Source of the DNA: Psychrobacter sp. APC 3281
Lineage (GTDB): Bacteria > Pseudomonadota > Gammaproteobacteria > Pseudomonadales > Moraxellaceae
Assembly (NCBI RefSeq): GCF_030407815.1
Contig: NZ_JASDCS010000005.1
Span: 124,001 to 188,000 of the forward strand
Reading direction: 5' to 3'
DNA: 64,000 nt
Below the pieces are notes generated by a model. It had not been told where the DNA came from, did not search any database, and saw only the letters and a program-made list of their open reading frames with translations. Position numbers and translations under genes: made by a program. Below, one piece after another: positions 1-64,000 of the stretch. Positions within the stretch are counted from its first letter, which is position 1; each line of letters opens with the position of its first letter.

Positions 1-1
1 G

Positions 2-82
2 GACATTGAAGTCACGACGCCACTACCTGAAGACATGCAAAAACTGATGGCCGTACTAAGCGATGGTTATTATGAAGAGTAA
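2..82 (+). CDS. rluD: C-terminal end of probable 23S rRNA pseudouridine synthase RluD (partial)
   Basis: Only the last 26 codons are in the window (reading DIEVTTPLPEDMQKLMAVL..., stop TAA at 80-82). The short tail with PLPEDMQ resembles the C-terminus of RluD-type pseudouridine synthases, which modify helix 69 of 23S rRNA. The call rests mainly on context: rluD lies directly upstream of pgeF (yfiH) in many gammaproteobacteria, as here. Too little sequence remains to see catalytic residues, so the name is an inference. Confidence 0.55.
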   Translation, partial: DIEVTTPLPEDMQKLMAVLSDGYYEE

Positions 83-122
83 ATGCTAACGTTTACTAGA
101 TGAGAGGTGAGAGCGAGCAGCC

Positions 123-1001
123 ATGACGAACACGTTCCCGATGACAATGATTGCGCAAATTGATGATGTGGCTGTTTTTCAGACGGCTGCTTTTGTGCAT
201 GATGATATTGATGACTCTGCTGCTAAAAACCAGCGTACAGGTTACGAAGGTCAGTCAAATTACGGCGAGCTAAATCTAGGTCTGCATGTCAATGATAATG
301 CACGGCAAGTATTAGATAACCGCATGAATCTACTAGCTGCTATCAATGAGCAGCTGACAGATAAGTCTGCACAAAATGAGCAGCATGCGGCTATTAATCG
401 CTTACATTGGGTCAGTCAGGTTCATGGTAAACATATTCATGATGTCGATGCTACTACGTTGGATATGGCGCCACTGTCTGCTGATGCGATGGTCAGTCAA
501 CAAAGTGGTCGCGGTCTGGCAATCATGACGGCGGACTGTGTACCGATTGTCTTATATCAGCCCACCAGTGGCAAAATCGCAGCGATTCATGCAGGCTGGC
601 AAGGATTGGCCTGTGGTGTGATACAAGAGACTGTCAACCGCTTTACCGATTCAGGCCCTATACAAGCTTGGATAGGAGTGTGTATCAGTCAGGAAAATTA
701 TGAAGTAAATACAGACGTTCGCGATAAGCTATTGGCTGGGTGTATAGCCAATCAGACGTTGCCAGAGACGCATATCGATAACTTTGTTTCGCTATTTTCT
801 ATATCGTCTCATAATTACAAAATCAAGCTGGATTTACCGAAGCTTGCTGCCATGCAGTTAGAAGCTGCTGGTGCTACAGTTGTGAATGACTTGCCTGTTG
901 ACTGTAGTTACGCAGATACTCACTATTACTCGTATCGCCGTCAGACTCATATGCACCAGCCTGCAACAGGTCGGATGGCACTAGTCATCGTCCGTCGTTA
1001 G
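123..1001 (+). CDS. pgeF: Multicopper-laccase-fold purine nucleoside phosphorylase/deaminase, YfiH/PgeF family
   Basis: 292 aa member of the YfiH/LACC1 family. Family members act on purine nucleosides (adenosine phosphorolysis and deamination) and, in E. coli, as a peptidoglycan editing factor. Visible family motifs are HWVSQVHG around residue 96, ADCVPIVLY with the conserved Cys around residue 138, IHAGWQGL with the conserved His around residue 155, and the C-terminal SYRRQTH...TGRMA segment; these His and Cys residues form the zinc-binding active site in the family. Length is slightly above the usual ~245 aa because of N-terminal and mid-protein extensions. It follows the rluD end by 40 bp and is probably co-transcribed with it. 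The ATG at 123 lacks a strong ribosome binding site; the ATG at 141 is an alternative. Confidence 0.9.
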   Translation: MTNTFPMTMIAQIDDVAVFQTAAFVHDDIDDSAAKNQRTGYEGQSNYGELNLGLHVNDNARQVLDNRMNLLAAINEQLTDKSAQNEQHAAINRLHWVSQVHGKHIHDVDATTLDMAPLSADAMVSQQSGRGLAIMTADCVPIVLYQPTSGKIAAIHAGWQGLACGVIQETVNRFTDSGPIQAWIGVCISQENYEVNTDVRDKLLAGCIANQTLPETHIDNFVSLFSISSHNYKIKLDLPKLAAMQLEAAGATVVNDLPVDCSYADTHYYSYRRQTHMHQPATGRMALVIVRR

Positions 1002-1049
1002 CAGCTTTGTAGTCAGTGAACTACTAAACCGCTACGGTGTTACCTTCCC

Positions 1050-1094
1050 TAGATGTACTAGATGTACTAGATGTACTAGATGTACTAGATGTAC
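1050..1094. repeat. Five tandem copies of a 9-bp unit
   Basis: Exact tandem repeat of TAGATGTAC, five copies, in the gap between pgeF and the converging YeeE-family gene. The unit is a multiple of three, so it yields an artificial VLD repeat in a spurious reading frame. It is probably a slippage-prone microsatellite-like repeat. Confidence 0.95.
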
Positions 1095-1177
1095 AATCTA
1101 CGGTCGGCTGCCTTGTAGCTGTTTTAGATTTCTTTGACTATATAATAATGAATAGTAGAAACAAAGTGATAAACAAT

Positions 1178-1209
1178 AAAAAAACAGCAGATTATTCTGC
1201 TGTTTTTTT
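1178..1209. terminator. Bidirectional rho-independent terminator
   Basis: Hairpin CAGCAG-attatt-CTGCTG (1185-1202), flanked by seven A on the left and seven T on the right. It can serve both pgeF (+) and the converging transporter gene (-). Confidence 0.85.
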
Positions 1210-1263
1210 ATTTGAGTGCTACATTTGTATTAATACAAGGTCTGTATTAACACGAAATTTGTA

Positions 1264-2517
1264 TTAACAAACAGAGTCGCTAGATTTTGGTACTGATAAG
1301 CCAAATAGAGGACGTAAATATAATGCCAAGAACGTACCTGCCATTGCCAGTATGCCCCAGATATAGCCATGTAAGCTAAAAGAAGCGATACCACCGAAGT
1401 AAGCGCCGATATTACAACCGAACGCGAGACGTGCGCCATATCCCATCATCAATCCGCCGATGACTGATGCTGCAAAGTTACCTGTAGTAATCTTAGTAAA
1501 CTTGAACAAACCACCCGCAGCAGAGGCAATAAACGCGCCAATGATAATGCCGATATTTAATACAGTGGTTGAGTCAGCAAAGATAGAAGCTTCAAGCGCC
1601 GCTGCATTAGCACCTTGCCAATAGCCCCAGCTTGCCACATCCATGCCAAAGCCACTTGCAATTTTAGAGCCCCATAATGTGAATGCTGACGTAATGCCCC
1701 ACGGTTGACCACGTGTAAGTAATGTCAGACCGTTAAGTAAAGCCAGAACGATTGCGGCAGCAAATAGTGGCCAAGAACCACGAAAGATTCGTTTCCAGCC
1801 AGACTCAGAAGGCACGGGCGCCATCTTTGGTGCGTTTCTTTTTTTCTCAACGACTAGTGTAACCCATGCGATAATGCCGAATATGGCTAGCGACACTAGC
1901 CATGCTCCTGTATATCCAAGACCTGTAGAGGTTGCCAAAGAGAAAGGCGCATAAGCGGGCATTTCTTCTGTCCAGAATGGCAAGTGATAAGCACCAATCG
2001 TGGCGCCCACTATGAAGAAAATAAAGGTGATGAACATAACAGAGCGTCCACCGCCTACCGCATAGAGCGTACCAGAGGCACAGCCGCCGCCCAATTGCAT
2101 ACCGATACCAAATACAAACGCGCCTACGATTAGACTGACCCCTAATGGCGCGACATAACCTGCGACAGGACCGCCAAATAGCGTCGTGCCATAAGCAAGG
2201 ATTGGGGCAAACAGCGTGACAGCAACTGCTAACATTAGCATGTGAGAACGCATCGCTTGACCGTTGCCCACTGCCATCATACGTCTAAAAGCAGAAGTAA
2301 AGCCAAAGCGGGCATGAAAAAGGGTATAGCCTAACAAAAGACCTATGCCAAGTAGCAATGATTGAGAGATATGTTGAGTGGCTAATAGATACGCGAGCAC
2401 TATCAATCCTACGATGCCACCACCCATAATCAAGGGTTTTTGCGGTGCATTTAGGGCCAGATCATCTCTAATGATAGGATCTTTCGTATCGTTTACAGGT
2501 TGAACGAGAGTAGTCAA
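1264..2517 (-). CDS. YeeE/YedE family sulfur-compound (thiosulfate-type) inner-membrane transporter
   Basis: 417 aa polytopic membrane protein with about ten hydrophobic helices. The diagnostic motifs of the YeeE/YedE (DUF395, TsuA) family are present: GGGCASGTLYA near residue 145 and FGCNIGAYFGG near residue 370. The cysteines in these motifs line the thiosulfate path in the characterised TsuA transporter. The probable role is uptake of thiosulfate or another reduced sulfur compound; the exact substrate is not determined by sequence. No sulfurtransferase (TusA/YeeD) gene lies next to it. Start ATG at 2517. It stands alone, with a shared terminator downstream and a 734-bp gene-free region upstream. 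Confidence 0.85.
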   Translation of the reverse strand: MTTLVQPVNDTKDPIIRDDLALNAPQKPLIMGGGIVGLIVLAYLLATQHISQSLLLGIGLLLGYTLFHARFGFTSAFRRMMAVGNGQAMRSHMLMLAVAVTLFAPILAYGTTLFGGPVAGYVAPLGVSLIVGAFVFGIGMQLGGGCASGTLYAVGGGRSVMFITFIFFIVGATIGAYHLPFWTEEMPAYAPFSLATSTGLGYTGAWLVSLAIFGIIAWVTLVVEKKRNAPKMAPVPSESGWKRIFRGSWPLFAAAIVLALLNGLTLLTRGQPWGITSAFTLWGSKIASGFGMDVASWGYWQGANAAALEASIFADSTTVLNIGIIIGAFIASAAGGLFKFTKITTGNFAASVIGGLMMGYGARLAFGCNIGAYFGGIASFSLHGYIWGILAMAGTFLALYLRPLFGLSVPKSSDSVC

Positions 2518-3251
2518 GGTAATAGCTTCCTTATCCGATGATGTTATCAGATATCATTTTTATAAGAATTTATATGAGTATAGTTACGCAGGTTTGCAGA
2601 ATTGGAAACGGTATTTCTGTTAATTTGGTTAAGCAGTAAGGAGCGTTACATCATAATCCTATTGTCCTTAATGTAAATACGGAAAGATTAGAAAAAATAG
2701 AATTAGTATATGACTATATGGAATAAATGGGCTGCTGTGTATATGACCTGATATCGATAGTTATCTATAGTGCTGATAATTATAGGCTTATCAGCTATCA
2801 CAGAATGGTTTTTACCATTTCATCAGTTAATGCGACTGACCCATTTATACAAAATATATTAAAAGTATGTGTGATCTGATTAGTCAGACTTTAATAAATA
2901 ACTTAAAAACGAAAATACGTCTGATACAATGGGCTTGAATTCAATGAAGTTCATCGCATATATACTAGTACGTATATGCTGACGTATAGAGACTATGTAA
3001 TTAAAGACTGTGCAGTTAAAGACAGTGTAATTAAAGACTATGCGATTGTTCCGTCACCGTTGATATTTCTGCCAGTTAAATCGACTCAAAGAAGCGTTGC
3101 TTGATTCTATTGTATCGACTGATATTTTGAGAATTTGAGCTATCGATAAGTATTTATCAATGAAAATAGAGTTACTAGCTATCGACTGTGACTAAGTATC
3201 AAATATCTTGTAAGTTTTATATTCAACCAATTATTTATTATTAGAGTACGT
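2518..3251. other. Gene-free AT-rich divergent region
   Basis: No convincing coding sequence. It must contain the divergent promoters for the YeeE-family gene and the flavodoxin gene. It holds a small inverted repeat (CTGATAA...TTATCAG, 2773-2794), an AATGG-ttttta-CCATT hairpin near 2804-2819, and the 15-bp degenerate tandem repeat listed separately. Confidence 0.6.
2991..3050. repeat. Degenerate 15-bp tandem repeat, about 3.5 copies
   Basis: Consecutive units GACTATGTAATTAAA, GACTGTGCAGTTAAA, GACAGTGTAATTAAA and a partial GACTATGCGATTG, each 15 bp. It lies 200 bp upstream of the flavodoxin-family gene. Confidence 0.85.
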
Positions 3252-3869
3252 ATGAATACACCTGCTAAATCGTCTAACACCTCTACATCTACTGATAATG
3301 CGCCTAATGTCTCAATCGCTGTTATCTTCCATAGTAATTATGGTCATACCAAGCGTGTCGCTGAGGCGATAGTACAAGGTGCGCATCAGCAATTGCCAGC
3401 CGCGCAAGCCAAAGCTGTCGATGTGTATGATGTTGATTGGGATTATTTAGATCAGGCAGATTTGCTAGTTTTTGGTAGTGCAGTGTATATGGGCAGTGTG
3501 ACGGCTGAGTTTAAGACCTTTATGGATGAGACATCTAAGCGTTGGTATCATCGCAAATGGGAAGGTAAGTGGGCAGCAGCGTTTGCCAATTCGGGCGGTC
3601 TGAGCGGTGATAAACTTGCTGTATTGCAGCAGATTTCTCTATATGCGATGCAACATGGTATGAATTGGATTGGTCTGCCATTGATGCCGACAGGTCATGA
3701 GGCTCACGACTTAAACCGTCTGTCTAGCTTTTTGGGTCTAATGACGCAGTCGCTCGATGGTCCACCTGAAGAGACGCCAGGTTCAGGAGATATTGATACT
3801 GCTATTTGGTTTGGAGATCATTTAGCCAAAACGATTATTAAGCATCAACCAGCTGATGCTAAGCTATAA
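3252..3869 (+). CDS. Flavodoxin-fold NAD(P)H:quinone oxidoreductase-like protein (WrbA-like)
   Basis: 205 aa flavodoxin-like protein. After a Ser/Thr-rich N-terminus of about 20 residues it has an FMN phosphate-binding loop (VIFHSNYGHTKRVAEAI, residues ~25-42). It also has a second FMN contact, FGSAVYMGSVTAEFKTFMDET (in two adjacent pieces, ~75-95), comparable to the PTRFG...MKTFLD region of WrbA. The likely role is FMN-dependent two-electron reduction of quinones or nitro compounds in the cytosol; the physiological substrate is unknown. Monocistronic: upstream repeat-rich gap, strong terminator 30 bp downstream. Confidence 0.8.
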   Translation: MNTPAKSSNTSTSTDNAPNVSIAVIFHSNYGHTKRVAEAIVQGAHQQLPAAQAKAVDVYDVDWDYLDQADLLVFGSAVYMGSVTAEFKTFMDETSKRWYHRKWEGKWAAAFANSGGLSGDKLAVLQQISLYAMQHGMNWIGLPLMPTGHEAHDLNRLSSFLGLMTQSLDGPPEETPGSGDIDTAIWFGDHLAKTIIKHQPADAKL

Positions 3870-3900
3870 AAACAGCTAGAACCGACAGAGTAGTCAAATA

Positions 3901-3933
3901 AAAAAGCAGACATTATCGATGTCTGCTTTTTTT
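3901..3933. terminator. Rho-independent terminator after flavodoxin gene
   Basis: Stem AGCAGACAT / ATGTCTGCT (3905-3913 and 3919-3927) with loop tatcg, A-tract before and a seven-T run after. It also works in the reverse direction for the small lipoprotein gene at 3980-4105. Confidence 0.9.
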
Positions 3934-3979
3934 GTGCCAATTTTTATTGAGCGATAAGTGCGATCAAGCGCTATGCTTT

Positions 3980-4105
3980 TTATGGAGCAACAAGCTTAGT
4001 AGGGGCAGGCTTCACAGGAATAGGACTGTCAACGAATTGAAATGATTGACAACCTCCTAACAGCATCGTTGCTATTAGCAAATAGGTAAAGGCAAATGAC
4101 TTCAT
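3980..4105 (-). CDS. Small lipoprotein, 41 aa
   Basis: A short reading frame from ATG at 4105 to TAA ending at 3980. The protein starts MKSFAFTYLLIATMLLGGCQ: a basic residue, a hydrophobic stretch and the lipobox LLGGC with cleavage before Cys19. The mature peptide would be a 23-residue, Pro-rich lipopeptide (CQSFQFVDSPIPVKPAPTK...). It is followed by a terminator usable on this strand. The near-perfect lipoprotein signal supports a real gene; function is unknown. It resembles in size, but not clearly in sequence, other tiny lipoproteins such as entericidins or LptM. Confidence 0.7.
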   Translation of the reverse strand: MKSFAFTYLLIATMLLGGCQSFQFVDSPIPVKPAPTKLVAP

Positions 4106-4777
4106 AGTAATATCTCAAAAACGATTTTAGCCCAACGATATCTCACGACTAATCATCATTAGAAATAATAGTAGTGAAGAATCGGGCTTATTTGCAGACA
4201 TTATATATAAAAATCAGCTGCTGATAGCAGTTTAAAGACGATATATGTATTCGGTACTGTTTTTACGCAGGTTATCTAGCTGTTTATAGTATGGCTTATC
4301 TAACGCTTCGTTTGATTTGTCATGTACAAAATTAAAGCTATTTATAAAAATAACGTCTGGTATTAAGTAGCTGAGCAATGAATAAAGTCTACAAAACGTA
4401 TAGGTATTCCTAAAATTGAAGTTATTTGCCAATTATTCGATAGTATCTATAGGCATTTTAACGGGTTGTGTTATAAATAAGAATAGTGATAATATGTTGA
4501 AAGCTGACCAAATAGTCAAGTATCCTATAGTACGAGTTTTCTAACAAATTTGTTCGATGAATGCTCATATTTGCAACCAGCTTACCTGATATTAAAGGCG
4601 CGATGTCCTGATTTTTTATCTCTTAGAATGTATTAGCAAATAAAACAGAATAACCGTACTTGAACGGTTGCAGCATGATGTAAACCAAATGCTTACTTTC
4701 AGCATTTAAGCCGTCAAATTCCTTAAGCCTTAAGCCTTATGCTTATCTTCATTATTTTATTTTAGCCGAGTCTTGCT
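4106..4777. other. Gap upstream of xdhA with regulatory site
   Basis: A 66-codon frame on the minus strand (4232-4432) has no recognisable domain, signal or good ribosome binding site and is not called. The right half carries the RutR-like operator and candidate promoter listed separately, leaving a predicted leader of about 240 nt before xdhA. Confidence 0.5.
4505..4518. promoter_or_regulatory. RutR-like operator overlapping a candidate xdhA promoter
   Basis: Palindrome TGACCAAATAGTCA, one mismatch from the TGACCANNTGGTCA core known for E. coli RutR. A candidate promoter overlaps it: -35 CTGACC (4504-4509), 16-bp spacer, -10 TATAGT (4526-4531), pointing to xdhA. This geometry fits repression by the TetR-family protein encoded at 18866. 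Operator identity is inferred from similarity between three sites in this window. Confidence 0.65.
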
Positions 4778-6496
4778 ATGATTAGTTTTTACTTAAATGG
4801 GAAACGCCACGAGCTAACCCAGCTTAACCCTAATACGACGGTGCTTGAGTATCTACGATTGCATGAAGGCCAAACGGATACCAAAGAAGGCTGCGGCAGT
4901 GGTGATTGCGGAGCCTGTACCGTGATGGTTCATCGCCTGCCTAAAGCTAGCCAGCCAACGCTTAATGAGGAAGATGGCGACGAAAAAAATGCTACGCCAC
5001 CGTTCTATACGATTAACTCCTGCATTACGCTAGTGTCGCTTATGGATGGTCATCATCTGATGACGGCCTCTTATTTGGCAGATAATCCTGAGCATCATCC
5101 AGAACGTGCTCTGCTGCATCCAGCGCAGCAAGCGATGGTTGAATGTCACGGATCGCAGTGCGGTTTTTGTACTCCTGGGTTTGTGATGTCGCTGGCTTGT
5201 GTTTACGAAAACAATCGTATGCAGACAAGTCAAGAGACAGCAAGTCAGAACGATGCCAAGCAACTAAGCTATGATGAAGTGGTTGCTTCAATCTCTGGCA
5301 ACCTATGTCGCTGTACAGGTTATCGACCGATTATCGAGGCGGGCCTACTGATGAGTGATATCGGTCAGCAGAGAGAAGCAGAGCATTCAGCGGTGAAAGA
5401 CTTGACTATCAGTCTAGCCACAGACGCGATTCGTAGTACAAAAGAATCAGCAGTATCTGAAAACGTGCTAGATAACGTCGAATTAAAGAATGAAGAGTCG
5501 AAAGCGATTGCCCCTGTAATCAGTGATGCTGGGCGACAATTATATATGCCCAAGTCACTAGATGAGCTTAACCAAGTATTAGCGGCCTATCCGCAGGCAA
5601 TGATTTGGGCAGGCGGTACGGATTTGGGATTGAGTGTAACCCAGCATTTGGTTGATCACGAGGTCATTATCCAACTTTCGGGTATTGAGGCATTAAAATC
5701 ATGGTCATTATTTGACGCAAAGTATGACTCAAGCAATGAAGAGTCGGATGACAAGCAAGCTCCTAGCCAATCACTAGTATTAGGTGCTGGCATGAGCTAT
5801 CAGCAGATGTTGCCTGTACTTGAGCAGTATTTTCCAAGTTTTGCGCAAGTATTTGAGCGCATTGCCTCTCCGCAAATTCGTAATATGGGTACCATCGGCG
5901 GCAATATAGCCAACGCTTCTCCAATTGGTGATTTACCACCGATTTTATTAGCGTTAGATGCGTCAATTCATCTGCGTCATTGCGCGCCTAATCATGAAGA
6001 ATCAGGTAACGATTTAGATAATAGTGATTCGGTTTATACGGATGAGATCATACCTTTATCAGAATTTTTCTTAGATTATAAAAAGACTAAACTGCAAGCA
6101 GGCAGTTACGTAGTCGCTATCCATGTTCCTCTGATGCACGACAATCAGCACTTATTTATTCATAAAATTAGCAAACGTTATGAGGATGATATTTCAGCTT
6201 GCTTGCTTGCGGCGCGACTTGATGTGTCAGCAGATGGTGCAATTATCGAGAATGCAAAGCTTGGGCTTGGCGGTATGGCAGCGATACCACTGCTTGCGGT
6301 GCACTGTCAGCAAGCGCTCATTGGTCAAGCGGCTGAAATTGCAAGTTTTGAGCAAGCAGCACAAGTCTTGTCTGCAGACGTTACGCCTATGACTGATGTC
6401 AGAGCCAGCCGTGAATATCGCTCACATGTGGTACAGCGTCTACTGGTGAAGTGCGGTAAGCAATTGGTAGCAGGTAGACAGACCGAGACCGCTTAA
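4778..6496 (+). CDS. xdhA: Xanthine dehydrogenase small subunit (2Fe-2S and FAD domains)
   Basis: 572 aa electron-transfer subunit of the molybdenum hydroxylase that oxidises hypoxanthine and xanthine to urate. The plant-ferredoxin-type cluster ligands are C39, C44, C47 and C82 (CGSGDCGAC motif). The second cluster uses C128, C131, C177 and C179 (CGFCTPG and CRCTGYRP). A variable acidic linker (about 195-255) leads to the FAD domain with AGGTDLGL and the IRNMGTIGGNIANASPIGD segment that binds FAD. Longer than the usual ~480-500 aa because of inserts in the ferredoxin domain, the linker and the FAD domain. First gene of xdhA-xdhB-xdhC-guaD; a RutR-like operator lies 260 bp upstream. Confidence 0.95.
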   Translation: MISFYLNGKRHELTQLNPNTTVLEYLRLHEGQTDTKEGCGSGDCGACTVMVHRLPKASQPTLNEEDGDEKNATPPFYTINSCITLVSLMDGHHLMTASYLADNPEHHPERALLHPAQQAMVECHGSQCGFCTPGFVMSLACVYENNRMQTSQETASQNDAKQLSYDEVVASISGNLCRCTGYRPIIEAGLLMSDIGQQREAEHSAVKDLTISLATDAIRSTKESAVSENVLDNVELKNEESKAIAPVISDAGRQLYMPKSLDELNQVLAAYPQAMIWAGGTDLGLSVTQHLVDHEVIIQLSGIEALKSWSLFDAKYDSSNEESDDKQAPSQSLVLGAGMSYQQMLPVLEQYFPSFAQVFERIASPQIRNMGTIGGNIANASPIGDLPPILLALDASIHLRHCAPNHEESGNDLDNSDSVYTDEIIPLSEFFLDYKKTKLQAGSYVVAIHVPLMHDNQHLFIHKISKRYEDDISACLLAARLDVSADGAIIENAKLGLGGMAAIPLLAVHCQQALIGQAAEIASFEQAAQVLSADVTPMTDVRASREYRSHVVQRLLVKCGKQLVAGRQTETA

Positions 6497-6591
6497 CTAG
6501 CAGAGTTGTTGTTTGGTAATACCGCCTTATCGTTATATTTGCCAAGAATAAAAAAGCATTAATTAAAGCGTCCTAATAAAAGAGATCCGCC

Positions 6592-9165
6592 ATGAGCCAT
6601 CATTCGTCCTTATTTGACAGTTATAGTATCCGCCGCGTGCGTCCGCCAAAAAACAAAATTGGCACCTCGGCTAAGCATGATAGTGCGATTAGCCATGTCA
6701 TGGGAACGGCGACTTATGTGGATGATATTGCAAAGCCGCAAGGCACGCTACATCTGGCAGTAGGTAAAAGCAGCCACGCTCACGCACGTGTGATGAGTAT
6801 GGATCTGAGCGCTGTCAGAGATGCGGATGGGGTGGTAGATGTTTTAAGTTTTAAAGATTTACCGGCGCAGACCGATATCGGTGCGGTGTTTGATGGTGAG
6901 CCACTGATGGTGGATAACATCACAGAGTATGTGGGTCAAACGTTATTTGTGGTAGTGGCGAGCAGTCATCGTGCTGCCAAAAAAGCGGCTACCAAGGCAG
7001 TGGTAGAATATGAGCCATTGTCAGCGGTACTTAGTATTGATAAAGCGTTAGAGCAAGCGTTGTTTGTGCGTCCGAGTCACTTTATGAAGCGTGGTGACGC
7101 GGCGACTGCGCTTGATAACGCACCGATTCGCATTGAAGGTCATATTCATATGCGCGGACAAGAGCACTTTTATCTCGAAGGCCAAGTGTCTTATGTCGTG
7201 CCTTGCGACGATGGCGGGCTAGAAGTGTACACGTCGTCACAGCATCCAAGCGAAGTACAGCAGTTGGTCGCCGAAGTGACGGATTTGCCATTTCATGCGG
7301 TAAATACAGTCGTACGCCGTATGGGTGGCGGGTTTGGTGGTAAAGAAACGCAAGCCGCTGCTTGGGCGTGTCTGTGCGGTATCATCGCCAAACGCCATAA
7401 TGTCCCTGTCAGTATGCGTCTAGATCGCCAAGATGACATGGTGGTGACGGGTAAGCGTCATGAGTTTGCCAACCGTTATGAAGTTGGTTTAGACGAGTCT
7501 GGTCGTATATTGGGCGTCGATATGCAACTGGCTGGTTTGTGTGGTTACGCGCCAGATTTGTCTGATGCTATTGTCGATAGAGCGATGTTCCATTGTGATA
7601 ATGCTTATTATTATCCAGCTGCTCATGTAGCAGGTCATCGCTGCAAAACGCATACCGTATCCAATACTGCCTATCGAGGGTTTGGTGGTCCGCAAGGTCT
7701 GATGACTGCTGAATATATGATGGACCATATTGCCTATACGCTGGGGCAAGATCCATTGCAAGTACGCTTGGCAAACTTATATCAAGATGGTCAAAGCACG
7801 CATTACGGTCAGACGATTGAGCATTTCGATTTAGCGACCATCATGACTAAGTTAGCAGACGATTGTGATTATGACAATCGTCGTCAGCAAATCCTAGAAG
7901 CCAATCAAAAAGCTGCCGCTGAAGGCAGTGATAAACGTTTGGGTCTTGCTTTAACGCCAGTAAAATTCGGTATTTCATTTACGGTGCAAACACTAAATCA
8001 GGCAGGTGCATTGGTACATATTTATACTGATGGCAGTATCCACCTCAATCATGGTGGTACGGAGATGGGGCAGGGTTTATATATTAAAATTGCCCAGATT
8101 GTTGCCAATGAATTTGATGTTGATTTGGACACGGTCAAAGTATCAGCGACACGTACCGACAAAGTGCCTAATACCTCACCAACTGCCGCGTCATCAGGGA
8201 CAGATATCAATGGTAAGGCAGCTCAAAATGCTTGTTTAAGCATTAAAGCTCGCATACTTGAATTTGCCGCTGAGCATTTCGAAGTGGCGCAAGAAGACAT
8301 ACGTTTTGAAAAAAATCATGTCTATATCGCTGACAAAGAAACGCTGACTTTTGCTGAAATAATCCAACTGTCGTACCAGAACCGTATCAGCTTGTCGTCT
8401 ACTGGCTACTATAAAACGCCTAAGATATTTTATGATCGTTCTAAAGCGTGGGGTCGTCCGTTCTTCTACTTTGCTTTGGGTGCAGCTTGTGCTGAGGTTG
8501 AGATTGATACGTTGACAGGTGAGTACAAAGTACTGCGCTGTGATGTGTTACATGATGCGGGACAATCGATCAACCCTGCCATTGATATTGGGCAGATTGA
8601 AGGGGGTTTTGTGCAAGGTATGGGTTGGCTTACAGCAGAAGAACTGATCTGGAATGATAAAGGTAAGCTCGCATCTGATAGTCCTGCCAATTATAAAATC
8701 CCAACTGCGCATGACTTGCCTAAGCAGTGGAATGTCAAATTATATGATCGCAAAAACGAAGAACAAACGATTTATAACTCTAAAGCCGTTGGCGAGCCGC
8801 CGTTTATGTTAGCAGCTAGCGTGTGGTGTGCCCTCAATAATGCAGTGGCCAGTCTTGGGGACTATAAAAAGAATCCAGAGCTGACCATGCCTGCGACGCC
8901 AGAAGCGGTATTAAAAGCAGTGATGCGCATGCAGGGCACGCCATGGGATTTAACAACTAAAGCAGATATAGATACGGTTGATAGTTTAGTAAAAGGCGCA
9001 GAAGAGAACAGTGACCTTTACAACGAAAAAGCAATGCCGCAAGACGTACGCCATGCCAAAGACATCGATCCAAAAGAAGTTAAAGGGAAACAAACTGATG
9101 ACCAGCCTAATGCGATAGAGCATCCAAATGTAGCAGGGGCAAGAGGTCCTGCGCACAGTGAATGA
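6592..9165 (+). CDS. xdhB: Xanthine dehydrogenase large (molybdopterin-binding) subunit
   Basis: 857 aa catalytic subunit carrying the molybdenum cofactor. Visible features are the GGGFGGKE motif (245-252, with the active-site Glu252), the substrate-binding Arg362 in AYRGFGG, the EMGQGLY cofactor loop, and the catalytic-base Glu735 in VGEPPFM. All the residues expected for a true xanthine dehydrogenase rather than an aldehyde oxidase are present. It is about 70 residues longer than typical bacterial XdhB owing to a hydrophilic Lys/Asp/Glu-rich C-terminal tail after ~790. It lies 95 bp after xdhA and overlaps xdhC by 8 bp, so translation of the two is probably coupled. Confidence 0.95.
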   Translation: MSHHSSLFDSYSIRRVRPPKNKIGTSAKHDSAISHVMGTATYVDDIAKPQGTLHLAVGKSSHAHARVMSMDLSAVRDADGVVDVLSFKDLPAQTDIGAVFDGEPLMVDNITEYVGQTLFVVVASSHRAAKKAATKAVVEYEPLSAVLSIDKALEQALFVRPSHFMKRGDAATALDNAPIRIEGHIHMRGQEHFYLEGQVSYVVPCDDGGLEVYTSSQHPSEVQQLVAEVTDLPFHAVNTVVRRMGGGFGGKETQAAAWACLCGIIAKRHNVPVSMRLDRQDDMVVTGKRHEFANRYEVGLDESGRILGVDMQLAGLCGYAPDLSDAIVDRAMFHCDNAYYYPAAHVAGHRCKTHTVSNTAYRGFGGPQGLMTAEYMMDHIAYTLGQDPLQVRLANLYQDGQSTHYGQTIEHFDLATIMTKLADDCDYDNRRQQILEANQKAAAEGSDKRLGLALTPVKFGISFTVQTLNQAGALVHIYTDGSIHLNHGGTEMGQGLYIKIAQIVANEFDVDLDTVKVSATRTDKVPNTSPTAASSGTDINGKAAQNACLSIKARILEFAAEHFEVAQEDIRFEKNHVYIADKETLTFAEIIQLSYQNRISLSSTGYYKTPKIFYDRSKAWGRPFFYFALGAACAEVEIDTLTGEYKVLRCDVLHDAGQSINPAIDIGQIEGGFVQGMGWLTAEELIWNDKGKLASDSPANYKIPTAHDLPKQWNVKLYDRKNEEQTIYNSKAVGEPPFMLAASVWCALNNAVASLGDYKKNPELTMPATPEAVLKAVMRMQGTPWDLTTKADIDTVDSLVKGAEENSDLYNEKAMPQDVRHAKDIDPKEVKGKQTDDQPNAIEHPNVAGARGPAHSE

Positions 9166-10129
9166 GTCGTTAGCACCGCCAGTCGTCTGGTATGAAGGTC
9201 TAGCGCGATATCAGCAGCGAGGTATCGCTCACGTGTTGGCGACGGTCGTAGCCGTAAATGGCTCCGCACCACGTGCACTACAGGCAAAGATGATCGTCAC
9301 GCAGGATGGTATCGTAGATACATTGGGCGGTGGCGGTCTTGAGCACGATGTGATTACTACTGCTCGTCAACTACTAAACGGTGAAATAGCAGCCACGGTA
9401 TCCAAACAAGTCAAACCAAAAGTTGCTGAAACTGATAGTGAAAGCACGTCAGTACCTTCTAAAGCTGTGCGCCGTGATGCGGTCTATACCAAACATTATC
9501 CGCTAGGTGCGAAATTGGCCCAGTGCTGCGGCGGCAGTGTCACCGTTATGTTTGAATGCTTTAATGTGACGTCGCCTATGTCAGTCTTGGTATTTGGGGC
9601 AGGACATGTAGCCTCAGCACTCATGACCATCCTTGCTGAGTTGCCGTGTCAGGTAGATTGGGTGGACAGTCGCCCAGAGATGTTTAAGCGTTACTTAGTT
9701 GATGAATCTACTACTAATCAATCCAAATTTTATAACTTACCAGCGCATATCCGTCCGCATATCGATGATGAGCCTGTAGATTTTGTGCGCCCATTTATCG
9801 AGCAGGGTGGTCAGCGTTTTATTCTGGTTATGACTCATGACCATAGTGTTGATTTTGAGCTAGTACGAGCAGCATTAGATACTATTTCTGATACTAGCTC
9901 ATCTGACGATCAATGTTCAGATACTTTGACACCTTACATAGGTTGCATTGCCTCGGCAACCAAAGCCAAGCGTTTTAGAAATCGTTTGATTCAGCGTGGC
10001 TACAGTGAGCAACTGGTGAATCAGTTGGTCATGCCAATTGGATTACAAATTGGCGGAAAAGAGCCGATGGCGGTGGCGGTTTCTATCGTGGCACAGCTCC
10101 TACAACAGTATCATCAGGCTACTCCTTGA
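9158..10129 (+). CDS. xdhC: Xanthine dehydrogenase accessory protein XdhC
   Basis: 323 aa. XdhC binds molybdenum cofactor, promotes its sulfuration and delivers it to the XdhB subunit. Family features: the N-terminal VVAVNGSAPRALQAKM and LGGGGLEHDVI segments, the Cys-containing AQCCGGSV segment (~125), a Rossmann-like VFGAGHVASAL (~150), then HDHSVDFELVRAAL and GCIASATKAKRFRNRL near the C-terminus. The start is a GTG inside the end of xdhB, preceded by AGAGGT at a good distance; the out-of-frame ATG at 9162 is not used. The position after xdhAB is the classic operon order. Confidence 0.92.
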   Translation: MNESLAPPVVWYEGLARYQQRGIAHVLATVVAVNGSAPRALQAKMIVTQDGIVDTLGGGGLEHDVITTARQLLNGEIAATVSKQVKPKVAETDSESTSVPSKAVRRDAVYTKHYPLGAKLAQCCGGSVTVMFECFNVTSPMSVLVFGAGHVASALMTILAELPCQVDWVDSRPEMFKRYLVDESTTNQSKFYNLPAHIRPHIDDEPVDFVRPFIEQGGQRFILVMTHDHSVDFELVRAALDTISDTSSSDDQCSDTLTPYIGCIASATKAKRFRNRLIQRGYSEQLVNQLVMPIGLQIGGKEPMAVAVSIVAQLLQQYHQATP

Positions 10130-10233
10130 ACGGCTCACTTCATATAACTTTTATACTTTTTATCAAATTATTAAAGCGCTCAGTACTATTTATCAAAACG
10201 CTCAGGACTACCAAGCCATTGTGAGATCTACGA

Positions 10234-11640
10234 ATGACCCTACATATTTATCAAGCTCGACTGCTGCACTACTTGACCGAAAGCGATCGTACTGAGCGTA
10301 CAACCTCTGATCATTCACAGACATTAGCTGTGGAACGAGACATTACGTTGCTACCAGTGATTGAAGGTGTACAGGTTTATCCTGAATATATCGCTGATGG
10401 TGCGCTTGTCGTAGATGATGTGACAGGGTGCATTGTAGAGTATGGGCATAACGAGACAATATTAGCGAAATATACTAATACCTCTGAGCAAGCAGGACAG
10501 TTAGTAGTCAAGGTGCATGACTATAGTGATAAGCTTATCATGCCAGGCTTTATTGACACTCATGTACATTATCCGCAAATAGATATGATTGCTGCTTACG
10601 GTGAGCAATTACTTGATTGGCTTAATAATTATACTTTCGTCACCGAGGCCAATTTTGGCGATCCGAAAGTAGCACATGATACGGCACAGTTCTTTTTAAA
10701 GCAGTTGCTAGCCAATGGTACGACGAGCGCCATGGTGTTTTCTACCAGCCACCCTGAATCAGTGAACGCATTTTTTACGGAAAGCCACAAGCTCAACACC
10801 CGCATGATTACAGGTAATGTCTTGATGGATCAAAATGCGCCTGATAATTTGTGTGTGCCTGCTGAGCAGGGCATTCGAGATACCCAAAATATCATTGATA
10901 ACTGGCATGAGCGCGGACGTCAGCATGTGGCGATTACTCCGCGCTTTGCTATTACTTCGACACCCAAGCAACTACAAATGGCAGGTGAGCTGTATGCCAG
11001 TTACGAGAGTGTCTATCTACAGACGCATCTTGCAGAAAATCATGATGAGATTGCCTTTGTGAAACAACTGTATCCCAATCATAAAGGCTATCTCGATGTC
11101 TATGATACGATGGGATTACTGGGTCGACGTACGACTTTGGCACATGGTATTCACCTTGAAATATCTGAGTATGAGCGCTTACGCGATACTGGTACACAAA
11201 TATCACACTGTCCGACGTCCAATCTGTTTTTGGGTAGTGGACTATTTAATTTACCCAAAACGTTAAGTTATACCGGTGTCAGTATCGCCACTGACGTTGG
11301 AGCAGGGACAAGTCTGTCGATGCTGACGACTCTGTCAGAAGCGTATAAAATTCAACAACTACAAAGCAATCAGTTATCCGCTCATCAAGGGCTGTACCAA
11401 ATTACGCTGGGTAATGCCCAGTCGCTATTATTGGACAATAAAATCGGTAACTTTATGCCAAATAAAGAAGCGGATTTTGTGGTCATCGATATGGGTGCAA
11501 CGGAACTGCTTGAGCGACGTATGGCGCAGACCAAGACACTGGAAGAGCAGTTGTTTGTACTAATGATGCTAGGCGATGATAGAGTAATTGATCAGACAGT
11601 CATCGCCGGCGTGAGTCGCTATCGTAAATCAACTTTATAG
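10234..11640 (+). CDS. guaD: Guanine deaminase
   Basis: 468 aa amidohydrolase that converts guanine to xanthine, feeding xanthine dehydrogenase. The metal site is visible as PGFIDTHVHYPQ (His110, His112), THLAENHDEI, LAHGIHLE and ATDVGAGTSLSML. The segment HCPTSNLFLGSG is specific for guanine deaminases. Length is typical of the family (about 430-470). It lies 104 bp downstream of xdhC, probably in the same transcript, with a strong hairpin 60 bp after its end. Confidence 0.93.
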   Translation: MTLHIYQARLLHYLTESDRTERTTSDHSQTLAVERDITLLPVIEGVQVYPEYIADGALVVDDVTGCIVEYGHNETILAKYTNTSEQAGQLVVKVHDYSDKLIMPGFIDTHVHYPQIDMIAAYGEQLLDWLNNYTFVTEANFGDPKVAHDTAQFFLKQLLANGTTSAMVFSTSHPESVNAFFTESHKLNTRMITGNVLMDQNAPDNLCVPAEQGIRDTQNIIDNWHERGRQHVAITPRFAITSTPKQLQMAGELYASYESVYLQTHLAENHDEIAFVKQLYPNHKGYLDVYDTMGLLGRRTTLAHGIHLEISEYERLRDTGTQISHCPTSNLFLGSGLFNLPKTLSYTGVSIATDVGAGTSLSMLTTLSEAYKIQQLQSNQLSAHQGLYQITLGNAQSLLLDNKIGNFMPNKEADFVVIDMGATELLERRMAQTKTLEEQLFVLMMLGDDRVIDQTVIAGVSRYRKSTL

Positions 11641-11701
11641 GTGTAAATAAACGCTGTACCTAAATCAGGAACAAGTGAGACTTTTTTCAGATATAAAAAA
11701 C

Positions 11702-11736
11702 AAACCCTTGTTCCTATATTGTAGGAACAAGGGTTT
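11702..11736. terminator. Strong 15-bp hairpin terminator between guaD and the Tsx-like gene
   Basis: Perfect 15-bp stem (11702-11716 with 11722-11736), loop tattg. The run of A/T on the left gives a U-rich tail for the minus-strand porin transcript; on the plus strand the tail is only TTTATT. Probably bidirectional. Confidence 0.85.
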
Positions 11737-11765
11737 ATTACTGCCAAGAGAGTTTCTATTGAGTA

Positions 11766-12560
11766 TTAAAAATGGAATTTTACCAACGCACTAGGAGAGT
11801 TTTGATTTACGCCATCAACACCGTATTTATTTTTCCAATAACTATACTCCATGCCGACTTCTAAACGGTTATCAATACCGAGCACTTCTTGTAAGTTGTA
11901 TTTAATTTGCGGATTGATATGAATATTATCTTCAATGTCATCATTATTAAATGAATAATCAATAAAACCATCCACCACGAAGTTGTTGCGTTCCCAACCA
12001 TAGGTTAAGGTAATTTGCTGATCATCGTCAGTATTGTCATTAAATGCATGATATAGCGTCGCGGAAGCAAATGTCGTACCTGGAATAGGCACATTAAGAT
12101 CTGCACCAATACCAACCAAATAGTTATCTTGGTCAAAGCCGGTGCTGTTCGAACCAAATTCATAAGTAGCGGCTAAATTGACCTGCTTGATAAAACTATC
12201 ATTAAAATTTGCTATTTTGAATGTAGGAGACAGCTCACCATAAGTTTCTCTAAATCTATTGTTTTCAATATCATCGGCACCTTGGTTTCGATCGACAAAG
12301 AGGAATACGCCGCCCCAGTCATGCGCAGAAGCATGCTCTAATGTGACGGTCGTCAGCTCTCCGTCTTCTACAAGTTCATAGTCATCACCGTAAAGTACGG
12401 AGACACTCGTATCAGTAAAGAAGGTCTTAGCATGGATGTTCGACATGCTACCTAAAGCAGCGATAGCAACAGCTGCCATCGACAATGGTTTGAGTAAAGC
12501 TAGCTTCTGGCTAGATGATTTGGTATGACAGGATAAGCTCGTTAATAAATCAAAACGCAA
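11766..12560 (-). CDS. Tsx-like outer-membrane nucleoside channel
   Basis: 264 aa outer-membrane beta-barrel of the nucleoside-specific Tsx family. It has a signal peptide with probable cleavage after Ala44 (SNIHA/KTFF), many alternating amphipathic strands, the WGGVFLFVDR and YGELSPTF segments typical of the family, and a C-terminal Phe as expected for BAM substrates. The start is a TTG at 12560 preceded by AAGGGG at ideal spacing; internal ATGs would shorten the signal peptide. Set between the purine operons, it probably brings nucleosides or purines across the outer membrane. No operator like those of the other purine genes was found upstream. Confidence 0.75.
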   Translation of the reverse strand: MRFDLLTSLSCHTKSSSQKLALLKPLSMAAVAIAALGSMSNIHAKTFFTDTSVSVLYGDDYELVEDGELTTVTLEHASAHDWGGVFLFVDRNQGADDIENNRFRETYGELSPTFKIANFNDSFIKQVNLAATYEFGSNSTGFDQDNYLVGIGADLNVPIPGTTFASATLYHAFNDNTDDDQQITLTYGWERNNFVVDGFIDYSFNNDDIEDNIHINPQIKYNLQEVLGIDNRLEVGMEYSYWKNKYGVDGVNQNSPSALVKFHF

Positions 12561-13059
12561 AATATGACCCCTTTATGTACAATTGATTGTTGATTGCCCC
12601 AAAACTGCATCGTTACTATTTGCTAGTAAACAAACTATTAATCCAATGCTCGTTAGACAACGGTTGGTTGATAGCGCTTAAATGCTTACTACTAAAGAGC
12701 ATTCAATAACTGTGCCACAAATGACCTAGAGAGCTGTCATCTACAGAGTCGTCTAATTTTTAGTCTTATTAGCCATTAATAAGGGTAGAAATAAGCAAAA
12801 TAGTCCTTAACTGTTCTCAAATGAGAGAGCCAATTTCCGTGCATTTATATATATGTGACAAACAATGTTTTTCGAAGGATCAGATGCGTCATGAAAGCAC
12901 CAAAATGGATATCCATGTGCCCCAAATTGGGTCGTCTGACGGGCTTTAATCAATTGATAGGCCTATGATTTAACAACTCAATAAACATAAAAAAGCCAGC
13001 TAATAGAAATTAGCTAGCGTTAAGTTTGTACTTGTTGGATGCGACTATTTTTTATTCAG
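12561..13059. other. Gene-free region between the porin and allA
   Basis: No coding sequence supported. It contains the porin promoter region and, at the right end, the terminator of the uraD-to-allA operon. Confidence 0.6.
12985..13016 (-). terminator. Terminator of the uraD-allA operon
   Basis: Stem AGCTAAT / ATTAGCT (12998-13004 and 13009-13015), extended by two more pairs past a mismatch. On the minus strand it is followed by a run of six T (A at 12989-12994). Confidence 0.7.
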
Positions 13060-13590
13060 TTAACTGCATTCGCCTTTTAACTCAATAGACACATGCCAAT
13101 CCGTGATATCAATCTCATGACAGTTATTACCCTCGCCATTGATACGATCAATAACTAAGAAATCACTGTCACGTCCAAGCGCGAGTAGAGGGTGATGCCA
13201 GACATTAGCATCGTACTGTACACCTTGGTGAGATTTTGCGTAAAACACGGCTAGGTCATCAGGTGATTGCGGCGGCACACCAGCTTTTGCGACGACGACG
13301 ATATAGTCTTGGCCTTCCATAGATACAAATGCTTGTGTCCCAAGCGGATGGTATTCCATGACCGAAAGGGCAATCGGATTCTCACGCTTTTTGGCTCGAA
13401 AGATACTCATGCCAACTGAGCCACCGACGAGTTTACTTTCGGCAAGTGCATGATGACGAACCGCATAGCCATTATTGATCTCATAAGTATTGTCAGCCGT
13501 TTGCTCATTATCACTATAGCGCTCGATAACCGAGCCGTAAGGGGCAAAGTTTGCCTTGGTTAAAGGCTTAGCCGTTAGAGTGACACTCAT
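13060..13590 (-). CDS. allA: Ureidoglycolate lyase
   Basis: 176 aa cupin-fold enzyme that splits ureidoglycolate to glyoxylate and urea, the last step of the allantoicase route. Family segments FAPYGSVIE (~16-24), [22 protein letters not shown] (in two adjacent pieces, ~81-102) and the [16 protein letters not shown] motif (~127-142) are present, and length is typical. The start codon shares one base with the stop of alc (TAATG), which indicates translational coupling. Last gene of the six-gene operon. Confidence 0.9.
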
Positions 13591-14714
13591 TATTTTGCCT
13601 CTTTACTGTCAGTATCAGCATCAGTATTAGCCTCAGCAATTTTGCCATACACGCGTACACGGCTGATACCACCATCTGGAAAGATGTTGACCCGAATATG
13701 AGTGATAGGCTGGTCTATCTTAAGCTTATCTTTACTAAAAGTATGAACGTCATCAGCATTGGTTTTTTGTGGTTCAAGTAAGGTTTCCCAAAACATACTC
13801 TGAGTCACTAAAGTTTGCTCTGGTGTATTTGGTGAGTAGACGGCTTGGATCGAGACTTTATCAGGGTAATTGCCTTTAAAGTGAGCAGTATCTATCTCGA
13901 TGGAATCAACGATACCTGCTTGACCTAGCGCGATGATGCACCAGTCATTGCCTGGCTCACGGCGACGACGAGTCTCCCAACCATCACCCATGTTAGGCGC
14001 TTTAGTTGGTAGTAGTAAATTACTAGCCGCACCAAAATGCGCATCGTTACTGGCAATGGCACGACCACCGTTTAATGCGCCTGCCAAGTCAAGTGTCTCG
14101 CCTTGTATGTTTAGGCTGGCATCAAGTTGGATATCACCATAGACACGTAGTCGGGCAACGCCGCCATCTGGATAAATGTTTAAACGAATATGGGTGACCG
14201 TTTGCTTATGATCAATCTCGATAAGCTCATGGTTATGACCTTGAAGCGGGGTCATACCTACTAGCGCCTGCCAGTTTTTATTGTCCCAATCTTCTTTGCT
14301 TAGACTGGTAAGTTCAGCTTCATCTTGCTGCAGTAGCTCTGGCGCGTACAAGGCATCGACACTGGCGGAAGATGGGAAGTTACCCGTAAAGTGACTGGTA
14401 TCAATGTCTAAACCAGCTATTTTGGTTGGGCGAGCAAGCTGGATAACTAAATAATCGTAACCCAAGTGGCGCTTGCGACGAGTTTCCCAGCCGTCCATCC
14501 ACTTACCGTTGTCATCGAATTTACCCACGATAAAGATAGGTGCATCAGGATTTAGAATACGGCTTTTATCCGCAAAGAAGTCATCGGTGGCGAACAGTGA
14601 TTTTGCACCCAAGCGACTGTCAGCGACGTTTGATTTTTTGGTAAACGCTGGCAGGGTATCAGGTAGATTGTTTGCGGAAATAATTTGTCCAACTTCTGAA
14701 GTGTTTTGACTCAC
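13590..14714 (-). CDS. alc: Allantoicase
   Basis: 374 aa. It hydrolyses allantoate to ureidoglycolate and urea. Two homologous beta-sandwich (discoidin-like) repeats are visible. Each has a [21 protein letters not shown] motif (~75 and ~245), an [22 protein letters not shown] motif, and a closing [19 protein letters not shown] / [19 protein letters not shown]. This internal duplication is the hallmark of allantoicase. The start is a GTG at 14714 with AAAGGA upstream. The presence of alc rather than allantoate amidohydrolase means both nitrogen pairs are released as urea. Confidence 0.95.
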
Positions 14715-14833
14715 AATGATTCCTTTTTTAATAATGGTGTTTATTAATAACGTATGGATTATTTTATATATTAATCTATGCTAATTCGCACTCGCTCAGC
14801 TAAGCAGAACGAGTATCAGGGCGATAGCCTAGC

Positions 14834-15814
14834 TTACATCCAGTTAGCCGTGTTGTCCGGCGTGGCAGGATGGTTTTCGTACCAGTGTTTAGCGATATCA
14901 TCACGGCGGCATATCCATACGTCGGGCTTATTGGTGATATATTGCAAAAACTGCTTTAGCGCTTTGATGCGTCCTGCACGCCCAATAATGCGGCAATGCA
15001 AGCCAATGGTCAGCATTTTAGGGGTATGTGCGCCTTCTTCGTATAAGGTGTCAAAGCTGTCTTTGAGATACTGATAAAATGGTTCAGCATGGGTGAATCC
15101 TGGGCTAGAAGAAAAACGCATGTCGTTGGTCTCTAGACTATAAGGTATGACCAAATGCGGCTTACGCGTGATGACATTGCCGTCTTGGACTTTTACATTG
15201 AGCCAATACGGTAACTCATCACCGTACGAGTCAGAGTCATAGGTATAGCCGCCTTGCTCGGCAACCAGTTCACGAGTATTTGGACTATCACGTCCTGTAT
15301 ACCAACCAAGAGGTTGGTCGCCTAGCATACGTTTAAATATCTGGGTGGCACAGCGAATGTGTTCGCGCTCCGTCTCACGGTACATATCCTGATAAGTGAT
15401 CCAGCGTAGACCATGACTGGCAATTTCGTGACCGTCTTCTAATACCCGCTCAATAATATGCGGCGTTTTTTCAGCAGCGGCAGCACAGGTAAACGTGGTG
15501 ATAGGAATACCATATTCTTTAAAGACATCTAGCACACGCCATACACCGACACGGCTACCGTATTCGAATGCAGACTCGATAGACTGGTGACGGTTGTTAA
15601 ATTCTGGTGTGCCTAAAATATCAGACAAAAAACGCTCTGATTGTCCATCGCCATGGATGACGCTATTTTCTGCACCTTCTTCGATGTTTAATACAAATTG
15701 TACGGCGATTTTTGCGCCGCCTGGCCAGTTCGCTTTTGGTGGATTGCCAGCATAGCCTTTTAGGTCGCGCGGGTACGTACTGATATCAAAGTCACTGGTA
15801 ATTTTTTTGCTCAT
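14834..15814 (-). CDS. puuE: Cofactor-independent allantoinase of the polysaccharide-deacetylase family
   Basis: 326 aa. PuuE hydrolyses allantoin to allantoate and belongs to the NodB/polysaccharide-deacetylase fold, unrelated to the amidohydrolase-type AllB. Typical segments: YAGNPPKANWPGGAKIAVQF (~21-40), NIEEGAENSVIHGD, EIASHGLRWITYQDM, GWYTGRDSPNTRELV and GLHCRIIGRAGR. Length matches the family. It sits between puuD and alc in the expected pathway order. ATG start at 15814 with AGGAA upstream. Confidence 0.93.
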   Translation of the reverse strand: MSKKITSDFDISTYPRDLKGYAGNPPKANWPGGAKIAVQFVLNIEEGAENSVIHGDGQSERFLSDILGTPEFNNRHQSIESAFEYGSRVGVWRVLDVFKEYGIPITTFTCAAAAEKTPHIIERVLEDGHEIASHGLRWITYQDMYRETEREHIRCATQIFKRMLGDQPLGWYTGRDSPNTRELVAEQGGYTYDSDSYGDELPYWLNVKVQDGNVITRKPHLVIPYSLETNDMRFSSSPGFTHAEPFYQYLKDSFDTLYEEGAHTPKMLTIGLHCRIIGRAGRIKALKQFLQYITNKPDVWICRRDDIAKHWYENHPATPDNTANWM

Positions 15815-15895
15815 TATCTATATTCCTATATCGCTTAGAGCCTTAGATATTTATTAAAATATTGCTCATAAAGGACAGTTATTTTTTATCAAAAA

Positions 15896-17263
15896 TTAAA
15901 GTGATGATGCATATGCCACAAGCTGTTGGCGCTCGGCATCCGTCAGCTGAGTAATATTACCAAGCGGCATATAGCCAGTCTGTACCGCAGTGACGATTTT
16001 CGCTTTATGAATTTTTAAGTCTTCCGGTGTTTGCAAAATGATTCCTGCTGGCGGTGCGGCAAAGCCTTGTTGCGTCGGTTGTACCGCATGACAAGTACTA
16101 CAGCGCGTATGCACGACATCCATCATAGCGTCATCTGCTGATGCGCTCACGGGTACGGCTTCGGCAGTAGCTGCATCATTACTAATACTGTTGTTAGCAC
16201 TGTTATTAGCACTACTATTAGAATTGGTATTAGCGTTAGCAACAGTATCAGTGTTTGAGCCAGTAGTCGCGCTTGTAGCTGGCGACGTGCCATCAGTCGT
16301 CGTAGGTGCTACTGAGGCAGTAGCAGGCATTGCAGGCGCTGGCTCAATTGGCTCAGGTCGCATCCAGATAATTAATAATACGGTTAATACGGCTGGAATG
16401 ACCAAGTAGCGTGGTTTTTTATGACCTAAGTGCTTTTGGTTAAAGTAATGACGGGCAGTCGCGGTAATGATACCGACGAAGACCAATACCAACCAACCTT
16501 TCTCATGAGCATACATCATTGGGTAATGGTTGCTGATCATGGTAAAAATGAGCGGTAGGGTAAAGTAGTTATTCATCAGTGAGCGATTTTTGGCTTGTAA
16601 TGCCAATTCAGCCACTTCTTTACCCGGTTTTTCACCGCGCCGCACACAGTCAACGAGTGCACGCTGAGCCGGCATAATACCGAAGAATACGTTACCTACC
16701 ATCACCGTGCCCAAGATAGCACCGATATGAATAAACGAGGCGCGATCACTAAATAGCTGGTAAGAACCCCAGCTTGCGATGACCAGTAAGATAAAAATCA
16801 AGGTACTAAAGATAAAGGCGTTTTTACCCAAATGACTGCGCACGATAACTTCATAAATGAAGTAACTACCAAACAAGAAAAGCAAGCTGGTGGCAATGGC
16901 ACCGATACTGGTAAAAGGCACTTTGCTTGGGTCAATTAGGTAGGCAGTTGCATTGGCATAATAGACGATAGACATCATCGCCGCACCCGTCAGCCAAGTG
17001 GTATAAGCTTCCCACTTAAACCAATGTAGCGTCTTTGGCATCTCTTCTGGTTCGAGTTTGTATTTGGCAATCTCATAAAATCCGCCGCCATGGACGGCCC
17101 AAAGATCACCCGAAATGCCTTTGTCTGTTTTCCACTGTGGCGGTTTGCGTAGGCTTAAATCTAGCCACACAAAATAAAACGATGCACCAATCCATGCTAC
17201 CCCAGCGATAACATGAAACCAGCGGAAAAATAAACTCAACCATTCGAGAAGATAGGCGCCCAT
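15896..17263 (-). CDS. puuD: Membrane-bound urate hydroxylase with C-terminal cytochrome c domain
   Basis: 455 aa. PuuD-type enzymes oxidise urate to 5-hydroxyisourate and pass electrons to the respiratory chain instead of to oxygen. The N-terminal ~300 residues form about eight transmembrane helices with the typical WFHVIAGVAWIGASFYFVWLD (in two adjacent parts, ~15-35) and AVHGGGFYEIAKYKL segments. A Ser/Asn/Thr/Ala-rich, low-complexity linker (~308-375) leads to a c-type heme domain with CSTCH (~390) and a probable axial Met in GYMPLGN. No soluble urate oxidase is seen nearby, so this is probably the urate-oxidising step of the pathway. Confidence 0.92.
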   Translation of the reverse strand: MGAYLLEWLSLFFRWFHVIAGVAWIGASFYFVWLDLSLRKPPQWKTDKGISGDLWAVHGGGFYEIAKYKLEPEEMPKTLHWFKWEAYTTWLTGAAMMSIVYYANATAYLIDPSKVPFTSIGAIATSLLFLFGSYFIYEVIVRSHLGKNAFIFSTLIFILLVIASWGSYQLFSDRASFIHIGAILGTVMVGNVFFGIMPAQRALVDCVRRGEKPGKEVAELALQAKNRSLMNNYFTLPLIFTMISNHYPMMYAHEKGWLVLVFVGIITATARHYFNQKHLGHKKPRYLVIPAVLTVLLIIWMRPEPIEPAPAMPATASVAPTTTDGTSPATSATTGSNTDTVANANTNSNSSANNSANNSISNDAATAEAVPVSASADDAMMDVVHTRCSTCHAVQPTQQGFAAPPAGIILQTPEDLKIHKAKIVTAVQTGYMPLGNITQLTDAERQQLVAYASSL

Positions 17264-17374
17264 GTAATAAATGTCCTTTAATATGACAGTGTCTTAATAA
17301 AATGTCTTGGTAATTTCTTTTGATAGTATTTCTTGCAATCTAAAAACAAAGCAGAGAGCTAAATAGCACCAAAG

Positions 17375-17743
17375 TTACGATCCGCGATAGGTACTATAAC
17401 CGTGCGCACTAAGCAGAAGTGGCACGTGATAATGACTGGCATCGTTTACCACAAAGTCGATAACCACTTGCGGGTAAAATGCTGTCAGCTGCTGAGCATC
17501 AAAATAAGACTGAGTATCGAACGTTATGGTATAGCGGCCAATATTTAGCTGATGCTCTGTGCTATCGATGGCTGTATCAAATTGCCAAGCATCTGGTATG
17601 ACACGGCCATCACTATTGGTTGTGCCATGTGCCAATAATGTGGCGACACCATTGTCTTGTACGCGGTGTAAGGTAACGGCGACATCAGCGGCAGGTTTGC
17701 CAAGGTGAGTGTCTAAGATATGTGATGATAGCGTGGCAGACAT
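17375..17743 (-). CDS. hiuH: 5-hydroxyisourate hydrolase (transthyretin-like)
   Basis: 122 aa, typical length. It hydrolyses 5-hydroxyisourate to OHCU. The N-terminal LDTHLGKPAADV segment supplies the catalytic His, and the C-terminal YSTYRGS matches the YRGS signature that distinguishes these enzymes from vertebrate transthyretin. ATG start with AAAGGAAG upstream. It sits between uraD and puuD in the operon. Confidence 0.95.
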   Translation of the reverse strand: MSATLSSHILDTHLGKPAADVAVTLHRVQDNGVATLLAHGTTNSDGRVIPDAWQFDTAIDSTEHQLNIGRYTITFDTQSYFDAQQLTAFYPQVVIDFVVNDASHYHVPLLLSAHGYSTYRGS

Positions 17744-17808
17744 AATGCTTCCTTTAAATTTGTGAGAAATATAAATAGGGTGAAAATGCTAGTCTAACTC
17801 TGCGACTA

Positions 17809-18342
17809 CTATTTGCTTGTCGAAGCATTACCTAGTAATTTAGTTAAACGTAGACGCGTAATTTTATTTTGTTCAGCGGCTGCATTTGCCAGTTCAGTAG
17901 CACGATCGTTAGACAAGCGCGCTAATAACAGATCTAGCATTTGCTGCGCGCTTTTGCCGGTCGCAAAGACAATAAAAATAAAACCAAATTTATCGAGATA
18001 GTCGCGATTGCCTTTGGCAAGTGCTTCGAGCACCTCATCGGCTGCATCGTTAGCGCCTGATTGTTCATGGGCGGCGCTACTTTGTGTGTTGCGGTATTTC
18101 TCTTTTAGAGATGCCACATTGCCGATTTGAGGATGCCCATCAAACGCTTCTAATAAGTTAGCCTCATCATTTTGCACTTTGTTCCAGATAGCGTCGCTAC
18201 TTGCTAGCAGTGCATTAACGTCTGCAAAAGGGCGAGCGTCTGCAAGCTTATAGGCCCAACTTTTACTGGTGCAACAAGTCAATAATTGGGCGATGGCGAC
18301 TTCTTGTGATAAATCGTTGAATTGCGCTAAGGTTAAGCTCAC
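17809..18342 (-). CDS. uraD: OHCU decarboxylase
   Basis: 177 aa. It decarboxylates 2-oxo-4-hydroxy-4-carboxy-5-ureidoimidazoline to S-allantoin. The catalytic-site segment DGHPQIG (~68-74, with the active-site His) and YLDKFGFIFIVFATGKSAQQML (in two parts, ~115-136) are characteristic. The start is a GTG at 18342 with AAGGA at good spacing. First gene of the minus-strand operon uraD-hiuH-puuD-puuE-alc-allA, whose gaps are all 119 bp or shorter. The promoter region is shared with the divergent regulator gene. Confidence 0.93.
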   Translation of the reverse strand: MSLTLAQFNDLSQEVAIAQLLTCCTSKSWAYKLADARPFADVNALLASSDAIWNKVQNDEANLLEAFDGHPQIGNVASLKEKYRNTQSSAAHEQSGANDAADEVLEALAKGNRDYLDKFGFIFIVFATGKSAQQMLDLLLARLSNDRATELANAAAEQNKITRLRLTKLLGNASTSK

Positions 18343-18865
18343 GATGACATCCTTTTCTAATAGGGTAGCCCGTTATCTGTATTGGGCGATAAATGTTTGA
18401 TAAAGGTTTATACCTTATGATTATTTGCATAAACTTATAGGTATAAGCAGTAATCTTGATAAGCAGCGGTTGCTTCAGCTTCATGAATAATTTGATTAAG
18501 CTAGCAGCTACTAATTTGCACAAAATCAAAAGCTGATAATCTATGTGTTCGTAGTCAGCCCTTTGGAGCTTATATACGCTTTGAATAATTTCAAGTTATA
18601 GTGAACTGACAATACGAAACAGATTTGCTAAGGAAACACTGATATTTTAGCCGTCCAAAACGTCTGGCAAGAGGTAGTTAATGACGGCGTAATTGATTTA
18701 TAGTTCCCATTTTGCTAAAACCTGACTAATTGGTCAACTGTTTTATGCGAAATATTTTTATTTAACAGGTTATGCTGATCAAATCTATGTGTTTATATAA
18801 GAATACACAGCAAAATATAGCGACTATTTTGTCGAACCTGTCTCTTAGAGTGAGATACCACTGCT
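18343..18865. other. Divergent control region between uraD and the RutR-like regulator
   Basis: No coding sequence supported. It holds the operator and back-to-back candidate promoters listed separately. The predicted leaders are long: about 100 nt for the regulator and about 360 nt for uraD. Confidence 0.6.
18709..18758. promoter_or_regulatory. RutR-like operator with overlapping divergent promoters
   Basis: The palindrome TGACTAATTGGTCA (18723-18736) is the exact reverse complement of the site upstream of the permease. On the plus strand TTGGTC (18730-18735), a 17-bp spacer and TATTTT (18753-18758) form a candidate promoter for the regulator gene. On the minus strand TTGACC (18732-18737), a 17-bp spacer and CAAAAT (18709-18714) form one for uraD. 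Both -35 boxes lie in the operator, so autoregulation and control of the uraD operon by one bound dimer are plausible. Confidence 0.65.
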
Positions 18866-19531
18866 ATGACTCAAAACAATCAAAAGGAAGAAACCTCAGT
18901 GACTGATACGCCTTCGCACCGTAGCCAACAAGCCATTCGCGCACAGAATCAAGCGCTGATCTTAGCGGCAGCTGAAGAAGAGTTTGTGCTTCAGAGCTAT
19001 CGCGGCGCTACGATGCAGGGCATTGCCGATAGGGCAGGCTTGCCTAAAGCCAATGTTCACTACTACTTTAAAAATAAAAAAAACCTCTACATGGCAGTGC
19101 TACGCTCGATCATTCAAGAATGGAATGAAGGTTTGGTAACCATGACAGTAGATAGCGATCCAAAAACAGTTATCGAAAAATTCGTCCGTACCAAGCTACA
19201 TCAAGCCTTTGTCAATCCAAGTCGCCATAAATTGTTTGCGATTGAGGTCATCGGCGGTGCACCGCATTTGCATGAATTTATGTCCACTACGATGAAGGAG
19301 TGGGTACACGATAAAGCACAGGTAATGAAAGAGTGGCACAAGCAAGGCAAAATTGGGATTACTGACCCTCTCCAACTACTGATTTTGATTTGGGCGACTA
19401 CCCAACGTTATGCTGAATTTGAGATTGAAATCGTTGGATTGATGGATAAGACGGCGTATGACGCAGAAGATGAAGCGCGTGCGGCAGATTTTCTGGTGCC
19501 ATTTATTTTAAAAGGCTGTGGCCTTGAATGA
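18866..19531 (+). CDS. TetR-family regulator, RutR-like
   Basis: 221 aa. The N-terminal TetR helix-turn-helix is visible as TMQGIADRAGLPKANVHYYF (~50-69) followed by NKKNLYMAVL. The C-terminal ligand domain aligns with E. coli RutR: LFAIEVIGGAPHL, GKIGITDPLQLLILIWATTQ and RYAEFEIE match RutR segments LFCMEMLAGAP, KLAPIDPQHLIFMIWASTQ and HYADF. RutR binds pyrimidine ligands and controls pyrimidine and purine genes. Here the location inside the purine island and three matching operators suggest control of purine catabolism, possibly with a purine intermediate as ligand. That ligand is an inference. Confidence 0.85.
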   Translation: MTQNNQKEETSVTDTPSHRSQQAIRAQNQALILAAAEEEFVLQSYRGATMQGIADRAGLPKANVHYYFKNKKNLYMAVLRSIIQEWNEGLVTMTVDSDPKTVIEKFVRTKLHQAFVNPSRHKLFAIEVIGGAPHLHEFMSTTMKEWVHDKAQVMKEWHKQGKIGITDPLQLLILIWATTQRYAEFEIEIVGLMDKTAYDAEDEARAADFLVPFILKGCGLE

Positions 19532-19590
19532 TAACAAGATAGCTATTTGACAGGATGCCTATTTAATAAGTCAGGTGTTTAATCAGTGAA

Positions 19591-19621
19591 GTGCACAGAT
19601 TGTTTCTATTTTTCTGTGCAC
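19591..19621. terminator. Possible bidirectional hairpin between converging genes
   Basis: Perfect 8-bp stem GTGCACAG / CTGTGCAC (19591-19598 and 19614-19621) with a 15-nt loop, between the regulator and the permease, which converge. There is no adjacent T-run, so terminator function is uncertain. Confidence 0.35.
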
Positions 19622-19673
19622 CTCGTTTATGGCGAAACACTTCGATATGTTCAGCCCTAGCTTGCGTTTAGTC

Positions 19674-21080
19674 TTACGCTACTTCTTGCGTTGGTTCTAA
19701 ACCGTCTTCAGCATGCTGTGCTTTGGTATCAAACTCGATGCCATAGTTTTTGGGTAAAATCATATCAAGCGTGATAGCCACAATCCCTGCCATCGTTACC
19801 GCTGAGCCAAAGATATTCTGAAAGAACTGCGGCGTTTGTGACAGTACGTCAGGGACAAAGGCGATACCCGTTGCCAGACCCAGTGAGGTGGCAATGATTA
19901 AGACATTACGATGCGTAAATTGCACGGTAGATAAGATGCGAATGCCAGCAGTCGCCACCGTCGCAAACATCAGTAGCGTGACACCGCCAACGACAGGCTT
20001 CGGTAATTGCGTAAAAATAGCACCAAGGACAGGGAATAGTCCCATCAGGCATAGAATGCCGCCCACATAGAAACCCACATAGCGACTGGCAATACCCGTC
20101 ATCTGGATCACACCGTTGTTTTGGCTAAAGGTCGTCACGGGGAAGGTATTGAATACTGCCGCAATCAGAGAGTTAACACCATCTCCTAGTACGCCGCCTT
20201 TGATGCGTTTCTCATAGAGAGGACCTTTGATCGGTTCACCTGATATCATTGAGGTCGCCGTCAAATCGCCTGAGGTCTCGATACTGGTAATGATATACAT
20301 AAAGGCAATAGGAATAAAAGCCTGCCAATCAAAACCAAAGCCATATTTAAAAGGGATCGGCACCGTAAAAAAAGCCGCTTCAGAAACCAGTGAAAAATCG
20401 ATACGTCCCATAAATACGGCAGCGACAAGGCCGAGCATCAAACCGATAAAGATGGCGCTTGAGCGAATGACTTTATTATTGATGATACTAATTAGTACGA
20501 CACTTGCCAGCACACCACCGCCCAAGAGTAGGTTTGGAATACTACCAAAATCGTCAGCACCAAACCCGCCCGCTAAGTCAGTCAGACCTACCTTGGTTAG
20601 TGACAAACCAATCGTGACAATTACGCAGCCTGTAACAATAGGGCTCATAAAAGATTTGAGTTTGGTAATAAATTGACTCAAAAATATCTCAACAAATGCA
20701 CCGAGAAAGGAAACACCAAAAATAACGGATAAAATCTCTTCTGGACCACCGCCGCGGTTTTTTACCACAAAACCTGCTGTCAGTACCGCTGCCAAAAATC
20801 CAAAACTGGTGCCTTGTAACGCCATGAGGCCAGAGCCAACAGGGCCTACTTTACGAGTCTGAATAAAGGTTGCGACGCCAGATACAATCAATGACATACT
20901 GAGAAGGTAGGGGATATGCTCTCCTAAACCTAATGTGCCACCTATGATAAGAGAGGGTGTGATGATACCTACAAACGCTGCAAGTACGTGCTGTATAGCA
21001 CCTAAAAATGCTTTAATGGGGGTAGGACGGTCATGCAGTCTATACAGTAAATCGGTATTCGCTGGAACGTTTTCACTCAT
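19674..21080 (-). CDS. NCS2-family xanthine/urate permease
   Basis: 468 aa, about 14 hydrophobic segments, nucleobase:cation symporter-2 family (NAT/NCS2, PF00860). The conserved TM8 segment ETSGDLTAT and the NAT signature region FSQNNGVIQMTGIASRYVG (with the QNNG start of the signature) place it with the XanQ/XanP/UacT group rather than with uracil permeases. Substrate is probably xanthine and/or urate, in agreement with the neighbouring genes; sequence alone does not decide. ATG start with AGGAGG upstream. Its promoter region contains a RutR-like operator. Confidence 0.88.
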   Translation of the reverse strand: MSENVPANTDLLYRLHDRPTPIKAFLGAIQHVLAAFVGIITPSLIIGGTLGLGEHIPYLLSMSLIVSGVATFIQTRKVGPVGSGLMALQGTSFGFLAAVLTAGFVVKNRGGGPEEILSVIFGVSFLGAFVEIFLSQFITKLKSFMSPIVTGCVIVTIGLSLTKVGLTDLAGGFGADDFGSIPNLLLGGGVLASVVLISIINNKVIRSSAIFIGLMLGLVAAVFMGRIDFSLVSEAAFFTVPIPFKYGFGFDWQAFIPIAFMYIITSIETSGDLTATSMISGEPIKGPLYEKRIKGGVLGDGVNSLIAAVFNTFPVTTFSQNNGVIQMTGIASRYVGFYVGGILCLMGLFPVLGAIFTQLPKPVVGGVTLLMFATVATAGIRILSTVQFTHRNVLIIATSLGLATGIAFVPDVLSQTPQFFQNIFGSAVTMAGIVAITLDMILPKNYGIEFDTKAQHAEDGLEPTQEVA

Positions 21081-21232
21081 GGTGGTTTCCTCCTAAAATA
21101 ACTGCTTAGTACCCGCTTGACTGTAGATATCAGACAATGTGGTAAATCACGAGATCAAAGTTTTAACCCAATCTTTGACTTGTTTTTTATCGATGTAAAC
21201 TATAGGGGTACGCATCCGTCTGTAAGATAAAC

Positions 21233-21288
21233 AATGAAAATAACTAATATATGTTGGCTAATATTTGAACAACCTGACCAATTAGTCA
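21233..21288 (-). promoter_or_regulatory. RutR-like operator and candidate permease promoter
   Basis: TGACCAATTAGTCA at 21275-21288 lies within a longer palindrome ACCTGAC...GTCAGGT (21273-21292). On the minus strand a candidate promoter follows two bases after the core: -35 TTGTTC, 17-bp spacer, -10 TATTAG. The operator thus lies just upstream of the -35 box, unlike the other two sites, which overlap their -35 boxes. Transcription direction is toward the permease start at 21080. Confidence 0.6.
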
Positions 21289-21477
21289 GGTCTATTTAGG
21301 GTATAGGTAAAATACAAGTCATTGCAATGTTTTTTTTGGTACTAGTGAGTTTACAGTTTTGTTACGAAGGAGGGAGGGTTAGGTAACATTGGAAGGTAGA
21401 TTAAAGGCGAGGATGCTGACCATTTAGAATATATAAGTACTAAGATCTATCGGCAGCTCTATTGCTGTTTTTTAATC

Positions 21478-21517
21478 AAAAAAAGCCCCAACCGTATTCG
21501 TTATGGTTGGGGCTTTT
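21478..21517. terminator. Terminator of tolQRAB
   Basis: Stem GCCCCAACC / GGTTGGGGC (21485-21493 and 21505-21513). Seven A on the left give seven U for the minus-strand tol transcript; four T on the right. Confidence 0.9.
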
Positions 21518-21584
21518 ACCAGTTTGCTTAACAGTTGATCTTTATTCCACTATAATCAAAATTGCTACTTTAGTGCACGACCAG

Positions 21585-22877
21585 TTATTTTGGGCTCGAT
21601 GACCATACGGGTGAGCGGATAACACCTTGTCCTGACTTACCAAACGCTTCGCCACCATTAAGAGATTTGATAGTCAGCACGCCTTTGCCGCCTTGGGTCG
21701 ATGCGTAGACCACGCGTTTACCGTTTGGTGAGAAGCTTGGAGCTTCGTCAATACCTGTATTGCCAAGATTGGTAGTAACAGCACCATTACTATTCATAAT
21801 AGCCGCTGAGCGCCCACTCAAAAAGGCAATTTGTGTACCGTCACTGCTAAACTGTGGGCTGGTTGCATAACCACCGTTTGACACTTTAGTCGTTTGTCCC
21901 GTGGCAAACTCGTAGCGATAGACTTGCGGCTTGTTAAAGCCAGTTTTATCACTGACAAACACAAAAGATTTGCCGTCTGGTGCATAGCTTGGTTGTACTT
22001 CACTGCTCGGTAAATTGGTGAGCCTTCTAGGTGTACCGCCGCTAGCGCTCATCTCATAGATATCAGCGCTACCTTCAAAACTACTAGAGAATAATATCTT
22101 GCTGCCATCAGGAGAGAATGATGGGCTTAGGTTGCTACCTGAAAAAGGCGTTAGGACAGTTGCGCCGCCGCCACTGACGTTTTGCACGTAGATGACGGGA
22201 TATGATTTTTCACGTTGTACTGAGTAGGCGATACGGTTGCCATCAGGTGACCACGCTGGTGAGAAGATAGAGCCTGCGACTTCAGTAATGGTTCTAGCAT
22301 TTTCGCCATCAGCGTCCATCACTTTGAGACGAGAGATCTTTTGCTTGCCTGTTCCTGTTTCTTCAATATAAGCAATACGTCCTGAGAAATCCCCTGGAAT
22401 ACCAGTAATCAGCTCGTACACTTTGTCTGCGATGACATGACCGGCATAACGCATACTTTCTCTATTGTTGTCGGCGGTTAGGCTTTGCTTGCCTTCTATC
22501 ACACGACCAGATTTGACATCGATGACTTCATAATCGGTGATTATTTTGCCACGATTGGTACGCGTACTGCCGACGACCAAATACGGTATGCCCATGCTTT
22601 GCCAAACGGGTAATGTGCCTGTCAGCTCTTTACTACTGTGCGGCTGCTGCGGCAGATCTTGATTGGTTACTTTTAGCTCGGTTTTACTCAAGTCATTTAA
22701 TATAATCGGTGATAAGACAGAGTCACCCGCAAACGATACAAACGCAACTTGGTTTTGCTGAACAGGAATCTCATAGTCCAATTCTAGTACAACAGGTGCA
22801 GCGAGCACGCTTTGCGATGCTAGTAATGCTGAGGTACTGGCGAGTAATGAGACTAGTAATTTTTTGTGGGTACGCAT
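21585..22877 (-). CDS. tolB: Tol-Pal system periplasmic beta-propeller TolB
   Basis: 430 aa, normal TolB length. A signal peptide (MRTHKKLLVSLLASTSALLA...) with probable cleavage after SVLA (residue 26) precedes an N-terminal domain and a six-bladed WD40-like propeller. Repeated SPAWSPDGNRIAYS, SPSFSPDGSKILFSS, QPSYAPDGKSFVFVS and SPQFSSDGTQIAFLS blades are obvious. TolB works with Pal and TolA in outer-membrane constriction at division. Last gene of tolQ-tolR-tolA-tolB. A terminator follows and there is no pal gene, unlike the common order. Confidence 0.95.
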   Translation of the reverse strand: MRTHKKLLVSLLASTSALLASQSVLAAPVVLELDYEIPVQQNQVAFVSFAGDSVLSPIILNDLSKTELKVTNQDLPQQPHSSKELTGTLPVWQSMGIPYLVVGSTRTNRGKIITDYEVIDVKSGRVIEGKQSLTADNNRESMRYAGHVIADKVYELITGIPGDFSGRIAYIEETGTGKQKISRLKVMDADGENARTITEVAGSIFSPAWSPDGNRIAYSVQREKSYPVIYVQNVSGGGATVLTPFSGSNLSPSFSPDGSKILFSSSFEGSADIYEMSASGGTPRRLTNLPSSEVQPSYAPDGKSFVFVSDKTGFNKPQVYRYEFATGQTTKVSNGGYATSPQFSSDGTQIAFLSGRSAAIMNSNGAVTTNLGNTGIDEAPSFSPNGKRVVYASTQGGKGVLTIKSLNGGEAFGKSGQGVIRSPVWSSSPK

Positions 22878-23013
22878 GAGTAAATGGAGCTCCTAAAATT
22901 AGTATGATATTAATTTTTTATTTAATGAGACAAGCATCTAGATGAGGCAGTAACCTATGCGAGACAAGCCGCTTAACGTCACGTTACCAATATTATAAGA
23001 ACCTAGCAACTGA

Positions 23014-24036
23014 TTAATTGCTGCCTTTAAATTGTATGGTAAAAGTCGGGTATTTAGGGTCATCAGCATCAATCGGGAGACTGCCAGTATTGAGTACCGC
23101 TTGTCTTGCCGCTTCATTGACCGTGCTATCAGGTCCAGAGGCGGTCACATTGATTACATCGCCATTTGCATTGACAGTGATAGTCAAGGTGGCACGTTGA
23201 GTAGAGCCTCGCGCAGCAGTAGGCGGCGTATAGTTGCGCTTGATTAAATTGATAATTTCGCTGTTGCTGGCACCACGACTACCACTAGATGCAGAACGAC
23301 TACTGCCCTTGGACGTACTAGAAGTTGACGTATCACCAGACATAGTAGACTGCCCATCTGACAGGCTAAAGGTTTTGCCTGCATTGCCAGAGCCGGCAGT
23401 ATCAATCTCAATATTGCGATCAGTAGCAGTAGGACGTTTTATCTTTGGTGGATTATTTTGCTTTTGACGAAACTCTCCCAGCCTTTTCTGTTCTTCTATG
23501 AGCTGCTCGCGTTTGCTTTGATCGACTTGATCAAGCTCTTCCATGGCTGATTCATCTAGTTGTGCTGCCCACTCAGCCATTTTGCGCTCATACTCTTGAT
23601 TTTGCTCAAGTAGACGTTGTTGATGGTCTTCGCTCATAAGTATGGGTTGACCAGCTGGCTCCTCAGATCGTGTAAATACAGGGACACGTTGAGAGCTTGT
23701 CTGACTTGGATTTTGCGCACTGACGCTACTGCCAGATACTTCTAGCTGGGCACTACTGGACGAGCCGCTAGTGCTACTATCCATCTGCATTGCACTGGCT
23801 GCTGCACGGTTGGCCAGTATTTGTCCTTGCATTTCAGCAAGTTGCTCAGGAGATACCATGACCGTTTCGATACTACCAGCAGTCTCAACCTCAGTGGTTT
23901 GATAGTTGTAAACCAGTATGCCGATAACAAGGCCATGCGCCAGCAAGCTTAGCAACGTCGGCAATGTGAGGCCGTTGCTTTCTGGTTCGGTAGGTACATA
24001 GACGGCAGGAGCATTATGCATGGTAAGGATACTCAT
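23014..24036 (-). CDS. tolA: Tol-Pal system inner-membrane linker TolA
   Basis: 340 aa. It has one N-terminal transmembrane helix (LTLPTLLSLLAHGLVIGILV, residues ~23-42) with the small-residue pattern that contacts TolQR. A Gln/Glu/Lys-rich helical segment (~135-200) is the stalk, followed by a Ser/Gly-rich stretch and a C-terminal TonB/TolA-like globular domain (~260-340, including TLTITVNANGDVINVTASG). The helical stalk is shorter than in E. coli TolA (421 aa) and partly replaced by Ser/Gly-rich sequence. It lies 73 bp after tolR. Confidence 0.88.
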   Translation of the reverse strand: MSILTMHNAPAVYVPTEPESNGLTLPTLLSLLAHGLVIGILVYNYQTTEVETAGSIETVMVSPEQLAEMQGQILANRAAASAMQMDSSTSGSSSSAQLEVSGSSVSAQNPSQTSSQRVPVFTRSEEPAGQPILMSEDHQQRLLEQNQEYERKMAEWAAQLDESAMEELDQVDQSKREQLIEEQKRLGEFRQKQNNPPKIKRPTATDRNIEIDTAGSGNAGKTFSLSDGQSTMSGDTSTSSTSKGSSRSASSGSRGASNSEIINLIKRNYTPPTAARGSTQRATLTITVNANGDVINVTASGPDSTVNEAARQAVLNTGSLPIDADDPKYPTFTIQFKGSN

Positions 24037-24109
24037 GAACGTGATTTGTCAGATTGATTACTAGAATTGGCTATTATGATATGAGACATTTACTAAAGGA
24101 CGCTTATCA

Positions 24110-24568
24110 CTATAAAGAAGGCGTGGGTAGTGGTGCACCGGTCAGTAATCCAACTTTTTCGATACCTGCTTGTTGCAAAGTCGCCATGAGTGTCATGATG
24201 GCACCATATTGATTGTTTTGATCGGCATTGATCATTACCTGTACTGGCTCAGCGTTACTATTATCGCTCTGAGACTGCAGGTTAGATAATGTATTAATCA
24301 GCTCAGGCTCACTTACTGGCACGTCGACATTGCTTTCATAACTAATAAAAATATCACCTTTATCAGTCAAAGAAACAATCACAGGTAATTGGCTTTGACT
24401 CATAGTATTGGTTTGCTCTTTTGGCAAATCAACATCGACGCCTGTAATCAGCATCGGCGCTGTCACCATAAATATCACCAGTAGCACCAGCATGACGTCA
24501 ATGTAAGGTACGACGTTCATTTCTGCATTAAGGGCTTTTTTTTCACGGCCGTAGGGGTTTGGTTTCAT
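24110..24568 (-). CDS. tolR: Tol-Pal system proton-channel subunit TolR (ExbD family)
   Basis: 152 aa. Single N-terminal transmembrane helix with the protonatable Asp24 in VVPYIDVMLVLLVIFMVTAP, essential for proton-driven motor function in the family, followed by a periplasmic domain. The start overlaps the tolQ stop by 4 bp (ATGA type), so the two are translationally coupled. Confidence 0.95.
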   Translation of the reverse strand: MKPNPYGREKKALNAEMNVVPYIDVMLVLLVIFMVTAPMLITGVDVDLPKEQTNTMSQSQLPVIVSLTDKGDIFISYESNVDVPVSEPELINTLSNLQSQSDNSNAEPVQVMINADQNNQYGAIMTLMATLQQAGIEKVGLLTGAPLPTPSL

Positions 24569-25287
24569 AGCCCTGTCACCTGACCTGCATTAACTTGGGT
24601 TTCTTTGCTAATAGGCGCTTGTACGCTGGTCTCACGCTGTAGCATGCCTGTCATCTCATCACAAAATAAGGCGCGCGAGTCATATAGTCGGCTCGATTTT
24701 GCTGTGAAATGATTGTATGCCAATACCGCAGGGATAGCCGCAAACAAACCCATGGCTGTGGCAATCAATGCTTCGGCGATGCCGGGAGCGACAGAGGCGA
24801 GGGTAGCTTGTTCAGTTTGAGACAGTCCCAAAAAGGCATTCATAATGCCCCACACTGTACCGAACAGTCCGATGTACGGAGCAACCGAGCCAATGCTGGC
24901 TAGCGTCGTCAGTCCTGACTCGAGCAATTGCTGCTGACGACCTAAGCCGACACGTAGCTTGCGTTCAACACCATCGATAATGTCGTCTTTAGGTTGACGT
25001 TTTTTATGCATTCTCAGATATTCTGAAAAGCCCACATAAAAAATCTGCTCAAGTCCTTGACGGTCAGGAGAGCCCTGAATGCCTTGGTATAGTTTGGCCA
25101 AGTCTTCGCCTGACCAAAACCAAGTCTCAAATTGTTGATCAAAGTTTTTGGCTGTACCAAGTCGAGCACTCATGCGAAAGATAATAACCCAGCTGAGCAA
25201 AGAGGCTAATAACAATAGTGCCATCACAATCTGCACCAATAGACTGGCTTGGGTAATAAGATCGACAATATTTAATGATTCAGGCAT
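24565..25287 (-). CDS. tolQ: Tol-Pal system motor subunit TolQ (ExbB family)
   Basis: 240 aa with three transmembrane helices (~15-35, ~135-155, ~165-190). The MotA/TolQ/ExbB signature is clear: LTTLASIGSVAPYIGLFGTV and APGIAEALIATAMGLFAAIP. First gene of the tol operon. The ybgC thioesterase gene often found upstream is absent. Confidence 0.95.
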   Translation of the reverse strand: MPESLNIVDLITQASLLVQIVMALLLLASLLSWVIIFRMSARLGTAKNFDQQFETWFWSGEDLAKLYQGIQGSPDRQGLEQIFYVGFSEYLRMHKKRQPKDDIIDGVERKLRVGLGRQQQLLESGLTTLASIGSVAPYIGLFGTVWGIMNAFLGLSQTEQATLASVAPGIAEALIATAMGLFAAIPAVLAYNHFTAKSSRLYDSRALFCDEMTGMLQRETSVQAPISKETQVNAGQVTGL

Positions 25288-25915
25288 GTAATGGACTCAC
25301 GAATAATTGATAACAGCTGGCTGGAATAGTCATATCCGAACCAGACAACCTCTAAACAAACACTATTTACTTTTTATTATTTAATATGCAGCTCGTTTCT
25401 TCACTAAAAATTTGTAACTGTGCTTAGAAAAATGCTGCAACAGTAAGTATCGCGATTTAGGTATCGGTATAATAACCCCCTAGTTTACTTCTAAATGAGA
25501 GAAAGGTCATTATTAATGTGTTAAACGACTATTTAGTTGGGCTGCTATTGATTCATTCAATAGTTAGTTGGATAACATGAATAATGACCGAGCAAATACT
25601 TACTACCTAAAACTCATGACTCAAACCGAATATTACCTTAATGACGAATAGAAAGTAGTTTTTCGAATAGCGTAGGGCAACATGGCTGTATGTGGCTTTT
25701 CATATGGCTTTTCTGACCAATAGTCTTGAAGTCTCTCAAAATCGCATTTTGTACGAGATAGACATTATCAACGATTGAGTTTGTAAGATAACTGGTCTAA
25801 TATGTTACGCTTTGTTACTACATTATTCTTATTGTGGCATCGTTATTTTTTCGCTGAGGTCATGTTTAATTTTAGGTAATGATGACTTTTTATTAGCCAG
25901 TCGGGGGCGACACTT
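25288..25915. other. Gene-free divergent region between tolQ and the AzgA-type permease
   Basis: No coding sequence supported. It holds the nested inverted-repeat element listed next and a weak RutR-like half site (TGACCAATAGTC, 25714-25725) that lacks correct spacing. Confidence 0.55.
25505..25589. repeat. 85-bp element with terminal inverted repeats and an internal hairpin
   Basis: Outer arms GGTCATTATT (25505-25514) and AATAATGACC (25580-25589) pair perfectly and continue imperfectly inward. Inside lies a perfect hairpin CTATTGA-ttcat-TCAATAG (25545-25563). It could be a miniature transposable element or a structured leader/small RNA; no T-run follows the outer stem, so a simple terminator is unlikely. 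Confidence 0.6.
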
Positions 25916-27211
25916 ATGAATGCAATTGAACGCTATTTTGGGATTAATGGTGAAAATACCACGATCAAAACAGAAATCATCGCTGGTATAACCACGTTCT
26001 TGACGATGGCTTATATTATCTTTGTCAACCCTAACGTCTTAGCCGATGCGGGTATGGATAAAGGGGCCGTATTTGTAGCGACCTGTATAGCAGCAGCAGT
26101 AGGTTGTTTCATCATGGGTATCTACGCCCGACTACCAGTTGCGCTGGCACCAGGTATGGGTCTTAATGCCTTCTTTACCTATGGTGTGGTGCTTGGTATG
26201 GGTTACGCATGGCAGACAGCGTTAGGTGCGGTGTTCTTGTCTGGTTGTATCTTCGTACTATTGAGTCTATTCAAGATTCGTGAAGCAATCATTAATGCCA
26301 TTCCAACGTCTCTCAAAAATGGCGTAGTCGCTGGTATTGGTGCGTTCTTAGCGTTTATCGCATTGCAAAGCGCAGGCATCATCGTCAATCATGATGCAAC
26401 CTTAGTTGGCCTTGGTGACATGACATCGTTTGGTCCTGTCATGGCTTCACTAGGTTTTGTCGTTATCATTGGCCTATCTTATAAGAGAGTCCCAGGTGCG
26501 GTAACCATTGGTATTTTATTGGTTGCACTGATTAGCTTATTAATGGGCTATACGCAGTTCACAGGTATCATCTCTTCACCGCCTTCTATTGCACCGACGC
26601 TTATGCAGTTAGACATTGCTGGTGCATTTGATGTGGGCATGATCAGTGTGATCTTTGCTTTCTTATTTGTCGATTTGTTTGATACTGCTGGTACCTTGAT
26701 TGCCACCACTAGCCAAGCAAAGCTAACTGACAAAGATGGCAATATCCCGAACATGGGCAAAGCACTACTCGCTGATTCAACAGCGACAGTAGCGGGTTCT
26801 TTATTGGGTACTTCATCGACGACCAGCTATATTGAGAGTATCTCTGGTATCGCCTCAGGTGGCCGTACAGGCTTAATGGCTGTTACGGTAGGTGTGCTAT
26901 TCCTATTCAGTATCTTCTTCTCGCCACTAGCAGGTATGATTCCAGCTTATGCAACGGCTGGCGCTATCTTTTATGTAGCCGTACTTATGATGGGTACCCT
27001 AAAGGACATTAATTGGAGCGACTTAACAGAGGCTGCACCAGTGGTCGTGGTATTGCTATTCACACCGCTTACATACTCTATCGCTGACGGTATCGCACTT
27101 GGTTTTATTACCTTTACGGCCGTAAAAGCAATTGCAGGCAAGTTTGCAGATATCAGTATCGCTGTTTGGATTTTGACTGCTATATTGTTGTTCAAGATTA
27201 TCTTCCTATAA
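25916..27211 (+). CDS. AzgA-type NCS2 purine permease (adenine/guanine/hypoxanthine)
   Basis: 431 aa, about 12-14 membrane helices. The N-terminus GINGENTTIKTEIIAGITTF and the segments LAPGMGLNAFFTY, FLFVDLFDTAGTLIATTSQA and LLGTSSTTSYIESISGIASG are characteristic of the AzgA/AdeP/GhxP branch of the NCS2 superfamily, H+ symporters for adenine or guanine/hypoxanthine. Which base is preferred cannot be told. Monocistronic with a strong terminator; it would supply guanine or hypoxanthine to guaD/xdh although it lies outside the main island. Confidence 0.9.
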   Translation: MNAIERYFGINGENTTIKTEIIAGITTFLTMAYIIFVNPNVLADAGMDKGAVFVATCIAAAVGCFIMGIYARLPVALAPGMGLNAFFTYGVVLGMGYAWQTALGAVFLSGCIFVLLSLFKIREAIINAIPTSLKNGVVAGIGAFLAFIALQSAGIIVNHDATLVGLGDMTSFGPVMASLGFVVIIGLSYKRVPGAVTIGILLVALISLLMGYTQFTGIISSPPSIAPTLMQLDIAGAFDVGMISVIFAFLFVDLFDTAGTLIATTSQAKLTDKDGNIPNMGKALLADSTATVAGSLLGTSSTTSYIESISGIASGGRTGLMAVTVGVLFLFSIFFSPLAGMIPAYATAGAIFYVAVLMMGTLKDINWSDLTEAAPVVVVLLFTPLTYSIADGIALGFITFTAVKAIAGKFADISIAVWILTAILLFKIIFL

Positions 27212-27246
27212 TGCAAAGTGTAGTAAGACATTAATAGTATCTTAAA

Positions 27247-27289
27247 CAAAAAACCCTCCTTATCAGCTGATGATAAGGAGGGTTTTTTT
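27247..27289. terminator. Terminator after the AzgA-type permease
   Basis: Stem AAACCCTCCTTATCA / TGATAAGGAGGGTTT (27251-27265 and 27271-27285), loop gctga, then T-run. Confidence 0.95.
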
Positions 27290-27959
27290 TGTCAGCATTA
27301 TAAGCCTATCGTCTTAATTTAAGCTCGGTATTCTTGGGGTTAAATGTTTAGTATTTCTGATACCAGTATTAAGTAGGGTGATGCCAAACTATGGGCAATA
27401 GTAAACAAAAAAACGTAACCAAAGCGTCATGGCCAATAAAGTGCTTGTAAGTTATTGTTATTTAGATATATATTAATTTATGAAAATAATAAATTTCGTT
27501 AGTTTGAAAAAAACTTTCGTGATATTATAGCCGAGTTAAGCGCATCACCTCAATCAACGCCGTAGAGGTTTTTCTTACAGTGAATTAGCATCATCAAAGA
27601 TGACAGATTTGTGATTATTAGAGCGATTTTTCGGTTCAATAAGTTCAATAAGGCGATATTTGGTCATCACACTCCTTTCACTACTAACAAGAAGAAGGCA
27701 CTAATGCCGCTTAGCTTTTCGTTGTTGCCTTTGTATTGTTAACGTAGCCCGTTTAACAGTCGAACGACCTACTTAACCGTCTCCAGCCTATGCTGGATTT
27801 TTAGTTTTGTGATGGCGCCGTTTGGTCTTTTGATTATTGCTGTGAATATCCGTCAATAACCCCTATTTTTTGATAGCGGTTATGAGCAGTTATACAGGAC
27901 GATCAGACTTCCTAAAGCACCATTTATTATGGTTTTTAAACGATAGTTATGGAGTTATT
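27290..27959. other. Gene-free region upstream of putA
   Basis: AT-rich, no coding sequence supported. A possible promoter (TTGAAA at 27504, 16-bp spacer, TATAGC at 27526) would give a leader of over 400 nt. An in-frame upstream ATG at 27870 exists but lacks a ribosome binding site. Confidence 0.4.
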
Positions 27960-30900
27960 ATGAACCCAGTAGACCAGTTTACCCCGCAAGAGCCGATCTT
28001 GTTTAATCCTGTTGATATGCTGTCGCCTGAGTATCTCGCCCAGTCAGCAGAAGCGCTAAATAAGCGTATTTCGCCGCTATATAGCGCCGATGAAGAACGT
28101 TGGTTGTCTGAGTTATTGCCACTTGCCAAACCCAGTATAGAAGAACGCGATGCTGCTGCTGAGCAAACGCGCAAACTGGTCGAGCACGTACGTAATGATG
28201 GTAAAGCCGTCAAGATGGTTGATTCATTATTGCTGGAGTATAGCCTTGATACCCAAGAAGGTATCTTGCTAATGAGCTTGGCAGAAGCCTTGATTCGTGT
28301 GCCAGACAACTATACGGCTGATGCATTGATTCATGACAAAATGAGTGTGGCTGACTGGAAAAAGCACATTAAAAATGACAATGGCTTTATGGTCAATGCC
28401 TCTACTTGGGGCATGATGATGACTGGTCGCGTTGTCAGTATTGACAGCAGCACCACTGCATCAGGTTTCTTGGATCGCATGACTAAGAAGATGGGTGAGC
28501 CTGTCATTCGTAGTGCGATGCAAAAAGCCATGCGTATCATGGGCCATCAGTTTGTATTGGGCGAAACCATCGAAGACGCCAATAAAAACAGCCAGCCATA
28601 TCGTAATAGAGGCTATACCTATTCATTTGATATGTTGGGTGAAGCGGCGATCACGCATAAAGATGCTGAAAAATACTTCAACGACTATCTACATGCGATC
28701 AGAGCTACGGCGAACGTAAAAGTTAAAGAAGGCATGCCAAAGCCGTCAGTGTCTATCAAATTATCAGCACTGCATCCTCGCTATGAAGCCACGCAAGAAG
28801 CACAAGTAATGGGCTTATTGCGTCAGCGCTGCCTACTATTGATTGAAGCGGCACGTGAAGTCAATGTCGATATCAGTATTGATGCTGAAGAAGCAGATCG
28901 CCTTGAGATTTCTCTAAAACTGTTTGAGTCTTTGTACCGTGATAATTTAACGGCGGACTGGGATGGTTTAGGTATCGTTGTACAAGGGTACTCTAAACGC
29001 GCTATCGCTGTATTGGCATGGCTTGCTCGTTTGTCTACTGAAGTCGGTGATCGTATTCCAGTACGTCTAGTAAAAGGCGCTTACTGGGATACTGAGATCA
29101 AACTTGCTCAGCAAAAAGGTCTATCAGGCTATCCAGTTTGGACACGTAAAGAAGGTACGGATACTGCATATCTTGCTTGTGCGCGCTTCTTATTGTCAGA
29201 CCATCTGCGCGGGCTAATCTGGCCACAGTTTGCGACGCATAATGCGCATACACTGTCATCAATCATGACCATGAGTGCACATAGAGACTTTGAGTTCCAA
29301 CGTCTGCATGGTATGGGTGATGCGCTTTATGATCATATTTTGCAAGCTTATGAGATTCCTGTACGTATTTATGCGCCAGTAGGTGCACATAAGGACTTGC
29401 TACCGTACTTGGTACGCCGCTTGCTTGAGAACGGTGCCAACAGCTCGTTTGTTCATCAGTTGCTAGACAAGTCTTACCCAATCGAAAAGCTAACAGTGCA
29501 TCCATATGACAAGCTGCTTGGTAATGCAACATTGCACAATCCAGACATCCCGTTACCGTTAGAGATTTACGGTGAACGTCGTGCAAGTTTTGGCCCTAAT
29601 ATCTTTGTAGAGTCACAATGGCTACCGTTCAAGTCAGCTATTGATAGCCATCTACACAAAACATGGTCAGCAACCTCTATCATTAATGGTAAAGCTGTTG
29701 ATACTTACGAAGTAGATGGTCAAACGAATCAACTTGATACGCAAACTGTACTTGCGCCTTGGAACCATGAAGTTAGTGCTGGTAAAGTAACTTGTGCCAA
29801 CGCTGAAGTAGCTCGCCAAGCGATTGACGTTGCTGTTGCTGGTCAAGATGTATGGAAAAATGTACCAGCTGCTAAGCGTGCTGAGATATTACGCAAGATT
29901 GCTGAGCTATACGAAGAGAACTACGCTGAGCTAATGGCACTATGCCAAGTTGAAGCGGGTAAAACCATGCAAGATGGCATCGATGAAATCAAAGAAGCCG
30001 TTGATTTCTGTCGTTTCTACGCTGACGAAGCAGAGCGCCTAGATGATGTCGTGCATGAGTTTACAGACTTGGCTGGTAAGCAGTCTCGTCAAGTGTATAA
30101 AGCACGTGGCACTTTCGTTTGTATCAGTCCATGGAACTTCCCATTGGCTATCTATACGGGACAGATTGTAGCTGCACTTGCTGCAGGTAACACCGTAGTA
30201 GCGAAACCTGCTGAACAAACCAGTTTGGTAGCTCACTTTGGTGCCCAGTTGATGTATCAAGCGGGTATACCTGCAGAAGCATTGCAATTGGTCATTGGCG
30301 CAGGCGACGTAGGTGGTGCTTTGACGGCGGCTGACAATATCGCAGGGGTGATATTTACCGGTTCGACTCAAACAGCCCAACGTATCAACCAAAGCTTAAA
30401 TGATCATGCACAAACCAGTGGCGAGTTGCCGGTCTTTATCGCTGAGACTGGCGGTCAAAACGCAATGATCGTTGATTCAACAGCACTGCCAGAGCAAGTC
30501 GTTAGAGATGCGGTACTATCAGCATTTGGTTCAGCAGGTCAGCGTTGTTCAGCTTGTCGCATATTGTGTGTGCAAGAAGAGATGGCGGATGATTTAATCG
30601 AGCTATTGCAAGGTAATATGGCTGAGCTGTCTGTAGGTAATCCTCTATATGCTGCCACAGATGTAGGTCCAGTAATTGATGCAGATGCTAAGCATGGTTT
30701 AGAGGCGCACATCGAACGTATGAGTGCTGAGCCTACTGCTACTATCTTGGCACAGACACCAATGAGTGCCAGCTCAGTTGTCAGTCAAGAGAAGTCTACC
30801 TTTGTATTGCCAACCGCAATCGAAGTGAAGAGCATCGATGTGATCGGTGGTGAGCACTTTGGTCCAATTCTACACGTACTGCGTTACCAAGCACGTGATT

Positions 30901-31223
30901 TGAATAAGCTGATTGATGCCATTAACAACACAGGCTTCGGTTTGACGTTAGGTATCCATAGCCGTATCGAAAATACCGTTGAGCACATTGAGCGTCGTGC
31001 CTTTGTCGGTAACACTTACATCAACCGTAACCAAATCGGCGCGGTCGTAAACGTACAGCCATTCGGTGGTTGTGGTCTATCAGGTACTGGCCCTAAAGCT
31101 GGTGGCCCGCACTATGTCGCGCGTCTGATGCAACTTAGCTCAGAAACAGTCAACGCTGAACAGTCAGCTGCTCATATGACAGCGACCGAAACCCAAACTA
31201 CCACTCAAACAGAACTCGCATAA
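27960..31223 (+). CDS. putA: Bifunctional proline dehydrogenase / P5C dehydrogenase PutA (catalytic core)
   Basis: 1087 aa from the ATG at 27960, chosen because GGAG lies five bases before it; the frame is open to 27870. It oxidises proline to glutamate. The FAD-dependent proline dehydrogenase barrel occupies roughly residues 50-530 (DAEEADRLEISL, RLVKGAYWDTEIK, RIYAPVGAHKDLLPYLVRRL). The P5C dehydrogenase follows, with catalytic Glu in AETGGQNA and nucleophile Cys in GSAGQRCSACR. There is no N-terminal ribbon-helix-helix domain, so it should not autoregulate as E. coli PutA does. It ends with a Thr/Gln-rich tail; the ALDH-like C-terminal domain of type B PutA is missing here and encoded by the next gene. 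Confidence 0.95.
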   Translation: MNPVDQFTPQEPILFNPVDMLSPEYLAQSAEALNKRISPLYSADEERWLSELLPLAKPSIEERDAAAEQTRKLVEHVRNDGKAVKMVDSLLLEYSLDTQEGILLMSLAEALIRVPDNYTADALIHDKMSVADWKKHIKNDNGFMVNASTWGMMMTGRVVSIDSSTTASGFLDRMTKKMGEPVIRSAMQKAMRIMGHQFVLGETIEDANKNSQPYRNRGYTYSFDMLGEAAITHKDAEKYFNDYLHAIRATANVKVKEGMPKPSVSIKLSALHPRYEATQEAQVMGLLRQRCLLLIEAAREVNVDISIDAEEADRLEISLKLFESLYRDNLTADWDGLGIVVQGYSKRAIAVLAWLARLSTEVGDRIPVRLVKGAYWDTEIKLAQQKGLSGYPVWTRKEGTDTAYLACARFLLSDHLRGLIWPQFATHNAHTLSSIMTMSAHRDFEFQRLHGMGDALYDHILQAYEIPVRIYAPVGAHKDLLPYLVRRLLENGANSSFVHQLLDKSYPIEKLTVHPYDKLLGNATLHNPDIPLPLEIYGERRASFGPNIFVESQWLPFKSAIDSHLHKTWSATSIINGKAVDTYEVDGQTNQLDTQTVLAPWNHEVSAGKVTCANAEVARQAIDVAVAGQDVWKNVPAAKRAEILRKIAELYEENYAELMALCQVEAGKTMQDGIDEIKEAVDFCRFYADEAERLDDVVHEFTDLAGKQSRQVYKARGTFVCISPWNFPLAIYTGQIVAALAAGNTVVAKPAEQTSLVAHFGAQLMYQAGIPAEALQLVIGAGDVGGALTAADNIAGVIFTGSTQTAQRINQSLNDHAQTSGELPVFIAETGGQNAMIVDSTALPEQVVRDAVLSAFGSAGQRCSACRILCVQEEMADDLIELLQGNMAELSVGNPLYAATDVGPVIDADAKHGLEAHIERMSAEPTATILAQTPMSASSVVSQEKSTFVLPTAIEVKSIDVIGGEHFGPILHVLRYQARDLNKLIDAINNTGFGLTLGIHSRIENTVEHIERRAFVGNTYINRNQIGAVVNVQPFGGCGLSGTGPKAGGPHYVARLMQLSSETVNAEQSAAHMTATETQTTTQTELA

Positions 31224-31234
31224 GGAGTAGCAAC

Positions 31235-31927
31235 ATGGCGACTGAATTCAAAAAAAATCATGCCCAGGTTTGTGAATCTTGGCGACTACTTGGCGCGGTC
31301 AATCGCGCAACGTATCTACAAGCAGCCATTCCAAAACTGGCATTGCTCACTGGTGATGCCAATAAAGCAAAGCGTTTATTCAACCATTTGTTGAGCGCTG
31401 CGCCTAGCTTGGATGAGATGCATCGTATGACAGGGGCAACAGGCGAGTCCAATGACTTGTATGTGACTGGTCGTGGTAAGACGATGGTCATCGGTGGCGA
31501 AACTGCTAGAGCCATGGCAGTATTAGGTCAGCTTATCGCGGCACTCCTAACAGGTAATGAAGTTATATTGCATTGCCCAAGCCAAGATGAGATGTGTAAT
31601 GAAGCTGCTAAGATACTGCACGACACAGGTATCAGCGAAGATGTATTGAGTGTGGCTAACGATTCGCAAACAGTCACACTTTTATATATCGATCGTCTAG
31701 CACAGGTGGCTGTCTCTGGTAGCCGCAGCGAAGTGCAAGCCATCAGTCAAGAGCTTGCCAATACTGACGGTATTTTGACACAGGTTATCAGTGTCACTGA
31801 TATGGAAGGCTTGTCAGAAATGCTAACGCCTGATTATCTGCATCGTTTTGTCACTGAGCGAGTCAAGACTATCAATACCACAGCAATCGGTGGTAACGCG
31901 AGCTTGCTTGAGCTTGGTACAGAGTAG
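31235..31927 (+). CDS. Stand-alone homologue of the PutA type B C-terminal domain
   Basis: 230 aa. It aligns with the last ~200 residues of long PutA proteins: TGATGESNDLYVTGRGKTMV matches GPTGERNTWTLLPRERVL of E. coli PutA, LGQLIAALLTGNEVIL matches LAAVLAVGSQVLW, and the end VKTINTTAIGGNASLLELG matches LSVNTAAAGGNASLMTIG. In type B PutA this inactive ALDH-like domain caps the aldehyde dehydrogenase site and helps substrate channelling. Here it starts 11 bases after putA, in another frame, behind an AAGGAG ribosome binding site. It is therefore a genuine separate gene, not a simple frameshift artefact, and probably acts in trans on PutA. Confidence 0.82.
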   Translation: MATEFKKNHAQVCESWRLLGAVNRATYLQAAIPKLALLTGDANKAKRLFNHLLSAAPSLDEMHRMTGATGESNDLYVTGRGKTMVIGGETARAMAVLGQLIAALLTGNEVILHCPSQDEMCNEAAKILHDTGISEDVLSVANDSQTVTLLYIDRLAQVAVSGSRSEVQAISQELANTDGILTQVISVTDMEGLSEMLTPDYLHRFVTERVKTINTTAIGGNASLLELGTE

Positions 31928-32040
31928 AGTCAATGCATTAATTACGAATCCGCTTAGCCTTTATATCAATTCTCATAAAGGCTAAGCGGTGTTTGGTAAC
32001 GCTATAACTACCAAACTATTAACTGCATAAGATGTATAAG

Positions 32041-32082
32041 AAAAAACCGCTATCTGAGTAATTATCAGATAGCGGTTTTTTT
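32041..32082. terminator. Terminator between the putA operon and roxA
   Basis: Stem CCGCTATCTGA / TCAGATAGCGG (32047-32057 and 32065-32075), six A before and seven T after; bidirectional for the converging roxA gene. Confidence 0.95.
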
Positions 32083-32118
32083 GTTTATGCTGTTTAACTG
32101 AAGCCTGATGACAGGATG

Positions 32119-33303
32119 TTATTCAGCAATATCAACCCATACCCAACCGTTTTCTAGCCATTCGCTCAAATCATCTGCATCAACATCGGTGACGTCGCTA
32201 TGTTGTAATGCTTCACCATTGGCCAAGCGTACTAGTACTGCTATCGCCGATTCATCAATCCCATCGATACGTTGACCATTGGCATACAGCACGGTGCCAT
32301 CAGTGGTCTGGCTATAGAGTAGGCGATTGCTATAGTCCGCCTGTAATGTGGCCCCTTCTGATAGGGCCTGTATTAGCTCATCGGTATCTAACGTCTCTTC
32401 TGGCATCAGCGCATCATATTGGCGTTTACTAACCACTTCAGAAACTGCTTGGCGAATCATATCATCACCGCGATCAGATTGTAGCATCTCTAGCAATTGC
32501 GCCTTAATAGCCGCAATACTATCTGCTTGCAATTCACCTGACGCTTGTAGTGCTTGCGGTAGTAGCATCGGGATAAACAACTTGCTGTCATTGGTCGCAA
32601 TGTCAGCCACGCTATCGATGATTTGCATCAGGTTTGGACGGCGGCAACCAAACGAGAAAGTCAGACAGTCGTCTTGTGCCACACCGAAATGTGATAATTT
32701 AGGCGGTACATAAAGGACATCACCTGCTTCTAGTATCTCATCAAAAACAAGCTCGCCCATGTCGTCAAATAAACGAAGCGGCTCATCAGCAACAAACTCT
32801 GTCTGGTCATCACAGAATTTACCTAACTGCCAACGTCTAGAGCCATAGCCTTGTGCCAAAAACACATCGTAGTCGTCATAATGCTTACCTACCGACCCAC
32901 CTGCTGGCGCGTAAGAAACCATGATGTCATCGCGCTGCCACTGCGGAATAAAGTCAAATGCTTGCCACAACTGACCAAGCTCTGGTGACCATTGTTCAAG
33001 ATTCTGCACCAATACGGTCCATTGCTCTGGCAAGTTTTCAAAATCAGTTTCATTCAGTGGGCTTTTTTTGAGTTGCCACTGTGCCTGACCTTCTTTTTTA
33101 CTGGCTGCTTGAGTCAGCAGTCTTGCGCTAGCATCTTCTTCAAGCGCAAGACCAATCATGTCATCTGGCTCAAACATATCAACTAGCTGCGGCAACCCTT
33201 GCTTGATAAGCAGTGGCTTCTTTTGCCAATATTCAGATAAGAATTGCTCAGGCGTGATAGAGTCGGGTAAACAAAGAGGGATAGAGGTCATTGATAAATC
33301 CAT
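32119..33303 (-). CDS. roxA: JmjC/cupin ribosomal oxygenase RoxA (50S uL16 arginine hydroxylase)
   Basis: 394 aa from the ATG at 33303; the open frame extends to 33555, but that extension overlaps a divergent lipoprotein gene and its residues are not family-like. The alternative ATG at 33291 gives MTSIPLCLPD. RoxA (YcfD) is an Fe(II)/2-oxoglutarate oxygenase that hydroxylates an Arg of ribosomal protein uL16. The JmjC metal motif is visible as GKHYDDYDVF (His-x-Asp), with the second His in VPPKLSHFGVA. The N-terminal EYWQKKPLLIKQGL and the C-terminal winged-helix-like VLYANGQRID region match the family. Confidence 0.85.
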   Translation of the reverse strand: MDLSMTSIPLCLPDSITPEQFLSEYWQKKPLLIKQGLPQLVDMFEPDDMIGLALEEDASARLLTQAASKKEGQAQWQLKKSPLNETDFENLPEQWTVLVQNLEQWSPELGQLWQAFDFIPQWQRDDIMVSYAPAGGSVGKHYDDYDVFLAQGYGSRRWQLGKFCDDQTEFVADEPLRLFDDMGELVFDEILEAGDVLYVPPKLSHFGVAQDDCLTFSFGCRRPNLMQIIDSVADIATNDSKLFIPMLLPQALQASGELQADSIAAIKAQLLEMLQSDRGDDMIRQAVSEVVSKRQYDALMPEETLDTDELIQALSEGATLQADYSNRLLYSQTTDGTVLYANGQRIDGIDESAIAVLVRLANGEALQHSDVTDVDADDLSEWLENGWVWVDIAE

Positions 33304-33481
33304 ATTTTGGCGGTGTACAAGATTAATAATAAGGGATGCTTTATAGGAAGGTTTTAATAGTTTAAGATTGTCATCTATTTGATGTCTATTATTTTGGTGA
33401 CGTTTATATAGTACATATAAGCAATCACGATTATCAAAATAATAGCTGTCATCAGAGCATCCACTCAATCGTAGGAACGTT

Positions 33482-33667
33482 ATGAAAAAGCTGCATTTTG
33501 TTGTCATCATCGCTAGCGTGTTTTTGCTACAAGCCTGTGTCCATAAAATCGTCACAGTACCCGCAAAAATCGCTTATAAAACTACCAAAGGTGTGGTCAA
33601 AGGAACCGTTGCTGTGGGTAAAGCCATCATACCGGGTGACAGTGATGACGATGATGATAAAAAATAA
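33482..33667 (+). CDS. Small lipoprotein, 61 aa
   Basis: Signal peptide MKKLHFVVIIASVFLLQAC with lipobox LLQAC (Cys19). The mature part is a short, basic, Val/Lys-rich helix-forming segment (KIAYKTTKGVVKGTVAVGKA) and an acidic end DSDDDDDKK. TAGGAA precedes the ATG. Similar tiny lipoproteins are widespread in Moraxellaceae; the function is unknown. It is divergent to roxA. Confidence 0.75.
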   Translation: MKKLHFVVIIASVFLLQACVHKIVTVPAKIAYKTTKGVVKGTVAVGKAIIPGDSDDDDDKK

Positions 33668-33728
33668 AACCTTACTTATCGACTACGGGTTTTGAATCAA
33701 AACCAATCATAGCGTTCAAAGTAAGGTT
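33668..33728. repeat. Nested inverted repeats after the lipoprotein gene
   Basis: Outer arms AACCTTACTT (33668-33677) and AAGTAAGGTT (33719-33728) enclose a perfect hairpin GGTTTT-gaatc-AAAACC (33688-33704). A second hairpin GTAGGAGCG / CGCTCCTAC lies at 33789-33822, before the purB end. They probably separate the converging lipoprotein and purB transcripts, although T-runs are poor. Confidence 0.6.
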
Positions 33729-33864
33729 ACTATTTATTCAGATAATAGCTATTAAGATAACAACTGAATAAGATAAAAGTGCTATCAAGTAGGAGCGAGT
33801 AAATAATACTAGGCGCTCCTACCTTTCTAGTCCGATCTTATTATCAGTATGCCCTTATCAGTTA

Positions 33865-35568
<1,704 letters not shown>

Positions 35569-35964
35569 ATGAATAAGTTCGTTAGCGTTCTAGTGTTAGG
35601 CTCGGCATTGGCGCTTAGCGCTTGCGGCGGTGATAGTGATAGCAGTGGTTCATATGGATCTTCTGAGCCTGTTCAGTTTCAAGGCTTATCAAATTGTGCA
35701 ATCAGTGGCAATACCATTACAGTCAATGAGATTGGTAGAGGTTGTTTAGTTAAGAAATCTAATATCAACAATGGTAAGAAATTCTCATTAAGCTGTCAGA
35801 TTGTAGGTACGCCACCTCGTGGCTATGCAAACTTTAGTATCATAACTACGAAAGATGGTGATGGTGATGAGATTAAGCGCGATATAGAAAGTGCTAATGG
35901 TAAATATGATTATGTTTGTAAACCTATGAGCAGTCAGTTTCCAACGAGTGGGCTCTCTGGTTAA
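35569..35964 (+). CDS. Putative lipoprotein, 131 aa
   Basis: Signal peptide MNKFVSVLVLGSALALSACG with lipobox LSAC (Cys19), then a Ser/Gly-rich linker and a compact domain of about 100 residues. The domain has four cysteines (in SNCAISGN, GRGCLVKK, LSCQIVG, DYVCKPM) that could form two disulfides in the periplasm. No family recognised. It is isolated by the purB promoter region upstream and a terminator downstream. Confidence 0.75.
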   Translation: MNKFVSVLVLGSALALSACGGDSDSSGSYGSSEPVQFQGLSNCAISGNTITVNEIGRGCLVKKSNINNGKKFSLSCQIVGTPPRGYANFSIITTKDGDGDEIKRDIESANGKYDYVCKPMSSQFPTSGLSG

Positions 35965-35981
35965 AACAGGTGTTTTAAAAT

Positions 35982-36020
35982 AAAAAAGCCGTTTTTATTA
36001 AAGATAAAAATGGCTTTTTT
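35982..36020 (+). terminator. Terminator after the 131-aa lipoprotein gene
   Basis: Long hairpin AAAAAAGCCgTTTTTAT / ATAAAAAtGGCTTTTTT with loop taaag and a T-run. Confidence 0.85.
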
Positions 36021-36121
36021 CATAAAAAATGAAAACATCTTAAAAGTAAAGGCTGTCCATATTAATAGCGCTTATTGAACCAAACTCTATTACTCAAGTA
36101 TCTTATCTCTAGAATATAACT

Positions 36122-36964
36122 ATGAAAGACAAAACTTTATTTTTCTCATCCATCCTTATTTCTTTTATCCTTGGTAGTCTAGGCACTTACTTATTGATGA
36201 CTAAGCAACAGATGGATCAAGTTATGCAGGGCAGGCAGCAGCCTATATCATCGCTGCAAGATAATACTGATTCAGGGTTTGAGAAAAAAGAAAGTATGGT
36301 ACCTGTAGAATTGCAAGCGCTTGAACATCAAAATGGTAGCAATATACCAGCGATAGGATCGCAACCAGTAGGTTCTATGCATGATTACTCAGAAGAACAA
36401 GCGATGGATATTGTCAATAAAATGCCAGACTATATGTTGGAACAATATATTGATAAATTCATGACTCAAGGTGCAGGTGAGGCGCTCTCTGATAAACGTC
36501 AATTTGCGCAGCGTGCAGTTGAGGAATTGTACAAAAAAAATGACAATCAGCCACTCGTTGGTGATGTTAAGTTGTCACTAACGCCTGTGATGCCATCGGT
36601 ATCCATGGATACCTCAACAATAGAAAAAAATGCCACTATATTTGCGCATCTTGATACCGCAGGCAAAGTGCCAGCCAGTCCTTTTGTGTTTGTGAAATGG
36701 GTCAATAATCAGACAGGACAAGTATTACTGTTTGAGAAAAAAGATATTGTTGCTAACAGCAATCAAAATTGGGTTAGCTTTAAGCCAGACGATGGCTGGC
36801 TTAAAGGCAGTTATGACATTCGTTTTTATCAATTTACATCAGAGCTGCAGCCTGTTGCGCAGCTGACTTATCAAATATATACAGTTGATGATACTAATTC
36901 AAATACAGACGAGGGTATGACAAGCAGTACAGTAACGGTTACTACTTCCGCTGTCAAAAACTAA
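36122..36964 (+). CDS. Membrane-anchored periplasmic protein of unknown function
   Basis: 280 aa. It has an N-terminal signal anchor (FFSSILISFILGSLGTYLLM, ~7-26). A polar linker follows, then a helical region (~85-140) with AMDIVNKMPDYMLEQYIDKF. The C-terminal beta-rich domain (~145-250) contains VKWVNNQTGQVLLFEKKDI and LKGSYDIRFYQF, and the protein ends in a Ser/Thr-rich tail. The C-terminal half looks like an immunoglobulin-like sandwich, an impression from pattern only. No family recognised. It converges with mnmA with only 11 bp between the stops. Confidence 0.75.
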   Translation: MKDKTLFFSSILISFILGSLGTYLLMTKQQMDQVMQGRQQPISSLQDNTDSGFEKKESMVPVELQALEHQNGSNIPAIGSQPVGSMHDYSEEQAMDIVNKMPDYMLEQYIDKFMTQGAGEALSDKRQFAQRAVEELYKKNDNQPLVGDVKLSLTPVMPSVSMDTSTIEKNATIFAHLDTAGKVPASPFVFVKWVNNQTGQVLLFEKKDIVANSNQNWVSFKPDDGWLKGSYDIRFYQFTSELQPVAQLTYQIYTVDDTNSNTDEGMTSSTVTVTTSAVKN

Positions 36965-36975
36965 ATTAATCCTCT

Positions 36976-38214
36976 CTAAAATCCACATGGTGCATCAATA
37001 GATTCAATCACACCGCCGCCTAAGCATACCTCGTCGATATAAAATACCGCTGACTGACCAGGGGTGACAGCGCGCTGCGGCTCATCAAATACCACACGCA
37101 CTTCACTGCCATCAGCATTGGTCGCAAACACGCGACACGCTTGATCTGGCTGGCGATAGCGAGACTTTGCCATACAGGCGAGGCCTTCGTCACTAAACAC
37201 CTCTATAGGCGGTAGGCCATCAGTCCAATCGAGCTTATACGCTTTTAGCTCATTGCTCATGAGCATTGGGTGTTCATGTCCTTGACCAACGATTAAGCGG
37301 TTTTTGTCCAAGTCTTTTGCCAATACAAACCACGGTGCCTCTACACGGTCTTTGACACCGCCAATACCGATGCCACCGCGCTGACCCAATGTGTAATACA
37401 TGAGGCCATCATGCGTACCGATGACTTTATTATCATCAGTAAGTATCTCGCCTTTTTGGGCAGGCAGATATTGCTGTAAGAAGTCTTTAAAACGGCGCTC
37501 ACCAATAAAACAAATACCTGTAGAATCTTTCTTTTTAGCCGTCGCTAGGTCATGCTCTTCAGCAATCTGACGTACCACTGGCTTTTCGAGCTCACCAACT
37601 GGGAACAGTGTTTTGGCGATTTTGTCACCGCCAACCGCATGCAAGAAATAGCTTTGATCTTTATTGTTATCAAGTCCGCGTAAGAGCTGCGCAACCTCGT
37701 CACCTTCGGCATTGGTATAGTTCACACTGCGGCGCGTATAGTGACCTGTCGCGATATAATCTGCACCAAGGGTCAACGCATAGTCCAAAAACGCCTTAAA
37801 CTTAATTTCTTTGTTGCACAAGATATCAGGGTTTGGGGTGCGTCCTGCTTTATATTCTGCCAAAAAGTGCTCGAATACGCGATCCCAGTATTCCATAGCA
37901 AAGTTGGCCGTGTGCAGCTTCATACCGATTTTGTCACATACGGCTTGCGCGTCTGCTAAATCATCCATCGCCGTACAGTATTCGGTGCCGTCATCTTCTT
38001 CCCAGTTCTTCATAAACAAGCCTTCGACCTTGAAGCCTGCCTGCTGAAGTAATACGGCTGATACAGAAGAATCGACCCCACCTGACATACCGACGATCAC
38101 ATGCTTGGTGCTAGGATTTTCGACATCAGCAAGTGTTAAAGGGCGATGAGCATTAAAAGACTCAGAAACGGTTGTGCTTGAAGTATATTGTATGGCTGAC
38201 ATAAAACGGCTCAA
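36976..38214 (-). CDS. mnmA: tRNA-specific 2-thiouridylase MnmA
   Basis: 412 aa. It adds sulfur to U34 of Lys, Glu and Gln tRNAs. The PP-loop [12 protein letters not shown] (~42-53), the first catalytic Cys in [12 protein letters not shown] and the second in [13 protein letters not shown] are present. The N-terminus is about 38 residues longer than E. coli MnmA; the ATG at 38202 is another possible start. The partner-modification gene mnmG lies a few kb away at 40508. Confidence 0.96.
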
Positions 38215-38462
38215 CTATTTATACGTTATCCAAAGTACATGCCGACGCCAAGTGTTATGCAATCACTACAATACGTAGTTTCAGCACAGCAACGTCAGCT
38301 TGTCTTTTGGATCTGGTATTATGATAAAATAAACATCATATTATACCAGTTAATTGAAACTGGTGGCGACCGATGGTGTCTGGCTACTAGTAAAACCGCT
38401 TTGAAAATTCAGATAGTGGTTTTGAATTATTTTAATCACCTTTAACTCATCTTGGAATAATA

Positions 38463-38966
38463 ATGATAAAAATTGGTCAAGGTATCGATGTTCATGCTTT
38501 TCATAATAATGGTCAGCAGCAACAATATGTCATTCTAGCAGGCGTACCGATTGAGCATTCTCATAGTTTGCTCGCACACTCTGATGGGGATGTGGTTTTA
38601 CATGCATTGGCTGATGCGCTTCTTGGTGCATTGGCGCTTGGTGATATCGGACAGCATTTTCCCGATACCGATGCGGCACATGCAGGACTGGATTCAAGGA
38701 TTTTGCTGCGCTATGTTTATAGTAAAGTGCAAGAGGCTGGTTATAGCCTAGGCAACGCTGATATTACGGTGATGTGTGAGCGTCCAAAGTTAGCGCCGCA
38801 TAATCTAGCCATGCGCGCTAATATCGCTAGTGACCTGCAAACAGATATTAGCAATATCAGTGTGAAAGCCACCACGACTGAAAAATTGGGATTTACGGGT
38901 CGTCAAGAGGGCATCATGGCCAATGCCGTGGTATTATTAGTCCCTAATGCTATCGAACCTATATAG
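38463..38966 (+). CDS. ispF: 2-C-methyl-D-erythritol 2,4-cyclodiphosphate synthase
   Basis: 167 aa. IspF forms MEcPP in the MEP isoprenoid pathway. Metal-binding and active-site segments GQGIDVHAF (Asp/His), [19 protein letters not shown] and [11 protein letters not shown] are present, as is the C-terminal [17 protein letters not shown]. Normal length. ispD is not in the window. Confidence 0.96.
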
Positions 38967-39083
38967 ATAGAAATTCGTGCTTGTAATACAGCGGCAGTCG
39001 CCCCATGTATCAGCCACGTCTTTATACAATTATTTTTATATAAATAATCATTTTAATGAACCGCTTTATCAATAGGAGCTTTT

Positions 39084-39434
39084 ATGAGTGAGCAAACCCC
39101 AAACACTGCTGCAAACGACGTTGAACAATTGATCCGTGATCAAATCCGTGACAATAAAGTTATTATCTACATGAAAGGCACACCGCAATTTCCGCAGTGT
39201 GGCTTTTCTGCGCGCTCTATCGAAGTGTTGACTCAGATTGGTCGTCCATTTGCGTTTGTAAACATTTTAGAAAACCCAGAAATTCGTGCAACGTTACCAA
39301 AGGTTGCTAATTGGCCAACGTTCCCACAATTATGGATTGATGGCGAGTTGATGGGTGGATCAGACATCATCTTGCAAATGTATCAATCAGGTGAGCTAAA
39401 GCCATTGATCGAAGCAAACAGTCCAGCTGCTTAA
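39084..39434 (+). CDS. grxD: Monothiol glutaredoxin (Grx4 type)
   Basis: 116 aa with the CGFS active site in FPQCGFSARSIEVL (~42). Such proteins bind a 2Fe-2S cluster with glutathione and take part in iron-sulfur delivery. The WPTFPQLWIDGELMGGSDI segment is typical. A good AGGAG lies upstream of the ATG, and a terminator follows. Confidence 0.95.
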   Translation: MSEQTPNTAANDVEQLIRDQIRDNKVIIYMKGTPQFPQCGFSARSIEVLTQIGRPFAFVNILENPEIRATLPKVANWPTFPQLWIDGELMGGSDIILQMYQSGELKPLIEANSPAA

Positions 39435-39498
39435 TACTTGAAAATGTGAATTGGATGTCTTTAACGTCCAATTAGCCTTTATAAGGTACAAGCACAGC

Positions 39499-39537
39499 AA
39501 ACCCAAATGGTCATTAATGGCTGTTTGGGTTTTTTTA
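39499..39537 (+). terminator. Terminator after grxD
   Basis: Stem AAACCCAAA / TTTGGGTTT (39499-39507 and 39524-39532), then a T-run. Confidence 0.75.
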
Positions 39538-39700
39538 TTGTTGCTATTAGTGTCACTAATACCCTATCTATTCTTGTCCCTATTATTATTTCCACGCGCG
39601 TATGTCATTAGGCTTCGTTGTTTTTATGGGATTTACCCCCATATATTGTCCAAGATACCAGCGATATAAATAATAATTATCAGATGAATAAGAGAGCTTT

Positions 39701-40237
39701 ATGAATAACCAAACCAGTGAACAGTTAAATGAACAAAGAGAAGCGGCTGAGCAGGCAGCGATTGAAAAGCGCCGTGAACGTTTAAAAAATGAATCCACAC
39801 GTATCATTGAGATTGCTAGTAATGAGTCAAACTCAGCACTCAAGTGTATTCATCAGCTGAGTGTGGCGGGCGGGGCAACTGAAGCGACGTATATCGCTAT
39901 TGAACAGCGCATTGTTGTGGACCAAGATCCGGCAGGTGCTTATCATTTGGCATTGCTGGCTCAAAACACGCCAGATTTGCCAATCGATGCTCGTCAGCTT
40001 ATCGAATTGGTAGTCAACAAGGGTGATAACCACCAGCGCTTGGCCTTGCTTAAAAACTTACCATTACCGCCAGTTGAGCTCATCAAAGAGCAGATTTTGG
40101 CGAGTGATGATGGTGAGGCGATCGGGCAAATGAATGCCTATCTACAGATCAATCCAGAAGGGTATGGTAGCCATCATATGCTGTCTAGTGGTCAGTCAGA
40201 TCAAATTGTACCGCTGAGCCCCGGCAATAATAACTAA
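39701..40237 (+). CDS. Uncharacterised cytosolic protein, 178 aa
   Basis: No signal peptide or membrane segment. The N-terminal ~40 residues are charged and probably coiled-coil (EQLNEQREAAEQAAIEKRRE), followed by a largely helical region resembling solenoid-like repeats without a recognisable motif, and a disordered end (SPGNNN). No family recognised. It lies between grxD and mnmG on the same strand, with a hairpin after it. Confidence 0.7.
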   Translation: MNNQTSEQLNEQREAAEQAAIEKRRERLKNESTRIIEIASNESNSALKCIHQLSVAGGATEATYIAIEQRIVVDQDPAGAYHLALLAQNTPDLPIDARQLIELVVNKGDNHQRLALLKNLPLPPVELIKEQILASDDGEAIGQMNAYLQINPEGYGSHHMLSSGQSDQIVPLSPGNNN

Positions 40238-40387
40238 AATGATAGTTAAAATAGTCATTAGTAAGGCAACAACTAGTAAGACAGTAACTAGAGTAGAGAA
40301 CTTTTCGCTTAATTTTAATAGTTTTTGTTCTAACGTTTTTTAAGTATCAAAAAATTGTTATAATGATAGGTTATTCAACCAATTATG

Positions 40388-40416
40388 AACGACTTATCTG
40401 AGTCGTTATCTTTTTT
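40388..40416 (+). terminator. Hairpin before mnmG, probable terminator or attenuator
   Basis: Stem AACGACT / AGTCGTT (40388-40394 and 40401-40407), loop tatctg, followed by ATC and six T. It lies 90 bp before mnmG, so it may end the upstream transcript or attenuate mnmG. Confidence 0.55.
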
Positions 40417-40507
40417 ATAAATACGACTGACGTTTATTTGCTGACTATTTTCTTATTTGAACATAAGATATGGCAATCAGCAGCGTTATGAGTCAAGTGA
40501 GGCACAC

Positions 40508-42403
40508 ATGCAATACCCAAAACATTACGACGTGATAGTGATCGGCGGTGGTCATGCTGGTACAGAAGCTGCTCTGGCAGCTGCACGTATGGGCGCACAG
40601 ACCTTATTGTTGACGCATAATATTGAGACGCTCGGACAGATGAGTTGTAATCCTGCGATTGGTGGTATCGGTAAATCGCATTTAGTGCGTGAGATTGATG
40701 CGTTAGGCGGTGCAATGGCGCTGGCGACAGATAAAGCAGGTATCCAGTTTCGTGTACTAAACAGCCGTAAAGGAGCTGCCGTTCGTGCCACGCGCGCGCA
40801 AGCAGATCGTATTCTTTATAAAGCAGCTATCCGTCATACGTTAGAAAACCAGCCAAACCTAGATATATTCCAGCAAGCCGCTGATGATATCTTGGTTGAA
40901 AACGGTCGTGCGACGGCTGTTGTGACTTCTACAGGTATTGTCTTTAAGACCGAAACAGTGGTATTGACCTCAGGAACTTTCTTGGGCGGTGTCATTCATA
41001 TTGGTTTAGAGAATTCAAATGGTGGCCGTGCAGGTGATCAGCCTTCTATCAAGTTGGCAGATCGTTTACGTGAGCTTAAGCTACCAGTCGGTCGTCTAAA
41101 GACAGGTACGCCAGCGCGTATCGATGCACGTAGCGTTGATTTCAGTGTGATGACAGTACAGCCGGGTGATACGCCATTGCCAGTGATGAGTTATATGGGT
41201 GACGTCTCCATGCATCCTGAGCAGGTCAATTGCTATATTACGCATACCAATGCGCGCACTCATGACATCATCCGCGAAAACCTTGATCGTTCACCGATGT
41301 TCTCTGGAAAAATCGAAGGCGTAGGCCCGCGCTATTGTCCATCGATTGAAGATAAGATTCATCGTTTTGCGGATAAAGACAGCCATCAGATCTTTATTGA
41401 GCCAGAAGGCTTGACCACGCATGAGCTATATCCGAACGGTATCTCAACGAGCTTGCCATTTGATGTGCAGTTAGACTTCATTCACAGTATGAAAGGCTTA
41501 GAGAACGCTCATATTACTCGTCCCGGCTATGCCATCGAGTATGATTACTTTGATCCGCAAAATCTCAAGCCAACGCTTGAGACCAAATCGATTGATCGCT
41601 TGTATTTTGCTGGTCAAATCAATGGTACAACTGGCTATGAAGAAGCGGGCGTGCAGGGTTTGCTAGCAGGTACCAATGCGGCATTGGTGACGACCAATAA
41701 CAGTGAGTTTGAAACGTGGACTCCGCGCCGCGATGAAGCGTATCTTGGTGTACTTGTGGATGACTTGATTACTCACGGTACGACCGAGCCATACCGCATG
41801 TTTACGAGCCGCGCAGAGTATCGTTTGCTCTTACGTGAAGACAACGCCGATCAGCGTTTGACTGAGACGGGTCGTAAATTAGGATTGGTAGATGATGTAC
41901 GCTGGCAGGCCTACCAAGAGAAAATGGAAGCCATTTCGACAGAAACGTCACGCTTAAAAGACATGTGGGCCACGCCTGCTAATGCTTTAGGTAAGCAAGT
42001 GACCGAGCAAACAGGTGAAGTGCTGTCTAAAGAGTCGACTGCCTTTGATTTGCTAAAGCGTCCGCAAATACATTTTGCTGATATCGCAGCTATCACTGAC
42101 TCAACCGTTGATGCACAAGTGGGCGAGCAGATAGAGATTTCTGTCAAATACGCCGGCTATATCGATCGTCAACAAGAAGATATCGATCAAATGAAGCGTT
42201 TAGAAAACACGGTGCTGCCGCTAGATTTTGATTATAGTATCGTGTCAGGACTATCGAATGAGATAGTACAGAAACTTACGCAAGTTCGTCCTGCGACGCT
42301 AGCTCAAGCGGGACGCGTAAGCGGTGTAACCCCTGCTGCCATTCAGTTGTTGGCGATGACGGTTAAAAAGCATAAAAAAGCAAAAGCTGCATTGGACTCA
42401 TAA
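40508..42403 (+). CDS. mnmG: tRNA uridine-5-carboxymethylaminomethyl modification enzyme MnmG
   Basis: 631 aa from the ATG at 40508 ([18 protein letters not shown]), close to E. coli MnmG (629); the longer frame from 40457 is not family-like and GTGAGG sits before 40508. It is a FAD enzyme that works with MnmE to modify U34 of several tRNAs. The FAD motif [17 protein letters not shown], the [23 protein letters not shown] segment (in two parts) and the [14 protein letters not shown] motif are present. Confidence 0.97.
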
Positions 42404-42446
42404 TAGCTATGCAATAAAGCCTTTTATAATAAAGCACTTATAGTAT

Positions 42447-42483
42447 AAAAAGCCCGTAACGATATTTCGTTACGGGCTTTTGT
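42447..42483 (+). terminator. Terminator after mnmG
   Basis: Stem AGCCCGTAACGA / TCGTTACGGGCT (42451-42462 and 42467-42478), A/T flanks. Confidence 0.9.
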
Positions 42484-42642
42484 TTGTCAAAAAAATGATC
42501 GATTTTGAAAGAAAATCATATGTAACCTTGTCCTACTTGCTACTTTGTCTCTATACTAGGTCAGTAAATTTTCTTACTACTTGTTAATTTGTATCGCTGA
42601 TGTCCATATATTGATGGGCTTGTCACCGAACTGAGTCTACTT

Positions 42643-43602
42643 ATGATTGATGCTATTGTTTTTGCTATTACCATTGTCTTACCCAACCTTGCCTTAATGT
42701 GGTTGGGTTTTTTTATGCAACGACGCGGTGAGGCAAGCCAAACTTTTATCGATCAGGCATCAAGTTTTGTCTTTAATTATTGCTTGCCGTGTTTATTGTT
42801 TTTTAGCGTGGTCGATAGCGACGTCGATTATGGTAAGCAAATTACGCTTATCCTTGTTGGTATCTTGGTGACGTTTATATTATTTATTGGCGCAGAGTTT
42901 TACGCCAAACGCTTCGTCAAGCGTCCTGAAGACCAAGGCGTGTTTGTACAAGGCGTATTCCGTAGCAACATGGCCATCATTGGCCTTGCAACCGTGGCCA
43001 ACGCTTACGGCGCACAAGGATTAAGTATCGGTGCTGTCTATATGGGCGTGGTGACGATACTGTTTAATATTTTGGCGGTCATTACCTTGAGCCGCGTATC
43101 CAAAAGCGTGGATGACACATGGATTAGTCGCGGTACAATGATTGTGAAAAAGTTACTGACCAATCCTCTAATTTTGGCATTGGTTGGCGCATTCGTCTAC
43201 AAAGCACTACCATTACCACCGCTTACTGGGGTGATTCATACCACTGGCGACTTATTAGCAGCGGTGGCTCTGCCGCTAGCACTAATCTGTGCAGGTGCTA
43301 GTATTAACCTAAAGTCTATGTTGCATCCTTCTGGCTTATCCATGCAAGCAAGCATTGGGCGAATTGTCATTGCACCATTGATTGCTATCGCTGTTGGGCT
43401 CGGGTTCGGGTTGTCAGGGGTGCATATGGGGGTGTTGTTTTTGATGGTGGCATCACCAACAGCTGCAGCCAGCTATGTCATGGCAAAAGCAATGGGTGGC
43501 AATGATGTATTGGCGGCTAATATTTTGGCATTTACCACTGTTGTCGGCATGTTCGGTATGGCGATTGGGGCAGCGACGTTACGTGCGCTTGGATTGATGT
43601 AA
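42643..43602 (+). CDS. AEC-family transporter (auxin efflux carrier-like)
   Basis: 319 aa with about ten transmembrane helices in the five-plus-five arrangement of the AEC family (PF03547). Typical segments are the N-terminal LPNLALMWLGFFMQRRGE, VFRSNMAIIGLATVANAYG and the C-terminal MVASPTAAASYVMAKAMGGN. Family members move small carboxylates or other solutes; the substrate cannot be inferred here. Monocistronic with a terminator. Confidence 0.88.
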   Translation: MIDAIVFAITIVLPNLALMWLGFFMQRRGEASQTFIDQASSFVFNYCLPCLLFFSVVDSDVDYGKQITLILVGILVTFILFIGAEFYAKRFVKRPEDQGVFVQGVFRSNMAIIGLATVANAYGAQGLSIGAVYMGVVTILFNILAVITLSRVSKSVDDTWISRGTMIVKKLLTNPLILALVGAFVYKALPLPPLTGVIHTTGDLLAAVALPLALICAGASINLKSMLHPSGLSMQASIGRIVIAPLIAIAVGLGFGLSGVHMGVLFLMVASPTAAASYVMAKAMGGNDVLAANILAFTTVVGMFGMAIGAATLRALGLM

Positions 43603-43665
43603 TGCAGATTTTGTACTATTTTTAAATAAGTAAGTACTTTCGCTTTATCTAACTTTGATAGCCTT

Positions 43666-43706
43666 AAAAAAGCCCTCTTTTCAAATAAGAAAAGAGGGCT
43701 TTTTGT
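43666..43706. terminator. Bidirectional terminator after the AEC transporter
   Basis: Stem AGCCCTCTTTTC / GAAAAGAGGGCT (43671-43682 and 43689-43700) with A-run before and T-run after. Confidence 0.92.
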
Positions 43707-43712
43707 ATTAAT

Positions 43713-43904
43713 CTAGCGTTCACTATTACGCTTGTCTTCACGGCGCTGCTTGCGCTTTGGGCTAGTACGGTAGGTCAAATAACCACCGATAGCCATAACT
43801 GCAAGAAAGGCAATGATATACATAAATATTGATGAGCCAATCATGAGCGATGCACCGATAATGGGAGTTGCTTCCATGTCAAAAATCCAGTTAAGGTTCA
43901 TCAA
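43713..43904 (-). CDS. Small membrane protein, 63 aa
   Basis: One hydrophobic segment (ASLMIGSSIFMYIIAFLAVM, ~18-37) followed by a very basic tail (SPKRKQRREDKRNSER) that would stay in the cytoplasm. It sits immediately before a terminator usable on this strand and 22 bp after the luciferase-like gene, with which it is probably co-transcribed. No family recognised; coding status is likely but not certain. Confidence 0.6.
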   Translation of the reverse strand: MMNLNWIFDMEATPIIGASLMIGSSIFMYIIAFLAVMAIGGYLTYRTSPKRKQRREDKRNSER

Positions 43905-43925
43905 TAATTATGCAAGTGTCTCATT

Positions 43926-44927
43926 TCATTGTAAAGTAAATAAGTTTAGCTCCGGTGTAAGTTCAAGTGAACGGATACGGGCAGCTTGGTCATATATATT
44001 GGCCGTCACAATTAGCTCATCTGGCTGATAGGTTGCCAAAAACGCAGCGAGTCTTGGTTTGACCGTGTCAACAGAGCCAATGAATGATACTGACAATGCG
44101 TTATCTACCATCATTTTCTCTGCTTGACTCCAGATACTGTCCATGTCGTGAGTAGGCTTAGGCATTTGACCTGTTTCGCCACGACGCAGACGTACAAAGC
44201 TCTGCTGTGCTGAGGTAAAGTGATATTGAGCGGTCGCATCATCATCAGCCAGCAATAAGTTTGCAGCCAACATGACATAAGGCTTATCTAGATAGACAGA
44301 CGGTTTGAACTGTTCACGGTAAGCCTCAATTGCTTGCCCAAGCATTTGTGGGGCAAAGTGAGAAGCAAACACATAAGGCAGTCCTAAATGTGCAGCCAAA
44401 GTCGCACCAAATAGAGAAGAGCCTAATATCCAAATCGGTATGCCTGATTTTGCACCAGGGAATGCCTGTACAGGACTGCCATCTGTATCATTACCTAGGA
44501 AATACATCAGCTCTTGCACATCTTGTGGAAAGCGTTCTGCATCTTTCATTTGTCGACGAAGTGCCTGAAACGTCGCACCATCAGTACCAGGTGCACGGCC
44601 TAGACCTAAGTCTACACGGTCACCATATAATGCCTGCAAAGTACCAAACTGCTCAGCAATCACGAGAGGGGCATGGTTCGGCAGCATAACGCCGCCAGCA
44701 CCAATACGGATACGGTCGGTTTGACTACCAATATGCGATAGTAGTACTGAAGTAGCTGCACTGGCAATACCGGGCATATTGTGATGCTCTGCCATCCAGT
44801 AGCGGTTTAAGCCTGATTTTTCTGCTTGCTGTGCGGTTTCGACCGTTTGGGCGATGCCTTCAACGATGGTTTTGCCTTGAGGTACAGGCGCAAGATCTAG
44901 AAAAGATAAAGGGATTTTATTACTCAT
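43926..44927 (-). CDS. LLM-class (luciferase-like) flavin-dependent oxidoreductase
   Basis: 333 aa from the ATG at 44927 (MSNKIPLSFLDLAPVPQG), preferred because GGAA lies upstream and the extra 21 codons are not family-like. It is a TIM-barrel FMNH2-dependent monooxygenase family protein. GLNRYWMAEHHNMPGIAS (~40-57), GAGGVMLPNHAPLVIAEQFG and GLGRAPGTDGAT are typical of the MsnO8/YhbW-type subgroup. The substrate is unknown. Confidence 0.88.
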   Translation of the reverse strand: MSNKIPLSFLDLAPVPQGKTIVEGIAQTVETAQQAEKSGLNRYWMAEHHNMPGIASAATSVLLSHIGSQTDRIRIGAGGVMLPNHAPLVIAEQFGTLQALYGDRVDLGLGRAPGTDGATFQALRRQMKDAERFPQDVQELMYFLGNDTDGSPVQAFPGAKSGIPIWILGSSLFGATLAAHLGLPYVFASHFAPQMLGQAIEAYREQFKPSVYLDKPYVMLAANLLLADDDATAQYHFTSAQQSFVRLRRGETGQMPKPTHDMDSIWSQAEKMMVDNALSVSFIGSVDTVKPRLAAFLATYQPDELIVTANIYDQAARIRSLELTPELNLFTLQ

Positions 44928-45152
44928 AAATGTTCCAGTAGTGTGTAAATTATTTTCTACTGATATGCTTATATACAGTGGTAGTTTCAAGTGCCGCTAG
45001 TCACTGTTAATGAATCATAACAAAGTCAGCTAACTCTGTTTTTAAGCTCGCTTAACAATTATTAAGGTGTATTTATAAAGGTTGTCGTTGGTCAAAATAA
45101 GCGATAAATAAACCGTAAGTAAGGTCATAAAAGGATTTAGCAGCATTATACT

Positions 45153-45184
45153 ATGGCATTAAAAAAAGATGGCATTAAAAAAAG
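45153..45184. repeat. Direct tandem duplication of a 16-bp A-rich unit
   Basis: Two exact copies of ATGGCATTAAAAAAAG (45153-45168 and 45169-45184) immediately beside the terminator hairpin, so the U-tract of the minus-strand terminator is present twice. Confidence 0.95.
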
Positions 45185-45205
45185 CAGGCAACCTAAGTTA
45201 CCTGC
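45176..45205 (-). terminator. Terminator of the PQQ dehydrogenase gene
   Basis: Stem GCAGGCAAC / GTTACCTGC (45184-45192 and 45197-45205), one wobble pair on the minus strand, followed there by seven T. Confidence 0.85.
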
Positions 45206-45274
45206 TTCTCTAATTATTCGATTATAAGATAATGATAAATTAAATAATCATTATCTTAAGAACCAAATGTAACA

Positions 45275-47758
45275 CTATTTGTCTTGGTCGCTAAGTTTGT
45301 AAGCTAAGACATAATCACCAATGGTTGTTCCAACTGAGCCATGACCACCTGCGACCAATACGACCATTTGCTCACCTTTAGAGTTCAAGTAAGTCATTGG
45401 CGTGGCTTGACCACCTGCTGGAATACGGACATTCCATAGCACGTCGCCATTTTTCAAGTCATAAGCTCGGAAGTTGTTTTCTGTTGCTGCTGACAAGAAC
45501 GCGACGCCGCCTTTAGTGATGATAGGTCCACCGATACCAGGTACGCCCAATTCCAGTTTGATAGGAATAGGAGACAAGTCTTGTACCGTACCATTTTTGC
45601 GTTGATAAGCGATATCACCTGTGGCTAGATCAGCACCAGCAATCGTGCCCCATGGTGGCTGCTGACAAGGTACGCCTAATGGTGACAAGAAGGGACCCAA
45701 TTCTACTGCGTAATCTGCACCTTCATTGGCATTGACGCCTTGCTCGCCTTTATTGGTCTCTGCATCGCCCAACGTATCTCTAGGAATGAGTTTTGAGGTA
45801 AATGCTAAGTAAGTCGGCATACCGAACATCACGCCATTCTCAGGATCGACTGCGATACCGCCCCAGTTAAAGGTACCAAAGTTACCAGGATAGACCAAGC
45901 TACCATTGGTTGATGGTGGGGTATAGCGACCATCATAGTTGAGCTGATTGAACTCAATACGGCACATCATTTGATCAACGAGACTGGCACCCCACATGTC
46001 TTTTTCAGTCAGTGGTTCAGGCTCAAAGCTCAAGCCAGAATAAGGCTGAGTTGGCGCTGCGTGCTCTCCCGCTATGAGATAGCCTTGCGGTGCAGGACGC
46101 TCCTTAATCGGTACAATAGGCTCACCCGTTGCGCGGTTCAAGACGTATACATCACCTTGTTTGGTTGGTACAACTAGCGCAGGCTGTACACCATCGGCCG
46201 TATCTAGATCAAGTAAGGTCGGCTGAGCAGGTGTATCCATGTCCCAAAGGTCATGATGGACAAACTGCTGAACCCAACGTGCTTCACCAGTCTCGATATC
46301 TAGAGCGACAACAGACGTTGCATATTTTTCTTCAGCGGCATTTCGATAACTACCTAGCTGATCAGGTGTGCGGTTACCCATAGGGAAGTAGGCCAATCCA
46401 AGCTCTTCATCGGCAGTAGCGACTGACCATGAATTTGGTGAGCTGGTCTTATAAGTTTGGGTTGGATCATTGACATCGAAAGGCGCTGTATTATCAGGAT
46501 CGCCTGAGTCCCAGTTCCAAAGAAGCTCACCAGTATTGACATCATACGCACGGATCACACCAGAAGGCGAGTTGACGTCATAGTTATCATTGACAGCACC
46601 AGCGACGATGATGGTATCACCCGCGATGACTGGTGGTGACGTCGAGTAATAGTAACCTGCTTGATTGAACGGCATGTTGTGCATCAAATCTAATGCACCA
46701 TCATCCCCAAAGTCTTGGCAGCGTTGCCCAGTATTTGGATCGAGTGCATATAGTTTCGCATCAGAAGTTGGGATAAATATCTTGGCATCGCATTGCTTAG
46801 ATGCGTTTTCAAAGGTATTACCAGCAATTTTTTGTACTTGCACAGGACTGGTTGCTTGACCAGCATAGTAAGACACACCGCGACAGGTTTGATGCTGGCG
46901 TTGTAAGTTTTCCTCTACTTGAGGATCAAACTTCCACAGCGTCTCACCAGAGTCGGCATCTAGCGCTAGTACCCAGTTATGAGGGGTACATAGGTATAAA
47001 CCGTTGCCGATTTTTAATGGTGTTGCCTGATAAGTGGTCTCACCGACATCGTTAGGACCTTTGACATCACCTGTTTGGATTTGCCATGCTAGCTCTAAAT
47101 CTTTGACATTATCGGTATTGATTTTATCGAGAGGTGAGTAGCGCTGCCCATAATCAGTACGACCATACGCGCTCCATTCGCCATCTGGTGTTTGCTGACC
47201 GTTTGATAACGGATCACCAAGGTTGGCTGACGTCTCATCTGAGCTGACGTTTTGCTCGTCATCATTTGCAGCAGTCAAATCAAGCTCACCGAGTTTGTCG
47301 GTGGCATTGTTGGCTAGACTACCAAAAGAGAGCAGTGCACCTACGGCCACGCTTACGAGCAGTCCCCAATAATACAGAGGGCTTTTCTTAACGTTGTTTG
47401 TGGTTGATGTATTAGATGCAGCATTTGCGTTTACTCGAGTTTTAGGACCACGCATCTTGTTGGATACCCATGGCAGTAACATGAGCAAACCAAATATAAG
47501 CGGGAAGCCAACTCGAGGTGCTAGCGCCCACCAATAAAACCCAGATTCCCAAAGTGCCCAAGCCATGGTTGCTACGATAAATAGCGCATATAACCCGTAA
47601 GCACTCCAGTGTTTTTTGAACAATAAAAAAGCTGTCGTTAGTATAATAACGCCAGCAATAAGGTAGTAAGGACTACCGCCTAAGGACAATAAATAAGCGC
47701 CGCCAATGAGTAGAGGGGCGGCAAAAATTGCCATAATGATCGCTACGAATTTTTCCAT
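45275..47758 (-). CDS. Membrane-bound PQQ-dependent dehydrogenase (glucose/quinate type)
   Basis: 827 aa from the ATG at 47758 (MEKFVAIIMAIF), chosen because AGGTGA precedes it; the frame opens ten codons earlier. Five N-terminal transmembrane helices (~1-140) anchor a periplasmic eight-bladed PQQ propeller. Segments EWSAYGRTDYGQRYSPL, TPHNWVLALDADSGETLWKFDP (in two parts), HHDLWDMDTPAQPTL and the C-terminal PAGGQATPMTY align closely with E. coli Gcd. It feeds electrons to ubiquinone. Gcd and quinate dehydrogenase share this plan, so the substrate is not settled. No PQQ synthesis genes lie in the window. Confidence 0.85.
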   Translation of the reverse strand: MEKFVAIIMAIFAAPLLIGGAYLLSLGGSPYYLIAGVIILTTAFLLFKKHWSAYGLYALFIVATMAWALWESGFYWWALAPRVGFPLIFGLLMLLPWVSNKMRGPKTRVNANAASNTSTTNNVKKSPLYYWGLLVSVAVGALLSFGSLANNATDKLGELDLTAANDDEQNVSSDETSANLGDPLSNGQQTPDGEWSAYGRTDYGQRYSPLDKINTDNVKDLELAWQIQTGDVKGPNDVGETTYQATPLKIGNGLYLCTPHNWVLALDADSGETLWKFDPQVEENLQRQHQTCRGVSYYAGQATSPVQVQKIAGNTFENASKQCDAKIFIPTSDAKLYALDPNTGQRCQDFGDDGALDLMHNMPFNQAGYYYSTSPPVIAGDTIIVAGAVNDNYDVNSPSGVIRAYDVNTGELLWNWDSGDPDNTAPFDVNDPTQTYKTSSPNSWSVATADEELGLAYFPMGNRTPDQLGSYRNAAEEKYATSVVALDIETGEARWVQQFVHHDLWDMDTPAQPTLLDLDTADGVQPALVVPTKQGDVYVLNRATGEPIVPIKERPAPQGYLIAGEHAAPTQPYSGLSFEPEPLTEKDMWGASLVDQMMCRIEFNQLNYDGRYTPPSTNGSLVYPGNFGTFNWGGIAVDPENGVMFGMPTYLAFTSKLIPRDTLGDAETNKGEQGVNANEGADYAVELGPFLSPLGVPCQQPPWGTIAGADLATGDIAYQRKNGTVQDLSPIPIKLELGVPGIGGPIITKGGVAFLSAATENNFRAYDLKNGDVLWNVRIPAGGQATPMTYLNSKGEQMVVLVAGGHGSVGTTIGDYVLAYKLSDQDK

Positions 47759-47962
47759 GAGCGGTATCACCTGTTTACAAAAGAGCAAGTTAATATGTAT
47801 TGATATTTAGTCGCAAATCAATTTCATTCGACCAAATATCAATACAAGTGTGAATAATATATAAAAGAAACATTGAATAACGTTCTAGAATCTATTTTAT
47901 CATCCACAGCTCAGTCTAGTAAGGGTGAGCAAGTCTGAGATACTTTATTTAACAAATGCTCA

Positions 47963-48892
47963 TTAATTTGCAAATTGCTTTTGACATAGCTCCATGAAAG
48001 CGCGACCATATTGACGGATTTCTGCGTCATCACGTACTGCCATCCAACTGGTAAAGCGCCCAAAATGATCGACGGGTATGGCAGTCAGGTTTTGATAATG
48101 GCTTGGCTCAAAGGCCATTTCTGCGATAATACCAATACCTAGGCCCAGACCGACATAGGTGCTGATTACATCGGCATCGAGCGCCGCTAGTACGATATCC
48201 GGCTCCAGTCCTGCTTCATCAAACGTCTTGTCAATCGCGCCGCGTCCCGTAAAACCACCGTGATAAGTCACAATCGGATAGCTGGCAAGCGTGGGCAGGT
48301 CAATATACTCTTGGCTAGCCAGTTCGTGATCACTTGGTACGATAACGCGATGCGTCCAGTCATAGTAACGATAGCATCTAAGATAATTATTATGCAGCAA
48401 GGACTCAGTGGCAATACCGATATCGGCTTGACCACGGATGACCATCTGAGCGATGGTCTCAGGATCTGCCTGTTGCAAAATCAAATTTACTTTTGGGAAA
48501 CGATCTTTGAATTCTTTAACCACTTGCGGCAGTACATAACGCGCTTGAGTGTGGGTGGTGGCAATCGTCAACGTACCGATATTAGGATTATTAAAGTCTA
48601 AACTTAGGTTTTCAATGGTACGAATTTCAGCAAAGATAGACTCGATATGCGGCATGAGCGCTGTGCCCATAGTGGTCAGTCCCGTCAGGCGTTTGCCTTG
48701 GCGCACGAATACTTCTGTCTTTAACTGATTTTCTAGTGCAGCAATATGCTTTGATAAGCTTGATTGACTGGTATGTAGCACGGTCGCCGCTTGGCTTAAG
48801 TTATAACCGTTAATCACCGTATGCCATACTGTTTCTAGCTGTTTGAGCTGAATCTGCAAATGCCGTTGGTTGACCACTACGTCGATTGCCAT
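47963..48892 (-). CDS. cysB: LysR-family regulator, CysB-like
   Basis: 309 aa. The N-terminal winged helix-turn-helix contains LSQAATVLHTSQSSLSKHIAALE (in two parts, ~32-54). The effector domain has the CysB-type segment TIATTHTQARYVLPQVVKEF (~108-127) and the C-terminal TYVGLGLGIGIIAEMAF, both close to E. coli CysB/Cbl. CysB controls sulfur-assimilation genes with N-acetylserine or sulfate as ligands. No cys genes are adjacent. Confidence 0.85.
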   Translation of the reverse strand: MAIDVVVNQRHLQIQLKQLETVWHTVINGYNLSQAATVLHTSQSSLSKHIAALENQLKTEVFVRQGKRLTGLTTMGTALMPHIESIFAEIRTIENLSLDFNNPNIGTLTIATTHTQARYVLPQVVKEFKDRFPKVNLILQQADPETIAQMVIRGQADIGIATESLLHNNYLRCYRYYDWTHRVIVPSDHELASQEYIDLPTLASYPIVTYHGGFTGRGAIDKTFDEAGLEPDIVLAALDADVISTYVGLGLGIGIIAEMAFEPSHYQNLTAIPVDHFGRFTSWMAVRDDAEIRQYGRAFMELCQKQFAN

Positions 48893-49155
48893 AACTTAAT
48901 CCTATTGTATAAATATACAAACCTCGTCTGTATATGAAAGTAAAAATGTCTGAACATACAGTAATAAAGTAGTGTAAAACAAAGCTATTATTCTTGTATA
49001 TAATAAATAGCTATCAATTTATGATAATTATGAATATAGAATTTGTATTTTGCAATGCTAAAAAATTATTTGTTCAGTAAACGCTGTTTAGTCAGTAAGC
49101 GTTGTTTATCCAGAGAAGCCATTTGACCTAACAATTCATAAAGAGCAGTCACTAT

Positions 49156-49184
49156 TAAGCATAAAAAACTAAGCATAAAAAAAC
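49156..49184. repeat. Tandem duplication of an A-rich unit beside the katG terminator
   Basis: TAAGCATAAAAAAC followed by TAAGCATAAAAAAAC. As at 45153, the duplicated unit carries the A-run that becomes the U-tract of the minus-strand terminator. Confidence 0.9.
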
Positions 49185-49209
49185 AGCTACCTTCTAAAAG
49201 ATAGCTGTT
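49176..49209 (-). terminator. katG terminator
   Basis: Stem AACAGCTACCTT / AAGATAGCTGTT (49182-49193 and 49198-49209), with a C/A mismatch on plus that is a G-U pair on minus, followed by seven T on minus. Confidence 0.82.
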
Positions 49210-49271
49210 CGTTAGTTATAAAGTTATTTATTACTATTAATTAGTCGGTATTGACCAATTTCAAACTCAGC

Positions 49272-52238
<2,967 letters not shown>

Positions 52239-54155
52239 ATGTCTGCTGTCAAATCTGTACCGCCCAATCAACCAATTGCCAAAAAATCATGGGGCGAGGC
52301 TACAAAAGCTTATCTCGATCCTCGTGTCATTATTATGCTGTTTTTGGGGTTCTCAGCGGGTATACCTATTCTGCTGATTTTCTCAAGTCTGTCGCTATGG
52401 CTGAGAGAAGCAGGCATTGATCGTAGTGTCGTCACTATGTTCAGTTGGGCGGCCCTAGGGTATTCGTTCAAATTTATTTGGGCGCCATTGATTGATGCGC
52501 TTCCTGTGCCGTTTTTGACCAAGTGGCTAGGGCGTCGTCGTAGTTGGATGGTGGTATCACAGCTGCTTATCGTGCTGGCGATCTTTTTGATGGCAAGGGT
52601 AAATCCTGTTAGCGAAGATGTCTTGGTTTATATGGCAGGCGCGGCCGTGTTGCTTGGGTTCTCTTCTGCGACGCAAGATATCGTGATTGATGCGTACCGT
52701 ATTGAGCTTGCGCCGCCGTCTATGCAGTCTATCTTGTCCTCTATCTATGTGTCAGGCTACCGCATCGGTATGATTGTCGCAGGGGCAGGCGCGTTATATT
52801 TGGCTGATTATTTCGGCTCAAATGAGACGTTTTATAGTTATGAAGCATGGCGCAATACCTATTACATCATGGCAGGAGTCATGACGTTAGGGGTATTAAC
52901 GACGTTTGCCAGTTATGAGCCAACCGCTGAGACCCTGCAAAGTAAAAAGCAGAAGGGTAACTTAAAAGTATTCCTAATTTATTCTGCGTTACTGCTTATC
53001 CCAGGTCTGCTGTTTGGTGTTATTTACCTGATTAATATTTTGATCAATACATTATTTGATAGCACAGTGGCTTTGATACCGTTAATGGTAATGCCAGCGA
53101 TTAAGTTTTACTTTTTAGCATTGGTCGCGTGCGCACCATTGTTATTGCTGTACTTTATTATTAATCAACCAAAAATCATTAACAAAGCCCCGTTGGTCGC
53201 TGAAACTCGTGAAGACTACGTCAGACTGGTAGCGTTGTTTGTATTTTCAGTGATTGCCTTTATCGCTGCTTATATATTGATGGGACAAGTCTTACCAGAG
53301 TTCGAAGGCGCGTTTTCTAGTTTCTTTGTAGAAACCTTGCACTTGTTAGTAAGCCTAGGCGCGGCAATGGCAGCAGGTTATGCACTAGTACAAGTAGGAC
53401 TGGTGAAAAAAGAAGTGGCCATGGCAACATGGATCGAGCCTGTTTTAGACTTTTTCCGACGTTATGGCAAAAAAGCCTTGCTACTCTTAGCCTTGATTGG
53501 TCTATACCGTATCTCAGATATCGTCGCAGGCGTGATCTCCAACGTCTTTTATCAAGACATGGGCTTTAGCAAAACTGATATCGCCAATGCCGTAAAACTG
53601 GTCGGTGTGATTATGGCAATTGCAGGTGGCTTCTTGGGCGGGATTTTGGCTCAGCGTTTCCGTATCATGCATGCCATGATGATTGGTGCGATTTTAGCGT
53701 GTGCGACCAACCTGTTGTTTGTGGTATTGACATATAACCCAGGTAGCCTGCCACTCATGTATATGGCAGTGATATTTGATAACTTGGCTGCGGGCCTTGC
53801 GAGTGCTGTATTCATCGCTTTCTTATCAGCACTAACCTCGATTCGCTTTACTGCTGTACAGTATGCGATTTTTTCCTCACTGATGACGCTGATACCCAAA
53901 GTGATGGGTGGTTATTCTGGTGCTATCGTCGATAATATGGGTTATCCATTTTTCTTCATCTTTACCTTTGCTATTGGTATTCCAATTCTGGCATTGATTT
54001 ACTTTGTCGATAGACATATTGTCATTGGTGATAACGATGATATTTATGGCGATGACAATAATGATGGCAGCGGTGGTAACGGGATAGGTGACAAACTGAG
54101 CAAAACCAATCCTAACCTGACCGATACCAAAGAGCCGCCACGCGCATCAGAGTAG
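52239..54155 (+). CDS. ampG: AmpG-family muropeptide MFS transporter
   Basis: 638 aa, 12-14 transmembrane helices. AmpG imports GlcNAc-anhydroMurNAc peptides for cell-wall recycling. The family start FLGFSAGIPILLIFSSLSLWLREAGI (in two parts, ~36-61), KFIWAPLIDALP and the SATQDIVIDAYRIELAP segment are clear. It is longer than E. coli AmpG (491 aa), with extra helices in the middle and a hydrophilic Asp/Asn/Gly-rich tail after ~600, a form common in Pseudomonas and Acinetobacter relatives. It lies 50 bp before prmC, probably in one transcript. Confidence 0.9.
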   Translation: MSAVKSVPPNQPIAKKSWGEATKAYLDPRVIIMLFLGFSAGIPILLIFSSLSLWLREAGIDRSVVTMFSWAALGYSFKFIWAPLIDALPVPFLTKWLGRRRSWMVVSQLLIVLAIFLMARVNPVSEDVLVYMAGAAVLLGFSSATQDIVIDAYRIELAPPSMQSILSSIYVSGYRIGMIVAGAGALYLADYFGSNETFYSYEAWRNTYYIMAGVMTLGVLTTFASYEPTAETLQSKKQKGNLKVFLIYSALLLIPGLLFGVIYLINILINTLFDSTVALIPLMVMPAIKFYFLALVACAPLLLLYFIINQPKIINKAPLVAETREDYVRLVALFVFSVIAFIAAYILMGQVLPEFEGAFSSFFVETLHLLVSLGAAMAAGYALVQVGLVKKEVAMATWIEPVLDFFRRYGKKALLLLALIGLYRISDIVAGVISNVFYQDMGFSKTDIANAVKLVGVIMAIAGGFLGGILAQRFRIMHAMMIGAILACATNLLFVVLTYNPGSLPLMYMAVIFDNLAAGLASAVFIAFLSALTSIRFTAVQYAIFSSLMTLIPKVMGGYSGAIVDNMGYPFFFIFTFAIGIPILALIYFVDRHIVIGDNDDIYGDDNNDGSGGNGIGDKLSKTNPNLTDTKEPPRASE

Positions 54156-54205
54156 GCTAAGCAGCATTGTACCTTTATCCATTCACTGTTTTTTGAGAGC
54201 TATCT

Positions 54206-55078
54206 ATGACCGTATCAACCATTCGTCAAATCAAGCAGCAAATTGGACAACTGACGAATGGTGAGTCAGATAATCAGTTACCGTCATTTTGGTTCACGGA
54301 TTGGTTGTTGCATGTCATTGACCAGCCTGCGATAGCATTGATGACTGATGAAGATTATCAGCTAACTGATAGTGAGGTCGCACGTTTCAACGATGGTGTG
54401 AATAAGATGCAGAAAGGCATACCGCTTGCGTACCTGACTGGGCAGCAGGAGTTTTGGTCGATGAGCTTTAAGGTAAACGAGCATACTTTGATTCCTAGGC
54501 CTGATACCGAGGTATTGGTCGAGCAAGTACTGAACTGGATAAACGCTCAGCCAAGGCAACTTAGTAATAAGCGATTGTTAGATTTAGGGACAGGGTCAGG
54601 TTGTATCGCTATTAGTCTTGCTCATGAACTCAAGCAAGCTAACTGGCAAATCGTGGCGGTTGATTTATCGTCAGAGGCGCTTAAAGTGGCTCAGCACAAT
54701 GCTATGAGCAATAATGTTGCCAATGTTGATTTTGTCCAAAGCAGTTGGTATCAAGCGTTACCTACTAACGATGAGCCGCAGTTTGACGTGATTGTGTCAA
54801 ACCCTCCGTACATTGACGAGACAGACGAGCATTTGGCCCATCTAACAGCTGAACCGATTAGTGCGCTCAGTGCACCCAATCAGGGTTTGGCTGATATCGA
54901 GCATATCGTCCAGCAAGCGACGACATATCTATGTACAGGTGGGTTATTAGCTATTGAACATGGATATGATCAAGGTGATGCTGTTCGCAAGTTGTTTTTG
55001 GATAGTGGTTTTGAGTCAGTACATACCGTAAAAGACTACGGTGATAATGATCGCGTTACGCTAGGGCAAGTCCAGTAG
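54206..55078 (+). CDS. prmC: Release factor glutamine methyltransferase
   Basis: 290 aa. PrmC methylates the Gln of the GGQ motif in RF1 and RF2. The N-terminal helical domain includes YLTGQQEFW. The SAM-binding domain contains LIPRPDTEVLVEQVL, DLGTGSGCIAISLA and the catalytic NPPY motif in VIVSNPPYIDE. Normal length. Located between ampG and moeB. Confidence 0.95.
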   Translation: MTVSTIRQIKQQIGQLTNGESDNQLPSFWFTDWLLHVIDQPAIALMTDEDYQLTDSEVARFNDGVNKMQKGIPLAYLTGQQEFWSMSFKVNEHTLIPRPDTEVLVEQVLNWINAQPRQLSNKRLLDLGTGSGCIAISLAHELKQANWQIVAVDLSSEALKVAQHNAMSNNVANVDFVQSSWYQALPTNDEPQFDVIVSNPPYIDETDEHLAHLTAEPISALSAPNQGLADIEHIVQQATTYLCTGGLLAIEHGYDQGDAVRKLFLDSGFESVHTVKDYGDNDRVTLGQVQ

Positions 55079-55119
55079 ATAGTTTTTTGGTAGTAGATTT
55101 CTTTGATTATAGGTTGTAG

Positions 55120-55929
55120 ATGAATATGGTAGAAGAGATGGTACAGCTATCGGATGATGAGCTGCTCCGTTATGCTCGGCAAGTTTTATTAGACGGTTGG
55201 GATATGGATGCTCAGCTGCGATTAAAGACAGCACGTGTGGTCATAATAGGGGCAGGCGGCCTTGGTTGTCCTGCTTCTGAGACATTGGTGCGTGCTGGGA
55301 TAGGTTATGTCCATCTGATTGATGATGACGAGATTGAGGCGAGCAATCTACAACGGCAAACGCTGTTTTTGCCAGAAGATGTTGGTCAGTCTAAAGCACT
55401 GACCGCAGCGCATATGTTAGCGCGCATCAATCCTTTGATAAAGACTCGCGGCACAGTCGCACGATTAGATGAAGACAACGCTTATGAGTTGCTCGATATG
55501 GCAGCAGGCAAGCCTGACTTACTCTTAGACTGTACGGATAATTTTGCCACGCGCGACATCATCAATCGTATTAGTGTACGCTACCAGATTCCGCTGTTAT
55601 CAGCCTCAGCGATTGCGATGCAAGGGCAGTTAGCACTGTTCGAACCTCAGCTCGATACTGGTTGCTATCATTGCGTGTTTGGCTCAGTGGTGCTTGACGA
55701 AGCCGCTGACGAACGTACGTGTGCCAACTCTGGTGTGCTAGCCAGTACCACCGCTGTCATGGGTAATCTACAAGCCAATACTGCACTGCAATATTTAGGA
55801 TTAACCAAAAATCTACTGACAAACAAGCTGCTCATATGGGATGGTAGTCAGATGCAGCAGCGGCTGATGGGCTATCGAAAAGACTCACAGTGTCCTGTCT
55901 GTAGCAGTCCTATAGTCAGCTCTCTATAA
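55120..55929 (+). CDS. moeB: HesA/MoeB/ThiF-family adenylyltransferase
   Basis: 269 aa. It activates the C-terminus of a ubiquitin-like sulfur carrier (MoaD or ThiS) by adenylation. It has the ATP-binding GAGGLGCPASETLVRAG, the arginine-finger segment SNLQRQTLF, the DCTDNFATR loop, two zinc CxxC pairs (GCYHCVF and QCPVCSS) and a Cys in TCANSGVL. MoeB fits best because of LSDDELLRYARQVLLDGWD at the N-terminus; ThiF cannot be excluded. A molybdenum-cofactor role would fit the Xdh enzyme in this window. Confidence 0.88.
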   Translation: MNMVEEMVQLSDDELLRYARQVLLDGWDMDAQLRLKTARVVIIGAGGLGCPASETLVRAGIGYVHLIDDDEIEASNLQRQTLFLPEDVGQSKALTAAHMLARINPLIKTRGTVARLDEDNAYELLDMAAGKPDLLLDCTDNFATRDIINRISVRYQIPLLSASAIAMQGQLALFEPQLDTGCYHCVFGSVVLDEAADERTCANSGVLASTTAVMGNLQANTALQYLGLTKNLLTNKLLIWDGSQMQQRLMGYRKDSQCPVCSSPIVSSL

Positions 55930-56099
55930 ATTGGATACGGTGTTAAGCTTGCTTAGTCTACGAGTTGTAGTACTTTCACTTGCCTTCCTTGTATCCAAAT
56001 TATATCGAACCGACTATAACTGAATAATCTGATTTTAACGCGTGTTTATATTGTATTGCCTATCTTCAAACCTCCTTCTTATTACCATAGTTGTTTTTT

Positions 56100-57443
56100 A
56101 TGAAAATTCATCGTCCGCATTTATTAAAGCATACTTTTAATGTCATGAACCGTGTTCGCCAAACAGCGAGTGTGGCAGGTCTGTCTGCGCTAAGAGTGGC
56201 AAAAGGTGAGAAACCTGACGCGATGCTACTCAAAGAAACCTTTGAGCAGTTAGGTACGACTTATATCAAAATCGGTCAGTTTATCGCCAGTACACCGTCG
56301 CTGTTTCCACGTGATTATGTCAAGGCTTTCCAGAGCTGTTTGGATCAAACCACGCCATTGTCTTATGCTTATATCGAGCAAGTGCTAAGAGAGGAGCTAG
56401 CGAATGATGGCAGGACGCTTGATGATACATTTGCGCATATTGACTCAGAGCCATTAGCATCAGCTTCTATCGCTCAGGTGCATGCAGCACGGTTGCACAA
56501 TGGCGATGAAGTAGTGCTAAAGGTGCAAAAGCCTGGTGTCGAAACCATCATGCAGACCGATTTGGGTGTATTACATGGCGTGACTAAGCTACTTGAAATA
56601 CTAATGCCATCGATGAAATTTGCTAGCATTGCACCGATTATTGATGAGATTCGCCTGCGTATGCTTGCCGAGACTGACTTTATCGCCGAAGCACAGAACA
56701 TTCGCGATTTTCAACAGTTCTTAGCGGTATCAGGTAATACTTGTGTCGTTGCACCAACTGTCTATGAAAAGCTGACTACCAAGCGTGTACTAACGATGAG
56801 CCGTCTATATGGCGTCTCTATGGTCGATGAGTCGCTCATGCGCCAATACTGTGCCGATCCTGCACAAGTCATGGCAGACACTTTGAACACATGGTTTGCC
56901 AGCCTCATGCTGTGTAACAGCTTCCATGCTGATCTACACGCTGGTAATCTAATGCTATTGACTGATGGCCGTATTGGATTTTTGGATTTTGGTATTGTCG
57001 GCAAGCTCAAAGCTGAGAGCTGGCGTGCGTGCATGGGCATGATGCAAGCCATGCAAGACAGTGACTATCAAGCCATGGCTCGCCATATGATTGATATGGA
57101 AATGACACATGGTGGCAATAAAGTCGATGTGACTGCATTGGGGAATGACTTGCAGCGTATGATGACAACCATCATGGCAGAAGATAAGACCTTTACCAGC
57201 GGTGTACCGTTTAATAGTAAAGAACAAGCTGATGAGCTTAATAAAATGATGCTTGAGATTGTTGAAGTTGGTAAACGTCATGGTATTCACTTTCCACGCG
57301 ATTTTGCTCTATTAACCAAACAGATGTTGTATTTTGATCGGTTTATGCGTACGCTAGCACCTGATATGGATATGTTTAGCGATCAGCGGGTACAAATGCT
57401 AGGGCAGGATACAGTAGAGACGCCAACGTTAGACGTATTATAG
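56100..57443 (+). CDS. ABC1/UbiB-family atypical kinase
   Basis: 447 aa from the ATG at 56100. The UbiB/ADCK signatures are present: the KxGQ motif in TYIKIGQFIASTPSLFP (~59), the Ala-rich nucleotide loop in PLASASIAQVHAARL, the invariant Lys in VVLKVQKPG, and HADLHAGNLMLL plus LDFGIVG as catalytic and metal loops. Such proteins support ubiquinone biosynthesis or lipid homeostasis by ATPase activity. It lacks the two C-terminal transmembrane helices of E. coli UbiB and is ~100 residues shorter, so it is a paralogous AarF-type member rather than certain UbiB. Confidence 0.85.
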   Translation: MKIHRPHLLKHTFNVMNRVRQTASVAGLSALRVAKGEKPDAMLLKETFEQLGTTYIKIGQFIASTPSLFPRDYVKAFQSCLDQTTPLSYAYIEQVLREELANDGRTLDDTFAHIDSEPLASASIAQVHAARLHNGDEVVLKVQKPGVETIMQTDLGVLHGVTKLLEILMPSMKFASIAPIIDEIRLRMLAETDFIAEAQNIRDFQQFLAVSGNTCVVAPTVYEKLTTKRVLTMSRLYGVSMVDESLMRQYCADPAQVMADTLNTWFASLMLCNSFHADLHAGNLMLLTDGRIGFLDFGIVGKLKAESWRACMGMMQAMQDSDYQAMARHMIDMEMTHGGNKVDVTALGNDLQRMMTTIMAEDKTFTSGVPFNSKEQADELNKMMLEIVEVGKRHGIHFPRDFALLTKQMLYFDRFMRTLAPDMDMFSDQRVQMLGQDTVETPTLDVL

Positions 57444-57569
57444 CTTTTCTAGTACTTTATGCTGGCCTAATATATCTAATAACTTTTCTATTTCTACGTT
57501 TATTTATTACTGCTTTTGACTGTCTAACACAAAGGATTGTGTGCTAATTGCCGCAAAAATGGCTCTGTC

Positions 57570-58826
57570 ATGATGACTGCTTTTAAAAGCCGTATGGTCC
57601 CGACAATTACCAACGAAGCTGCCATTGCCTGTATTGGTATGTACTGCATGGCAGTCGTCATGGGTTATGGCCGCTTTCTGTTTACCGCCACCTTACCGGA
57701 TATTATGGTGCAATTGTCGCTATCAACGACGATTGCAGGCTGGTTGGCATCAATCAATTATATCGGTTACTTTATTGGCGCTCTTATCGCCATGTTTGTA
57801 CCTCAGCGCTCGACATGGCAGGCGATGACACTTTGGACGATTATCAGTGTTGTCACCACGATGTTACTCGTTATACCAAATATGTCGCTCACACTATGGT
57901 ATTTCATCCGATTAATTGCAGGTATTGCAAGTGGCGTGGCGATGATTCTAAGCTCATCTTTTGTGATTCAAAACCTTAGCCCTGAGCGCCGTTCTGTATT
58001 GTCAGCAGTCCATTATGCAGGTATTGGCGTTGGCATTAGCGCCTCTGCCATAGTGACGTGGTGGCTATTAAAACTAGGCTATCACTTCGATGTAATTTGG
58101 CTGGTCGCAGGTGTCACCAGTTTGCCGCTTGTATGGCTACTGTATGCGATAAAGCCAAGACAAGTACGGGCTGTTGATTCACAGCAGATTGATGCCAAAC
58201 AACACGTGTCAGTGCACCAAACCTATTTAAACTTTAAACGCTCCTTATACGAAGCAATTTCTGGACATCATAAAGCGCTTACTTTACTTTTTGTCAGCTA
58301 CGTACTGGCAGGGTTTGGTTATATTAGCTCAGCAACTTTTTTACCCGTTATGGCAGCACAACGTCTAACAACACAGACGTATGCTGGATTGATGGTTTGG
58401 TTGGTCGTTGGTATTTTTGCAATGTTGTCAAACCCCCTATGGGGCGCGCTTGCCAAACGTATCGGTGAGATAAAAACCTTAATGGGGCTGACGGTATTGC
58501 AAGCATTTGGTATGTGCTTGCCGATATGGTTTGATGGTGCACTTGGATTGTATGGCAATGCTGCGATTTTGGGATTGACCTTTGTCGGTATGGTATCGAT
58601 GACACTGACTTTATTTAAAAACATCAATCCTGCCTATTCTAATTTACTGATTGCACTAGCGACGTTAGCTTATGCATTGGGTCAGTTTTTAGGACCCTTG
58701 GTAACAGTAGCACTGGCAGGGAAGGATGGCAATTTCAATGCAGGGTTACTTGTCGCTGCTATCGGATTGATGATCGGGTTTGTACTATTGGCATGGTTTC
58801 GTCGACAGTCACCAACGACCGTATAG
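57570..58826 (+). CDS. YbfB/YjiJ-family MFS transporter
   Basis: About 418 aa with 12 transmembrane helices. The N-terminal MGYGRFLFTATLPDIM motif and the ASINYIGYFIGALIAMF segment are typical of the YbfB/YjiJ group of the major facilitator superfamily (PF06779); the substrate is unknown. The start is uncertain: an open frame reaches a TTG at 57537 and ATGs occur at 57570, 57573 and 57594, none with a clear ribosome binding site. It converges with the Lrp-family gene, only 5 bp between stops. Confidence 0.85.
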   Translation: MMTAFKSRMVPTITNEAAIACIGMYCMAVVMGYGRFLFTATLPDIMVQLSLSTTIAGWLASINYIGYFIGALIAMFVPQRSTWQAMTLWTIISVVTTMLLVIPNMSLTLWYFIRLIAGIASGVAMILSSSFVIQNLSPERRSVLSAVHYAGIGVGISASAIVTWWLLKLGYHFDVIWLVAGVTSLPLVWLLYAIKPRQVRAVDSQQIDAKQHVSVHQTYLNFKRSLYEAISGHHKALTLLFVSYVLAGFGYISSATFLPVMAAQRLTTQTYAGLMVWLVVGIFAMLSNPLWGALAKRIGEIKTLMGLTVLQAFGMCLPIWFDGALGLYGNAAILGLTFVGMVSMTLTLFKNINPAYSNLLIALATLAYALGQFLGPLVTVALAGKDGNFNAGLLVAAIGLMIGFVLLAWFRRQSPTTV

Positions 58827-58831
58827 ATCGT

Positions 58832-59320
58832 CTAAACCACGCTACGGCTAAATACTTCTCGTAGTTCAAAACTGGTATGAACTTGGGCTACGCCTTCGAT
58901 ACGATTGAGGCGATGCAATAAAAACTCTTCGTAATGTGTCATATCACGTACTCTAACCTTAATCAGATAGTCTTCGGTGCGACCTGTGACAATACTACAG
59001 CTGATGACTTCTTCAAAGCTTTGAACTTTGCGTTCAAACTGCTCGAAACGTTCTGCTGTATGTCGATCCATGCTAATAGCGATAAACACGGCTAGCGGAT
59101 AGCCAAGTTTTTGCGCATCGGTTTTGGTATGGTAGCCAGTGATTATGTTCGCATCTTCTAAGCGTTTGATACGACGTGCGCAAGGGGTGGCAGACAGGTT
59201 GACGCGTTCAGCGAGTTCAGTAATGCTCATACGCGCCTGTGTTTGCAATAAGCGTAGCAACTGTCTATCTATCTCGTCTATATCTGCAGTTCCTGTACTA
59301 TCAATATGATTATCTGGCAT
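58832..59320 (-). CDS. Lrp/AsnC-family transcriptional regulator
   Basis: 162 aa. The N-terminal helix-turn-helix includes RMSITELAERVNLSATPCAR (~30-49), and the C-terminal RAM (amino-acid binding) domain includes VISCSIVTGRTEDYLIKVRV (~108-127). It lies divergent to leuA (221 bp apart); Lrp-type regulators often control amino-acid genes, but whether leuA is a target is not shown by the sequence. A TATAAT-like element on the minus strand at 59352-59357 is a candidate promoter. Confidence 0.92.
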   Translation of the reverse strand: MPDNHIDSTGTADIDEIDRQLLRLLQTQARMSITELAERVNLSATPCARRIKRLEDANIITGYHTKTDAQKLGYPLAVFIAISMDRHTAERFEQFERKVQSFEEVISCSIVTGRTEDYLIKVRVRDMTHYEEFLLHRLNRIEGVAQVHTSFELREVFSRSVV

Positions 59321-59541
59321 TTCTTAAGCCTCAATAGTGAATTTATTCGATTATAATGTCTAAATTGTGTTTTTCCACTAAAATAACAGAAAATAAAGTA
59401 AAAGAAAGCAGGTTTCTCTCTGTTAAACTTTGATATTATTATGGTATGAACACTAGTTATCTCGTATGATAAATACTGATCTAATCAACAGCTAATCGCC
59501 TAGCTAAATATATAAATAACCATATCATCTAAGGATTGATT

Positions 59542-61326
59542 ATGTCTGACCAAGCCACGCACACTGCAGCCACAGGGACTGCAAAGATCACACCAAAAAG
59601 TGCCGCTTTTGACTTCCGTAAATACCGTCCATTTGCATTTGCGCCATCGCTGCCAGATCGTACTTGGCCAAGCAAGACAATTGAGAAGTCACCGATATGG
59701 GCAAGTGTGGATCTGCGTGATGGTAACCAAGCACTGATTGATCCGATGACCATTGAACAAAAAATGCGCTTCTTTAAGACTTTAGTAGACGTTGGCTTCA
59801 AAGAAATTGAGATTGGTTTTCCGTCAGCGGCGCAGGTAGAGTTTGACTTTGCGCGTAAGCTTATCGAAGAAAACCACGTACCTGAAGATGTAACGCTACA
59901 AGTATTGGTACAAGCGCGCGAGCATTTGATTGCCCGTACTTTTGAATCATTAAAAGGTGCTAAACGTGCGGTTGTCCATGTCTATAACTCAACCAGCCGT
60001 GTACAACGCGAAAAAGTCTATGGCAAAGATAAAGCTGAAATCAAAGAGATTGCGATTGCAGGCGCCAAGCTATTACAAGAATATGCAGCAAAGTATCCTG
60101 AGACAGATTGGGTGTTTCAGTACTCGCCAGAGAGCTTTAGCCAGACAGAAACTGAATATGCCGTAGAGGTTTGCGATGCAGTGTGTGACGTGTGGCAACC
60201 ACAGCAGGGTCAGGAAGTTATTTTTAACTTGCCAGCGACGGTTGAGGCTTCTATGCCCAATGTCTTTGCTGATCAAGTAGAGTACTTCTGCCGCAATCTA
60301 GCGCAGCGTGAGCACGTGATTGTGAGCTTGCATACCCATAATGACCGTGGCTGTGCGGTAGCAGCGGCTGAGTTAGGTGTGCTGGCGGGTGCAGATCGTA
60401 TCGAAGGCACATTGCTTGGTAACGGTGAGCGTACAGGGAATATGGATATCATGGTCATGGCCATGAACTTGTTTAGCCAAGGTATCGATCCTGAGCTTGA
60501 TTTTAGCAACATGAGTGAAATCGTACAGGTTGTGAGCGAGTGTAATAACTTACCATTGCACCCACGTCATCCTTACGTAGGCGAGTTGGTCTTCACGGCA
60601 TTTAGTGGCTCACATCAAGATGCGATCAAAAAATCTCTTGATTACAATGAAAGCAATCAAAGCGAAACAGACAATGTCTGGGATGTGGCTTATCTACCTA
60701 TTGATCCTGCGCATATTGGGCGTAGCTACCAAGATGTAGTACGTATCAATAGCCAGTCGGGCAAAGGCGGCGTCGCGTACATCTTGCAGCGTAACTACGG
60801 CTTTAACTTACCACGTTGGATGCAGATTGACTTTAGCCGTGTGGTACAAAAACAAGCTGAAGCAGCGGCACGCGAGCTGCAGAATGATGAAATCTTACAG
60901 ACTTTTGAAGATACTTACTTGCAGCAGGGTAAGTTTGAACTACTAGATTATAGCGTCAACAATAAAGGCGGTGCGGTTTACTTTAGTGGTCAAGTACAAA
61001 TGAATAGCGACACCATCGATATTGATGGTACGGGTAACGGCCCATTGTCATCGTTTATTGACGGACTTGCGCAACATACGGGCAAATCACTACATATTAT
61101 TAACTATGCAGAGCATGCGATTAATCCGCATCATAATAGCGGTAATGGTATCGATGATGATACCAATAGTGATAACAAAACCAATGCCAATGCTGCTGCT
61201 TATATACAGCTTAATGTAGATGGCGAAGTGTATTCAGGCATCGGTACTTGCAGCAGTACGGTATCAGCCATGCTAAAAGGGGCGTTATCAGCCTTTGCTC
61301 AAGCGCTAAATACAGAAGCTGCTTAA
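59542..61326 (+). CDS. leuA: 2-isopropylmalate synthase, long form
   Basis: 594 aa from the ATG at 59542, with AAGGA just upstream. It catalyses the first committed step of leucine synthesis. The catalytic TIM barrel has DLRDGNQALIDPM (~57-69) and the metal-binding SLHTHNDRGCAVAAAELG. The NGERTGNMD segment follows, and the C-terminal ~150 residues form the leucine-binding regulatory domain. Long LeuA type (as in Corynebacterium and yeast) rather than the ~520-aa enterobacterial type. An Asn/Asp/Gly-rich insert interrupts the regulatory domain (~525-553). Confidence 0.95.
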   Translation: MSDQATHTAATGTAKITPKSAAFDFRKYRPFAFAPSLPDRTWPSKTIEKSPIWASVDLRDGNQALIDPMTIEQKMRFFKTLVDVGFKEIEIGFPSAAQVEFDFARKLIEENHVPEDVTLQVLVQAREHLIARTFESLKGAKRAVVHVYNSTSRVQREKVYGKDKAEIKEIAIAGAKLLQEYAAKYPETDWVFQYSPESFSQTETEYAVEVCDAVCDVWQPQQGQEVIFNLPATVEASMPNVFADQVEYFCRNLAQREHVIVSLHTHNDRGCAVAAAELGVLAGADRIEGTLLGNGERTGNMDIMVMAMNLFSQGIDPELDFSNMSEIVQVVSECNNLPLHPRHPYVGELVFTAFSGSHQDAIKKSLDYNESNQSETDNVWDVAYLPIDPAHIGRSYQDVVRINSQSGKGGVAYILQRNYGFNLPRWMQIDFSRVVQKQAEAAARELQNDEILQTFEDTYLQQGKFELLDYSVNNKGGAVYFSGQVQMNSDTIDIDGTGNGPLSSFIDGLAQHTGKSLHIINYAEHAINPHHNSGNGIDDDTNSDNKTNANAAAYIQLNVDGEVYSGIGTCSSTVSAMLKGALSAFAQALNTEAA

Positions 61327-61368
61327 TATTAAGTAGTCATTGATATCACGCAAAATTCTGTATGCTAA

Positions 61369-61419
61369 TAACGCCATCGCTCCTTGTCTCTAGCAAGTAA
61401 AGCGATGGCGTTATTTTTT
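61369..61419 (+). terminator. leuA terminator
   Basis: Stem TAACGCCATCGCT / AGCGATGGCGTTA (61369-61381 and 61401-61413) followed by T-run. Confidence 0.92.
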
Positions 61420-61543
61420 GCCATAAATACCTATGAAATTCCGACTACAGGTTTATGAGCAATAGCATAATGTTACTTGTATTTTTGGTGTCTAAGACTT
61501 ACGCTAATGTATATATTAAAATATTATAATTAAAAGGTTAATT

Positions 61544-62176
61544 ATGGAACCTATCTCATTTGCTTCATTCACGCTAGCATCTATTTTGGCTTCGTTGCCT
61601 GCGAACGGTGAGGCTATTACCAAGCCGACCATCACTACTCATATTAGTCCAGCCATTGCCGGACAATGGGAAATAGACTTGGACAGTAGCGCTCATTCTA
61701 CTCAGGCTATGATGACCAAGGAAGCGGAAGCTAACCAGTCGGCAAATAGTGTGCAACAGCCTAGCAGTGTAGAGCCCAAGGTGATGACGGGCATGGACGG
61801 CGGCGTACTGACTCAAAGTGAAGAGCGGGTTCTAAACATTCAACCAACTACTAGTAAGAACTTACTTGCATCAGTTGGTAAGTCTAACCAGTGCCGCGAG
61901 CTATATAACTTTAGTGCAGATAATGAGATGTGGTCTGTCAGTGGCAAAGAGTGGACATACGGCCGCTATCTGGTCACCCATCGTGAAGAAGGTCTGCCAG
62001 TTATTGCGATCAAGACTGTTTATGATAATAATGAAGTAGATTGCTCAGGCAATCAGATCGACCAGACTGATGAAGCGTTGATTGCATTTATTAATCATGA
62101 TGGCAACCAGATGCAATGGTGCGCTGACCCTGATGGTAACGAATGCTTTATGAATTTTAATAGAGTGTTGCCATAA
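61544..62176 (+). CDS. Putative exported protein of unknown function, 210 aa
   Basis: The N-terminus MEPISFASFTLASILASLPA is hydrophobic and signal-like but lacks a basic start, so export is uncertain. A disordered Ser/Gln/Thr-rich region (~45-105) precedes a compact C-terminal domain (~110-210) with four cysteines (NQCREL, VDCSGN, MQWCADPDGNECFM) that could pair in the periplasm. No family recognised. It stands alone with a terminator. Confidence 0.65.
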   Translation: MEPISFASFTLASILASLPANGEAITKPTITTHISPAIAGQWEIDLDSSAHSTQAMMTKEAEANQSANSVQQPSSVEPKVMTGMDGGVLTQSEERVLNIQPTTSKNLLASVGKSNQCRELYNFSADNEMWSVSGKEWTYGRYLVTHREEGLPVIAIKTVYDNNEVDCSGNQIDQTDEALIAFINHDGNQMQWCADPDGNECFMNFNRVLP

Positions 62177-62227
62177 TTAAAGATGCTCGTTGCACTTTAC
62201 GTATGATTGACAGCTTATTGATGACAT

Positions 62228-62258
62228 AAAAAAACCGCTATATTAATAGCGGTTTTTT
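62228..62258. terminator. Bidirectional terminator between the 210-aa protein and accC
   Basis: Stem CCGCTAT / ATAGCGG (62235-62241 and 62246-62252), loop atta, seven A before and six T after. Confidence 0.9.
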
Positions 62259-62328
62259 ATGTGCTGTTTTAATTCAAGTTGTGACTAAATTTACTAGACT
62301 TAGCGAACTCTATAAGTAGTATTTTAGC

Positions 62329-63690
62329 CTACGAGTCTTTTTTAGCTTTATTCGCAGTCAGCAGCTCTCTTTCGAGATAGTGAATGTTTTGCGCTTCACG
62401 AGTAAAGTTATCATCAGCCAAAATTACATCACGATGTAAAGGTATATTGGTTTTGATACCTTCGATAATCAGCTCATCAAGGGCATGTACTGTTTTAGCA
62501 ATAGCTTGCTGACGAGTTTGACCGTGACAGATCAATTTACCAATCAATGAATCATAATAGGTCGGTATCTCATAGCCAGGGTATAGATGAGAGTCAAAGC
62601 GGATACCAGAACCACTTGGCGTGAACAATTGACTGATAGTGCCTGGGCAAGGTACGAAAGTCGCTGCATCTTCAGCATTGATACGACATTCGATCGCATG
62701 ACCTTGGATCTCAATCTCGCTTTGACGATAAGACAGGCCGTAACCAGCTGCGATTTTGAGCTGCTCGACCACAACATCGATACCAGTAATCATCTCAGTC
62801 ACTGGATGCTCAACCTGTACACGAGTGTTCATTTCAATAAAGAAAAACTCGTTATTTTCAAACAAGAATTCAAACGTACCAGCACCGCGATACTTAACAA
62901 GCTCGCACGCTTTTACGCACGCCTTTAAGATTGGCTCACGTACATCATCTGGGATGTCTGGAGCAGGTGCTTCTTCTAGCACTTTTTGATGGCGACGCTG
63001 CAATGAGCAATCACGGTCATATAGATGGATAGCATTACCATTACCATCACCCAACACCTGTACTTCTACGTGGCGCGGGTTCTGTAGATAGCGCTCCATA
63101 TAGACAGTGTCGTCACCGAACCAAAGCTCAGCTTCTTGTTTGGCCGCTTGTACTTGACCGATTAGTTCGTCAAAGCGTTCAACCACACGCATACCGCGTC
63201 CACCGCCGCCAGAAGCCGCTTTAATCAATAGTGGGAAGCCGATATTGCGGGCTTGCTCTTCAGCATTATGCAGAGTCACAGCGCCAACTGAACCAGGTAC
63301 GGTTGGTACGCCAGCTTTTTTCATGGCGTTGATGGCAGAAACTTTGTTGCCCATAAGGCGAATATGATCAGCATTAGGACCAACGAAGGTCAATCCGGCT
63401 TCTTCTACTTGTTCAGCAAATTCAGCATTCTCAGACAAAAATCCGTAACCGGGATGGATAGCATCTGCACCAGTGATTTCAGCAGCGGTTAAGATGGTAT
63501 TGATATCAAGGTAGCTTTGGTTAGCATTAGGCTTGCCAATACAAATTGCCTCATCAACAAAGCGCAAGTGCATCAAGTTGGCATCAGCAGTAGAATAGAC
63601 ACCTACCGTTTCGATACCTAGCGCTTTACAGGCGCGGACGATGCGCAGGGCAATTTCACCTCTGTTGGCAATGAGCAATTTTTTTATCAT
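62329..63690 (-). CDS. accC: Acetyl-CoA carboxylase, biotin carboxylase subunit
   Basis: 453 aa, typical length. It carboxylates biotin on AccB using ATP and bicarbonate, first half of malonyl-CoA synthesis. N-terminal [20 protein letters not shown], the glycine-rich ATP loop [11 protein letters not shown], and [20 protein letters not shown] with catalytic Glu/Arg residues are present. It follows accB by 125 bp in the normal accB-accC order. Confidence 0.97.
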
Positions 63691-63815
63691 GGGTTCATCC
63701 TTGTCGAAGCGTCAGTCATTGACTGAGTTTCGATACATAGCATCAGGTTATTTAGCATTGACGCGGTATATATACCAAAAGTCAGCCATAATGAAATAAA
63801 GTATGGCAAATATCG

Positions 63816-64000
63816 TTACGCTTTATAGCGTATGACAGGTTGACCGAACTGTACGACTTCAGAGTTATCTACCAAGATTTCGTCAACAATACCACTTTGA
63901 GTCGCTTCAAGCGGGTTCATGATTTTCATAGCTTCGATAATACCTAAGGTATCACCTGCCTGAACCTTTTGACCGACTTTTACAAATGGTGGGTCATTAG
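63816..64000 (-). CDS. accB: Acetyl-CoA carboxylase biotin carboxyl carrier protein (partial, C-terminal part)
   Basis: The last ~61 codons are in the window; the start lies beyond base 64000. The biotinyl domain is plain, with the biotin-accepting Lys in EAMKIMNP and the following VDEILVDNSEVVQFGQPV. The protein carries biotin between AccC and the carboxyltransferase. Confidence 0.95.
   Translation of the reverse strand, partial: NDPPFVKVGQKVQAGDTLGIIEAMKIMNPLEATQSGIVDEILVDNSEVVQFGQPVIRYKA

Follow-up and report, generated by a model that had tools for sequence, protein, structure and literature searches.

A two-gene PutA in Psychrobacter: a core of type A descent and a separate small subunit that probably serves as its flap and lid

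The window analysed here, a stretch of 64,000 nucleotides from Psychrobacter sp. APC 3281, carries putA followed by a small gene for a 230-aa protein (Table 1). The putA reading frame runs from an ATG at 27960 to a TAA at 31221-31223, and that of the small gene, which is intact, from an ATG at 31235 to a stop codon at 31925-31927; the intergenic gap is 11 bp and the two frames differ (27960 mod 3 = 0, 31235 mod 3 = 2). An earlier note on this DNA had described the small gene as having its own AAGGAG and its own start in another frame, 11 bp after putA, and both can be read in the sequence. The stem behind the small gene is the longest of four terminator-like sites in the region (4.4 in shuffles); promoter-like sites showed no excess there (7 versus 9.9 in shuffles). 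A search of the genome gave one proline dehydrogenase match. The C-terminal S/T/Q-rich extension of Psychrobacter cores measures 7-38 residues (31 in the window core) and ends in TQTELA in 30 of the 59 cores read; it has perhaps been shaped by the overlapping ribosome-binding site.

Table 1. Features of the putA locus, in window coordinates
Feature	Coordinates	Strand	Remarks
Ribosome-binding site of putA, GGAG	27951..27954	+	read from sequence
putA core: PRODH and L-glutamate-gamma-semialdehyde dehydrogenase, 1087 aa	27960..31223	+	of type A lineage; flap motif and C-terminal tail both absent
Degraded type A flap region (GPTGESN..GRG) of the core, residues 695-719	30042..30116	+	DDVVHEFTDLAGKQSRQVYKARGTF
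C-terminal extension of the core, S/T/Q-rich	31128..31220	+	where the PutA tail would be
Ribosome-binding site of the small gene, AAGGAG	31222..31227	+	shares bases with the putA stop codon
Small PutA subunit, 230 aa	31235..31927	+	ALDH NAD-binding/oligomerization fold (predicted), catalytic domain absent
Flap motif of the subunit, residues 64-84	31424..31486	+	RMTGATGESNDLYVTGRGKTM
C-terminal tail (putative lid) of the subunit, residues 199-228	31829..31918	+	..TERVKTINTTAIGGNASLLELG
Terminator-like stem 3' of the subunit gene	32040..32082	+	18 pairs and a T run

In a Pfam search the core matched the PRODH and ALDH families, the first match being the PRODH N-terminal domain at residue 36, and it scored 1526 bits against the PutA model PRK11904. 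The same search gave no match in the core to the RHH family, which type C PutA has at its N terminus; a PRODH and ALDH core with its catalytic residues and without RHH is the make-up of type A. The absence of this domain, to which the earlier note had drawn attention, is no oddity: according to PMC5293562, RHH is carried by type C PutA only. The small protein aligns, as had been claimed, with the C-terminal end of long PutA (positions 1150-1318 of NCBIfam PRK11809, E 5.4e-13), and also with residues 1081-1235 of the type B SmPutA (E about 9e-6), but it aligns better with the ALDH domain and tail of the type A BjPutA (634-796 and 970-997, E 4e-16). Its predicted fold is that of the NAD-binding/oligomerization part of the ALDH superfamily, with pLDDT <50 at residues 209-230 when modelled alone, and the protein resembles a degenerate duplicate of one part of PutA itself. 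The two-gene system holds a CTD-like domain, as type B does, but on a separate gene instead of in covalent attachment.

This gene structure is conserved. In a family-wide search of 249 genomes, the genus was represented by 91, and 90 of these have a separate subunit ORF of 231-266 aa; an earlier survey had recovered it in 36/36 genomes, that of the window included. The exception among the 91, G156, which is listed as 100% complete, shows neither putA nor the subunit gene and gives no Pro_dh match. In 127 Psychrobacter loci (66 named records and 61 genomes, with overlapping species) the subunit gene lies directly behind putA, with the 11-bp gap in 111 of them. Its dN/dS is 0.024-0.086 in the 11 pairs, out of 12, for which dS was usable, rough ratios given that most dS values exceed 1. 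The agreement of 90/91 genus genomes rules out a recent frameshift or an assembly error, and a programmed frameshift leading to a fused protein is unlikely, since over 157 loci the gap occurs in each of the three frames. For this count a script picked the start codon of the downstream gene, and its pick for L111, a GTG with a gap of 73, is doubtful. One continuous, fused PutA gene does occur elsewhere in the family, in genera that are presumably Acinetobacter and Moraxella (identified by code only). The earlier note would have taken this as a sign of a recent frameshift; it does not point that way, because the PutA lineage of these genera is a different one.

The pair also occurs outside the family. 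A subunit profile (A1) was built from 25 subunits; with it, a search across the order showed the ORF standing alone in at least 33 genomes out of 341, the matches listed being 9 Psychrobacter and 24 members of the families f205, f196 and f16. In a phylum sample of 398 genomes the number was at least 16; among the matches listed, 11 were additional genomes, from the families f217, f233 and f222. Thirty of these 35 further genomes were examined, and in all 30 the ORF stands behind a tail-less putA core, at a gap of -1 to 43 bp. A plasmid collection contributed 14 matching records, 11 of them from Vibrionaceae (Vibrio 5, Salinivibrio 4, Photobacterium 2); the other three, from A. baumannii at 27.5% identity, presumably reflect the fused CTD of that organism. 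The small ORF follows right behind the core in Vibrio sp. THAF191d and Photobacterium sp. DA100, and the order in Salinivibrio proteolyticus is araC, putA, 'aldehyde dehydrogenase family protein', putP; a separate gene directly behind putA thus occurs not in Psychrobacter alone but also in Vibrio, Photobacterium, Salinivibrio and further Gammaproteobacteria. Judged by its gene order and annotation, the putBCP operon of Vibrio campbellii probably consists of this gene pair with putP behind it, PutC (M892_27510) being the subunit; in PMC3858670, its three transcripts changed in the same direction, and PutB and PutC are named, differently from our reading, as a separate proline dehydrogenase and P5C dehydrogenase. 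Another V. campbellii record, not from the strain of PMC3858670, matched the subunit. The earlier claim of a separate gene for the CTD equivalent, whose product would have to act in trans, has thus held up: the gene is intact, its conservation spans the genus and reaches other families, and it is no sequencing error.

The lineage of the core is a different matter, since the earlier note had read the pair as a type B PutA split in two. Outside the split clade, the PutAs nearest to the core are type A proteins of about 1060 aa (L152, L153 and L155; 52-55% identity), and identity to the fused PutAs of other genera in the family is 43-47%. A tree of 111 rows, from which the flap and tail columns had been removed, placed the 27 split cores in one clade (98) inside type A; in a more careful tree of 48 of these rows, 15 split cores came out as a single clade (99/95), whose successive sister lineages, with starred support, are type A rows. 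An AU test rejected split and B/C cores as one group (p 3.6e-10), the groups having been set by type (type A versus B/C was assigned by length, >1160 aa counting as B/C) and the first tree being already known when the tests were run. Only 8 Psychrobacter cores entered the core tree and the flap and tail count given below; left out of both were the truncated L131 and L132, the own copy L158, L175 with its internal stop, the ambiguous L207 (1118 aa, with a short CTD and a deletion of the flap segment) and 14 split cores that were near-duplicates. By its phylogenetic position the core is a descendant of type A PutA, and its assignment to type B is not supported.

The B/C proteins taken alone were likewise rejected as one group (p 3.1e-07). 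This suggests that the CTD architecture arose more than once, perhaps several times from type A-like ancestors; repeated loss or recombination is the alternative. The B/C rows concerned include L178, L204, L251 and L190. Two genomes of one family, G427 (loci L183 and L206) and G537 (L205 and L204), each combine a type A PutA with a second, CTD-bearing PutA of 1353-1355 aa. The Psychrobacter pair groups with family f205 (L220-L224); in the other genera of its own family the PutAs are fused or type A and belong to different lineages. Because the pair sits next to f205 and not among the PutAs of its own family, horizontal transfer of putA together with the subunit gene is probable on these sequence comparisons.

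In type A PutA the ALDH domain carries a GPTGESN..GRG segment before the PWNFP strand and, near its end, a tail such as RFATERTRSINTTAVGGNATLL; from our reading of the families, we take the TGExN segment to be the flap of the known PutA structures. With patterns that are loose and were written after the alignment had been inspected, flap and tail were found on the ALDH chain in 38/38 type A rows, on the CTD, with an ALDH domain devoid of flap, in 46/46 B/C rows, and neither was found in the 27 split cores. Across all 157 cores of the split clade, many of them read in part, the flap was seen in 0/156 and the tail in 0/157, and the combination of the two on one chain that characterizes type A is missing from the split cores. 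The catalytic Cys and Glu are present in 111/111 cores. The small proteins, on the other hand, have both the TGExN flap motif and the GGN tail that type A has on its ALDH chain and B/C on the fused CTD, in 160/160 cases (many near-identical; three had first been picked by a text filter that contained part of the motif and were re-found by similarity alone). So every architecture has one flap and one tail per catalytic site; their source is the chain itself in type A, the CTD in B/C and a separate protein in the split systems. Because the Psychrobacter core has lost flap and tail and the neighbouring gene has both, a lid subunit in trans is the simplest mechanism.

In the arrangement that we consider likely, this PutA is made of two subunits, a core and a small non-catalytic flap and lid subunit acting in trans, the latter most likely derived from partial duplication of the ALDH domain. 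The 1087-aa core would hold both active sites, and the 230-aa subunit would pack on the core at its ALDH domain, with the TGESN flap of the subunit shutting the substrate tunnel and its C-terminal GGN tail serving as the lid. It would thereby replace the partner protomer of type A dimers, or the fused CTD of types B and C, and the activity of the core would depend on it. The duplication would have taken place in a type A PutA, the copy losing the catalytic domain and retaining flap and tail, and the original retaining catalysis and losing flap and tail. A co-fold model of core and subunit was uninterpretable (pLDDT 39.5), the alignment that was folded, A9, having few core rows; small rows were misplaced onto the ALDH domain in alignments A2, A4, A7 and A10, and were better placed, with few core rows, in A5, A6, A8 and A9.

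The same domain content is found in type B, and the pair could in principle have come from fission of a type B PutA, in which a stop codon and a new start freed the fused CTD. The matches of the small protein to the CTD region of PRK11809 and SmPutA agree with such an origin, as does the presence of fused PutAs in other genera of the family. A tree of ALDH and CTD domains (98 of 181 segments aligned, 69 used) also groups the subunits, at face value, with B/C CTDs, albeit with unsettled bootstrap support and many long branches among the B/C CTD rows. Yet for the core such a fission is already rejected by its starred nesting in type A and by the AU test. Moreover, most B/C ALDH domains have the flap segment deleted, whereas the Psychrobacter core keeps it at about type A length with its letters degraded (a few B/C rows, L178 and L204 among them, also retain the length). 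The tails point in the same direction: the four closest to the subunit were type A rows in 19/19 comparisons, with none from B/C, and a sister type A row was listed first in 10 of the 19. Of the PutAs scored against the subunit profile, L152, one of the sister type A rows, came out highest when its two stretches were summed (62.7 + 37.6 bits), followed by L155 (92.9), L162, which is not a sister (91.5), and the best fused CTD, L178 (89.7). This likeness of the tails and the top profile score of L152 favour partial duplication in place. We consider fission improbable.

A further possibility is that the small protein is a regulatory or chaperone-like partner which binds PutA only at times and tunes, for example, its membrane association or channelling. 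Separate translation would permit unequal amounts of the two proteins, and the CTD has been linked to functional switching in PMC5293562. However, flap and tail are gone from all split cores examined, which argues for a constant need, and the strict adjacency and the co-loss of both genes also speak against part-time binding, which we hold to be quite improbable. That the small protein, for all its ALDH fold, is an independent P5C dehydrogenase, as the annotation of V. campbellii PutC would have it, is hardly credible: the catalytic Cys and Glu expected of a P5C/GSA dehydrogenase are missing from the small protein, with the catalytic-Cys string GQ[RK]C in 0/160 subunits, the stretch from the Rossmann part to the tail is absent, PWNFP is lost, the sole PWN string (L232) lying at the N-terminal tryptophan, and the core retains its own catalytic Cys and Glu. 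The E[LTMV]GG string occurs in two subunits (L234 and L235), where it corresponds in the alignment to LLELGG of the tail.

The two-subunit PutA that we favour can be set beside the known types. It shares with type A PutA (BjPutA, PDB 3HAZ) the catalytic core, the lineage, the flap and tail sequences and, presumably, oligomerization in trans through an ALDH part, but in type A flap and tail are part of the catalytic chain and come from an identical partner, and here they would come from a dedicated degenerate subunit. As in type B (SmPutA, 5KF6, and RcPutA), a non-catalytic ALDH-like domain with flap and tail would serve one core; in type B, however, this domain is fused and the core is of another lineage. 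Type C (E. coli) has the CTD tail motif in common with the subunit (the E. coli letters are those of the earlier note, and fused CTD rows were aligned here), but it has a fused CTD and an RHH DNA-binding domain, neither of which is found in the window pair. A broader scenario, on which we are evenly divided, is that an obligate heteromeric PutA emerged by complementary loss between two ALDH copies of a homodimeric type A enzyme, one keeping catalysis and the other the interface only. This would have been independent of types B and C, where the same division recurred with fusion, apparently more than once; the pair would then have spread between families by horizontal transfer, and P5C/GSA would leak from the core on its own, or its aldehyde site would be weak.

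A two-subunit PutA of type A descent would be a new PutA variant; the gene itself is already in public annotation under other names. A literature search of titles and abstract openings, which left the main structural papers uncovered and does not establish novelty in print, found no description of a separate PutA CTD or lid subunit. If the reading is correct, several Gammaproteobacteria, Vibrionaceae included, possess a further architecture beside PutA types A, B and C, and a homodimeric enzyme has become a heteromer through complementary loss. Because flap and lid sit on a separate protein, the system would be a natural reagent, in which their role in aldehyde oxidation and channelling could be addressed by adding or omitting the subunit, with no need for truncation mutants. 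Annotations such as PutC and 'aldehyde dehydrogenase family protein' would also have to be corrected; the latter name is borne by the Salinivibrio subunit WP_269598875.1 (L260), though the family is without the catalytic domain.
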